Shown in pieces: positions 1-64,000 of a DNA stretch of 64,000 nucleotides; position 1 is the stretch's first letter; each line of letters opens with the position of its first letter. Where the stretch lies: NCBI GenBank assembly GCA_023053545.1, contig JAKZAN010000006.1, positions 11,849,412 through 11,913,411 on the forward strand, written 5' to 3'. This DNA comes from Lepidurus packardi. Taxonomy: Eukaryota; Arthropoda; Branchiopoda; Notostraca; Triopsidae. The notes beneath the pieces were generated by a model. It saw only the letters and a program-made list of their open reading frames with translations, was not told the DNA's origin and ran no database searches. The position numbers were made by a program, and so were the translations under genes.

Positions 1-834
1 ATACTTATCGACATGAGAAAGAGAAAACGAAAACAAGTTGGGAATTTTGATAGGGATAACTGATTCTAAGTAGCTCTTTGATATTTGTTAAATGTAATCT
101 CCACGTGGAGTGTTTGCATTCGAATAATAGGAGATGCTGAATCATATTCTGGCAAAGGAAAACCGATTTTTAAACTGTTGATTCTTTATCTTAATGAAAA
201 GCCTGAAATATTTCACGACAGGTGACGTAATTTTTTATTTTTTTATGTAGCGGTAGTCACAAAATTCTTGGGAAGAAACTTACATAAAAAAACTTGTGAG
301 TTTAAAAGATATATGGCACTGCGGAAGTTTCGTGCTACTATATCTGGTGATTTTTGTTGCAAAAAACAAATGTCAAGATTTCTATCAAATTACAATACAT
401 TACAATCTATAGTTAAAAACAGATTTTGGAGACATATTATGCCAAAATTTTTAAAATCAAACGTGCAGTATTTTAACTGCATTGGAATTGAAAAATATAG
501 CGGAAAAGATAAGTATATTTAAACATATTTAGCTTTGCAGTTTAAACTTCTTTCGGTCTCAACAATGAAATTTGGGACTTGTTTACCACCGAACGCTGTA
601 CCTCCAAGCCTGAAAATTTGATCCTTTCCGGAGTAGCCAGCAACAGTGAATATTTTCGTTTTGACGTCAGTAACATTTCATACTTGCGACTTCAGGGAAA
701 AGTGCGTTTTCCATGCCATTTCACAGTTGTGACTTCAAATTAAGCTGTGGTTTGCTTGTCATTTAGTAGTTCAGCCCACAGAATATAACATTTGTGTTAC
801 GTGCTTAAATAAACATTTTCTCCCCAAATCCCCA
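1..834. other. 5' flank without recognised gene
   Basis: AT-rich sequence in which I see no gene. An 84-codon open stretch at 268-522 has no family resemblance and low-complexity composition. The 3' part (about 780-892) may be the 5' UTR of the next gene, because it already contains a diverged copy of that gene's repeat. Confidence 0.5.
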
Positions 835-1345
835 ACCAGAGTACCTCAAAAACGCTTCCAGCCACGACCACCAAACCTGAACGCTACCTGCAATGTTTAA
901 AAAACGCAGCATTCCGGTATCAAATCGCAAACCGGCAAGTACCAGAAAACTCGTTCCAGGCACCCGCTCCAAATCCAAACCACCACTACCCACAATGCTT
1001 AAAAAACCCGCCATTCCGACCAAACCTAAATCACCGCTACCTGCAATGCTTAAAAAAAACACCATTTCTACCCCAAATCCCAAACCAGCAAGTGCCCATA
1101 AAACCCTTCCAGCCACCCTCACGAAATCTGAACCGCCGCAACCTGCAATGCTTAAGAAACCCACCATTTCTACCGCAAATCCCAGACCAGCAAGTGCCCC
1201 CAAAACCCTTCGAGCCACCCCCATCAAACCTGAACCGCCGCAACCTGCAATGCTCAGAAAACCCACCATTTCTACCCCAAATCCCCAACAAGCAAGTACC
1301 CCGAAAACCCTTCCAGCCAGCTCCAACAAACTCGTACCCCCTGTA
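835..1345 (+). repeat. 102-bp coding minisatellite (34-aa unit)
   Basis: The CCTGCAATGCTTAA-like core recurs with its ATG at 893, 995, 1046, 1148 and 1250, so spacing is 102, 51, 102 and 102 bp. The unit therefore codes for 34 aa with a 17-aa half unit, and the multiples of three keep the reading frame. The first copy, near 835-893, is frame-shifted relative to the ORF. Confidence 0.75.
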
Positions 1346-2872
1346 CTGGCACCTGCAAAAAAATCTACTGTTTCTGCTCTGAATCCCAAAGCTGTCAATA
1401 ACCCAGGAAAGCTACCAGTCAGGCCTACCGAACCTGCTACCAAACTACCTGCTTCCAGAGCTTCTAAGCCTGATATGAAAGCGGTCACGCCCTCTGGTGC
1501 AACCATTGGAAAGCCAACCCCGAAGTCGAGCATACCCAGCACCACAGCAAATGGTAAAATTGATCTTCTAAAAAGTTATCACAAAATTAATTTTGGTTTC
1601 TTAATAAGGCAATTATGCGCACCCGCAGGCCGTAATATCCCAACTGAACCTATTACAGACAATCCCCTGAATTCATCTGTAAGAAGATCTACGAAAGTTA
1701 CAGCGCAAGCTCGGCCTCGGTCAGTAAAGTCAGTGACACGTTCCAAGCATCTAATCCCAGCTGAAAATGATTTCCAATACGATTTGCAACAGGAACCACG
1801 TAAAGACGAAGTGCGTTCTTTCCTGTTGCCTCATATTCTGGCTGACACTGAAGCAAATTCAACAGCTAATGGTGAAATCGAAAATGTGTTTTGAAAAATG
1901 CCAGTTTTCAGCATAGAATATTTTTTTGCGTGTCGTTTTCAGACTCCTACCTTTGGAACATGTTTCCACCTCCCCCGCCTGAATTCATGGATGAAAGCCA
2001 TGTAGAAAGCGTTCAGTCCACAAATTTGATGAGGAGACAACTTCCCGAAGCTCGGTCTCTTGATACACATTTCGTAAGGCCTCCGCATTTTGGAGTGGGC
2101 CAAAATGGCCAACAAGGAGGGTTTGCTGCTCAGCCAACCCATCCCAAAGCGAGTAGTTATCAATCGTTTCCAATATGTTCCGAAACTAGACACACGGAGT
2201 CTACACCCGCAACTTTGCCCGCATACACAGCAAATCGTGCTGAGATAGAACCAGATTTCACACCATCTCCCGTTAGCTATTCACCGCAGTACCATCTAAA
2301 GAGAAGCCCAATTCCTACCATCGCCGCCACTTTCTCTGGACCGTATTCAACCCCTGATTCTGACTCAGGCTTCGGAAGCTCGCGAGAGCAGCCCCAGAAT
2401 TCTGCTTTCTCGGGAAAGGATCAAAAAGAAGAAAGGAGCGAAAATTTGGACACAGAAGAATACCCTACTCAAGAGCAAGACAATGCGAATGAAGAGCCTG
2501 AATACGCGACTGAAGAGCAAGTATATGCGACTGAAGAACAAGATCTTTCTGAAGAACATCAGCACGATTTAGCCTCGCATGAGGACGAAGTTTCTGCTGA
2601 GGAAATGGAAGCCGAAAATCCTGCACTAGAAGGTACAAATTATTATTGGAATATACTTCTTTAATACATGTATCTTAATTGAAATATCAGACGACGAAAG
2701 TCAAAACAACGATGGAAACCTTGCGGTAAACATACCTAAACCGACGACAAAAAGTACGTCTTTCTTTGCCGATTTCACATCAAATGTTCGAAAAACAGCG
2801 AGAGAATTTTTGAACACAATAGCTTGTGGGAGGAAAGAGGAAGAGTATGATTATGTTGCTGTACATCTATGA
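893..2872 (+). CDS. Unrecognised Pro/Lys/Thr-rich and acidic repeat protein
   Basis: I do not recognise this gene. Three exons join in phase: 893-1871, 1943-2632 and 2691-2872, giving about 616 aa. The first part is Pro/Lys/Ala/Thr-rich and basic, built from a 34-residue repeat containing PAMLKKP. A PPPPPEF motif follows at the start of exon 2, then an acidic Glu-rich stretch with tyrosines (EEPEYATEEQ type), and finally a short tail ending EEYDYVAVHL. No signal peptide or membrane segment is seen, so a disordered intracellular protein is likely. An in-frame stop lies just upstream of the chosen ATG, yet repeat-like sequence continues upstream in another frame, so the start is uncertain. The splice junctions are inferred from GT/AG and phase only. 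An AATAAA follows at 3049-3054. Confidence 0.55.
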
Positions 2873-3048
2873 TAGCGAAACTTGATCTCGGAATGCATTA
2901 AATTGTCGTTGTTTTATATACAACCGCCTTTATATTGTTTCATATATTTTCGCTACGTGGCGCTCCTGTTCTTGCATATGGCGTCCGTTCGCTGTGGCAA
3001 AGTTATTTGAGCTGGTAATAATCTGCTTTTACAACAACTTTACTGTAT

Positions 3049-3054
3049 AATAAA
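3049..3054 (+). terminator. Poly(A) signal AATAAA, upstream gene
   Basis: AATAAA lies 177 nt after the stop of the repeat-protein gene and about 200 nt before the eIF3c start, so it can only serve the upstream gene. An ATTAAA nearer the stop (about 2899) is an alternative. Confidence 0.45.
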
Positions 3055-3256
3055 GGTATGCAAATTGTTCACTCACTCAGGTGGGCCAATTTGATCAATA
3101 AATTGTACTGCTTGTGGCCGGATTGGTTTTTTTAGTTCTTAAATTCCAGATGTGCTGAATTGCCATGTGTTCGGTTCCCGTTAGGATTTTGGGTTCTTGC
3201 TCGCTCTGATTTTGTCATTGCCTAATCTTTTGCAGGTGACGTGAAATTATCAAAAA

Positions 3257-6200
3257 ATGAGTCGTTTTTTTGCTACCGCCTCGGATACGGAAAGTGAAAG
3301 TGAGTCGAGTGTAGAGGAAGCACCGATTCGTCCCCAAGCCATACCAACGTATGCCGTAAGTTCTTATCGTTTGGTAATCTTAACTTAGGAGTTTAGTCAT
3401 GTATTTTTCTACAGTTTAGCGATGAAGAAGAAGAGCTGAAGCGCGTTGTGCGCTCAGCGAAGGAAAAGCGATACTCTGAGATGCAGGAGTTAATTAAGCA
3501 GATTAGGAATTATAAGAAGATCAAAGATCTGAGCAATATGCTTAGCTGTAAGTTATCAGTTACTGTTCAGTATCCCATTCAAACACTAACAATTCTTGTG
3601 GTTGACAGGCTTCGAGGATTTGACGAAAGCTTACAACAAAGCTTTGACAATTATCCAGAAAGAAGAGGGCGGAGCTACTCCTCGCTTCTTTTTGCGTTGT
3701 TTGGTAGAGATGGAAACCTTCTTAAACGATCTATGGGAGGACCGTGAGGGTCGCAAAAACCTATCCAAAAACAACTCGAAATCCTTGTCAACTTTGCGTC
3801 AAAAGCTTCGTAAGTTCATGAAGGACTTTGAGACCGAAGTAGGCAAATTTAAGGAAACTATGGAGGTGGAAGACGAGCCCGACGAGGAAGCTAAAGGTAC
3901 GTACACACTTTGGTACATCTTCAGACAGTTCATTTAACAAGTGCCGTTTTAGGTCAATCTGAGTCAGAATCTGAGGATGAAGCGGGACCTCAAGCTTTTC
4001 GCAAAGCCGATTCGGAGCCTCGTCCTGCTAAAGTCAAAGCGGCCAAACCAGCAGCTATGGATTCAGATGACTCCGACGATTCTTACTGGGGTGCTGATAC
4101 GGAGGATGAGACTTCGTCTTCAGAAGAGGAAACCGAATATACTTCGTTGCGCGAGAAATTCTTGAAGAAGTGCGTTGTTATCCTTTTCTGTTAATTTACT
4201 AATGGAAAATCAATTTCGTATAGATCCACACTCGAAGAAGATGCGCAGAAAAAGAAAGACAAGAAAGAACGTAAAGAAAAAGAGAAGGAAAAGCGTCGAT
4301 TGCGCCGTGAAGAAGAAGAAGAGGACGAAATGGAAGCTCAGGCGGGCGGTGAATGGGAAACGGTGCGAGGAGGCGTGCCCATGCCTGCAGTACGTTCTTT
4401 TCTGACTGAAATTTCTTAAGTTTCAGTTTTATGCTTTGTTTTTATTTACAGAGACCCAAAATGTTCGCTAAGGATGCTGAAATCACTGTGGGCGTGGTGG
4501 TGAAGAAGTTAAACGAAGTATTGTCAGCTCGCGGCAAAAAGGGAACGGATCGACGTGAGCAGGTGGAAATGATTCATGAGCTATTGACTGCGGCTGAAGA
4601 CAACAATTTGGGGCCTGCTATGAGCCTCAAATTGAACCTCGCCGTGGTTGCCTCCATTTTCGACTACAATCCGAAGATTTCGGATGCCATGAAGCCTGAG
4701 CACTGGGAAAAGTAACCTTCAACCTTTTCTAATTGATGTTGAAGGTTTGATTTAGGTTTATAAACGCTTTTGTTTAGGTTGCTGAAGTGTATTGAAGAAG
4801 TTTTGGACGTTTTAGTCTCGAGAAATGATTTGGAACTTGGTGAACATATTACTGAAGAGACAGAGCGCTTAGATCCGGCTGAGGTTGCCAGTGCTGGACC
4901 CAACGATCAAGTGTACCGCCTCCGTGGCTGTATGTTAACGACGTTGGAGCGCATGGATGAAGAGTTTGTCAAGCTGCTTAAGGAATGCGATGCCCATTCC
5001 AATGAATACGTTGAACGGCTCAAGGATGAAACGACGGTGTGTCGACTGATAGATCGTTTGCAGACTTATCTGGAAAGGCGTACGCTTGCGCAACCCCTGG
5101 AGCTCTCACGCTTGTATCTGCGTAAGATTGAACATCTGTATTACAAATTCGACCCTGATGTGCTTAAACAACGAGCCGTAAGTGAATCCGTAACAAAGAC
5201 ACTCTGAATATTTCTTACCCTTCCCAATCACATTTGACAAATCACCTTTTTCATGCAGAAGGAGGTTGGTCCCGAGGTGGTAACCAGTTTACAAATCATG
5301 GATAAACTGTGCAAGTACATCTACAACCAAGAAGGAGCCGAGCGTCTCCGTCAGCGCGCCTTTTTGTGCCACATTTATCACCTGGCCTTGCACGACGATT
5401 GGTACGGCGCCCGCGACCTCATGCTCATGTCCCACTTGCAAGAAAGCATACATCTATCCGATCCCTCTACGCAAATCCTGTACAACAGGACTATGGTTCA
5501 GCTCGGCTTGTGTGCTTTCCGTCATGGGCACATTAAAGAGGCTCATCACGCTTTGCTCGACATCCAATCTGGCGGTCGTGCCAAAGAACTTCTCGCGCAA
5601 GGCCTACTGCTCCAACGTCAACACGAACGCACATCCGAGCAAGAAAAGATCGAGAAGCAGCGGCAAATCCCGTTCCACATGCACATCAACCTGGAGTTAC
5701 TGGAATGCGTGTACTTAGTCTCCGCGATGCTAATAGAAATCCCGTACATGGCTGCCCATGAATCCGATGCCCGACGTCGCATGATTTCGAAAAGCTTCCA
5801 TCATCAATTGAAAGTATCAGAGCGCCAAGCGGTCGCAGGTCCCCCTGAATCTATGCGCGAACACGTGGTCGCTGCCTCGAAAGCGATGCGGAAAGGACAG
5901 TGGCAACCGGCCGTGCTTTTCCTCATTAACGCTAAAATGAATGCGAAAGTCTGGGACCTATTCTACCAAGCAGAGCATGTACGAATATTTTTAGAATTTT
6001 GAGACGATTATTCATCAGATTATTTTTTGAAGGTCCGAGCCATGTTAAAGCGCAAAGTGCAAGAAGAATCGCTAAGGACCTATTTGTTTACCTATTCGTC
6101 AGTTTACGATTCCTTATCCTTGCCAACATTAGGAGCTATGTTTGAGTTGGATCCTGCTGCCGTCCATTCGATCTTGTCTAGGATGATTTTGAATGAAGAG

Positions 6201-6562
6201 TTGATGGCGTCTTTGGATGAGCCTTCGCAGACGGTTGTTATGCATCGTACGGAGCCTTCTCGTCTTCAGGGCTTGGCATTGCAACTTGCGGATAAACTGG
6301 GATCACTCGTGGAAAACAATGAGCGTATTTTGGAAGTGCGCCAAGGTGAATTTCATTTTATTAAGTAGATAAGTGGGTGGAAAGTAAATATTTCTGATTA
6401 ATAGGACCGTTCTTTATGAGAGGAGGTGGAGGAGAAGGAAGAGGTGGTTTCCGGGGAGGCCAAGGGTATGGTGGGCGTGGTAACCGAGAAGCTGGAGGAG
6501 CTGGTGGGCAAGGGCAAGGAAATCAGTGGAACAGAAGACAAGATCGCAGGAATCACGAGTAA
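3257..6562 (+). CDS. eIF3c: Eukaryotic translation initiation factor 3 subunit C
   Basis: This is the PCI-type scaffold subunit of eIF3, which bridges eIF1/eIF5 and the 40S ribosome in translation initiation. Ten exons join in phase: 3257-3355, 3415-3547, 3609-3896, 3953-4169, 4224-4389, 4452-4711, 4778-5177, 5259-5978, 6033-6345 and 6405-6562. They give 917 aa, close to the roughly 913 aa of the human protein. Family landmarks are the start MSRFFA, the phosphorylatable Ser/Asp/Glu-rich N-terminal blocks, the basic Lys/Arg/Glu-rich segment around residues 255-300, the [14 protein letters not shown] block and the winged-helix/PCI region about residues 600-850. The tail is Gly/Arg-rich, as in animal eIF3c. 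An AATAAA follows at 6860-6865. The assignment is secure; single exon edges could be off by a few bases. Confidence 0.96.
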
Positions 6563-6859
6563 TCTCGTCCATTTGGCAACAACGCTACAAAATTGAACAC
6601 TCTTGTGGGTTCATGTCAATTGAACTACCACTCATGCATTCTTGGCAAAGACGACGAAGAAAACAAAGGGAAAAGAGGAGTTAGCGATTTCTACTCTTGT
6701 CGAAGATATCGGATGTGAGTAGAGCCGTTGTAAGTTGAATGGAGGATAATTCCGTGGAATATGAGATCTTGGGTCTTAAAGTCATTTGTTTTATTCTCAT
6801 TCCTTAATTATCCAAAAAACAATTGCTTATTTACAGCTCTGAAGAAATCAGTCCCTCTA

Positions 6860-6865
6860 AATAAA
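6860..6865 (+). terminator. Poly(A) signal AATAAA of eIF3c
   Basis: Canonical AATAAA about 300 nt downstream of the eIF3c stop, with no other gene between them. Confidence 0.55.
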
Positions 6866-7136
6866 TACTTTTTTTCCCGTTTGGAGTTATACCGTGGTTC
6901 TGGTTGACGCGTAATTGACAAAAGGTCAAAACAAAAGTGTACGAGGAAAGACATCCGTACAATCGAAGTGCTAGCTCGTTATAGGCAATGCTAGCTTTAG
7001 CCGGTCATAATGTAACGAACATAGCTGGTTTAATAATGGAATAGCTAAAAGGTACTGTGAGCATTAGCTCAAGCTTTGGGGAACAGCTAACGGGCGAATT
7101 TTCTTGCTGATTAGCTTGATTTTCACATGCACAGTA

Positions 7137-7450
7137 CAGTGGGTGATCGGTTAACGAACAAATCGGATAACGACACTCATTTTTATGTTCGGATAACGAA
7201 CACCGAATAGAACCTACAAGTTCTCCGGTTAATAACCGGGAGATCAAAATGACACGAATGTGTCATATTGTTGCAAAAAATTATCGGGAAAAGCGTGACA
7301 AACCGGCGTCATTCGAGTTTTTTTTTGGGGGGGGGTGTCTCCAGAACGAATTAATCAAATTCCCATTAAAATCGATTATATGTTAACGAACAATTCGGGT
7401 AGCGAACATCTTTTTGGAACGGATTATGTTCGCTAACCGATCACCCACTG
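7137..7450. mobile_element. TA-flanked inverted-repeat miniature transposon (pogo/mariner-like)
   Basis: The left end CAGTGGGTGATCGGTTAAC is mirrored by the right end GTTCGCTAACCGATCACCCACTG, about 22 of 23 matching. Both ends are flanked by TA (7135-7136 and 7451-7452), the target duplication of the Tc1/mariner/pogo superfamily. The 314-bp element has no coding capacity. Its interior (about 7205-7310) holds a fragment resembling the hAT-like elements at 19639 and 51027, including TTCTCCGGTTAATAACCGG and the palindrome ATGACACgaaTGTGTCAT, so one element may sit inside the other. Confidence 0.8.
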
Positions 7451-7769
7451 TATATGTTTATTTGCTATGTGTGAGCTAGTTTATCCCGTACGGTAAACTT
7501 CGGGACTTTCCGCGCATCCACATGTTCCTGAACAACCTTATGTTTGTACCAGTTCGCCTTCATAAAGTTCGCGTTTACAAGTTCGCCTTTCGTTTCCATA
7601 CCCCACCACCCTAGTGGGGGTTGGCTTAAGCCACGCCACAAATCATAAAGAGGAATGGAGTACGGGAAAATGCTTTCGTGCGCGTGAACCAAGTTTCCTA
7701 AGTTAAATTCTTACCTAATCCATTTCAGTTTCCATTCTAGCTATCTAGAAGACAGTCGAACATTTAGCA

Positions 7770-9445
7770 ATGTCATCTAACCAGGATTTCAATTGGGGAA
7801 CGATTTGGACCGCGGGAAGTGTGACTTTTTTCGCATGTGCCAATCTGTTGCTTCGTTATGTAATCCCACTTTCGGCATGCCACACGCCCACACAGGCCTG
7901 GAAATGGAGAAATATAGCAACGTCTTTGCTCCACTCAGTCATAACCGGGGTCGGCGCTTTAATTTGGTACAATTTGTAACAATAACAATAAATCAATTAT
8001 TTATTTGTTTATGTAATAGTTTCTACCAGACTCCGAAACTGGCGGAAGACGTCATTTCCGCCTACTCAGTCCCCGCTCATTTTCTGATGTCTTTATCTCT
8101 CGGTAAGTAAGAAATTGTTGCATAATGATAATCTGCAGGACTACTATTAAAAAAAATATCTAATTGTGCTTGGCTCCTAATTTAGCTTAGAACCAAAAGA
8201 GAAAAACGTTCAAGAGAAACGGCTCGCTCAAGGTTTCGAGAAAAACAGAAAGCTTTAGTTGTATCTTTGCCAAGCACAATTTACCTAAAAATGTCCGTTA
8301 AATCTCAAAGGCTCTCGGACCCTACTGATGTAATCAAACCTTTTCCGTTTGCGTCCATGTGATCGAGATCTTATCGATCTGTCTCAGGTCTGTTACATAA
8401 ATTCAAGAATCTTCCTAAAAACGGACGAGAACAGTTTTCTGGCTTATTTTTCTAACAATTATTGACGTCTGTCTACGTCCAAATAAGAAAGAAGTTACAA
8501 GAGACGAAATTTTTGCGCGGAAAAGGACAAAAAAAATTAATTGCGATGCTCATCTACGCGAAAACTCAATTCACGTGGTATGTCCGCGTGACTCGCCCCA
8601 ACTCACCTTTAAAAGTTCCCCCGATGTTCTGTTGTTTTATTATTGTTTTATAAGTCTGAGTTAATTAGCAATGTGTCGGTTGGCTTCCTTGCAGGGTATT
8701 TTGTTTACGATTTTGTCGATATGGCCGTGAATCACCGAAAACGAAGCTCATTTGAACTCATGATTCACCATGTTTGCGTAAGCCTATAGTACTTAATTAA
8801 AACGATTTTTGAAAGAAAAATACTGTTCGAAGGCAAATAATTGTATAGTTATTCTTCTAGGTGGTATTATGCTTCGGGTTGACTGTGTGGACCAAATATT
8901 ATATCGGGTACGGCATCGTGGCCTTGTTGGTGGAAGTAAATAGTATTTTCTTGCATTTACGGCAGCTTTTCTTAATTCAAGGCGTTCCCAAGAACGATTC
9001 ACTGTACCGCTTTAATAGCATCATGAATGTCGGTAAGTTTATTCTTCAATGATCTTATTATTTTAATGGCGTGCAAGAGAAACGTCCGACTAATTATGTT
9101 GTGGTCGCTAGGGACATTTCTCATGTTCCGCATTATTACGCTGGGTTGGATGACACGTTGGCTTGTCGTGCACCGGGATGAAGTTCCGTTTTATACGTAC
9201 ACATTAGGTTGCGTAGGTAAGAAACGACTTTCCATTTTTGATTGGATACCGCACACTAATTGCCTTTTGTCTTTCTAGCTATGGCTGTCATCACGGTCAT
9301 GAATATTGTGCTGTTTTTCCGAATTTTACATTCGGATTTTAACAAGAAAGCACGCTCTGGGAGTGCAACGAATACGAGCGTGGCGATGGAGGAGTCAAGT
9401 AGCCATGGCAAGGGTTTTGCTAAAACAGGCCAGAAGATGGAATGA
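7770..9445 (+). CDS. TLC domain-containing membrane protein, TLCD1/TLCD2-like
   Basis: Multi-pass membrane protein of the TLC (TRAM-LAG1-CLN8) family. Vertebrate TLCD1/2 act at the plasma membrane and influence the content of unsaturated phospholipids. Six exons join in phase: 7770-7966, 8020-8102, 8695-8777, 8861-9032, 9112-9216 and 9279-9445, giving 268 aa (human TLCD1 is 247). Family landmarks are WKWRNI near residue 50, QTPKL, GYFVYDFVD, the His pair in MIHHVC, LLVEVNSIFLHLRQL and the terminal FFRILHSDF before a Ser-rich tail. The hydrophobic segments match a six- to seven-helix TLC fold. TLCD1 and TLCD2 cannot be separated from this reading. Intron 2 holds a small inverted repeat. Confidence 0.9.
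8161..8281. repeat. 121-bp inverted repeat in intron 2 of the TLCD gene
   Basis: AATTGTGCTTGGC at the left is repeated as GCCAAGCACAATT at the right, 13 of 13 bases, with about 95 bp between. No target duplication is obvious. It could be a miniature transposon relic or an RNA hairpin of the intron. Confidence 0.55.
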
Positions 9446-11427
9446 AGTTTTTTTTTTTTTAATACGCCCAACGCATAGTTTTACTACAGGAAATTATTTT
9501 GAATTTGAACGGCTTCTTTAGCGGACCAATTGCCTACTTTTCAAGTCAAACTGCGCCAGTTTATTCGTTTTTTTCTCGTTGTATAAAGCCTTACCAGCGT
9601 GAAAATGGGCCTGAAGCTCAAGAAAGGTCATTTTTTAGCTTGGAATAAGATAAAAGAGTTCACCTTGTTTGTAAGTTAGTACACCGAAGATACTAAGTAT
9701 CAAAGTATAGCATTATCGTAAATATTTTTAAAACTTGACATTCGTATGCAAAATAGCTTTAAGGTCCAAATTACCATTCTCGAAAATATAGTGAAGTACT
9801 CCCAACAACTACAGAAAAAAGTCTTAAACTAAACCCCACGCATCTAATAGCTTGTACAACAGATTTTATACAGATTTGTAAACCGAAACTGTGCTAAAGA
9901 GTTGTTTTATACAGTCTGTTATTTTCCTCACCTTGGATAACTTTTGCTCTGATCATTTCGCTCTTATCATTTCTGATCAGTTTGCTCTGCTCTGATTATT
10001 CGGTGTATCGTGTTGAAGCATTTCCCGTCAAAAAATTCCAAGCCTTGTCCAGGGTACGTTCGGATGCGTCTGTCATGGATGGTCATAGTTCCCTTTTCTA
10101 TGGATATTGTTCCATGGTAGCCCTGTTACGGATATGTGACGAACATCACTTTCACATTACTGCGTTTTTCCATGGTCGTTTTCTCCATGGCTAATCCATG
10201 CTCCTCATATCCCATGTTCGATTTTTCCGTGACTATAGTGCTCGTATTCCGTGAGTTAAGCAGGTCACAATAAGTTTCCGTAGCGATCATTTTCTTTATC
10301 GTGGCCCATGTATTTTCCGTTTTCTTTTCGCCATGACGCCTGTTTTTACATGCGTGTGTACTTCTACACTTTTCCTTTACAAAGGGATAAAAAGTCCTAG
10401 CAAAAAAAACATTAAAATGTGCGGGGCACAAGTAATATATTTGGTATTATAACTTAATATTGATACGCAATCAAAATTTTGACTACATATGTTGCAATAT
10501 TTTTATTTTTATTTAATATAATATAATAGCCTTGAAGTAAAAGCATAACAAAATATAGGAACATTTTTAAAACTTTTGCGTTACTTTTTCTCTACAGATA
10601 CAAAGTTGTTCCTTCGGTGCTGAATTAATGAATAGACAACGTACAACTTTACACCGGCATATCTAAAATATACGTCAAGCATTTTAAATCAAAGCCATTT
10701 TTCTACGAATATCTCTTCATCTTGGACGTTTTGAAGTTCCTGTGTTCAAATCCAAATCTCTATCCCTCTAATCCTTAATATTTAATCCAATTGAGCACTG
10801 CTTTATGAGGATGTAATTCGTTATTGCGCATATTTTTTCCCAGAAATTTCGCTCAAATCGATCGAAAGACATTTTAAAAGCACGGGAAACCCATGAGTAA
10901 AATAACTGCTACCCTTTCCTACAGTTTTGTTGCAAATTGCACAGTTAGACCCGCTGATCGCAGCCGCAGGCTTTCACTGGGTTCTTATGCAAACCGCTAC
11001 AGAATCGGAACCGCAGCCACAATCCAAAATTTCGGTCTGAAGCTTTCGGGTCATGCACTTCTTTAAAAGTTGGAGTAAGTTTTCAAAATGTAACACTGAA
11101 GCTGATAAGATTAACGTTGAATGCTTAAACGTATTTCTTGCTTGTTTAAATTACTTCACAAGCTTAGTATAAAAATTACCCTTTGTTCGCCCTGTGACTT
11201 GCGAGCTCCGGTTTACGCCACATAGCACAATATGCTTTTCCGGTATAACCCGAACCACAGTATATAGGCACAGTTTATTGTGGACTGGTCCGTTAGTCGT
11301 TTCGAATTATGGAATCCCTGGTAACAAGAAAATGCAAAAAACGCAAGTCGCAGTTCAATTTCTTTAGTACAACCAACAGTTGACAATAAAATACCCGTCC
11401 TGGTCAATTGTAATCGAAGTCAATTCA
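9446..11427. other. Intergenic, no gene seen
   Basis: AT-rich sequence between the TLCD gene and the retroelement fossil. Open stretches on both strands are short and without family resemblance. I see no RNA gene or clear repeat in it. Confidence 0.5.
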
Positions 11428-13430
11428 CTAGGGAATTCCAATGGTTGCTTGAGACTGGAGTAGTTTGTCTAGGTCGGTGTCCGTGCCGAGTACTATATAG
11501 GCCAAACTATTGGAAGCACCGACATCCGGTGGCGGAATTCGACTGAGAGCATCGGCGTTAGAGCATTTGAGCTCGAGCTTCATTCGAGCATTTGAGCTCG
11601 TTAGCAGACAGGTGTCGGTTGGACTAAGCAATGACGAATTCGTTTTCCCCATGTCTTTGAGACAACATAGCTCCGATGGCGTAGTCAGAGGCATCCGTGT
11701 AGATAACAAAACGGTAAGGAAAAATCCAGGTAAGCATGAATAGGTTTACTGGTTATATTGGTTTAGATAGGTTTACGTTGCTTTAATTGCTGAAACGCGG
11801 TTTGTTCTGCAGAGCCCCAACGGAACTTAATTTCCTTCTTTGTAAGCTGCGTAAAAGGATGGGCAATGCTTGTAAAGTTTCGCATGAACCTTCGGTAGTA
11901 GCTAGCAAGCCCTAGGAACGACCTAACTTGCGTGGGGCCGGAATTCGAATTCCGTGGGGCCGGAAAAGTTCAAACCTTCTCCGATGTGGTCTCGTCAGGT
12001 CGGACACCATCTCTGGAGGCAAGGAGTCCAAGGTATGTCACCGAAGGTTTACAAAAACTGCATTTTGACAATTTTAATTTTAAGCAATCGTTCTTTAGGC
12101 GTTCGAAAACCTCCTTGAGGTGTCAGATGCTCCTCGAAAGTGGCGCTCTACACGATGACATCGTCTAAGTAAACGAGCGCGAATTTGTGTAGGATACCGC
12201 TCAGGACTCGCTGCATCAGACGTTGAAATGTCTCTTGGGCATTATTTAGGCCAAACGGAAGTCTGCAGAATTCATAGTGTCCGGAGTAAGTCGAGAAAGC
12301 AGTCTTTTCTCGGTTCGGCTCGTCGACATCAACCTGCCAGTAGCCCGAGGCGAGATCTAAGGTCGTGAAGTATTAGGCTTTGCCCAAAGCCTCAGGAGTG
12401 TCCGTGATCCTAGGTAATGGATGTCTGTCCAGCTTAACGAGAGCATTGAGCCAGCGGAAATCGATGCAGCAGCGTATTTCTCCTGATTTCGTAGGGACCA
12501 ATACCATACAACTGAGGAAATCCAAGGTGACAAGAACGGTCGGATGACTCCTTGCTCGACCATGTCTTGCACATGTTGGTCGACTATCGGGCGCTGCGTC
12601 TCCGGAACCCGATACGGTCTTTGAAAGATAGGGGCTACGTCGCCTGTATTAATCTTGTGCTTCACTAGGTGTGTTAACCGGAGGTCCTTAGCAAATCGAG
12701 CAAGGATTCAGGTGTAGTGTTTGAACAAGTTTTGTAAGCGTTGGCGTTGTTTGGGTGGCATGTGTGATGTTTCGATCCGTTCCATTGATTCTTTAATGGC
12801 TGCATCCCGCTTTAGCACAGTCGCTAGAGCCACGCGCTACTTTGACGTTGGGCTTGACGGATCCCATTGAGGTCACTAGCTGAACGCCTTGGGGGAGGGG
12901 CAACCACGGCGCTCGCTTGACGAGCTACTCAGTTCCTACCTTAATATTCGTATCAACCGCACAGTCGACATTTACGCAAGACTTCGCCGGAATCCCAATA
13001 CATTTCGTGACTTCCACGTGGGATGCCTCATGCTGATCCTGGGACACCGCATCTGTTGCCTGTCGGCATTCCTCCATTGCGAGACATGAATACGCAGAGG
13101 TATTGCTCGAGATGTAAATTATCTGCTTCCTTCCGTCAATGACGAGGCCATGAGCTTTTATCCCGTTCTCCCCAAGAATGTATTCCTCGTTGATTCCTTC
13201 GACGACATAAAACTTCTCTTGAAACTGTAATCCATTTTACTCCACAGGCGGCTCGATCGTACCTGTAACATTCAGCTGTTGGCCGCTTACAGACGTGAGG
13301 CAGATTCCCTCCTCCGCTTCACATTTCCGATAGCGAGGAAAGAGCCGACGTATGCATTTCTCGTTGATCACCGTTACCGATGGGCCGGTATCAACAAGTG
13401 TTAATTATACCAAATTCCCAACTTGAAGCT
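11428..13430 (-). mobile_element. Ty3/gypsy-type LTR retroelement fossil (partial pol)
   Basis: Reverse-strand remains of a gypsy-like pol region. Pieces read in the expected order: an aspartic-protease-like part (about 13,260-13,420), a reverse transcriptase part (about 12,000-12,670, with the hallmark Tyr-Leu-Asp-Asp box near 12,150) and an RNase H end with the conserved NADALSR box (near 11,540). I found no gag, no integrase and no terminal repeats in the window. The element is broken in many places and looks old. Confidence 0.85.
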
Positions 13431-13918
13431 AAATTCTAATCCAATTTCAGTATTAATGGAGACGTTCTGAGTACAGCTTTCGCTCGTGAAGCATAGCCCT
13501 TAGTTGGGAAATAACTTTTGCTTTCTGCTTTCTGGGGCCAGTCCACTACCAAGGGTCCGAAACGCCGACAACTGGCAGAAATTTCCTCTAAATCAACAAA
13601 ATTGAAATAAAATTAATACATTTTCCTTACTACATCCAGACTATAGAGACTGGCCCGGACTTAATTCTATCCAAGCTCACTTCCTGGCAGGGGATACGAC
13701 CAGACGCTTGCCGCGTTGACGTTCTTTTGAGCCGCGAAAGTCGGAACGGAACATTCCCATCGTGGTACGAAGAAAAAGTGGCCTTTTGTGATCAAGTTTG
13801 TGACGTAACCAAAGCGTGTTACTCCCCCTTAAAATACAGCTTTACAGTCACGGCCGTGACTGTTCTAAAGAAGGTCTTTCGCCGTTCGCCGTTCGCCCGG
13901 TCTCGCCTACGACTTGTA

Positions 13919-14379
13919 CAATGAAACCTCGAGTGTTCCTCAAGACGAACAATTTTTTTTTAAGAATTTGACTCGATATAAGAGCGATGTCTTCATATAC
14001 GAGCAGTATACGCTGTATAGTACTCTGAATACGCTGTTCGCTGTATTACTCATACAGTGCACAACCCGAATAAGGCTGTAGCAATGCGAGCGATGAACCT
14101 GTTTATAATGACAATGCAGCAATGTCACATTTCCGCGAGATCATGAAAAGGAGGTGAAAACAAGTGTCATTGGATAGGTTCCTTGTTAAAGTCACATATT
14201 GATTAATAAAATCGATTACTATGCGAATAATCATTTTTACATTGAAATTTTTTGGGTTTTGTAATGACATATCCGAGCTTCCATTGTTTCTAATGGGGAA
14301 ATTCGCTTTGATATACGAATGCTTTGGATTACGAGCACGTTTGCGGAACCAATTAAGCTCGCAAACGGAGGTTTCACTC
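13919..14379. mobile_element. TA-flanked inverted-repeat element (pogo/mariner-like)
   Basis: The left end CAATGAAACCTCGAG and the reverse of the right end GAGTGAAACCTCCG share the RTGAAACCTC core, with TA on both outer sides (13917-13918 and 14380-14381). The right 120 bp, with its alternating CGAATG/ACGAGC/CGCAAAC style, resembles the subterminal parts of pogo/Tigger elements. No coding capacity remains in the 461 bp. Confidence 0.6.
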
Positions 14380-14381
14380 TA

Positions 14382-14960
14382 CAAATAAAAGCAACTGGCA
14401 AGTTATAAGTGTTAAATGTCACGAAAACGTTTCAGCACAAACAAACAACGGATGTATTTAGCCTTAATAAGCAGCTAGTTCACTACTTCCGAAATCAACG
14501 ATATACTGCCGCTTCTCATTACCCTTCTCAAAACGGACTACCACCCTCCCTCTCTCCCACACCCTCCGAAAAACATCACAAAAGGGGGAAAACAAAAAGT
14601 AGAACTAACAAACTGAAAACGTGACGTCATCGATCCCCGTACACATAACATAAGTTACTTTTCAACTATTAACTTATCTTAACCCATTACTATCAGTTAA
14701 CAATAATCTATAACTATCAGTTCTAATAGTATCGTATTTTTACCATTTGCTTTTTCATTTTATAATTTCACGTTTCGTATTTTAGCCTAAACACGTGTAT
14801 ATCCACCGAACGTAGATGGCGATACCTACTTCGTGTTCGTGTGGAATGTTGTGTTTGTCGTATTTTTAACTTAGTACTCTTTAACGTACACGTCTCGTGT
14901 ATTTACATTAGCAACCATTAAAGCCAAATTCGTAAGTTGTGTGCATTAAAAATTGTGCAC
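14382..14960. other. Intergenic before the gap, no gene seen
   Basis: AT-rich, short open stretches only. It ends at an assembly gap, so a feature could be cut here. Confidence 0.4.
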
Positions 14961-15060
14961 NNNNNNNNNNNNNNNNNNNNNNNNNNNNNNNNNNNNNNNN
15001 NNNNNNNNNNNNNNNNNNNNNNNNNNNNNNNNNNNNNNNNNNNNNNNNNNNNNNNNNNNN
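14961..15060. other. Assembly gap (100 N)
   Basis: One hundred N, a conventional size for a gap of unknown length. The flanks carry similar words (attaaaaattgtgcac before, ttaaaaattgcgtggt after), which suggests a local repeat broke the assembly. Confidence 0.99.
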
Positions 15061-15777
15061 TTAAAAATTGCGTGGTTGCGTGCCTGATATAAGCATTTCA
15101 ATCCAGTTTAAAAAAAGCAAAGTGCGTGCAACTGCAAATTTACTTTGACTTTATTCGTAGGTAAATAATCTAGGCTTCCAATAATCAAGAATTAATGTCT
15201 AATTAACTCGTCAAGCAAAACGGGCAGCATTGGCTGTCTTCTTAGCCGTGTTGCTTTTAATTAGCTTGTATTTGTTCTTGGGCTTAGTCAAAGGTAGCCT
15301 TGGTTTCAAGGTTGTTTACCATTCTGAAAGCGCGGCTACAATGAATTTCAAGGATAACGGAAGGAAAAGACTAGTACGACTGGTAGCCCTGCTGGTAAAT
15401 TATAAGCTGTAGTTAATTCAACCTTTTGTTAACTCTCTTGGGGTTTCGACTCATCGTCACCTAATGTCTCTTATAGCCCTCGCTAATAATAAGAAGCTTG
15501 CGCCGGTGCTACTTAAAAGCGCTGCAATCACCACTTTTACCAGTCTATTTTTGTCTCCCAGGCTGTTGTGTTATCTGTGGTATTGTTGCTCTTCCTGGAA
15601 ATTCTCGACAGTCCATTTCACCAAGTCCGTTTTGATAGAAACGTCTGCCAATTGCGTCGCTTGTTCGTGTTAAAAATTGCCGTTCTATTTCTTATTTCGC
15701 CATGTCTCGGCTGTGTGGTCATTGGGAACTGCTGAATCAGTCCATTGAGTTCGTGCTTCAGTCTAGGACGCTGCGTC

Positions 15778-18037
15778 ATGGCTTCTGATTCCTCGACAAC
15801 ACCAAATACAAACCAAGAGTTACGTCGTCGCCTTGTAAATCACGTAAAAGCCGACATGGGCCCGCAAAGCGGTCTAGCATCCCCTACTGCTTCCAATGCA
15901 GATTATTCCTCCAGCGATACGGGCTGTATCGAACTTGAGCTGCTCAAGCCTGCATCGATTTCGCATACGAATGTGATAGATACTCCTTCCAGTTCCCCGG
16001 ACTTTCCGTTGATCACAGACGACGAGAATCAGAACCCTGAAGCTGTGCTCATCCGTGACTCTAAAAGCCATTCTTCTAATTCAAATATAGATAAGAAACA
16101 AGAGACGTCATGGACCATCGCGTGGCAAGTGTTTCTCCCCTTCCTCGTAGCAGGATTAGGCATGGTTGGAGCTGGCCTCGTCCTCGATGTTGTACAGGTA
16201 ACGTGCATTTCTACATAACGAGTGTCTCGTTATTGACTTGCAATTCTTTTAAGAAAAAGTAGCATTATATTTAATATATTGCATATTATAATAGTTGTTT
16301 AAATTATATATATTATATATTAATTTGTATATATTAAAAAATATTTCTATATAAATTAGTATGTATTAATAACATCAATACTATTTTTTATTTTGAAAAA
16401 CAGACCAGCGTAGGTCTTTGACTTTAAAAAAAATACTACAAATTTTTGATTATGTAGTTATTAAATTTTGTTAGATATTTATTTTATTTTATTACAAAAT
16501 ATTTATTAATTAGTTCAATATGAATCAATTTTTGGTGGTTTTATCTGATACTTAATTTGTATTTTGTTTAGTGCTGTTTTGGAATTTCAAAAGGGGATTA
16601 TTTCTTTGCCTTCTATTTTAGCACTGGCCAGTGTTCCAAACCGTTTCGGAAGTATTTATCCTCGTACCTGCGCTATTGGGGTTGAAGGGCAATTTGGAAA
16701 TGACCTTAGCCTCGCGTTTGTCTACGCAAGCCAATTTGGGACATTTAGACGAGCCTGTCATGCGCTGGAGCTTAATCAAAGGCAATTTGGCACTTGTGCA
16801 ATGTCAAGCTATTGTCGTGGGATTTCTCGCATCCATAGCGGCAGTCATCCTAGGCTGGGTTCCGGACGGGCACTTTGAAATTGACCACGCCCTCTTACTG
16901 TGTGCCTCCTCCTTAGCCACTGCCTCTTTAGCGTCGTTAGTCTTGGGAGTCATTATGATTCTCGTCATTCTGGTCTCGCATCGTTACCGAATCAACCCGG
17001 ACAACGTAGCCACACCTATTGCTGCCAGTTTGGGGGATCTGACCACCTTGGCGCTTTTGTCATGGATCGCTACCCTTCTTTTCCAGTTTTTAAGTAAAAA
17101 GCTTAAAGATGGCAATTAACCATGTACTAATTTTTTAATTTCTTTGTATCTATCCAGATACGATGAGATGGCTTCCGATTCTTATAATCATCCTATATGT
17201 GTCGTTGATACCTTTGTGTGCATGGATGGCCAGCGTGAACCCGTTGACGCGATCAGTACTGCAGAATGGCTGGAGTCCCGTCTTGTCAGCCATGATGATT
17301 AGTTCGATGGGAGGGTTTATTTTGGATTTCACTGTGGCTACCTACAAGGGTATTGCAGTATTCCAGCCAGTTATTAATGGCGTGGGAGGAAATCTCGTAG
17401 CAGTTCAAGCTTCGCGTATTTCGACGTGGCTGCATCAAAATGCGAAACCAGGGGTTTTGCCATCAGAACCTTTGGAAGATGATTTAGAGTGCAAATCGAG
17501 TCAAAAAGTGTGCCTTAACCCTTGCGCGGTTTTCTGCGCAGCCGGTAAACAATTCATCAATGAGCCTTCTCTTATTTATCTTTTCCGAGTTTTCTTTTCA
17601 AGAAATCGTCAAAATCGTTATAGTAGTGTTGAAAGTTTCAGTTGTCGTCATACCTGAATTAGTTCCGTTTTTAATTTGTGTTATTTTCTCCGGTTTTCAC
17701 AGATGGTCATGCACGCACTGCTCGTGTGTTGCTAATTATGGTTATTCCCGGCCACTTAATCTTCGCTTTTGCCATCCGGTACTTGCAAGCTGGCCATACG
17801 TCTTTCACACCTGTCTTTTTGGTCACGTATTTAGGGGCTGCAGTGCTACAAGTCATTTTGCTGTTGTACCTAGGACACGTCATGGTTTTAGGCATGTGGC
17901 GACGGCGAATTGACCCGGATAATTCAGCTATTCCTTACCTAACAGCGTTGGGAGATCTGTTGGGCACTGCCCTTCTAGCTGCGGCATTTCATATTCTCTT
18001 TTTGATCGGAGACAGGGATGCTGATGTGGGGGATTAA
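15778..18037 (+). CDS. SLC41-family divalent cation (Mg2+) transporter
   Basis: Membrane transporter for magnesium, homologous to bacterial MgtE and to vertebrate SLC41A1/A2/A3. Four exons join in phase: 15778-16197, 16622-17093, 17158-17544 and 17703-18037, giving 537 aa (human SLC41A1 is 513). A Ser/Thr-rich cytosolic N-terminus (about 1-115) precedes two MgtE-like halves. Each half carries a matching pair of motifs: PALLGLKGN (about 156) and ASLGD (about 275) in the first, PVINGVGGN (about 368) and TALGD (about 505) in the second; these Asp/Asn positions line the ion path in the family. The C-terminus GDRDADVGD matches SLC41A1. The ATG at 15778 is chosen because an in-frame stop lies 43 nt upstream. 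The gene is convergent with SAP30BP, with 250 bp between stops. Confidence 0.95.
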
Positions 18038-18287
18038 AGGAGTGGAAAAATCTTTCGTCTCACTTTCGTTGGTTGTGTGGGTGAAATTGCAATTGTGAAA
18101 AATTTGTGGAAATTGGGAAATTTTGGGCCGCAATTCCTGCACATTGTTGCTTCTTCTATTGACTGTTAAACCTCGATGCCTTACTGTTTACTGAAACGTT
18201 AACAAGGCTTTGCAGCCTTGCCTTGCATATTCTATAAATTTTTTGCGAAGGAGACATGCTGTTTTGGGGAAAAGGTGTATTTCGAAG

Positions 18288-19458
18288 TCAGATTTTACTT
18301 TTTTTAGGTAAAGAACCAAATGCGGAAATGACGGTCGTTTTCGTGCCCGAAGCAGCTGCAGTGAGAGCGAGGGACGGTTGGGATAAAATGGGTACGCCCA
18401 TTGGCAGGACATTACTAGTGGTGGACCCTTGATCCCATTTGGATTTGCGTTTTTTGCCTTCTTCGGTGACACCGGCGTCCGGATTTGGCACTGCGGCAAT
18501 CTTCTTGCCAGCTGTACCCGACACAAACTCCACTTTGGTTCGTTCCTTGCGTTCGCGCTCTCGTCGGTCCATTTCTTCTTTTTGAGCTTTAGCCAACTGG
18601 TCGTAATACGATGTTTCTTTCCAGCCGTGAGGGTCAAACATATCCTAAAGAAATAAAAGCTAATTCTTTCGCTAGAGAGACTGAAAAATCAAGTACTTTG
18701 GGGTAATTAGAGCCCAGTTCGTCTATGTCGCAGAATTCAATCAACTTTTCGTAAATGCTAGGATTACGAAACGCTTTTTTGCGTTGGATAGTTTCATTTG
18801 TGTCTTTTCCTGTTTCCGCCATTCTTTTATACAGTTGAGCGATTTTTATCTGAAGTAAATAAAGAAGATAAAGGGTTGGCAAATTAATATTATTATAGTG
18901 TGTACTTGGAGGTCCTGGGAACATTTGCCAAGCGGATCAGGAGGTAAGCATTCTTCCCCCAGAAGAGTGACAACAGGTGATTCCGAGCTGAGATCTTCTT
19001 GCAGGGGTGTAACTTTCGTGATAGGGAATTCTACTCGGGAATTCTCGTCTTCTTCGTCACTTTCCATGTGTTCATCATCAGTGTTGTATTGGTCATCATT
19101 GTACGATACCAGCCTGGTGGGCAATTGGCGTCGGGAATCTAGAAAAGCGTAAAATTTTAGCATTAATTCTTTTTATATACAACTGGTGGAGTTTTAATAT
19201 ACCACTTGAATTGGAGGCAGGGGTGTTTTGGCCTGACTTGGGACTTGGAGGGCTGCTAGAAGCTTTCAGACTGTCCTCACTCTTTTCTAAGCTCGCTCTT
19301 CTCGATTGGATCGCGGAAGAAGGTAGTTGCGGCTCAATTTCAGGTTGTTCATCTTTTTCTAATGTGAACTCTTCCTGTTCCTCGCCTTCGGAGTCGGTGT
19401 AAGTAGCGGTTAAAGAAGCTAAGGCCACAGAACTTGAATTCTTACTCATAGACGACAT
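18288..19458 (-). CDS. SAP30BP: SAP30-binding protein (HCNGP family)
   Basis: Nuclear HCNGP-family protein. In vertebrates it binds SAP30 of the Sin3 co-repressor complex and has been linked to splicing of short introns. Four exons join in phase: 19458-19203, 19138-18906, 18849-18697 and 18644-18288, giving 332 aa (human 308). The N-terminus is acidic and Ser-rich. The HCNGP core begins with LPPDPLGKCS (about 150) and continues through QRKKAFRNPSIYEKLIEFC, IDELGSNYPK, DMFDPHGW and ERTKVEFV; a KRKSKWD nuclear basic motif and the terminal TTVISAFGSLPKKSK follow. All match the human order. The gene is complete, with an ordinary short intron set. Confidence 0.96.
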
Positions 19459-19638
19459 TGTTCGAACAAAACCGACAATACATTAACTTTTTGCCAAAAA
19501 TATACAAAGAAAAAACAGCCCTTGTTGATGTTCCTTTTGTTCCGTTCAGGTTTTCGGTTGCTTCCAAAAGATTGGGTTAGCAGGAATGACTTACCTTATA
19601 TCATCAATAGATGGCCAGAAGACATTCTCCTACATTGC

Positions 19639-20103
19639 CAACACGTTCTCCGGATTTAGTTACATACGTACGTAAAGTGTCAAACATGACACTTGTGTGT
19701 CGTGTCACTGGCCAACAATGAATTCTTCTTTTTTCAGCTAGTGGAATGAAAGAAAATTCAAATTTTAGCGACTCTCATCAACGAAAATTGATGAGAATCG
19801 TGAACCTAACCTAATCTAACCTAACTTAATAACCTAACCTAAGCTAACCTAACCTAATCAAACCTAAACTAACCTAATCAAACCTAAACTAACCTAACCT
19901 AAACCTAACCTAACCTATCCTAACTTAACCTAACCTAACCTATCCTAACTTAACCTAACCTAAACTAATGTATTTACAATCCAACTACCATTTTTGAATT
20001 CGAGTGACACGCGTTTGTCATTCGTTTTCCGAGAACGTTTTGAAACCATAATACACACTAGTGTCATTTTTATCTCGGATTTCCGAAACTGGAGAACCTG
20101 TTG
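19639..20103. mobile_element. hAT-like miniature transposon carrying a TTAGG-type tract
   Basis: Terminal inverted repeats CAACACGTTCTCCGG (left) and, read inward from the right, CAACAGGTTCTCCAG. The flanks repeat ACATTGC directly (19632-19638 and 20104-20110), with the eighth base T against G, so an original 8-bp target duplication is likely; that length fits hAT or P elements. Inside are TGACAC/GTGTCA palindromes, a hairpin around CTCATCAACGAAAATTGATGAG, and a tract of TAACC/CCTAA units. A second copy lies at 51027-51320. No protein is encoded in the 465 bp. Confidence 0.8.
19801..19968. repeat. Degenerate (CCTAA)n / (TTAGG)n minisatellite
   Basis: About 165 bp of imperfect CCTAA units (AACCTAACCTAA with AAACTAACC and TATCC variants). 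TTAGG is the ancestral arthropod telomere unit. Here the tract lies wholly inside the miniature transposon, next to its internal hairpin, so an internal telomere remnant is less likely than expansion within the element. Confidence 0.85.
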
Positions 20104-20870
20104 ACATTGCAGTCCTGTCTTTCGTGGAAATGCAGTTCGGTATTTTTGTTCACGGTTCGTGGTTTAAAGATTAGACCCCGTTCGTCTATTTATTCGTAAT
20201 CGTGCGGTACGTTGTTTGTTTGTTTTCGAGTGTTGCCAGTGTATTAGCTATGTAAGGTATAGCTTGTAAGGTTTGCAAACCGTTCCGAGCCTGGTTCGAC
20301 GGGAGATTGTGTGTATGGTAGGTTGGTGTAGCTGCGTCTGACGACAGAACTTTTTGCAGCAAATGTGAAATCCATTGATTGTCTAATAAGACAACCATTC
20401 CACCATTGTCGTATAAGTAGGAATTCTTTCAGCGAATGAGAAAGCAAAGTTCTATGCAGCACATATGCTATGCTAGGTCGAAGCATTATCGTTAAAGGTT
20501 TGCCTATATATCAGGGGTTGCATATTCGCTGCAAAATGTTTTTACTGATACATATTTATATTTGTCGGGTGTTCACTGACGTCTTGTAATTGTTTCTAAT
20601 TGTCTTAGTCGAGATATCAGGGGAAGACTTTTGTTAGAAATCTGACCTATTCTGTGAATTGATTTTTTCCCATACCTTACTAATATTGGCAAAAGGGAAT
20701 AAAGTCATTTAAGAGCTAATTTGCGTATGTGACATGTTCCGCTTTTAGGAAGAACGAATAAAAGTTTAATTGGACAACCCGGTAAGCCAGGCCATGTTTA
20801 AAAGTTTCGTCAATAATTTATATAAATGTACAGATTTAGTAATACCATATGCACAAGAATCTCTTGTATC
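20104..20870. other. Intergenic, no gene seen
   Basis: I see no coding exon or RNA gene. Short open stretches on the reverse strand (20186-20486) have no family resemblance. Confidence 0.45.
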
Positions 20871-20922
20871 TATACCGATATGACTCTGTACCATTATTAA
20901 ACGTTAAGAGCGTAGCTAAATA
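20871..20922 (+). repeat. 52-bp direct repeat, left copy
   Basis: Begins TATACCGATATGACTCTG and ends GTAGCTAAATA. It matches 21567-21618 at 49 of 52 positions. It abuts the left end of the pogo-like element with no gap. Confidence 0.9.
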
Positions 20923-21566
20923 TAGTGGTGCCTGGCGTAACGAACGCAATCCGTTCCAGGACGGCGTTCGTTATGCGAATCATTCGTTATGCGGGGCGCC
21001 GTTTCCCATTTGTTACTGTGGGAATCATTTTGATCCGTTTCCGAGGCCGGTCAAAAATGGCGAAAAATCGTAATTTTGCATTATGAGACTGGATGTCACT
21101 TCTTTTCTTAAACCTATGAAACGAGCCCCTACTGGCTTTGATCTCCTTGCGTTTGCTTTTTATGAATCCAAACTAACAGCAACCTCTCCATTTCATCACC
21201 AATCGATTTTCTGTGCATCTGTGAACGAACTCTTGAGATTCCCTTGGCCACCTTAGCTTTCATGATTGATTCATATTGGCTAAAATTGTCCCTATGGTTG
21301 ACTTGATCACTCCGTATTCAGCTGCAAGATCAACAAATCTAGCTCCTTTGCGTCCTTTTTGTCTTTGATTTCTTGCTTCATTTCAACAGTAAGTGCTTTT
21401 CTGCTTCCCACTAACGATCTACTTAGCTGCCATTTTGACAAGACTAAAAAAAGCACTGAACTATCAACAATTTTCAAAGGTAAAGAACACAATAGAGCGC
21501 GCGTGCGGTTCGTAATGCGGAACATTATCCGGCCAGCGCGCGCGTTCCTAATGCGAGGCACCATTG
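20923..21566 (-). mobile_element. Pogo/Tigger-type DNA transposon, internally deleted
   Basis: Inverted ends TAGTGGTGCCTGGCGTAACG (left) and CAATGGTGCCTCGCATTAGG (read inward from the right) in a TA/TA context. The reverse strand at about 21,430-21,250 reads RKALTVEMKQEIKDKKDAK followed, in another frame, by VIKSTIGTIL, the CENP-B-type helix-turn-helix at the N-terminus of pogo/Tigger transposases. Only that DNA-binding part is left and it is frame-broken; the DDE domain is absent. At 644 bp this is a non-autonomous derivative. Confidence 0.8.
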
Positions 21567-21618
21567 TATACCGATATGACTCTGTACCATTACCAAACGT
21601 TAAGAACGTAGCTAAATA
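21567..21618 (+). repeat. 52-bp direct repeat, right copy
   Basis: Right partner of 20871-20922, starting at the TA that closes the pogo-like element. Differences are TT to CC and one G to A. Confidence 0.9.
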
Positions 21619-22825
21619 CATCCATTTTAGTTTAGTTTTCGCGGTGAAAAACAGCCTTGCCTCACATTTCCCATATCACAATGCTAATATAGGACTGAAT
21701 TTGCATATTTAAATGGCTCTAGGTAGCAAGGCTGGTCTATATTCAAATTTGTCCTAATTACGTATGCCATTATGCAAATTATGCTGAACGGGTTTTCTGA
21801 TTTTTTCCCCCCCCCGTATCTTTTAGAGTTCCAACCGCTGAAATGTACCGGGGCTAGTAGCTTTCACACGGTATGAAAGGCGTGTTTGAGTTGTGTGTAG
21901 GGTAATTTTGGATTGCGGCCTCCGCGAATGTAACATGGTGCTCCAAGTCTGTGTCAATCAGTCTTTGCTGAGCCTTTGCTTTCAGCCATCGTCCAAAGCT
22001 GTCCGTTTCTTCCCTCGCTCGTGAGTGTGTCTGTCTAAGCTTTCGCGTGCTGGTGCTTATCCCAACTTGTCACTTGTCGGCAGCTTTTAAATCGTCAAGC
22101 AAAGCTACCTCGTGTTACGTCCGTAAGTACAACATTCCTGCTGTCATTTATATTCCTATGCCGCAACACCGATGTCATTTATATTCCGATGCCCCAACAC
22201 TTTCTTATTACTTTACATAGTCTCTAGTTAGCTCGCGGACCATCTCTCGTTTTCTTCGGGCTATTTTTTGTTTCGCTTAAGTCGACAAAATTGGGTGTGT
22301 CTGTGCGAGGCAAGATCAGGGTTATAAAGGGCAGTGCAAAACTGGGCATTGATTGGACAAGAGTTGAGCGGTCAGTCACCTCGCCTTGCCTGCTGCTGGG
22401 TCTGCGTTTAATTAACTAAGACAGACTGTTTTTTGTTTCACACGTGCCGTTTTTTCTTTTACGCGGGGGTCTCAGCACACTTTGATTATGTTTATTTTCT
22501 GTCCCTGCCGTGTTTACAGCTCAGACACGCAGAGCAAGACCACAGCCAGCTTTTGAGAGTGTTTTTCCTCGCAAAAGAAACCCGTTGGTTATTATGGCAA
22601 ATTATTGTATCTTGGCAGGTTAGGTAACGAAAGTTGTTGCCAAGGGACGAATTGGCTGAAACAGGCTTGAAGCCAACTTCCAACACCACCGACTTGGATA
22701 GGCGCGAAGGGCGAACTCGAAGCCAGAACAGAAAGAAATAAGTACAAAGCTAAGTTTCCTGAATTGCCAAACGCTAAATGCTGCTGTGTTTCCCTCTTTT
22801 ACTTTTTCAGATATCAGACTCAGTC
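21619..22825. other. Intergenic / possible 5' UTR of the WFDC1-like gene
   Basis: No coding exon recognised. A 31-bp local tandem duplication (gtcatttatattcc..atgccgcaacac) lies at about 22,139-22,200. The stretch just before 22826 ends in a pyrimidine-rich AG (tactttttcag), so the first coding exon probably follows a 5' UTR intron. Confidence 0.45.
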
Positions 22826-24337
22826 ATGCAGCCGTGGCGGAGAGCCATAGATCTCACCTTACTCACAGTTCTGGTCCAATCCGTGACGTGGGCTTGGCCC
22901 CTGGAACATGGAAATGAATTACCCGTACATCCCCGAAAAAAGACCGATTCGTCGTCACGAAAGAAACAAGTAGACTTTCTATCCTTTCTTTGTTCGAAAT
23001 TATGAAAAAAAGAAGAACTAAAATATAATGTATTCTTTGCCTGCACCGTCTATTTAGTCACACCTAGATGAAAAGCGTTAAAATTGTCTTAGTTTCATAA
23101 ACTGCTTTGGTCCCAGTCTCATTATCAGGTTAATTAAGTATAGAAATTTATTCGGTACTACAAAACAACTATCCCAAGTTAACTATTGCATATGTCAAAC
23201 TTATACTTTCTGGAATGCATTAAACTTACGTAATTACGTGTACATTAAAGGAGTGTGTGCTTCTGCGAGGATCGTGGTTGCAATCCGTGTGTCCAGTTGC
23301 AAATAAACAAAAATGTGGACGTTTTAAGTCACGTGTATTTTTTGATAAAAAAAAATATCTGTCGTAAATAAATCTAAAATAATTTCATATTGTAAATGAT
23401 TTTGCACAAATGTGTTTAAACTATTAGGTTAGTTACCACTTTGCCTGTAGTAAAAGAGACATCACTCCTGCAGCATATATAGTTTATGTTTACAGTTTTG
23501 TGTGTTTACTTTTAGTTTTCCTTGAATTATTTTTGCCAAGTCAGTAAGATTAAGAATTCTAATTCCATAATTAGTAGCTCCGTTTGCGTTCCGTAAAGTA
23601 ACCTTTTATTGTGATACTGATTTTGTTCCAACGCAGTTGATCCCTTTCGTAGTTTTGTTGTATTCTGAAGTACTTATTCGTGGTTATTAATATTATTTTA
23701 ATGGTTTTATTTCGTAGCTTAATGTAAGTGGGAAAGATGTATCTCCACCTTTAGCGTCGTATTGCTCTCCGGCAATAAACACGAATAGTCCGGATTGCTC
23801 TGCACCAAAGTGCACTGATGACATGGATTGCAACCGTGGAAAAGACGTTTGCTGTCATAACGGTTGTGTTTATACTTGTATGGCACGTTTGTCGCCCCCA
23901 CTAGGTACTTCGCTTGTTTCTTGTTTCTTCCTTGGTTGATTTAAAGTTAAACGTTTTTCTTATTTTAGTGTTGGACTGGGAAGAAGACCTGGATATGGTG
24001 GCGAACGGGGGATTACCTGTCAGCTGGTCAGATCGAGAAGGAGTGGTACGGATTAGAGAAGATACTATATTGGAATCAGGTGTTAAAACGACACATGTGT
24101 TGGGTTCTGTTGGACGGGGAGATTGTGAGTTGACACAGGAAGAATTCGTGCGTGTGGAAGCGTTCCAAAACAACAATACTCACGTTAAGCAATGGTAAAA
24201 TAAAACAACACCGTAAGGTTCATAATTTTAGGTTCTGTTTCAGTTTCTGCGAAAATGGACAAGTACTTTGTCAAGTGGCGAGCCGTACGGGTACTGACAA
24301 TAGTCCAGTATTCAAGTCCCCCATTAAATCAAGCTGA
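22826..24337 (+). CDS. WAP four-disulfide core domain protein 1-like (ps20)
   Basis: Small secreted protein with one WAP domain, like vertebrate WFDC1/ps20. Four exons join in phase: 22826-22969, 23718-23904, 23969-24194 and 24244-24337, giving 216 aa (human 220). Residues 1-23 look like a signal peptide (LTLLTVLVQSVTWAWP). The WAP domain has all eight cysteines, at 64, 75, 80, 86, 93, 94, 98 and 102, ending CCHNGCVYTC; it is followed by PPL-VLDW, which matches the WFDC1 junction PPPVLDW. The C-terminal part carries the spacing CxCxNGxVxC (CFCENGQVLC), typical of von Willebrand factor C-like modules. Whether it inhibits proteases cannot be told from sequence. Confidence 0.88.
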
Positions 24338-25815
24338 GATGATGTTAAGTTGTTCTCGTACGTGCTGCTTATAAAAGTAGACATCTTGTGGACATTCGAC
24401 CAACTTTAAAAAAACATTGTAAACCCTTCAGTAATAATCATATTAATTTCACGTTTGGAAAGAATTTCACGTTTTGAAGAGGGTAAGCATGAAAGCTTCT
24501 GATTGTACAGCAATTGAAGCAAACGAAAAAGTCAGCTGTCAATAATCACTGTCAGAAATCCTTGTATTGAGTTTGTAAGTACATTTTTGTTACGCTTTTT
24601 GTAGGGTTTTGTGCATCATTGGTTAGTCATCAACGTAAATTTTCAGGTGTAGCTTGCATTTCGTTTTTTTTTTACATGTAAACAGGATAATGCGATAAAC
24701 CTACGCTGGAGAATCTTAACGCGGGTTCCCGGGGAACATCACGTCTTGGATTTATCGGGTTGATTTGACAATCGATCAGTATTTCAGTGTAAAACAACTA
24801 ATTCTTCAACGGGTTGGAAGTTTTTATTTTAAATATATGTTAGAAATAGATCTCTAGGGTTCGTTAGCATGGTTACTTTATTAGTTTAGTAAAAATGAGT
24901 TCAAACTGTTAAAATTCCTTGTGTTGGGAAAGTCGACACAACACAAGGGCAAACTAATCGGTGTTGACATACAGTCTATGTGTAAACATTTTTGAAATTT
25001 CTATTCCGCTTTTACAAGGCAAAATTTGGCATGCTGTAGCGCCATAAGGTATTCCAGTACACCGTGGCCACGGAGTACTGGAAAAGGAATTTAAAAATTC
25101 TCGTACCCTATGCAATATAATCAAATTGTATTGTGTCATGCATGGGATGTATTTGTCATAGAAGTGGGTTTGTCTCTGTTAATGTTTTTCTTCCATAATT
25201 TTTTTTTATATAGACTTCCAAGTTTTAAAAATGTTAAAAACTAACCCAGTTCTATAGATTTTCTTATTAAGGTATTTTTTAAAAACATAATTGTGAAATT
25301 ATCTTTCGGTTTCGTTCAATTTTTTGTTTAAAATTTACGAAATTACATTGACAAACGGCATGACATCAGTGCCATCTTTTGACAAAAAATTATCAACTAC
25401 TTGCAGTACACCGTGCCCTTTACCCATAACGTAAAGATATACTAAGTCTTAGGTAACAGTAAGTATTATGGAAAGTATAATTCATCTGTGAATCAAGTCC
25501 GCTGGGAATTATTTGAATTTATCTTAATTGGCGTTTACTATATGCCTTTACCTAAGCCCAAGAAAAGGGAGGTAGCATTGCGATCAGAACGTGTCGATTG
25601 GCGAATCACAGTCTCTATTTAGCGAACTCGTGCTATAAACAAACGCTTCATTTTAGTAGCTCTTTAGAACTTTTCTTCTTCTTCTCTTCAAGGTAAAGAT
25701 ATTCCTTAATATTGTTTTTAAGTTCTGAACATTTTTTAGTTACGTTAGGAAACGAGGGAAGTAAAACCTAGGATTTCAGTTAATAGAAATCAAATTTCTA
25801 GTCAAGAGTCGATCA
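24338..25815. other. Intergenic, no gene seen
   Basis: AT-rich spacer between the WFDC1-like gene and AHSA1. A palindromic stretch near 25,050-25,085 (CCAGTACaccgtggccacgGAGTACTGG) is present. I see no coding exon. Confidence 0.45.
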
Positions 25816-25835
25816 AGAACGTTCTAGAAACTTGC
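25816..25835. promoter_or_regulatory. Heat-shock element upstream of AHSA1
   Basis: AGAAC-GTTCT-AGAAA gives three perfect alternating nGAAn/nTTCn pentamers, the HSF-binding consensus, with a weak fourth (CTTGC). It lies about 180 bp before the AHSA1 ATG. AHSA1 is a heat-inducible Hsp90 co-chaperone in other animals, so site and gene agree. Confidence 0.7.
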
Positions 25836-26008
25836 TCGTTCCTGTGTTGTTCCTATGTTAACCCATACGAAACGCCAAGCGACTTTTTTTTCGGGGGTAG
25901 AGAGCTCGAAATTTTGGCAGTTATTAAATTTCAATACAACGTTCTACCTTTAGTGCGTGTGTTGGTATAGTATAACATCGTGTTTTGTCGGCCACCAGCA
26001 AGTTATCC

Positions 26009-27343
26009 ATGGCCAAATGGGGAGAAGGCGACCCTCGTTGGATTGTGGAAGAAAGACCCGACGCTACTAACGTAAATAATTGGCATTGGTAATGACTTGT
26101 AAATGGGGTGGCTTGTAACTAACTAATACTTTCTCTCTGAACTACAGGACGGAAAAGAATGCGTCAGCATGGTCAAGAGACAAGATCAAGGAACTCTTCG
26201 TTGATATGATCATTGAAGATAAGGTTGGGGACTGCGTTTTTACTGAAATCGAGAAAATGGAAGGGGAAGCTGTAGCCAACAATCGCAAAGCCAAGTTGAT
26301 TTTCTTCTATGAGTGGGTCATTGACATGAAGTTTACGTGTACGAGCCACGACATCCAAGGAACCGTACATATTCCCAACCTCAGCGAAGAACATGACGCT
26401 CAAGAAGTTGATGTAATTCTTTACTTCGCTTAATTCAAAATTTCTTCTATTCTTATAAAAACATTAAACTTTTGTTTCATTATTTTTTGTTCAGGTTGAT
26501 ATTGCTACTACGAAAGGGAGTGGCCCAGAGGCGGACGCCGTTAAAGAAATGCTACGCACCAAAGGAACAAAGTTGATCCGTGACAAACTTGCGTTGTACA
26601 TTAAAAGTCTGAAGGAAGAGTATTCACAAGGCTTAATCCTTCCCACAAAAGACCAACTAAGTGGCACGAAATCAACTCCAGTGATAAATGCCCCTACAAC
26701 GGCAAAATCTAATGAAGCCAATATGGAAAATATGCAACGACTCGCATTAGGAACCAAAGTGGACGTCAAAACGCTGGACTTAACCGAGTCCTTTAAATGT
26801 GAAGCTTTTGAGCTATACAATGCTCTGACTATCACTGAGGTAAGTTCTTAAAGTCAAAACGACTTACTGGAATTCCTGTGTATTTCTCCCCTTTTTAATA
26901 GATGGTTCAAGCCTTTACTAGAAGTAACGTAAAACTGGATGCCACTAAAGGAGGCAAGTTCTCTCTATTTGATGGCAGTGTCACTGGCGAATTTACAGAA
27001 TTAGTGAGCTTCTTTCGTCGTGTAATAAGAAAAAGTATTGCTTAAAAAATTCTCCCTTAGGTCCCGAATAAGAAAATTGCCCAAAAGTGGCGTTTCAAGT
27101 CTTGGCCAGATGGACATTATTCATTAGTTACAATGGAGTTTAAAGAAAAGGGAGATTGTACCGAATTACACTTGAAGCAAACCGGAGTCCCGACAAAGTA
27201 ATTCAAAACTATGTTTTACAATTACTTCAGTTTATATAAAAAATGAATTTATTAGTGATTTGGAACGTACGAGAGCAGGCTGGGAACGGTATTATTGGGA
27301 TGGACTGAAGAAAACCTTCGGGTTTGGCTCATTTCTCATGTGA
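26009..27343 (+). CDS. AHSA1: Activator of Hsp90 ATPase (Aha1)
   Basis: Cytosolic co-chaperone that binds the Hsp90 middle and N domains and stimulates its ATPase. Six exons join in phase: 26009-26088, 26148-26412, 26495-26839, 26902-27003, 27061-27197 and 27256-27343, giving 338 aa, the same as human AHSA1. The NxNNWHW motif that tunes Hsp90 nucleotide handling is intact (NVNNWHW, residues 21-27). The Aha1 N domain spans about 30-165 and ends near the LILPT linker; the START-like AHSA1 domain spans about 205-335, with FDGSVTGEFTEL, KWRFKSWPDGHYS and the ending GWERYYW. A heat-shock element lies upstream and AATAAA signals follow at 27445-27450 and about 27,648. Confidence 0.97.
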
Positions 27344-27444
27344 AAACAATTACGCACGCCCTATGGCTGGAGTAATATCCCTCCTAGATTCATCGAGCAG
27401 TCCTTCACCTCCTCTCCACTTTGCTTAATAATCTTGCGACGAAT

Positions 27445-27450
27445 AATAAA
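27445..27450 (+). terminator. Poly(A) signal AATAAA of AHSA1
   Basis: AATAAA about 100 nt after the AHSA1 stop. A second one on the same strand lies near 27,648 and could give a longer 3' UTR. Confidence 0.6.
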
Positions 27451-27743
27451 GGCTTTGAGTGTGACCAAATCGTTTCTAATCTTCGCAGTTATTTTTAACT
27501 TTCAAATATCGGGCATTTTAGGCTCTTGTATACCTTAGCTCGGTATTAGCGGTAAGCATGGGGAATTTCGGAACAACTTTTTAGGAAAACCAGTACATCT
27601 CATGAAAAAAATCCCTTAAATTTTGTTATATTCGTTTGACATGACTGTTAATAAAGCTTTGGAGTATTGTATGCGTACATGGTCTTCATATTGATTTCAT
27701 CCTTTCATAGAAAGAAAACTGGTTTGTCGGTATATGACTAGTC

Positions 27744-27749
27744 TTTATT
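27744..27749 (-). terminator. Poly(A) signal AATAAA of TECPR2 (reverse strand)
   Basis: TTTATT on the + strand, 67 nt beyond the TECPR2 stop. The two convergent genes thus end within about 300 bp of each other. Confidence 0.6.
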
Positions 27750-27815
27750 TTGAAAAAAAAATTAGCTGGCAAGACATAGAAACCTGACGAAGCAACATAT
27801 TTACGCCAAGGCACA

Positions 27816-28917
27816 TTAGACAAATTCCCATTCGGCTTCGACTTCTAAAGATCCCGGACTATTTCTTTTGTCTGCTCCGTGCGTGAAAGCTAAGGAAGCT
27901 AATTCCTGGCGGTGCAAAATGCCATCACGTAATCCCCACAAATCATCGCTGATTGAAACTATAAACACACGAGATGTAAGCCCTTCTTATCTCTTAAACA
28001 ACACTTCCACCTCCAAACAGACAGAAAGTGCGTCAAAACAAATTATCACCTGAAATGGTCGACATTTCACCCGGTACTTTCCTCCACTCGTCACCCACAA
28101 AGTTGGTGGATGTAATACCATATCGTCTGTAGATCTCACCGTTCGTTGAGAGCACCCATGCCGCAGAATCACTACAACAAAACTCGTAAGCAGACACCCT
28201 TAGCTTTTTAAGGTCCTTCTACAATTTACCTGAGAGCTAATTGAACTCCTTGGATACTCGGCACAAGGACCCAACTCGTACCAATAGGAAGTTCAGGATA
28301 GATCCCTTCTCTGACGTAGACTCGGCCTGTTTTATCCAACGCCCAGACCATATGAGGGCACGCCCCCACGTAGACTTGACTAAACGATACGGTCTGTTGC
28401 TGCTGATCTTCCACACGAACCCACGCAGGTGCCAAATTAGGCATCGGAGGAGGGTCCAAGGTTCCTAAACGCAGCCAGCAATGGCCTCTATTATCACACG
28501 CCCATGCTACGTCAGACCCTAATGACACGCAAGTCCACTGAATCCCACTTCCTAAGGGTACAAAATCGCTTTTAAGAAATCTGATATTAATAGTTTATAA
28601 GTAGTCAAAAAAGTTCGAAAAATACATCTATTTTTTTCGGTAAACAGACCGAAAAAAGGTCGGAAAAAAATCAAAAAAGTTCAAAAATAGTTGAAAAAAG
28701 ACCGACAAAATATTGAAAAAAATCATAAAATAGTTAAAAACTTTCGAAAAAAAAATACTCAAAAAAGTTCGAAAAATTACCCCAAAACAGTTTAAAAAAA
28801 TAAATAAAAACGGTTAAAAAACAAATAAAAATAGGTGAAAGAATACCGAAAAATGTTGAAAAAAGTTCTAAAGATGTCCGGAAAATATTTTAAAAAAAGC
28901 TGGAGAAATTACTGAAG

Positions 28918-28959
<42 letters not shown>

Positions 28960-31900
28960 CCGAAAAATATCTGAAAAAGTTCTTAAAAGGTTTACCTATT
29001 TGGATATTCGTGAGCTGGACCCAGGTTTCCCCAGCTAGGTCGTCTCGTGAGATTCCAGATCGAATATAAATGGACCCCGAGTGCGTTACAATCCAACACA
29101 CTTCTGGTCCAGTTGCCAAGCATCTTACTTTTTCTTTACACGGCAATTCTATTTCCTAGACGCACAACAAAAATTAAAACTAAATAATCAATTTGATATC
29201 AACATTTCCTTGATTTATCTAACAACAAAATGAGTTTCATCAAGTAGGCCCAGATCAATCCACTGTGAAGGATTCCTAAGTTTTGAGTCAAAGCTTAATG
29301 AACTATAAGCTTACTTTGAGATCATAGCCAGGTACCCATACAAATAACTCGCTTTGGTAGTTTAAGAGCCACAAAACGCCCAACTGCTTGTACATGGCTC
29401 CCGCATGGATGAATCGCCAACCCGTTGAAATTTCCGCCGTGGAAAACGGCCCTGGCAGAGTCGAATACATGGACGCTGGATAAGGGCTCAACGACAAAAC
29501 CGTCGCTAAACTCGTATTCCAAGAGCTGTTGATCGACGGGGAGCTCGGTATCGCAGGCACTGGGAACTGTTCCCCCTCGCTCGCCTTATCCCTCCAATGC
29601 CAGGCTTCCCAGCGAAACCCCGTTAGCACGTCTCGAGATTTCCAAATCACAGTCGAATTCGCTTCGCAGAACCACAAAAGATCCTCTGCGAACAGCAAAA
29701 CGGGTCCGCTTTTGTTCGAAAACGGATTGAGCCGGTTTTTCAAAGTCGAAACCAATTTCGACGTCATGATTTGCAACTTGGCGGTCTGCTGCTCCTCCGG
29801 CCTAATCACCACTTGCCACCAACATCGATCGCGTCCTTCGGGATACTGCTTGGAAATCCCGCTCGTCCAGTAGACGCGATTCTCCGAGTCGACCCCCAAA
29901 GCAACGCCTTTGGATGTCAAGACAATGGAACCAAAATCAGGCGTCACATTCTTGCTAATTTTAACCAAAGTCTCGCTCGGATTTCGATTCAAGTTCGGAG
30001 ATTCAGCCAAAAAGTCGAGTTCGTGCCATGAAAAGCCTCCGGGTGTTGCAGGCGTAATTCCTAAGCGATAAAAGATCTTCCCGCACTGCGCCAATCCCCA
30101 AACGCTCCCTTCCCAGATTGTAATTTGAACTAGTTTCAAGTCATTCGGCAATTCGACCGTTTTTTGGCCGATGGGATGATGCTGACTTAACTGATTCCGA
30201 ACAACAATAACGTCCTCTTTGACCACCCAAACCGAATCGTCGTTCACAGCGACGGATATCACGTTTTTCTCTAGGGCAAGCCACTCATTGACGCCTAATC
30301 CAATATCGTGCGTCGCTTTATAAACGATATTTTTGTGAATAATGACTACTAACTTGCCCGAGGGCGAAATCGCGATAAACTGAGCCACTAAGTCTATTTT
30401 TTTCCATTTAAAATAGCAACTGTGTTGAATTGGCGCTGTTAAGACTTGAGAAGATGTGTCGGTGCAGTACACGAAATGGTTTTTCACTGCGATGGAAGTT
30501 ATGTGATTACAGGGGGGTCCATTCATCTGGATCCAAGAACCGGATGTAGGTTCCTGATCTGCCACAAAATGCTGCTCTTTTAGGTTCATAATCACTTCAT
30601 TTTCCGCCATTGTTTCCTGTTTGTTCAATTTTTCGTTTGAATTTCCCGCGTCGAATTTCTCGTGTGAATTTCCCGCGTCTAAATATTCGCTTGAATGTTC
30701 CGCATCTGAAGTTCCGTTTGACTTTCCTGTATCTAGGTTTTGGCTGTTTAAACCCTCATGGGTGTTGTTGTTTTCCGGTTTCCTACGCAAATAAGGCGTA
30801 TAAAAATCCTCACAATGTGAGATTTGCGTTTCTAGCTGAAACTTCGGTTTCTCGACTTCAGCGACTTCTGGTAAAATTTCTTCGTTCAACAAAACTGGTC
30901 CGGTTTCTTCGGATTCTCTCTCATCCACCTTTTCCGGAAGGGGAGGAGAGTCCGGAACCAAATATTCCGCCAAATTGAGGATCTCGTCCAGCATTTTTTC
31001 CTTGCGATAGAGTTCTTCATGGTCGAAATCTCTGACAATTTTCGGTGCGAACGTATCGGGGATTTCTAATCCTTGCCCCGAGTCTGGCGAGAACTGCGTC
31101 AAGGTTATCTGTCGCGGAATTTCGACGACTTTGGGAGGATTTCGGTCAGACAAGACGCTAATGTCACTTTCTTCTGATGAAATACTGATGTCGTCCGCAA
31201 AGAATCTCTTTTTGGGTTGTTTCTTACGCGGAATCTGGGCAAATAAGGGGGCTTCGTACTGCAAGTTGCTAATCCGGTCGAACGTCTCCCTTCTTTGCAT
31301 CGTTTTCATCAAACTCGTTCGGCGATGGGCTTCGTACAGGGATTGGGACATTGAATCAGGAGAAGTGGACGGAGAAGCGTAATTGGGGGAACACAAACTG
31401 GGTCCGACGGATTGAGTCATAAGGTTAGGCTCTTGATTTCGCATTCTATTGGCTTCGGCTTTAAGTAAAGGAGTCACAACCGAACCGATAGCGTCCAGGA
31501 TGAAAGGACCTTCGTTCAAGCCTGGGATTTTAACTTTACTGTTGACTTCCTTCAGGGCAGACGAACCTGCTTCGGTTATCTTGGAGAGCGTTTGCCAAGC
31601 TTCGTCCCAGACTTTGTTGGGGAGCAAGGGGGGCAAAGGAATTTTCGGCGATTTGGTTTCCATTGTGGAATGTAAGGTCAAGGGAATTAGATGGCATTCG
31701 AAGTCTGGGGTCGTGACAGCAAAGATCTGGCCATTTCCCGTTAAAATAAAGACCGTGTCATCACTCAAGGCGATACGACGAATTCCGGAAGGATCGGCGT
31801 GGAAAACCAGTACAATTTTTAGCTCCCATGGCTGCAGGATAAACAGGGAAGAGGATGAATAGGTATAAAGGTAAGGCTCCAGGAAGTACAACGGACCAAA

Positions 31901-33014
31901 CTGGAGGTTGAGTTTGGCAGAAGAACCCGATACTAAATACCGAACAGGATACGGCTGCTGGAACGCTTCCTGTTAAGAAAAAAAAAAGGCTCAAGCTTTA
32001 TCGAATATCATTTATATGTTAAGATTCTTATTTTTTTATTGTATTTCCATGATGCGTAGGACTTTGCCTATTGCTATCAAAGTTCTTCTTTGAAGATTTA
32101 GGGTTTTTTAATTTTTCTATTGAATTACTGAACCTTGTAGAGCAGTGTATTTTGCACTTTTCCGCAGGTGTCTGCAATCCATAAACGTAACCCTGGCCGA
32201 CTTGTAAGAAGCATAGTGTCTGGTTGGCCTCCACTGTTATTAGAGACCACAAAGTACGCCCCAAACGGACCCAAGCTGAAGATTTTCGTTTATAGTAATT
32301 AAATATCTTTTGAAATAAAATAAGGCGAGTATTACAGCTTCCTTTCTTGCACGCCTACTTGCGTCACAGCGGTCGACTCCAAGCCATGAAGAAGAACGAC
32401 TCGTTTCACAGTTGCTATTAGGACGTGATTACTATAGGAGCTTATTTGAAATATCTCGTGGTCTTCCTCTATTAACAGCCTGGAATGCTTGACTTCCTGT
32501 AGCAAATGAAAGACATTGGTTTGACTGCGTAAGAGGGTTTACGAAGCGTACGAGAGTATCTGTAACGGTAGAAGCAAAGAGCATGCCTTTGCAGTTGCCA
32601 CTAAGTAGAACGAGTTTTTCGTCGCTGATGAGCCAATGAAGTGCAGTAAACGCATGTTCTTGGGGAATGGAAGCCTGTAAAAAAAAAGAAAAATACAAGA
32701 AAGATAAGTCACATTTCATAGAAGTTTGCATGGGACATATTATTATTCTGTAACAAGCTTACCTTGGAGACAAATGAGTCTTGAAAATCATAGCAAATGA
32801 TTTTGAGTTCGCCTGCCGAACTTCCTATGGCTATGATTTTGGAAGTTTTCCAATTTGTTATGGCCAGACATTGAATAGAGCCAGTGAAGCAAAGACCTGT
32901 ATTTTTTTTGGTCAGCTTCTTGCCTTCTAGAAGAGAGTAAACATCGCCTTTCTGAGTCCCAACCACCAGCAACCGATTTGCACTTTCTACGGCTGTTACC
33001 CGGTCGCCATTCAT
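27816..33014 (-). CDS. TECPR2: Tectonin beta-propeller repeat-containing protein 2
   Basis: Autophagy and ER-exit scaffold that binds ATG8/LC3 proteins. Nine exons join in phase: 33014-32763, 32674-32543, 32496-32336, 32275-32134, 31969-29315, 29155-28996, 28551-28230, 28171-28050 and 27958-27816, giving about 1362 aa (human 1411). The N-terminal part is a WD40-like propeller (about 1-330); LTSRPGLRLWIAD matches the human SRPGLRLWKAD. A disordered acidic middle (about 330-640) is followed by tectonin repeats up to about 1330, with units such as HSGSIYIRSGIS and KTGRVYVREGI. The last residues are EAEWEFV; WEFV is a W-x-x-V LC3-interacting motif at the place where human TECPR2 ends WEVI. The human protein has about 40 more residues at its start, so a short upstream exon may be missing. 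Confidence 0.94.
28580..28990. repeat. Purine-rich A-tract minisatellite in a TECPR2 intron
   Basis: Irregular units of the type gaaaaaagttc / accgaaaaat fill this intron, ending in an uninterrupted run of about 37 A (28921-28957). On the transcribed (reverse) strand it is a T-rich tract far upstream of the 3' splice site at 28551/28552. Confidence 0.8.
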
Positions 33015-33202
33015 CTTCACAACAAGCTAAACCTAAGCCATTCGTTCTACTACTTATACTTGGGCTTCTTTACTTACTAAACACATTTCCGAGCCCTGCT
33101 TTACATATATTACATCACAAAAATCAACGAAATTGTCACGTTTCCTTCTGTACTAACCACATCAATGAATCACTCCTCTATTAATCAATAGCGAGTACTA
33201 GC

Positions 33203-33210
33203 TATCGATA
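33203..33210. promoter_or_regulatory. DRE-like motif TATCGATA upstream of TECPR2
   Basis: Perfect palindromic TATCGATA, the DREF-binding site typical of insect housekeeping promoters, about 190 bp before the TECPR2 ATG. A single 8-mer can occur by chance. Confidence 0.4.
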
Positions 33211-33421
33211 TTTGACAAATTATCAACCTATACTCAAATTCCGTAGGGTATTTCTTGGGAAACTAAACACTTTTAGTTTTAACAAAGAAGTAGAGCACTA
33301 GACCCTAGAGGAACTTTTACAAAAGGAAAGGAATATTCAGCTATGATAATTACTGACTGATATATTTCTATGCTTGTATGGGAATTAAGCACCACGGCAA
33401 AAGCGGCGAAAATCCGTAGGA

Positions 33422-33863
33422 CCGAAGAGCTAACACCTTTACCTTTGAGTGCATCCAAAATCGATCTCGGGAATCCATATCATATCACTATTTTGAATGC
33501 TTAAAGGAGTTATGTACTTAGTTTGGTTAGTTTAAGGACTCCATCATAAAATAGCAACTTCTTCGCATCATCGTCATAGTTTGCCGTCCTGGCGGGCCGA
33601 GACCGCCGCCTGAGAGCGTTTAGGAAGTTTCGGTTCGGCTTTGCAACCCAGAGTCCATTCCCTGGCAATGGGACCGCCAAAGTCGTTGGGAAGATACGAG
33701 TGCCTCGTTGCTGCGCAAAGCGGAACCCGCAAGTCACGGCGCGAAGGAATATTTTTTTTTATTAATCGTGTAAATGAACCAAAGCACTTACATATTTTTT
33801 TAGCATTCAAAGGAGAGACAATGGTACCATTTCCGGGATCGATTTTCGGCGCTAGCTCTTCGG
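33422..33863. mobile_element. Inverted-repeat element, unclassified
   Basis: The left end CCGAAGAGCTAACACC is mirrored by GGCGCTAGCTCTTCGG on the right. A second inner inverted pair, AAAATCGATCTCGGGAAT and ATTTCCGGGATCGATTTT, sits about 20-35 bp inside. The 442 bp have no convincing ORF and I could not define a target duplication. Confidence 0.55.
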
Positions 33864-33989
33864 CAAGGAAAATTTGAAGGAAAGGGGCGTGGCTTATTGC
33901 GCTAAATAATTATTTACTCAGTCTCATTCTGAGAATGGGACTCTCTATGCTGTAAGCTTTACGGTTTAGGAGAAAAGCCAGTTAAATTT

Positions 33990-34655
33990 TTTTTTTTTTT
34001 TTTCCTTTTTTACCGGCGTAGGCTCGCGCCTATTGCCGTTCACTATATTTCAAGCATACGATTTTTACATGCATTGTCAATAATCCCAGCACAAGGGTCA
34101 CATATCGGGTAGTCATCAAGATACTACCCTGTCAGGGGGGGGGTGTACAGGAAAAGGGAACAGGGGGTAAGGAGGGAAGGGAAACAAAACATTGCTCTTT
34201 GATTGTGTCAATCGCATACTTTCACTGCATGCCTGAAGAAGGTGACGATGGCGGGAAAGACCTTCTCTCTCGATAGCATTTCTCTGGCGTTGAAGTGGAT
34301 TTTTGATCTGCTAAGTTCGCGAAGGAGGATAGCTCTTTCCTTATTTAGTTTACGACAGTGGAAGAGGAGGTGAGAGAGGTCTTGTCTATCTTGGTCGTGG
34401 CATGTACACAGGTCAGAATCAGTTCTCTTAGTACGTTTAAGGTAGGTCTTGGTGGGGAAATGCGTAGTTCGTAGTTGGATGATTTTTGAAATTGTGCTTC
34501 GAGGGAGGTTCGTGTACGTGATACCTCGATTTCCAGGATTTGTTAGCAAATCATGAAGTGGACTCTTACACGTACCCCATCGGGTTGACCACTGATCCAT
34601 AACTGAGCGTTCGATGCCTATCACAGCCACTTTTAGTGATTCAGGCGGAGACCTG
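33990..34655 (-). mobile_element. 5'-truncated non-LTR retrotransposon (LINE) 3' end with target duplication
   Basis: The reverse strand encodes a C-terminal LINE ORF2 piece (34630-34208, about 140 aa) ending in a Cys/His knuckle, CTCHDQDRQDLSHLLFHC, as found after the RNase H region in I/Jockey/R1-like clades. A poly(A) tail (T-run at about 33,990-34,003 on the + strand) closes the element. The direct repeat GTTAAATTT at 33981-33989 and 34656-34664 is a 9-bp target duplication. About 670 bp are left, so the insertion was strongly 5'-truncated. Confidence 0.85.
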
Positions 34656-34816
34656 GTTAAATTTATTGCCCAATACTTTTCTTATGGTCTGGTCTCGCGA
34701 TTTGAAGTTTCACAGCGTAGCCGTGGTGGGTAATCCCAGTACATATTTGCGCCTGTAACTATAGATATACCCTTCTGGATTACAATAAGTTACTTACAGG
34801 TCGAGTAGTCAACTTA

Positions 34817-35418
34817 CCCTGTTTTGTGCTTATAAGCATATGTGCTTATAAGACTCGTTACTAAGCTACTAGTTTAGTCAACTTTTTTTAACCAAAACTT
34901 TTAATGTTATCTTTACTAAACTACCACTCGTTGTTGGATGTCAATGGAAAAAAAGTAATTTAAATCACGTCTTCGACAGGAATGGGAGAGCTGGATGATA
35001 AGTGGATATAAAGAATATATGACGACAGGAAACATGAAACGAGCGTCTTATGAAGAAGTCTGTCAATGGATAACAGAAACGTGGAAGGAAGTTCCAGTAT
35101 CAACCATCAAAAATGGATTTTAAAAGACAAAAATCGATTTTTATGGTGAGGTGAAGGACGAGACTGACGACAACTCGACAGATGATGAGGAAACTGAAAC
35201 GATTTTTGGAACGGACCATGATGATGGGGGTATTCGCGTGCAATTAATTGATATTCTGTTAGACGAAGAAAATTTTGCTAATGACAATGAATATGACATT
35301 TATGAATAAAAATTTCATGTTTTTTCCTAAGCTACTACTGTTTACTAAGCACATTTGGCCAGCAAAAATAAGTTTTAAACTCTACTGTAAGCTACTAGTG
35401 TATAACCGTACAATAGGG
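34817..35418 (+). mobile_element. Pogo-like DNA transposon remnant with transposase C-terminus
   Basis: The ends CCCTGTTTTGTGCTTATA and, inverted, CCCTATTGTACGGTTATA are alike, with TA on both outer sides (34815-34816 and 35419-35420). The + strand at about 34,980-35,120 reads YEEVCQWITETWKEV and STIKNGF, the pattern at the C-terminal end of pogo/Tigger transposases (W..V...TI..GF). An acidic tail follows in another frame, ending NEYDIYE, stop at about 35,309. The catalytic DDE core is gone, so this is an internally deleted copy. Confidence 0.7.
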
Positions 35419-35855
35419 TAGAAACCATAAAAAAGTGCCTAGATCCCATTCAAGGTTGTTAAGATGTTTTACATTCCTCATAGTCACTATCGGTTGTGCA
35501 CTGCCTACATCACTCTGCTATTTAGGCCATCCTCCGGCGAAGCTTCAATCCGAACTACAAATTCGAATAATCAAAGTACATTTTTAGTATCGATTAACTG
35601 AATAAGTGATCTCATGGTAAACTTCGCGTTGAATTCAGATTTGCATTTCGCGTATCCAATGTAAACCATGCTCCACAGAAGAAAAGGTAAGGAATTTTAA
35701 CCAAAAATTCGACGTTTTTACCAAAATTACGCTAAAGCCCTGTTTGAGCTCAATTCGGCCTCGCCTGCAGCTCCTAAGCTATAAAACATGAATATGTTGC
35801 CGCAAACGGGGTTTCATCACGCGAAAAACCAGTACAGAATTAGCCACAACCCCGG
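35419..35855. other. 3' flank of PSME4
   Basis: Probably the PSME4 3' UTR (reverse strand) near 35,855 and intergenic beyond. No clear AATAAA is seen on the reverse strand here. Confidence 0.4.
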
Positions 35856-38800
35856 TTACGCGTAGTAGTTCGGGGATACTAACAAATCCGTTAATATCAC
35901 CAGCTGATCATCCGTAAACTTTGATTTATGGTCATGCCAACTGTCGTGATGCGTTCTCCTGAAGTTGGACAACGTTTTCTTCACAGCTATCTATTAAAAC
36001 AAAAGAAGCAAGTTATATTTACTGTGCGAAGAACGCGTTGAAACTTACAGGAATAGGCTGCGGATCATTTAAATGATCCCCCAATGTCACCAGGATGTCC
36101 GGTAGAATAGCGGGTACATCATAAGGGTACGCGTTAACAAAAGCACAGAGTCCCAATACTCCCCCGTGTCTTTTCAAGAAAGGACTCACTCCATTTGTTA
36201 CAACTTCCTCGCTAACCCCAATCTGGTTAGCTTTCCGTTTAGGTAACCGAGTTTTGGCATTAACATAAAATTTCGCCTATTTGAAAAGAGTAAGAAAAAA
36301 TGCAGTTGAAACAATAAAAGAACCGTTCAATACATACCAGCAATTTCTCGGTATGTTCGTTAGTAATCAACCCACAGTGCAGCAACCCTCCCAAGACTTG
36401 GGCGGCTTTCTCTCGAACTTCCAAACGTTCGTCAAGCAGCATTTTAAGAACAATATCTACAATCTAAAGACGAAAAGATTGAGTATTAAAATTATTAAAT
36501 TCACATTAATTTCTGTATTCTCCTAATTTTTACTTGTTGAATCCATTTAGGGTGGCTAAGGATATTGAACTGATTGTGGAAAACCATTACTTGCAAAAAC
36601 TCCAGAGAACTCGCTCTGGCTTTCCAGGATTGGTAATCGGCAATCTAAATGAAAATAAAATCGAAAAAATCAAAGAGTGAATCTCGAGGATTTTTTTAAA
36701 AAATATTGTTTCGTACCTGCTGGACAGTATCTAGCGCTGCTTGAATTGAATCCGGCATAAGCAACGCTTGGGATAAATACGCAAGCGCCATAATGCAATC
36801 GCGGCTTAAATCCTTTTCCATGTCACGCCCCTTGGTCAGGTCGCTGTTATCCTGGAGACAAACGAACGGCAAAAGCTGGAATAACTGAGGGATAACCCCT
36901 GCATAGGACCGTGCCACGATACCCGCTAACCACTGACACACTACAAACGAAAGGAGAGGAAAAGGATACATGAACGTTACAGGTGTTTTCAAGAAACAGT
37001 GTCACACCTGGAAGTAAATGAAATAGGCAAATAAAGGCAAACAAATGAAACACAATATTAAATAAATAACCAAAAAACAAAAGCTCGCCGTAATTGTACA
37101 AGTATAGTGTTAAGTTAATACCTTTAGAAAAAGTAAGGTAGAAAAAAAGATTACTGGTTTTGAGTAATATCAGAGCTGTCTGCTTTTCGGAATTTTCTAC
37201 AGGCAATCCGTTGTCACTTGTTGCCAAATCGACTTCCATGACTTCTTCCGAGGTGCTTTCCTTTTCACCGTCCAACAAAACGCTCAACTTGGGAACCACT
37301 TCTTGCAGGAAATCTGACACACGCGGTGACAAGGTAGGCAGCGAATTCGGAAGCCGCAAATCGTACAGGAACAAGTTGGTAAGTACGCTAAAGAAAAGGA
37401 CCGATTCAAAATGATAAAATGCGTAGCAGTAGCGAAACTACAAGTAGTGATTGCTACATGGACTTTGCATATTGACCAATGACATTTTCTTTCACGTGGT
37501 TTTGACCAATCTGGTCATTCCAGCCTACTACTATACGCGTAAGGGGATATCCTTTCTAAACTCCCCAGTCAATTAATGGCAGGTTATTCAATTGAAGGAC
37601 CAGTTCCTTTAATTAACCGAAAAATTATAATGGATATTGTGCTGAGAACCTAAGGGTAGAAGTAGGCTTCAAAGGCGCAGTGTTTGTTGGTTTTTAGACG
37701 TATAGTTATATAAAAATGGTGACAAACAAGAAAAAAGTTCATTACAATGTAAAAGAGAAGTTGCGGCTTACTGAAACTTGAGACAAGTTTAAAAGATTTG
37801 CCACAAAGGGAAGCGGCCGTTAAATTAATAATTCCTCAATTATCTCCACCGAAATGGTTGAAAAATCGTTAGGAAATAAACACTAGTGGGTATAGTGAAT
37901 CTAGAAAAAGGAAACGTGTGTGAAAGTGGCAAAAAGTAGGCGAAACTTTGTTTCTTTGGTTTAAACAAGCCAGCAACCGATTTTTGGTTACTAGAATCCC
38001 CGCTTAATAGAATTAATATTCACTTGAAAAATATGATCACAATAAGCGGCATCTACTGTACTGAAAAAAAAAACACATACCTGCCCATCCTATCACGGAC
38101 GTTTTGGTACGGGTGCGTTAAATAGGGCGTCAAAACTTTCAACAACCTATGTAGCATTTCTGCTACTCGCCATTCTTGCTGGGCTAAGCCTCCTTGGACG
38201 AGATACAAGCGTCTAAAAATGCGAGATTCCGGTTAATAAATATACTATCGAACTACATCATTCAAATATAATCACAAACGCATTTTTGTTTTTACCCTGC
38301 TTCGTTGAAAGATCTATCGGCCACGCGAATTGGGTCTTCCATAAGCAGTTCAAACATCCAATGATACCGATTTGGATCTCGACTTTCCTGACAAACGAAA
38401 AAAAAACCCCGTCGATTTTAAGGTTAAAAGACAGAAAGAAAGAAATTAACTTTAAGCTTATTAGTTCAAAAGACATTACCGAAGCTGTAGCTACAGCAGT
38501 GGCCCAATCTTTGATGCTCTCAACTGTAACGTTATTGAATGCTGTTCGCAGTAAAGGGCACAGAAACGCCCACAACTTCTCCACTTTCTCGTACGACCAA
38601 TGTTTTGAGCCTCTTATGACGCCTACGAGCATTTTTCACCAAAATAGAGCAACTTAATGCTGAAATTTGATGAATAAATTATTCATTACCGGTTATAATT
38701 TCCGATGCACACCGATGGGAGCTTTCATGGCTATCGATGACCAGTCGCTCTAAATGGGGTTTAAACATGTCCCAATACGTGTCGCCATGATTACGGAAAA

Positions 38801-41800
38801 AACCCTATGCCAAAAAATAAGAAAAATGGTTAACCCTTAAATCCGATAATTTTGTCAAAATGCATACCTTGAAGACCCAGAATCGTAGCGCAGAGAACTT
38901 ATCCTTGCCCTTTTTCTCTTCCAAAGACCAAAAACCGATTAATTTCTCTACTTTTTCAGCGTTACTGAAAAACTCGTGGATTTCTCGCTCTGCTAGCGTC
39001 AGCTCATCAACACTGCGATCCAGTTTGGGCTGTTGACTTGATGGAGCGTAAACCATCATTTTCCTACGGCGAAATAAGAGCACATTCACTTAAAATCTTG
39101 CTTAAAATCCAAAATCTCTCCAATATGAATTACTTAGGCCAGTCATAATAGCCGTAGTGGGTCTTTTGAACAAAGCGACTAGTTTCCCATTCTTCGCTGG
39201 ACTGCGGTCGATTGTCAAAGCAGTATTGCATCCACAAATTATTATATCTGTCACCCATTTTGATAGCCTTGTCTGGTTTCAAGTACAATTCTCGGTCTTC
39301 TTCTTTCACCATTCCTTTAGCTTTCAGGGAATCAAAAACTGGTACGCTAGATCGCTCAGCTACGACATCCGGGTTAATAACGACCTTGGGATGAGGTCTC
39401 TTTTGTAGTTTGAACACTTTGGACGTGGCTCCAATAGCCAGCTATTTATTAAAACACAATAAATGAAGAACAGACCGTTACTAGTCAAACGAATCGAAGA
39501 ATTTACTTTGCGAACGGCAAGCGAGTCATGGATCAAATTGTTCACAAACACTCGAACCATACTCGCAGGGATACTCATATCCCAACGGACTAGGAAATTC
39601 AACATTTCCATCCCGATTCCATAATGTCGCCAATGGCTAAAATAAAATAATAAAATACCAATAAAAATACCAAATAATTATTAACAAATACCCAAAAAAA
39701 TATGAATACAGACAAAACAAATATATAAACTTACAGGTTTCCGTCGTTTAGTAACTTGACGAGTTGCTCGATTAACTCGTAGTAATACTTTTCATTGTCC
39801 GCGCTTCGCTGTGCTTCGCGCTGGAGAGCTTCTTGAATTTCCACTTTAGTTGGTGCGTAATCAGCTTGTAAGGCTTTTACAGCTTCGAAGCAATTGCCAC
39901 TCATCTGAAGAAAAAACACAAATACAAATCATACAAAATTAGGGAAAAATATAAAGAATGCCAAGAAGAGTTTGCAAGCAAATCTCACCGAAAAAGTCAT
40001 GCCGCCCGAAACAAACCGCTTGTCAATGTTACTAGGAATTCCATCCAAGAGTCGGATCACTGATAACTTCTCGGAAGGTTCAGAAGATACCAAAGCTGGC
40101 CATAACTGAGCCAGAAGCTTCCAATCGCGTTTTACCAATAAGGCTCTAGCTCCGCCGTTAATTAACAAGTGTAACGCCCCTTTGAATTGCTCATGAGAGG
40201 CTTTGGTGGCCGGGTCAATCAGACTCAAAAGGCGGGGAACCATTAAAAGATGCATGAACCGATTCCTATTGAGAATCCTAAGCATCGTATCTTGGGCTGT
40301 GACGCGAACCTAGAGCAAAAAGCGACAAATTCCTATAGATAATAAATTCGGCTATGTTCACTGGGGTAGATGTAAGAAGCTGAGGAAGCAAGTGGCGGAA
40401 AAATATTATGAACACCAGCCACAGAAAGTTGAGAACATCATTTAAGTCACTATTCTATGGGATGTCCCAATAATAACTGATAGAACAGTCACAGCAAACC
40501 GCCCAGACATAGTGCTGCATGATAAGAGAGGGAGAACCGGCCTGCTAATTGACATCGCTGTCCCTAATGACTCGAACATCATGTCGAAACATACAGAAAA
40601 GTCACGCAGTAAAGTCACTTCACGCATTCTTGGAAAGGTGCTTGGGTAAAATTTGTGTATCTCTTGTTGAGATCTGGTTTTACCACGTGACCACATTAAT
40701 GTAAAAATTTGTGAGGAAATAAAAGTCATACTACTACTAATAATAATTAAAAAAAATAAGTTTTACTTTGGAGTAATGGGAAGTGGCCAAGGTGACGAGA
40801 TCCTCTACGACGGTTTTCGTGGACGAGTTGACCGTAAAGAGTGTGACGGAATGCTCCAGCATCCTGGCCTCATGTTGCATATACGCGAGATGGATCCATA
40901 CCACTCTCATGTGATCTTTCCAGCCGTTTATACCCGAGCTGAGGAGTTGTTTGAGCATCCGGGCTTGTTCTGTGTGCTTCTGGTGGTCATCAAAGTGAAC
41001 TCCGATATACGACACCAATAGCTCATACACCTAAAACAACCGTTTCAAGTTACTTTCTTCATTCAAAGATAAAAAATAACTTTAAAATAAAAATAACTAG
41101 CTTACATGACTAATGAGCTCCAAAGACTCGGTGTCGTCAGCAGCACACGAGATAAGCTTGGGCACCAATCGCGTCACAACGTTCAACACTTCACGCCGAA
41201 TATGTTTACCTCCCGGTAAGGACAGCATCTTCTCTTCATCATAACCATAGTAGCAGCCCATGGGTTTGATACTAACAGCAGTGTCAACCCTAGGAGAAAC
41301 ATAATTTATAATTAAAAGAGAAATAAACTAAATAAACAGTTTGAAAAGAGAACGACAAACAGTCCAAACGGAACGGAAACGAGGTGTGCACATCCTTACA
41401 GTGTAATTGACTCCTCTTCCCATGTGGGTAAGACTATTCCGGCTCCACTGATAAACTCCCCAATGGTATTTAAACTCCTTTGGATCTCTTCTTTCGGCAA
41501 GGTAATAGTGCCGTTACAATATTGGGTCAAAAGATCCAATTCTGGGACCAAAAATCGTTCCGTAAAGGATAATGCTACAGCCAATGTTTGCTTGTTGGGT
41601 AACAGCCAATTCGCGTTCATTTCTTCAAGCTTTCCAGCCCCTTGTCCCCAGTGCTAAAACAAGGGGAGAAACGTATTATGTAAAGGATGCTGGAGTAATG
41701 AGTACATACTCGAATGGGTAGGAACTCTTGAAGACTTTTATCGTAACCATGGGACACAATCCGGAATTCTTCGGGGCTCATAACCGTTAAACAGCGCAAA

Positions 41801-44800
41801 TAACGGTGCAAAACTCTTCCAGCCTTCTTATACCCGTCTTTGCTAGTCAATTTCAATGCTCTGCGCAAAATAGCCTCTATCTGATCAGTGTAAACTAGCA
41901 AGTCATTCCCATTACACCGAATTACCTAAAATTGCAACAAGAATGGGTTAGTCTTACAAGAGCTGGTTGACTTAACTAAGAAACAAAACCAGACGAACGG
42001 AACAGAACAACAGTAATAAGAGAAATTATTACTTCTGAAAGCAATTGCAAGTTAAACAAAACTTCGTTGTCTAGAATCTCTTCCTTGAGGTTCTCATCAT
42101 GTTCCAGAAAGCTGGTCAGATTTCGATAAATTGGGGGAAAGAACAGTTTTAAGGTTTTCTCGCCGTTCACCTGCAAAAGCATATCATAGCGTATTAGTAT
42201 TTTCGACAAGTATTGTAATGAATTTCAAGTAATTCCATTTTACATGTGCTGCAGATCGGCACATGCTAGATATGAGTTTTCCAGCGACGTGGACTTCAAA
42301 GGCGCGTCCGGACACAAACGAGTACAGTTTTCTTAATCCCACCTAATGTCCAGACGTTTAAATCTTTAAAGCACATTTTATAGAGAAGTTTTATAAGTGA
42401 AATCACATCAAAAATGGCAGGCGATGCTTCCATGAGAACTGACGCTACTAACGTGGACAGGCTTGCATCCAGAATTAATTCTTCTTTGCTCATCCTGGTG
42501 GAATGCCTGTCAATCCTCGTGTGCTCCAACGTACTCGTTTCTACTACATTCAAACAGCGATCCAGTAATTGCACCACGAAATCTTCCATACTAGCACTAG
42601 AGGCACAAACAGTTTGCTCAACCTTAAATAAAGAAATAATCAATTGGTTATAAATTTCTCAACGCTTTAGTTTTAGACTTTTTTGAAAGTTTTTAAGCTT
42701 TTATTTTGTATTTTCAAAAGAGGAAAACGTACTTCTGTCAGGTCTGGGAAAAACTGATGCGCTGTAGAGCAGTCCATTACTGGGACCATGGTAATGATTG
42801 TGCTCAAGAGGTGTAGAGTGTCCATTGTCTTCTTCAAATCGTTGGAATCAATTCCTGGTAAAACTCCCAACAGCAATGGCATTACGTGAGTCGGCCCTTC
42901 AGGAAAAGCTTTCCCTCCACGAACCAACGATCGCGCAACAGCCGCCAGGCAATGCAAACTTGACGTCAATCTAAATAAATAATCCATGAATACCAATCAA
43001 AAAGGGCTAATTTCGAAAACCTTCTTGATATTTGGATATATTATCAATTATTATTATTATTATTTTGCTAATTTCTTGACGTATTATAAGTAATTTTCTC
43101 GATATTAAGTACCAAGGTTTACTAAGTATTTTATTAACGTTAACTAGATTGGATTTTGAATTAATTTCGTTAAGTTATAAATATTAATTTATAGTCGTTT
43201 ATCAAAAGCTAGAATTGCTACCTATGAGGTTCCGTGACAGTGTCCAAAGCCGAGTAGCATCGCTCAAGAATGGACGGCAAGACAATATCAGGGCGGAGCT
43301 CAGCTAAATAGCGCAAAGCGTTGCCGGCACTTCTCGGTCCACTTTTAGCGTACATGGATTGCAAAGCTGCTGGTTTGAGGACTTGTACAAATTCCGTAAC
43401 TTCCTCATCGGTTAAAGAGTACGATTCCGGAGCGTAGTAAAACCAGGATTTCTTCCCAAGACGTTCTCTAAGCAATCAAAACTTGAAAGCACCTGCTCGA
43501 AATCGTATTTATAAGAGTCGAAATACCTGCGAAGACGAACCACAAACTGCGCGGGGAGGTTACGAATGAATTCCTGCAATTCACGCAACCAAGGGCCGTC
43601 GTTTGAAGGGTGGTAGTAGGATTCCAAGGCTTGGAACATGGCCGACAAGTGCTTTAGGCAACTGCTACCTCCTCCCTGACGTCGGATAAGGGTTTTATAA
43701 TATGAAACAATGCAAAGGTGGAGGGAAACTTAGAATGTTACCAAAGTATACACGATCCAAACGATATTCATGGGTAAGCTGTACTGCATGTTGCGATTGG
43801 AAGAGAATGACTTGTAGGAAACGGGTAAATTGAAGCATTGGAGCAACCGCGAGAACATGAAGGGCATGTAGGGCTCCCAATTGATCTTTCCGCTGTTGTA
43901 CATGGCCGTATTGGTAATTAAGACCATCATGCAGATATCCCAGCTTGGGACGTTTTGACAAGAGATCCAAATATTCATCAATTCGTCAATCCAGGCTTGG
44001 AAAGTCTTTGAATCCATATCCAAAGTCCGACTGGTGGAAGGTAGGAATAGAAAAGCGAACTGAGTGGCATCTAGCATGGTCATATCGAAGGGGCACATGA
44101 GCGGACGTAGGATTTCCAGGATTTCGTGAGTTGTCTCTGGCGGGAAATAACTGATTACCAAAGATACGTAAGTTTTTGCAGGAAATTCTTAAAGGAAGGA
44201 TTAAAAATTACACTTTAGCAGCGTCAATGGCGCTTACGACGCAAGTTTTGAGCTTCTCAGGGATGTGCATCATACCCAAATGTTCATAAGGGCAATTATG
44301 ATATTTGACATACAAATCATAAAGTGGTCGCCAAGGCAAAGTGATGTCATCTTTGGTTAAAAGGCGCCTTTTCCTGTGGAAGAACAACGATAGTCAGGAC
44401 AAGAATAAGGTTGTTGGAAAGCGTGCCTACTTTAGGAGCGTTGTTAAACTGTTGCTGAAGTGAACTATTAAGGAAAGTTCCAAGTTTGGGGTGAGAAGTA
44501 AATCGTAGACGAGTTTGACAAACGCCACATGGTCTTCCTTCGAGAATTTGTAGCCGTACAGAGAGATATACCTTAAAAATAGTATTTTAGAGTTAGCTAC
44601 ATTAAGAAATGTCAAAATTAATGAAGTTCGGGAACACACTTGCTTAAACGTGCGGTCCATGTTCTACAGCCAGGATCTATTTCACGCAAAAGGACCGCTT
44701 TACTTAGGTTTTTCTTGATCTGACTGAGCGCCTTGTTGGATTCTTCGTCGAGCCGATCAGCGTAGGGTAAAATTCTATTCGTTTTGACTTCAGATTGAGG

Positions 44801-44905
44801 GATAAAACCCAGCTTTGTTAATCTTTCACTCTTAAAATCGCACATTTTTTCGCTCTCGAATTCAGTTTCGCAAGAACTATTGCTTATTTCCATGGCCTCT
44901 TCCAT
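35856..44905 (-). CDS. PSME4: Proteasome activator complex subunit 4 (PA200)
   Basis: Large HEAT-like-repeat cap that binds the ends of the 20S proteasome and opens its gate; nuclear, with roles in histone turnover and DNA repair. I trace 29 coding exons from the ATG at 44905 to the stop at 35856, all in phase, giving about 1881 aa (human 1843). Exons include 44905-44640, 44571-44431, 44373-44212, 44150-43742, 43675-43527, 43467-43222, 40309-39989, 39441-39134, 37387-37155, 36276-36049 and 35990-35856. Human-like blocks occur in order: [95 protein letters not shown] and [15 protein letters not shown]. The C-terminus YYA is the HbYX-type gate-opening tail. A basic LPKRK motif near residue 1770 parallels the mammalian nuclear signal. 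Two introns contain transposon relics. Confidence 0.97.
37560..38060 (+). mobile_element. Pogo/Tigger transposase N-terminal relic in a PSME4 intron
   Basis: In the intron 37388-38080, opposite to PSME4, the + strand from ATG 37716 reads [20 protein letters not shown], then, with interruptions, RKRKRV and [10 protein letters not shown]. This is the CENP-B/pogo-like DNA-binding region (VKEKL..V and ALF.WF..A). Stops interrupt it and the catalytic part is missing. I could not fix its ends. Confidence 0.65.
40370..40735 (+). mobile_element. LINE 3' fragment with endonuclease-like domain in a PSME4 intron
   Basis: In the intron 40310-40766, opposite to PSME4, 40458-40647 reads [19 protein letters not shown], then [12 protein letters not shown] and further. 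This is the C-terminal R.D...(D).K...IDIA block (PD-(D/E)xK-like, restriction-type endonuclease) found after the reverse transcriptase of many arthropod R2/NeSL-like LINEs. Downstream lie AATAAA and a simple tail of TAC/TAA triplets (about 40,715-40,745), as at a LINE 3' end. The fragment is strongly 5'-truncated. Confidence 0.75.
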
Positions 44906-45666
44906 ACTACTGGCCTAAAAATTCGTAACGTTCTATGACCAAGGGTTTAATACTTTGCAAAAAGCTGCCTCATCTTCGGATAATGAACAAACGTCAGGGC
45001 GAAGCTATTTCTACGCTATATGGCGAGAAAAACTAGCAAAGTTAGCTATTGCAACGCTCTAGTTCGTTGGGGTTAAAATTATTTGGTGCGAACGTAAAGC
45101 GCTTACTCGATAACTAATTATTAGGTTAGGCTAGGACAGATCTAGGTTAGATTAGGTCAATTTAGGCTTAAGACTAGTTTATTTTACAGGTCAGACGCAT
45201 ACTTCTATTTCAAAAGTATATGTCAGCGTATCAATAGCTAAATATCTCATTCTTTATTTGCCATATGGCGTAGCAATAGCACCGAGTAAAACGTTATTAC
45301 TCAGCAACAAAAAGATCTGGAAAGGGCAAATACGGGTTTGGGTATATAAGAACAGATGTGCGATGTGCAAGAAAAGAGAACAGCGAACGCTGGGATTTAT
45401 CGATAGGAACCGTGATCCAACCAACCTTCGTTTTCACGCAAACAAGCGAGAGACAATACGTGCGTTCCAAACTATAAATAATGCATCAAACGAAATTATT
45501 CGTGTATTTGAAGCCTTGAATTCACGGTACATTAAATACTTCAAGGTAAAGTATAGTAGTACCTTCACTGATAGTGATTCTGATACCCAAACAAACAACG
45601 GCTAACTCTTTGTTTGTTTATGTTTTAGATTGAAAATTCGGAACTGGCCTTAACACTTCCCCAACA
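44906..45666. promoter_or_regulatory. Divergent promoter region, PSME4 / zinc-finger gene
   Basis: 760 bp separate the divergent ATGs. Visible items: scattered TTAGG-like words (45,120-45,175), a TATATAAG box-like word near 45,345, a DRE-like TATCGATA at 45398-45405, and a 115-codon open stretch on the + strand without recognisable family. A shared promoter is an inference from spacing. Confidence 0.4.
45398..45405. promoter_or_regulatory. DRE-like motif TATCGATA
   Basis: Second perfect TATCGATA of the window, again in a presumed promoter (about 260 bp before the zinc-finger ATG and 490 bp before the PSME4 ATG). Confidence 0.4.
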
Positions 45667-48210
45667 ATGAATGGAGAATATTCCACACCAATGAATGGAG
45701 AATACGAACAAACTTGCTTGGTTTGTGGAGGGCCTTGTGGGAGTTATTCTGGTTGTATAGACTTGCTTGCTATCCTTCGGCATCAAAATTCCCAGTATGA
45801 AGTCATTTTTCCAGTGGCTTCCAAATTGGTCGAACTTATCAATGATATTTATTTGACCAGCGACACCGACGTACTCAAGCGCCTGTCCAATTTCCCTAGC
45901 CAATCGCTCTGTGCCCAATGCTTTTACTACCTAACCGACTTTATGACTGCAGAGCAGCTTGTAGCGGATGCCAAAACTCTCCTCAAAGATCGGATTAATG
46001 AAACTTTTGATCTAATTACGTCCAGTCTTCAAAACTTGGCCCCTCACCCCTCGAATTCCGAGCCCTCACCTGCAATTAAGCGTACTTTGCTCCTTCCAGG
46101 ATGCCAAACATCTCCTAAGAAAAACTTGAAAATATCCCCTCCCAAGTTAAGCACGTTAAAACCTATCCGAAAGCCTCCCAAAACGCTCAGCATAGATCAT
46201 CACGGCCCAAACGAAGCCAAAAAACGTCTTAATCCATTGGCCAGTTATAGGTGTTCGGAGACAAGTTCATCCAGGGTCGGAACGCCAGGGCCGGAACAAA
46301 ACGACACTTCCGATAACACAGTAAACCAGCTAATGTCCAATCTCTCGCCCAGCCTCTTCTGCGCAGAAAACATGGGAGATGAATCTTGCGAAGCTGACCT
46401 TGAAGCAGAGCTAAAGCAGAGCGACGATCCCGAAGACCAGACTTCCAGATCAGCTTCCCCTTTGTCAATCAAGCAAAGGAGAAAACCAGCGTTGATTAAG
46501 TTGGCCTGCCCCGCCCATGATTGCAAGAAGATCTTTAAAGGTATAGTCCATCTTTACACCCACGTGGCCAAGTACCACTGCAAAGAAATCTCCCATATCT
46601 GTCCCTACTGTGCTCAGCAAGCTCCTTCCAAGGATAAACTGATGCTCCATCTTTACAATGAGCACAAACACAGCCGACAATTGTCGTGGTACTTTTGCCG
46701 CGACTGCCCCTCCATGTTTGCCCAGATAGCCCAATGGCGACGTCACGAGAACTTATTTAAACACAAGGCCTTGTCTAAAACGTACTCCCCTGCCTCACTG
46801 CACAGAACTGAAAACGCTCAGAGCAAATACACGCCTCAGCGAATGGAAAGAAACACATCAAGAGCCGAGCCTCAGGAAAATCAAACTGCGATTCCAGTAT
46901 CGACTTCATCAGCAGCTTTAGATTCAACTAATAAGAAAGATTCGTCACTAGACGAATGTACCGGAAAGTCGTCGAGTTTATCCAATCACGTTACTCAGCT
47001 GGCTTGCTTGCAGCCAATCGTGAAAGTAAAAAAACTGTCGCTTGGCAAATTTGTACCTACTTCGGAGGGACGTTATGTCTTCCCTCAAGCCCCACCCCTT
47101 CCCGAGACCCACTCTGTTCAGACCCCGACTCCGAAACCGTCCTTTGTAACCCTTCCTCCGGCATCGCTTTTCAAAACACCTGCTCCGTTAGTGGCCGAGT
47201 TGCAAGATGAAGATTACATTGACGAGGAAGCTGTGGGGAGTGAAACGGACATGGAAGACCATGGTCCCAACCTTGCTTCTACCAGTCCGTGCCAATTAGT
47301 CTGCCCTGGGGTGGCTTGCGATCACATCTGTGCCAACACAAATCTATCGAATGAGCACATTATCAAGCAACATAACAAAGCCATTCTCAACACTTGCCCG
47401 TACTGTGCCCAAGGCTTCCTCACCGTGACCGAAATGGATCTGCACGTTTGCAACAGCCACGCTACAGATAATCCTTATCGCTATAAATGCCCAGAATGCG
47501 CAGCCATGTTTGCGCAGCGTGACAAACTCGAAGAGCACATGAAGTGGTGGAATCACACAGAAACGCCAGCGGACACAAGCATTGAAACGAAAGTACCTAT
47601 TCGGCATCCGATTCCAACTGAGGACACGGAACAAGATTTGGAGCACGCAAATATTCAAGAGCAGCTACAGAGAGAACAGATAATACCATCGTATTCGCCA
47701 GTTGTACCAGACCACCTTACGGCTGTGCCATCTACTGGACGCAATGAAAATAACGTTCCGTTAACGTCATCTGTTGGTGGTGGTCAAAACCAGCTACCTG
47801 GAGAAGTTGAGCCGCTGAACCTCTCAGCGTCTTCTACCTGCGGAAGCGAAACTCAAGATCCGGCGACATCATCAATTAGCGAAGGAGAAAAGGCGAAAGA
47901 GTTGGATTTTCAGTGCCCAATATGCGAGCAAACACGCCCCTTTTTTAACGTATTGAATACACATATTCTAGACAGACACCGCGAAATCGTTCACATGTGT
48001 CGCTTGTGTCGGAGCATTTCCAACTCTCGAATCGAACTGGACGAACACATGTTGCAGCTCCACCCGGCCAGTACCAAAACAGGATTCCGATGTCCCACCT
48101 GTCCGGGTCATTACACCGCTAGGGTGGGCCTCCTCAAGCATATGGCACGGTACCGACATGGAGCTCCTCCAGTGAGGTGTACCACCCCTCCGGCAACACT
48201 GAAAAATTAG
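45667..48210 (+). CDS. ZAD-like, nine-finger C2H2 zinc-finger protein
   Basis: Uninterrupted 847-aa ORF, a likely nuclear DNA-binding regulator; no specific orthologue recognised. The N-terminus carries C17-x2-C20 and C82-x2-C85 followed by YYLTDFMTAEQL, the pattern of the arthropod ZAD dimerisation domain. Nine C2H2 fingers start near residues 281, 312, 344, 546, 577, 608, 750, 778 and 809, in three groups of three. In each group the third finger has the longer H-x5-H spacing; in groups one and two the first finger has C-x4-C. PLNLS (residues 716-720) is a CtBP co-repressor-binding motif of the ZEB type. Linkers are Ser/Pro-rich. The first ATG is in a duplicated MNGEY segment; an in-frame stop lies upstream. 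It is divergent from PSME4, with AATAAA at 48438-48443. Confidence 0.9.
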   Translation: MNGEYSTPMNGEYEQTCLVCGGPCGSYSGCIDLLAILRHQNSQYEVIFPVASKLVELINDIYLTSDTDVLKRLSNFPSQSLCAQCFYYLTDFMTAEQLVADAKTLLKDRINETFDLITSSLQNLAPHPSNSEPSPAIKRTLLLPGCQTSPKKNLKISPPKLSTLKPIRKPPKTLSIDHHGPNEAKKRLNPLASYRCSETSSSRVGTPGPEQNDTSDNTVNQLMSNLSPSLFCAENMGDESCEADLEAELKQSDDPEDQTSRSASPLSIKQRRKPALIKLACPAHDCKKIFKGIVHLYTHVAKYHCKEISHICPYCAQQAPSKDKLMLHLYNEHKHSRQLSWYFCRDCPSMFAQIAQWRRHENLFKHKALSKTYSPASLHRTENAQSKYTPQRMERNTSRAEPQENQTAIPVSTSSAALDSTNKKDSSLDECTGKSSSLSNHVTQLACLQPIVKVKKLSLGKFVPTSEGRYVFPQAPPLPETHSVQTPTPKPSFVTLPPASLFKTPAPLVAELQDEDYIDEEAVGSETDMEDHGPNLASTSPCQLVCPGVACDHICANTNLSNEHIIKQHNKAILNTCPYCAQGFLTVTEMDLHVCNSHATDNPYRYKCPECAAMFAQRDKLEEHMKWWNHTETPADTSIETKVPIRHPIPTEDTEQDLEHANIQEQLQREQIIPSYSPVVPDHLTAVPSTGRNENNVPLTSSVGGGQNQLPGEVEPLNLSASSTCGSETQDPATSSISEGEKAKELDFQCPICEQTRPFFNVLNTHILDRHREIVHMCRLCRSISNSRIELDEHMLQLHPASTKTGFRCPTCPGHYTARVGLLKHMARYRHGAPPVRCTTPPATLKN

Positions 48211-48437
48211 TCAGTAATTGCAATTGTTTTACGTTTCTTTGTTGCTTTCCTATCCTTTGTTTGGATAAATTATCCAAGCTTGACAATGGCCAAAGTTAAC
48301 TGTGAAGCGTTCGTTGAACTTATTCTTTTGTCTCGTCGATCCAAGAGATCCATCATTATGTTCTGTTGCCTCGTTGTAATGATTGCATTTCGCGAATTAC
48401 TTTTAAAAAAGCGAATCAAAATTCTTGAATCTTTAGG

Positions 48438-48443
48438 AATAAA
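48438..48443 (+). terminator. Poly(A) signal AATAAA of the zinc-finger gene
   Basis: AATAAA 228 nt after the stop, in a short AT-rich 3' flank. Confidence 0.5.
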
Positions 48444-50600
48444 AAAGATCAAGTAAAAATGCAGGGGTTTGAATTTGGTAAGAAAATTCTGTATATATTC
48501 CATTCTGTCACCGAACTTCGAACAGTTTAAACTGGAACTTCACCACAGCCGTCTTTTGCAGGTGTCACAGGGGTAAAGCTGTCAAACTCGGCTGTTTTTG
48601 TCATTTCCAGGTCCTTACACGTTCTGTTGTATCATGTCTTATTATATGCACAAGACTAATCTCGCAATTTTTGCTAACTTTAATTACAAACGACGAGAGA
48701 AGTTGAAAGTGGCTATACCATTTGCGATGGAAATTATGTTCACAAGAAAGACGATAGCACATCTCGTCTTGAAAACCAAAGGAATTTTTCACGAGAAAGT
48801 TGAACAGCGCGAAGAAGGGAGTAGAAATGAAAGGGATTGGGGTGACGAAATCTAGAATTAAAATAATGATGTTCCCACCAAAATATGCGATGGTAAGAAG
48901 GTTATTTTTTGCCTTTTTGTTTACTTTTGTACGATCAGGTGCAAGAGTGAAAATTAGTGGTATACCTTGCCATTTTTCAATCTTTCCCCCAACTATCAAT
49001 CAAAATATTTTCCAAGATGCCCCAGGTTTGCCCCTTTTCAAACATCCAATCAATGTCTGGGACTCTACTTGCCATTTTCAGTCTCCTCACCTCCCTGGCT
49101 GACAAAACACGAGATCAACGTGATCACCCCCCTTCCCGTCAAAATGCCAAATGAATTTAAAAACTCCATAAAAGATGTATACCACCCCCATAAAGTGCCA
49201 ACTTGATCTTAGGAAAACTGCTGGAGATCCCAAAAATTCGTAAAAAAGAAAGTAATTAGATTATTTGGTTTTGGTTCTCCTTTTTCATTTGCGTTTTTTG
49301 AAGGAGTTCTGTTTGAAAGCCCTACCAATGTCTGTTTTGGCTTGAGGTAGAAGTAGAAACATTGAAAACAGAAACATTTCTTTCTTTTAGATTCACGCTT
49401 TCGAGTCTCTTCAGTAAATCACTTGAAAGAAACTGAAAAAATGAACAAAAAATCTTTAAAGCTTTCCGGGGAGCAAGTTCTACTGCATCAATGCATTCAA
49501 GTCTCCAGAGTGCAAGCTCCAATTGACATACACAAAGCAACATGCTGACTTTGTACTATTTCAATTCGAATAAAAAATTTGCCGAACGCAAATTATACAA
49601 CCCGTAAAGGACCCTTGAAAATGTAAGACGGATTGCGGACTCTCCCTCGCCTGCCCTTAACGTCTACCTTTTTCTCTTGTTATCTTGTTTTTCATTTAAA
49701 AAATCGCATTTTATAAAAAAAAAATTGTTAGTACCCTAACTAATTAATTGTTTGCTAAAACGAAATTGTTTATACGAGTGTTCAGGGTAATTTGGTACCA
49801 AAAAACGACAGCACAGTAATTCATAGATCCGTCCAAAATTTTAAGATGTGTGTCCTCATGGGTTAAAAAGGACTGAAAGACATCGTAGCTTTTTTGTGTT
49901 CAATTTTTGTTTCTCGAATTGAAAAAAATAATGGATCGAATAGTGTGACGTTCTCGAACGTCCAAAAACGTGAATATAAAATTAGAAAGAAGGACGGAGG
50001 GAATTTTTAACGTTAACAAAATTAAAGCAATGCAAATCTTACGCAATGAAAACCTTAATGAAAATCCAACCCTCCCCCCAAAAAAAGGAAAAAATAATTA
50101 GCTAGACAGAAACTAAATGAAAGCCAAAGGTGTTCCTAAGCGGCAAACCTACACCGCCTAAAAAAATTACAACCGAAGGGGGGTACAAACCAGAAGATAA
50201 GGACTTGTAATTTACGGAAACAGAGAAGCAAAATGCGAGTTTTTTCTTATGGTTTCTTTTTACTTCTAGTTTTCCATCTTGCCCACGAACTATAAGCTTA
50301 TGAACAACTGTCGGTTTCGCTCGGGAAAAGGAAATTCAAGGAGAGGAAAACGAAAGAGGAAAGTAAACGAATCGAATAATTGGGATAAACAGAATGTTGG
50401 TATAGGCTGACACTCATCGTAAATGTGTGATTTGCTAAGCGTAACGCCGTCAGGGAAATGGGTGTTTTCGCAGGGATCTCCGTGGAGATGCATCTTCATC
50501 GGTGTACATGTTACGTGTACACGTGTGTCTATTTATATGTGTGACAGTTTGCAGGGGGGTAACCCAATCCGAAGGGTCGTTCTTCCAGTGCCTCGCACTT
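48444..50600. other. 3' flanks of two convergent genes
   Basis: AT-rich; probably contains the 3' UTR of the reverse-strand Ser-rich gene, whose stop is at 50601. Open stretches of up to 132 codons on either strand (48601-48999) have no family resemblance. No repeat recognised. Confidence 0.4.
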
Positions 50601-53600
50601 CTACCAACAAAAGAGCGACAACTCTCCGTCATGGCGCCACGTAGTCACTGAGTGGGTCTTCATCTGGAACAAAAGAAGCAGAGAATACCATTAGGTCATC
50701 TTGTTGAACTGAAACATTCGAAAGTTCCCCCAAACCGTACGGGAAAATGTAGAAAGAATAAAAAATGAATGCATAAGGACATTTCTACCCTTTGCTGATG
50801 TTGTTAGGTGTAAGACTCTGTCTTTTGGTTTTGCACTAGCTGCTAATAAAAGAAAACTTTTGTTTTAGTTTGCTTTCAAAATCTGACAAGCCGTTTTCGA
50901 GAAATATTGTTTCGAAAGTTTGACGCCTTGATTTGGGACATTGTTTTGCTACAGCAAACTGTGGTGACAAGTTGCACTTTCTGAAGCAAAAAAAGCGTAG
51001 AAACTTTGGCAAGGCTTTCGCAAAACCAACAGATTTTCCGGTTAAAAACCCGGTGGTGAAAAATGACTAACTTGTGTCATAGTATTGCTACACGTTCTCC
51101 AGAAAACAATGACACGTGGTTGTCATGTATCCCACTCGTGGTTTTTACCGGAAAACCTTAATTGGTAGTTCCATTGGAAATGAATTAGGTTAGGTTAACG
51201 ATCGGCATCAACTTTCGTTGATAGGAATCGTTGAAAGTTGTACTTGGTCGAAAAATGACACATTAGCTTACACCGGTTTACATGACACCCATTTGTCCGT
51301 CTTTTCCGGAGAACGTGTTGCGCAAAACAATAACAAACATCATTGCCATCTGTAACAGTTTCGCATCAATAAGCTAAGGTACACGGGAGCGTTAACAAGA
51401 GGAAGAAGCGAAATGCCATCTTTTCGAATATCAAGTGAGAAGCGTTTTGTTCGATAACCGAACTTTTACGTCAAGCCGAGCGCTAATCAATAAACACTTT
51501 ACTGTATACGGTAAATCGTTGTTACCCTGGTTGTTTCCTTGATTAAAAACGACCAGTGAAAGGCATATTGTTACACTCTGCAAAACATTAAATAACCTAT
51601 TTTACCACTAAAGAATATCCCCCTAAACACTAGCCCATCGCCCCCCCACCCCAAGAAAAAAGAGGAAGAAAAGTACAGGTCGAAGTAAAGCTAACCACTC
51701 CTTCGGTTACTTTTTCATTCATTGTTTATGCCGTTGCACCATTGCCAAGTCAGGTTGCCGCAATTCCACGAGTCGCCGCGTGACCTATCGGAATATTTCT
51801 TAAGCTATTATTGTGAGAGACGGAATAGTTCTTATCCCAAAGCTAATGTCGCGGTAGCAGCATGTACTGGCATACGATAACGTCTCGTTTCTCTAGTAAT
51901 ACATGGTGTCCGAAAGGTGCATATTCTGTCCCCCAGGCGGGTTTCCTTTCCTTTCCCAGCAATAATTTCTCCCGCTGTCAGCTTCTACTGTAGTTTGCCG
52001 CACTCGAACCGTGACTTTCCCCCATACAACCTTACAATAGCCGTAAATAAGGTCTAGCCTACTTTGTTACATGTTCTCGCCGCCTACTAAAGCTCGCTCA
52101 GAATTTTTTTATGCTTCTTTCCCTTCTATTAATGCGAGTTCCGTGACCATGGCAGCCTCGTTTCCTTTATTACATACAGCATAACTCTTGCAGGTTCCCA
52201 CTGCCCCCAAAAGAATGCCAACGTTGCCCCTTTCTTATTTTCCTTCTTCGCATGCATATCCTCTCGTTTATCTTTTATCCCTCAGGACGTTTCCGACAAT
52301 TCCACCCACCACTGTATACATAATCCCCCTACTAGTTCCCCTTACTCCATCCTTAATCAACTCTCCAACAACGTGAGCAGTGAGCACCTTTCCTTACCAA
52401 ACTTTCGTTTACAGCGTCCAAACTTTTCCAAAGACAGAATGGGCGGGTGACACACACAACTTGCCCAGATACATTCAAAAGGTTAGTCAAGGTAGTTCCC
52501 ATCGAATTGTGCCTACCAAAACTTCTTTCAGCTCACACAGCTAAGGCTCCCGTATACCTTAGCTTATTAACGCGAAACAATCACAGATGGTACTCGTGTT
52601 TGTTATGTTTTTAAAGCTTGTATAAGAAAGTTAAAAAAAGAAACACAGCTAATTACCGGCCAAGTATCTAAGCTTGTTTTGCTTCTAAAAGTACAAAAAA
52701 AAGGAAACGCTGCATTTTACCTGTTGCATCTTCTCGAAATCCAAGCACGGCCGTTGGAGGTGATGAACGCGACCAGTGTGGCGATAGCGCTTCCTAGGCG
52801 ATGCCACGGTCAATTGCGACTGTTGCTCGCTGTTGCACTCTCCTCCTATTCCTCCGGTTACTTGCGTAGCGTGCAACCCGCCCATTAAGGACGTCAAAGT
52901 GCCGTCTTGGGCCAGGTGAAAGAGTTTGGGAGGTGGGGAGACGGAGTGGGCTACGAGGCCCACATCTTGGAGCTTATGTGGTTTATGGGCTCCTTCCGGA
53001 GGTGACGTGCAGAACTCGACCGGGATGGGTAAGGCGCTCGATAGGGCGTGGCTCAACGACGGAGTCTCAGTAGCCGGTACGGCCGTTCCGTTCGCTGGGG
53101 TACTGGCCGTTCCTTTGTACAGCACCGAGACGGCAGAAGGACTGGGTGTGGCATTGGTGCTGATGCTGAGCAGCAGACCTTGCACTTCCTCGTCGGAAGA
53201 CGCGGACGAGGAATCCGTGTGCTTCCGCGGTGCTGTACTTAAACGTTGCTGCAAGGCTGAGGCGGAACGGGTGCGGACTGAGACCACCGAGACGCGACGC
53301 TGTATCACTGACGTGGGGGTTTTCACCTGTTGGGAAACAACAGCTTTCGGTTATATACGGGCCACGAAATTAAAACGGACATTTTTAAAATAGACAGAAA
53401 GTACATGCCTTTCGGGGATTTACTTGAGACCATTTGCGCTTCTCCGGCTGACTAATCACCGTAAGCGTACTTCGCCCCTCCTCCGGCGCTGTGGCTGCGG
53501 CGGAAGATCCTCGCCTACTTGTTCTGATCCTGTCTTCAATCCGTTGCTGATCTTCCGCGAGACTTCCGTCGCTAGTAAGCATCATCCGCGCTGGGGTTAA

Positions 53601-54028
53601 CACGTGAAGGGCATAGCGATTATTGGCCGCTGGACCATTATTAATATGGTCGAGTTCTTCCTCGGACGAATGCTGATCGCCCCATGGATGATCATTGTCG
53701 CTCGGCAACGCCGAATCGGTCGCTGGAGGAAATCCCGTATCTAATGGACTCTCTGGACGGTTGCTGCTGTCCCGCCGCAGCTCTTTGTTACCCAGCAATG
53801 TGTTACTACTACTGCTGCTACTTCGCGGGGGGTTCGCGACGCCTTGCAGTGATTCTTCTTCGCTATCGAGATATCTTCGCCGACTGGATCGATCTCGCTG
53901 ATTCCAACTACCAGTACATGTGGAAGCCGACATAGGCGACGAGTTCTCTTTCCCACTCTCGGATCGCGTACGCTCCCGGCCGCCATTGTTGCGTCGTCCG
54001 TATTCCGTGGTCATCTGCACGTCCATGT
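50601..54028 (-). CDS. Unrecognised Ser-rich protein with conserved-looking C-terminus
   Basis: I do not recognise the family. Three exons join in phase: 54028-53424 (ATG at 54026), 53326-52721 and 50663-50601. From that ATG they give 423 aa. Each junction has a good splice site, and the last intron (about 2 kb) ends in TTCTTTTGTTCCAG. The protein is hydrophilic, rich in Ser, Arg, Glu and Pro, with no signal peptide or membrane segment. The C-terminus is unlike the rest: PRKRYRHTGRVHHLQRPCL, then DFEKMQQ, and in the last exon VTTWRHDGELSLFCW as the end. That block is rich in aromatic residues and ends exactly at the stop, as a conserved docking motif would. The first exon opens with a splice acceptor two bases before the ATG, so an upstream exon exists, coding or not. 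Confidence 0.7.
51027..51320. mobile_element. hAT-like miniature transposon, second copy
   Basis: Ends CAACAGATTTTCCGG and, inward from the right, CAACACGTTCTCCGG. A perfect 8-bp target duplication CGCAAAAC lies at 51019-51026 and 51321-51328. The interior shares GGTTAGGTT, CATCAACTTTCGTTGAT and TGACAC/GTGTCA palindromes with the copy at 19639-20103. It sits in the last intron of the reverse-strand Ser-rich gene. Confidence 0.85.
51345..52591. repeat. Long-spaced 45-bp inverted repeat
   Basis: The left arm (about 51345-51390) and right arm (about 52546-52591) share CCATCTGT, GTTTCGC and AATAAGCTAAGGTA-ACGGGAGC in inverted order, about 39 of 46 bases. The interval of about 1.15 kb has no coding sequence. 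A related word (gtataccttagctcgg) occurs at about 27,535. It may be a non-autonomous transposon or a pair of short elements. Confidence 0.55.
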
Positions 54029-57000
54029 CTAGAACATAAATCCGAAAAATATGTTCCTTAAAATGTCTATAGAAGGACACACATTTCGGACATGAAAAGC
54101 CAAGAGGACAACGCGAATCTAATTCATAATTCATGCCATGATCACCGCCATATAGCCTTCCCCCTTTCGTTTTATGTTCCTCCTTAGACTACTTCCCGAA
54201 GCCATTCGCTACTTTGACGGCACAAGTCGCTCCTTTGTCATCCTATCCTTACTTTTCTTTGCTTTTTCTTTTGTGGTTTAATATACGTACTGTACGTCTT
54301 CCTTGCTTCCCGTTACGGACCGCTGCAGTCAGAATCCAATTTTTTATGTGTTCGTTTATGGCCACTCTTTTGTCCCAAATCCCCCCAAAAGCATGAGTGT
54401 AATTTACATGTTCGTACTGCGTCGCCACCGATTAGAACAGTTGCATTTTCCATTTCTGTGAATAGCCTGTTTCTTTGTCAGTAGCTCAGACTTTCCATGT
54501 GTGTTTCAACATGTCTTTACGATACAATATGCATTTTCTCGTCAAGCACCTAGTTTACGAACATTTATTCAAGGTTAATTACGCTTCCCCAAAGTCGAAT
54601 GCTTCTTGCCAGAACCGGTGAACTTCTACGAACAAATTATCCGATTAATTTTACCATGAGAAATTTAGTAAAATTCTACACTTCTGCGCACAAAGTACAC
54701 AAAGCTGCTCCCCAGACTCCGTGCAAAATTAACTCGACACCCGTCTAACCAACTCACATTTCTTTAAAGAGTACAGCAGTATATTAAGAAGGCTATATAC
54801 TGTTAAATTTTCTTTTTTGTTAGACCTCCCCGAAAAGAAAACTACAAGGAATCTGTTTTCATCGGAACAGCGTAGCCTACAATATGTTATACAAACTAGT
54901 TTGGGGATGGCCTATGCCCCTTGGGAAAGTTATCCTGTGGTACGTTGGTATCGCAATGGCCCTGGGCCAAATATGTCTGAATAGTATTTACATGTTTTAA
55001 GGCAAGTATTTCAATCTTTATTTCGATACTTCACTTTAAAAAAATAAACTTAAATAGTTTTTTAATAAAAATAAACCAATTAAATTACATTCTTGTACTA
55101 TCCTTCACTGTTCACTGCATATATTGAATAACGCCAGCCCTTTTCGAGTTTTTGCGCAGGCTTCTTTCTTTTTTTGTGTGCGAACGCTTACGTATGATCG
55201 TAAGACAATTTTTGACACCCATCTTGCAACATACAAAAATCCTTTCTACTACGTAAGCAATAGTTTTATATAGCAGCACGTAACCCACAAGATAAGGCGC
55301 CCACTCAATGTATCTAGGGATTCATAAGACCACGTTACGATCACGTTACCCTGTTCCTGTCTATGGTTAACTTACTCGACAACCCAAACGAATTCCGATC
55401 TAGCCGTACGTCGTAAGGACCCTTGTCCTTCACCTTCTTACGTCACCATCGAACTAGAGAACCACGGCATTTTTATTGGGAACCCCCTTCCAGCCAGTTC
55501 CTTCTAATTCCCGACCCGACGTTTCTGGGGGGTAAGGGGTAGTCCCGGGGTCACAAGGTAAGGTCAGTCACACAACCTTATTTTTTCCCGGTAGCAAACC
55601 GATCGACTTTACCCCGCTCCGGTCCAAAACGTCAAAGCGAGACCCAGAAACTTCCTTACTGAACCGTCTGTAATGTTCGTTGACTGGTATGTCGTCCCTT
55701 TTGAAAGCCATATTTCCTTACTGGGTTAAATCTATTCTTGAGAAAGACAAAGAAACAGTTTCCTGAAAGACAGTATCTGATTTGCTGTTCAATTCTTTTT
55801 TTTCTTTGTAAGTGCAGACAAATGGAACCAGTTTTAAGAGACGAGTTCCCCCATAGCGTTTTTGGTTAACCAAAGAAAGTCTGTCTGGTCCTATGTGTAA
55901 ACAACCCGCTGTAAACAGTGCGAAATATTTAGCTAAAAATGTAAACAAAAAGATCTTAACTTCGCAAAAAGAGACATAAGTCTTAACATGCTTACACAAA
56001 TACATCGGCTCTTCTATCAAGTTGGTGAAATTCTGTCAATTTAATACGGCATCATAACGACTGTCATAAATGACGGAGGTCACCCAGATGGCGTTGCGTA
56101 CTGTTTACTTTTCCATGGCGATAAGATGCAACCTGGTGGCAAATTAATACAATTCTCGCTATTCAAGTCCTATCTAATTTCAGGGATATTCATCATTTTT
56201 CCCTCAAGTCTTATTACGCCAATTTATAGTACCTATAGCTTCTGCACAGTTTCAGACACTCAGGCACGATGAAAAACAATTTCACTTTAAGTCCCTTTCA
56301 TTCTTGAGTGACCATAATACGTAAAAGGCCAACCCGGAGTAATGCTACACAATCCGGCCAACCGGTTTTTTTTACTACCTGTGTTTTGGGTACCAACTCT
56401 TAATTTTCGAAGTTCCCGTGAATATTAGAACTTGGCATCGAGCTAAACAAACCACTACAACTAATAGCTGTGTTTTCTTTTTTTATGACCAAGTAATTTA
56501 CTAGGGACAACCATTTATCTATTACAACAATACCTTACGCAAATAATCAATAACAACCAGAACCATTTCCGCAAAAATTATTTTCAAATCTATATGCAAT
56601 TAAACTGGCTCCGCAACTTTAAATGATACAAGGCTTCCGGGTGGAGGGCCTTACGCCAATGAGATGAGCCACATCGCCAGTTTCCGACCATCATTTGTGC
56701 CCCAAGTCCATCCATCCACCATTCTAAACGTTGTGGACTCGTTTACATGATCGAAGTGCACATAAAGATCGGGAACCCAGCTATATATGTAGACTGAAGT
56801 ATTGATTGAGAGCTTTTATGAAGATACGAGGCGAAGAACTTGTCAAACTCGGGGCTGACAATACAAAAAGTTATTGCTGGTCTTCTTTTCATTTCATTTT
56901 TTTCTGGGTTTTCCAGCTCGATTCGTGTGAGGGTATCTATGTTGATATCGTGCTGTCTTTGAAAGCAAAAATAGAAACCTCGCCGAGATTAGATGTGATT

Positions 57001-60000
57001 AATATTAAGCTTCTTTTCTTTGTCCCGGACCATTCTGTTCGTAAATTAAAAAGAAAAGACGATTCGCACGGAAATATTCCTCGGTATTCTATAACAGCAG
57101 GTCTTTTCGAGGAAAGTAGATACATTTTTTGGCTGGCGTAGTATAAGGGATTGAAAAGGAAGGAGTGGGAGCCTTCATATATTGTTTATTTTCTTGTATA
57201 ATAATTATCTGGCAGAAAACGAGTAGGAGAGACCAGTTTCGCCGTTTTGGCTATCGGGTTCCGGCACATCGACGTTCAGTGTGACTTAAGTCAAACGGAT
57301 TTTCACTTTTCTGCTTCTTTTCGCCAAGCACAAAATGGGTCGTTTCAGATAATGCATTCTTTCTAGTAATCGACTACTTTCTCTGTTTAATACTCCAGAC
57401 CAATTAACACCCCATCCCTCCCCCACTGCATCCCTAACACCCCCCATTGCAATCCCCTCTATTCCCCGTTTTGTTCTGTTCTAAACTAAACTGAATGGTA
57501 GGAATTAATAGAGCACCAAAGAATACAAAACATGACAATAGACGACAGCTTACGTCGTTTCAAATTTACTAAAAAAAAAGAAAAATGTCTCCAAAACTGT
57601 AGTAAATCTCAATCGATTTCATATTAATCGACTTAACATTGATCGATTTCATGCTTTACGTTTTCCAAAAAGTGAGAACATTGAAGTACAGAAAGACAGT
57701 TATTTTAAATGAAAGTTTTTCTAGTTCTGACAGTTATTTAACTCATATATTGTTGTTTGTTTATCCTGTAATAAAACAGGATAAAACTTTACAAATAAAA
57801 TCCCGGATGCCCATCAGTACATAAATAGTTTCACAGCACTCTAGCGGTCATCATATAATACACTTTTAGAAAACACCACAATATATAAAAATATATTTTA
57901 AATCTAAATTTTACATACACTAGTATATATTTAAATAGAAAAACGTGAATATATAGATATATTGTTAGTACAAAAACACACTTTCAAGACTTTTCACGTT
58001 CCACGTTCTGGGACGAACCCCAAATGCCCTTGAACGGTAAATTGAGATTCTAAGGCATGTAAAAGATCAGGTTTTTAGTTCAAAGACAGTGACTAGCCCA
58101 GGGAGGAACCAAACTAAACTCCTCCCTCCCTCCTTCCCCAGCCCAAAAAAAGAAACATTAAGGTTTTCCAAGCCAAAGATAATCAAGGGCAAAGAAAACC
58201 GGGACAAACTTCAATTTTTGTTTCGTTTTTTCCCGCGAACGTCCACTTCGTTTTCGGGTGAGCGTTCCGTGAAGTAAATTTCCTGTCATTTCTTTTTTTC
58301 TACCTTAATGAATACACTATCCTAAACCAACACAGTTTAAAAATTAGAAAATAAATCTTAAAGATAAATAAAGGATCTCTGTAATCCAAAGTTGTCTTCC
58401 TAACTTTCATCGACTTTTTATTGTAAACACCTGTGATTTATATATTCAGGTACCACAACGCAAACTTTGACTCCAAATTTGGGACCTGGCACGAAACAGT
58501 CACAGCTGATCATAAGGTGACATTCAGGTTAACTACCTAAACCATCAGAAAAAAAAACAGAAGGGACTTTTACGTAGGAAGCAAACCACCTTCCCCCTTT
58601 TTGGTCAGAACGAAGCACGAAAGGGTACGCAATCACGTGATCACGTCAATAAATTTGACTATAAAGGCTCGTTAGTTAATCCCGAACAACCCAACAAAAC
58701 GACTTCATGATAACTGGAAATTTCGATTAGTCAAGTTATGCAACGTTTCTTATGTGGATTATTCTCAAAGAATATAGAGATAGTTCAATGGTCTAAAATA
58801 GCATAAAGGATTAACACAGAAAGAGGAGCAAAAAATAATACATACATTAAAATTATAATAAAAACAAAAATAAATAAAGAAGATTAAAATGGTTAAAACT
58901 TTACCAGGATTTTGCTTCGCAAAATACAGGCTTACAATTGACACTAAAACTCTTTAAGACCTTTAATGATAAACAGATGGCTTATCTACCAAAAGATTCT
59001 CTTTGCAATCAAGTACGTAACCAATCTGCATGTACTAACGCAGAAAACGACACTGGAATTTGACTTCGCTGATACCAAAGTATCAGTTCACATAACCTTC
59101 ACCTACCCGCAAGGACACCTAAAAAAGCTTAAAGATATTACTTTTCAAATAGTTAATTAAACATGATTTATTTACTCAGGGAATAGAGATATATCGGTCC
59201 ATAATATACGATACCATATCATAACAAATGTCGACCATAATAAATAATAAAACTATCTATATAATAAAACCTATTTAATATAAAAATATAATATAATCTA
59301 TATAATTTACAAAAAATCTTTATACCTGATAAATACAATAAATATAAATCATAATAAATGTCCATAATATATACATAATATAATACATTGGTCCTTCCTA
59401 TAAATTTAAGCTCTTAACTCCATTTACAACTTTACCCAAACTGCAAACGATAGTAATAACAATAATTATCGAAAATCAATTTAAGTGGATTTGGTTTCTT
59501 CACAATTTCTTAGAAAGTTTTCGATATCTCATATACTTTGATTTTTTGGGGAAATAACACAGCGGAGTTCAGTATTTACATTTAAATCTTATTTTGCATT
59601 CCAGTCATAGTACACCTTTATACTGGTGTACGAGGTACCACCAAATTTATTACTTATTTGATTTATTATTTATATATCAAATTTATTATTCGCAAGGTAA
59701 ATTTTCGGAGGCCGACGAAACGACTAGCTTCGAAAGAAATGACTAAACTACGTTCTTTTCAGCTCTCAAAGTATAATAACAATAATATACATAGATTGTA
59801 ACAACAGTCCCACCAGCCCAGAAAGGTTTCTTCGCCGGTGAAAGCATTTCGCAAGGCAAACTTGCGACATCTCAAACACAACAGACAATCAACAACACGC
59901 GCTTGCCATTTCCAGCTTTTTCTTTGTGTATTTTTTTGGGGGGGGCGGGGGGTAAAAGAGCTTTTTTGTGCCTCCTTGCTCTAGAACCAAAGCAAGTCAT

Positions 60001-62055
60001 CCGGGGTGGGATATCTCTTTTATTTTCTATTCGAAATTAAACCTTATAAAAAAATAGATACCTTTGAACTTTTCATTTTTCCTCAAAGAGTCAAAGTTTT
60101 AGTCCCAAGTTTAGTAGCAAAAAAAGAGCTACAAATAAGCTTTTCCAGTTTTTGGCCAGTGTCCGAGAATCTTTTTCAACATATCGGTTCTCTTCGTTTG
60201 GAACTTGCAACAATAACAAACATTTGTGCACACCCAGTAACTTGTCCTTGTCTTTTTGCATTTCTAAATGTTTACCCTTTTCTACTTTTGTTCCTAACTC
60301 CGACCACAAGCCATGCCCAATGCGAACCCTTTTCAAAGTTTCGAGTCCTTTATAAACGCATTTGTGCTTTCACAGTCGTAAAACAAAACTATTCAGTCTC
60401 CTTTTTCCAACGAAAAAGATGGCGGCAGCGAACAAAAATCAACTTGTCCGGACTTGCCGAGTTGCGTGGATAAGCTTAACAATGAAAATGAACCACTCTA
60501 AAAGTGGAACAGACGGGGCCGACCCGGGACTTGTAGCCTTACGCCGGGTTGGCACTTACTTTCCATGTTAACCGTTTCCCTAACCCCACGCCGGGCTTTA
60601 CTTCTCGTCGATAAGAAACTCGTCTGCCACGATTAGTCACCACGGGACCATCAAATTCCCTTCCAAGTCTTCAAATACCAACTTTTGTTCTTCAAGGCAT
60701 GTTTCGCCTTGTCCTCGTTATAAATTCTCTTTTGATTTGCGAAAAAAAAAAAAGAAAAAAGACCGTCTTTTTCTCTCAAGTTCATAAAGTAGAAAACTTG
60801 CCAAAAGCTTAACGGGCAATAGGCACCAAAATTGCATATAAAGATTTTGATGGATTCAGGTTCTAGAATATTATTATAACAACAATGAACTTTTTGTTTC
60901 GAATTTTCCTGAAGAGTCGTTCCCGAGTTATTGACTTGCGAAGTGTTGGCATTTTCCCGCCACGAAACCTTGGTGTGCCACTGCTACGTTACAAGACACA
61001 CGTGACCGCGTTGGCCAATGGCAAAAATGCCCGTTTTGAATGTTAAGACTGTTAAGATTTTCTTAATATCTCAATTATTGCTTGCCCATGATAGAAAAAA
61101 ACATATCACCAGAAACAAGACTTTTTACTCTTTTTTTGGCTACTGCCCTTTAAAATATTATATATTAAAATTTGTTACGAAAAAAACGACAAGATCAAAC
61201 TACGTAAAAAATAAAATAAAACTAGAATCAAAACTGCTCGCAAGTTCTTCGAAAATGTTGGCGAACTAATTTTACAACATCTCTTCTTTTTTCACTTTTA
61301 CCACTTGAGCGTAGCTTCCACTTTCCCTACTTTGCCAACAGTTCTAAAAAAACCCCAAGGAATATCAACAAACCTTGAACCCTTCCAAGTCATACCCAGA
61401 AAACTTCGTTTTTGGCTTTCTTGTGGAAACTTCTACTGCTCCGTTTTATACTTTCAGTCACATCTCTTTACGAAAAAAAAAAAAACTTTTTTTCCCGCAG
61501 ACAAGGTCATTTATCAACCTCCCGAAGAAACTTCCGAACAGTCGAACGCCCACCCAACGCCCGGGGAAAAACACGTAAACGACTACATATTCATTTTTGT
61601 AATTACCGGTTTCGCTGGTAAATGCACCGGGTAACTCGTCGTCCGACTCGGTTCCAGAATCACGATCAGGGTGCGTCTACAAATTACAATCCAATTACTT
61701 TTTATTTATCAATGATAGAAAACAGAATGTTGACGGTTGCCAATTAAGGATGCTACAGAAGTCCCAAATGGGGTAGAAACGGATCCGAGTTGCGAGAGTT
61801 GACGCACATACGCATCCATACTACTACTCTTCTACTATTACTACCACTCTAGTACTATACACAAGGAGAGATATCATAGCCCGACCCTTACTACACATAG
61901 CAGCCATTTTGCCTGAAGGGCGGAGGCTCTATCGGGACTATTTATTCCTTTAGCAGATAATTGTGGAAAAATAGTCAAATGAAGCGAAATGTGTCAAGAT
62001 TTGCTGAGATGGCAGGTAAAAGAGGCTTGCAGATTTTGCAGCCAGTTTGAGTCAC
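54029..62055. other. 8-kb stretch without recognised gene
   Basis: Long AT-rich stretches (57,600-59,700) alternate with ordinary sequence, and simple runs occur (C/G run at 59,937-59,951). No exon of a known family seen. It may be the large first intron of the reverse-strand Ser-rich gene if the candidate exon at 62056-62137 is real. Confidence 0.4.
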
Positions 62056-62137
62056 CCGGAGTCGGGGGACATGCGAAAACCGGGCCCGAAAATCGATTCT
62101 CTTTGTTCTCCTCCAACCCAGGCACTGGGGCAGCCAT
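62056..62137 (-). CDS. Candidate first coding exon of the Ser-rich gene
   Basis: The reverse-strand ATG at 62137-62135 in a good start context (CCAAGATGGCT) opens a protein-like segment MAAPVPGLEENKENRFSG and on to PPTP, in a locally GC-richer patch. A donor CCGG|GTGACT at 62055 leaves phase 1, which fits the acceptor at 54028 (codon G+AC, then ATGGACGTG). Joined, the protein would be about 451 aa. LEENKEN contains a KEN motif, which can be a degradation signal but may be chance. The link across 8 kb is inference. Confidence 0.3.
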
Positions 62138-63434
62138 CTTGGCCAAGCAAGCCCCGGATTGCACCGGGGATCTGACCTACAGCTTGGGCTTACTTTAACC
62201 CAGCTCTTCAGAATCTTCTCTCACTCTTCTCGCAAGTTTATTTTCGTTTAAAAAAAGCTCAGGAATAGGTGTCTACCTTGGCAGAATAACCGTGTTCTTC
62301 GTTAAGTGACTGGGTACGTAGTTTCTGCGTCAAATACCGGACACTCAACATAGTTCATTGACGGCCAACTCAGGGTCCCTTTTGAAAATCCCAATTTTAG
62401 ACCAAACTCAGGTTTTTAGTCTTCATGAAAACATTGAAGGGAATTAGGCCGCTCACAAGGTATGCAAAGTTCGGAGGAACGGGTTTGGGTTCTTTCTCTC
62501 TTGTGCAAGAGACTCGTTTCGCTCCTTTTGGTCACGCTTGCAACTTTACTCACGTTTTGCACTTCATTCCACTTTAAGAAACTCTAGGAAAAACGCTAAG
62601 ATTGTCCACTTCTATAACACTTAACGTTAATGTAAGGCAGCCTTTAACTGAGTAAGGAATTACCGTTTGGGGCTGACACAAGAACAAAGGAATCTTTGGG
62701 AGGTCTGCACTACAAATTCCAAGCAGAATATTCCACCTGTCACATGTGGCCCTTGTAAGCCGACTGCCGGTGTCTGCGTACAACACACCACTCACTACGC
62801 TACTCAGCTGTTCGCTTGAACTCAGGGCGTCCCAGGGGAGGCCACCTAACTTGCAATCGATACTTATTGATAGTTTACTTATTTCTCTTAATCCTTATCA
62901 TGGTATAATGCATTTAGTTTACTGATGATGGCGCAAATTGAAAGATTCTAGAAGTTTCTTGCAATTGTTTCCACGAAACGAGAAGTCTCAAGACATGGCA
63001 TCCCCTACGCTATAAAGAATTGGACTCGTCCACGTTGCGATGGCTCGTGGCCTCGGCTCCGCCCTTTGCGGCTCGTCAAGGTCTAACGTCCTCCGTGCTG
63101 AGCCTCATGAATGGGAGCTTTTCGTAAACTCCGTTGAGCCCATCGACTAGCCCTCCCCCAATTAATTATCCCACGGACCTCGAATAATGATGCGAGACAA
63201 AATTTTGCTCTATGTAAGAGTTGTCCTTCCTATTGCTGCTTTCGATCGTTTTCTATGGTTTAGAAGGTACGAATCTTCGTAGCTATTGCTACCCCAGATA
63301 GGTCGAACTGTAAAATGTGATAGAAGTTTCCATGTAACCTAAGTTAAAAGTAGCCTAACCTACCTATTATAGAATCCGGAGTGAAACTAGAAGAAAGATA
63401 ATTAGTTAAGTTCAAAGGTCTATCTGGCGCAGCA
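62138..63434. other. Intergenic / promoter, no gene seen
   Basis: No recognised exon. If the candidate exon is real, this holds the promoter of the reverse-strand gene. Confidence 0.4.
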
Positions 63435-63665
63435 ATGACTAAACCAGTGCGTTTCTCATTGTTAGGCCTATTGCTGCATATGGCGGGTAACAAAAGCTTC
63501 GGCTTTATTCAAGTGGAAACATGTAATAACAAATACGTGGGTGGTGATTATAGCGAAAAAGCTTTGGCCTTGGCTAACTACAAAGGTTTTCAAGAGCTCA
63601 ATGTAAACAAAGGTGATTTGGTACCGCTGACGCTCGTCGAAATAAGAGCTTGCTCAGAAGTTTAA
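63435..63665 (+). CDS. Small hypothetical ORF, 76 aa
   Basis: ATG in the context GCAGCAATGACT opens 76 codons. Residues 7-18 are hydrophobic (FSLLGLLLHMAG); the rest is mixed and protein-like, with a YVGGDYSEKALALANYKGF segment. No family recognised. It could equally be a chance ORF or one exon of a gene running out of the window. Confidence 0.2.
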   Translation: MTKPVRFSLLGLLLHMAGNKSFGFIQVETCNNKYVGGDYSEKALALANYKGFQELNVNKGDLVPLTLVEIRACSEV

Positions 63666-64000
63666 AGCAGCGCATGCGCTCTGGCACGTTCTTTGTCCGA
63701 AACCTGCTCCAACTGTGTAATGTCCCAACATTTCCCTAAATGCAAGGATCAAGGAAAGTTGACACAGAAGGATGTGTGATAAGATAAGTACGGACACCAT
63801 GAACCCATAATCAGGAAAAGTAGGATTGGTAATATCCCCAAGACAACTTTTGACTTGTGCTAGACAAATAGGAGTTGAGAGTCTGAAGATAAAAACGAAG
63901 TCCTACCCTTTTTTCTTATTCTTTATTTTTTGTTGGGAATGAAGATTGGACCCGACACATTTGTAACTCGAAAAAAAAATCTATTACCAAGCTTGACGTG
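63666..64000. other. Window end, no gene seen
   Basis: AT-rich end of the window with no recognisable exon. Confidence 0.4.

Follow-up and report, generated by a model that had tools for sequence, protein, structure and literature searches.

A degenerate CCTAA (TTAGG) tract in the genome of Lepidurus packardi, at first sight a stray piece of telomere, most likely represents the interior of a small mobile element. The tract lies at positions 19803-19968 of the 64,000-nucleotide stretch of contig JAKZAN010000006.1 analysed here (hereafter the window), in which two full copies (a and b) and one truncated copy (c) of the element family were found. Probably, this family of non-autonomous transposons carried a telomere-type seed, and the seed expanded in place in copy a. 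On this reading, the tract of copy a offers no evidence of a former chromosome end.

Ends and boundaries of the element

Copy a was delimited by a terminal inverted match and a target-site duplication:
19639-20103, plus strand: copy a, a 465-bp non-autonomous inverted-repeat element with a long CCTAA tract
19632-19638, plus strand: target-site duplication ACATTGC, left of copy a
20104-20110, plus strand: target-site duplication ACATTGC, right of copy a

Its terminal 15 bases were identical at 13 of 15 positions (CAACACGTTCTCCGG against CAACAGGTTCTCCAG, the reverse complement of the right end). The whole window was also scanned blindly for pairs of 15-bp inverted ends with a direct repeat immediately outside them, at most 3 mismatches and a spacing of 100-900 bp. 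The sole match in the window was copy a (2 mismatches) when the repeat was set to 7 bp, and copy b (3 mismatches) when it was set to 8 bp. The chance level of these scans was taken from windows simulated with a first-order Markov model: for the 7-bp repeat, 60 simulated windows gave one match with 2 mismatches and three with 3, and a second set of 100 windows gave none and ten, respectively; for the 8-bp repeat, 100 simulated windows gave two matches with 3 mismatches. Either end pair taken singly therefore exceeds chance moderately and is suggestive, not decisive; the case for a real element is decisive because the two matches are homologous to each other. The inverted ends and flanking ACATTGC that the preliminary description had placed around the CCTAA tract were thus borne out by the end match and the blind scan.

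No uninserted site for copy a was found within the window. None of the 18 stop-to-stop open reading frames of at least 150 amino acids in the window overlapped copy a or b, and no transposase or autonomous relative of the two elements was seen in the 64 kb. Over the whole window, a short end motif was weakly enriched (16 occurrences against 9.9 expected; 7/100 shuffles), as was the TGACAC/TGTCA motif (25 against 14.8; 3/100 shuffles); neither was counted as evidence.

Structure common to copies a and b

The second full copy and the internal features of both copies were as follows:
51027-51320, minus strand (opposite to copy a): copy b, a 294-bp element with a short seed only
51185-51197, plus strand: telomere-like seed TTAGGTTAGGTTA in copy b
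19769-19800, plus strand: hairpin adjoining the tract in copy a (DNA fold -8.3 kcal/mol; 0/200 shuffles as stable)
51199-51230, minus strand: homologous hairpin in copy b (-5.0 kcal/mol; 5/200 shuffles as stable)
20005-20042, minus strand: internal inverted copy of the left end in copy a
51087-51129, plus strand: internal inverted end in copy b (43 nt, 81% complementary to 51279-51321)

The first 16 bases are identical in the two copies, and the ends of copy b match at 12 of 15 terminal bases. Both copies carry three end-like sequences, namely the left, the right and an internal inverted one. With the tract removed, the left parts of the two copies aligned with a score of 36 (shuffle maximum 25) and the right parts with a score of 41 (shuffle maximum 31), scores that none of 500 shuffles reached in either case. 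The divergence of copy b from copy a is about 20% in the best-aligned parts. Between them, a match of 57 nt (81%) takes in the hairpin and the first part of the seed; another of 38 nt (82%) takes in the seed and the sequence on its far side. The same internal position thus holds 34 units in copy a and about 2.5 units in copy b (n = 2). The existence of a second copy with a short seed beside the same hairpin had been noticed previously and holds, the seed being longer than the GGTTAGGTT then quoted. Not part of that earlier description were the 8-bp duplication and uninserted site of copy b, the third, internal end, the truncated copy c and two further telomere-like tracts in a second inverted-repeat family. 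An exact search for one 25-base pattern of the hairpin through viral and prokaryote sequence (viral_contigs and genome_contigs) gave no match.

Insertion of copy b into a larger inverted repeat

A larger inverted repeat (50972-52696, about 1.7 kb) hosts copy b in one of its arms, and its other arm provides a comparison with the insertion site:
51019-51026: target-site duplication CGCAAAAC, low side of copy b
51321-51328: target-site duplication CGCAAAAC, high side of copy b
52542-52696, minus strand: opposite arm of the inverted repeat that hosts copy b, with a paralogous site lacking the insertion

The duplication of copy b is exact and 8 bp long, against 7 bp for copy a. Around the element, positions 51324-51394 pair with 52542-52612 at 82%, and 50972-51006 with 52662-52696 at 83%. 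The left and right flanks of copy b each match the other arm (0/1000 shuffles each), and one alignment spans the junction in that arm with a single copy of the site (AAAAAC in place of CGCAAAAC). The element itself has no match there, 958 of 1000 shuffles scoring as well. The other arm keeps an uninserted version of the locus, and copy b is therefore a real insertion. The uninserted site is a paralogue of the insertion site, not an allele.

Composition and probable growth of the tract

19803-19968, plus strand: degenerate CCTAA (TTAGG) tract of copy a (Tandem Repeats Finder, TRF: period 5, 33.4 copies, 80% matches)

Parsed over 19802-19971, the tract consists of 34 units, including 19 perfect AACCT and 15 variant ones. 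Two blocks of variant units are duplicated, producing exact repeats of 37 nt at a lag of 25 and of 29 nt at a lag of 20. Two runs with at least two shared variant units were reached in 11 of 20000 unit shuffles and both long exact repeats jointly in 9 of 3000, two statistics that were picked after the blocks had been seen. Other statistics were weaker (single run, 845/20000 shuffles; two periods, 1708/20000; longest exact repeat alone, 208/3000). A single telomerase addition leaves perfect units that then decay independently of each other. The duplicated variant blocks speak for growth of the tract in situ, through slippage or unequal exchange, rather than for a fused telomere.

The element had been proposed to bring a seed able to expand by slippage, which could account for TTAGG tracts scattered in the genome. 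The block duplications of variant units lend limited support to the growth in place. Only two copies span the seed, neither of them an outgroup, and growth and loss are not polarised between them; a change from a short, b-like to a long, a-like state is accordingly putative.

Setting of the window and a truncated copy

Four of the nine scanned frames had Pfam matches, and the window holds ordinary genes, namely those for eIF3c, an MgtE-type transporter, a tectonin-domain protein and a C2H2 zinc-finger protein. No sign of a chromosome end was seen in the window. When compared with the window, the 300-base flanks of copies a and b matched only themselves, the host repeat of copy b and two short stretches (E 0.015 and 0.053). 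Telomere-adjacent flanks, which had been named beforehand as evidence against the element, found no support in this comparison with the window or in the genes around it.

A third member of the family was found inside another inverted-repeat element:
7214-7319, minus strand: copy c, right half only of the family, with no clear seed, inside the inverted-repeat element 7135-7452

The surrounding element has 26-nt inverted ends (TACAGTGGGTGATCGGTTAACGAACA) that are 96% complementary. It is presumably Tc1/pogo-like with a TA duplication, and its end had no match in viral_contigs. No CCTAA repeat is present in copy c at the seed position, where homology to the other copies is weak (20/1000 shuffles reach the score). 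Copies devoid of the tract had been announced as counter-evidence to a carried seed; the truncated copy c is without the repeat where its homology fades, and is uninformative on the direction of change.

Several other repeats were observed in the window. An inverted-repeat element with arms at 20926-20947 and 21542-21563 occupies 20871-21618, where it is flanked by direct repeats of 52 nt with 94% identity (20871-20922 and 21567-21618), a length far above that of a usual target duplication. An open frame of 337 amino acids at 881-1894 contains 102-nt tandem repeats, and the sequence at 28640-28990 is A-rich with irregular repeats and a run of 35 A. Positions 14961-15060 are 100 N, an assembly gap, and the window therefore comes from a scaffold.

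A second inverted-repeat family with a telomere-like core

Telomere-like sequence was also found in two further inverted-repeat elements:
45004-45280: second inverted-repeat family, with a degenerate TTAGG tract at about 45121-45180 (about 60 nt)
63280-63441: relative of the preceding element, with a CCTAA-like tract at 63335-63362

Their ends resemble GCTATTGCTACGC, and in the 45004 copy inner arms are nested within outer ones. Arm pairing reaches 82% over 28 nt in 45004-45280 and 82% over 22 nt in 63280-63441. The right arm of the former matches the left arm of the latter (0/1000 shuffles), and the remaining two arms show no match beyond chance (331/1000 shuffles). The status of this family as a transposon is weaker because no target duplication was seen by eye.

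Kinship of the two families beyond the shared motif was considered and rejected for want of evidence. In 24 comparisons (four element halves by three tract regions on both strands, one of these regions, 4300-5200, lying outside the second family), one reached 3/100 shuffles and the rest exceeded 5/100. A peak of motif density at 4737-4782 proved on inspection not to be a tract.

Origin of the telomere-like tract

Copies a and b are best explained as members of one family of small non-autonomous cut-and-paste DNA transposons, with inverted ends of the CAACACGTTCTCCGG type, target duplications of 7-8 bp and an extra inverted end in the right half. They would be moved by a transposase encoded elsewhere. 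Their common interior comprises the hairpin and, after it, two to three telomere-type units (AACCTAACCTAA), a seed that the element may have carried along as a proto-microsatellite. Replication slippage or unequal exchange would then have extended this seed to 34 units in copy a or in its parent, a growth that probably included the copying of blocks of 20-25 bp.

The ancestral element may instead have had a long telomere-type tract that contracted to 13 bp in copy b, so that tracts and not seeds were spread. Nothing polarises the change between the only two informative copies, and the tract in the 45004 element of the second family is likewise long (about 60 nt) and degenerate. If copy b, about 20% diverged, held a remnant, mutations would be expected in it as in the rest of the copy, but all 13 bases are perfect; this argument is weak, and contraction is regarded as unlikely while keeping an appreciable chance. 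A genuine interstitial telomeric sequence in copy a, made by telomerase or by capture of a DNA end at a break within the element, is considered improbable. Insertion of telomeric repeats at repaired breaks is reported for mammals and other vertebrates in the available text of PMC7215372 and PMC8537989. Against such an origin, the tract lies exactly at the seed position of copy b with both flanks conserved, and its 15 variant units of 34 are block-duplicated. An interstitial telomere would be an array adjoining host sequence rather than one within a mobile element; the tract of copy a lies within a bounded element, 164 bp and about 135 bp from its ends. A genuine telomere relic was rejected for copy a, since copy b has conserved the sequence on either side of the tract.

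The presence of telomere-like cores in two inverted-repeat families of one window could also be a chance coincidence. Exact telomere-repeat loci of 8 nt show no enrichment (8 found, shuffle mean 8.3; 34/60 shuffles reach 8), and the six loci of 9 nt, which are those of copies a and b, two inside inverted repeats (45121 and 63354) and two short matches (22617 and 23424), include the last two as unremarkable ones: locus 23424 has bracketing arms only at the loosest threshold, 516 nt from each other, and locus 22617 has none. Against chance, these six loci compare with a shuffle mean of 1.85 (0/60 shuffles reach 6), and three loci of 10 nt with a mean of 0.47 (1/60 shuffles). In addition, all four tract-like loci (19803, 45121, 51185 and 63335) are bracketed by inverted repeats, pairs of this grade covering 11% of the window with the elements themselves included; this recurrence is a pattern found after the fact in one window. 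For copies a and b, chance is excluded by their homology and by the uninserted site of copy b, and coincidence across both families is judged quite improbable. A bolder proposal is that small inverted-repeat transposons of this genome recurrently have telomere-type cores because they arise by the joining of a broken, internally deleted transposon with telomerase-made filler, the two unrelated families at 19639/51027 and 45004/63280 being independent captures that would jointly seed most TTAGG-like tracts of the genome; it is a speculation to which very little credence is given. Expansion of a carried seed within a mobile element remains the preferred reading.

Relation to known elements and significance

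Target duplications of 8 bp are also made by superfamilies other than P. Those of 7-8 bp found here would fit the P superfamily and are not diagnostic, hAT and Mutator being candidates as well. Within the P superfamily, Galileo makes duplications of 7 or 8 bp (PMC4168063, available text), and the foldback-like elements of this group resemble copies a and b, as far as the available parts of the sources describe them, in their 7-bp and sometimes 8-bp duplications and in their long or repeated inverted ends (PMC4168063, PMC3573991). The likeness is drawn from the description of the ends; unlike for Galileo, no transposase was seen for a and b, and neither ACATTGC nor CGCAAAAC matches the Galileo target consensus GTANTAC given there.

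Elements with internal repeats that grow are known. The mini-me elements of Diptera (Wilder and Hollocher 2001) contain, according to the available text of PMC8947103, internal proto-microsatellites expanding to long repeats, and are in this respect mobile elements like a and b. By description they are set apart from these, whose unit is the arthropod-type telomere pentamer and whose carrier has inverted ends and target duplications. Tetris/DAIBAM of Drosophila virilis, assigned to Mutator in the text seen of PMC4079207, is likewise a non-autonomous inverted-repeat element with internal repeats growing into arrays; it has repeats of about 220 bp and duplications of 8-10 bp, against a pentamer and 7-8 bp here. 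In penaeid shrimp, the available portions of PMC7878876 and PMC3124438 describe DNA transposons as carriers for the expansion of simple repeats, with AACCT abundant and named as the telomere motif. That is a genome-wide association, whereas copies a and b represent a single element with a seed beside a hairpin. For short interstitial telomeric sequences in general, transposon remnants and slippage-grown microsatellites have already been proposed as origins (PMC9693754, available text). The array of copy a is similarly of telomere type and within a chromosome; unlike these sequences as described there, it lies within a bounded element common to a second locus.

Among the matches listed, no title or abstract opening described a TTAGG-bearing MITE or similar element, in a literature coverage that excludes most subscription journals. 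The mechanism is not new in kind; what is new, as far as the literature was searched, is this particular element with its seed, and that the motif recurs in a second family.

Internal telomere-type tracts are often taken as scars of chromosome fusions or repaired breaks, and a mobile element carrying the motif is a mundane source of them. Looking for element ends and target duplications around a tract is a simple filter to apply before a fusion is inferred. With the motif present, in one 64-kb window, in two inverted-repeat families that share no further clear likeness, it becomes testable whether transposons are a major source of such tracts in this genome.
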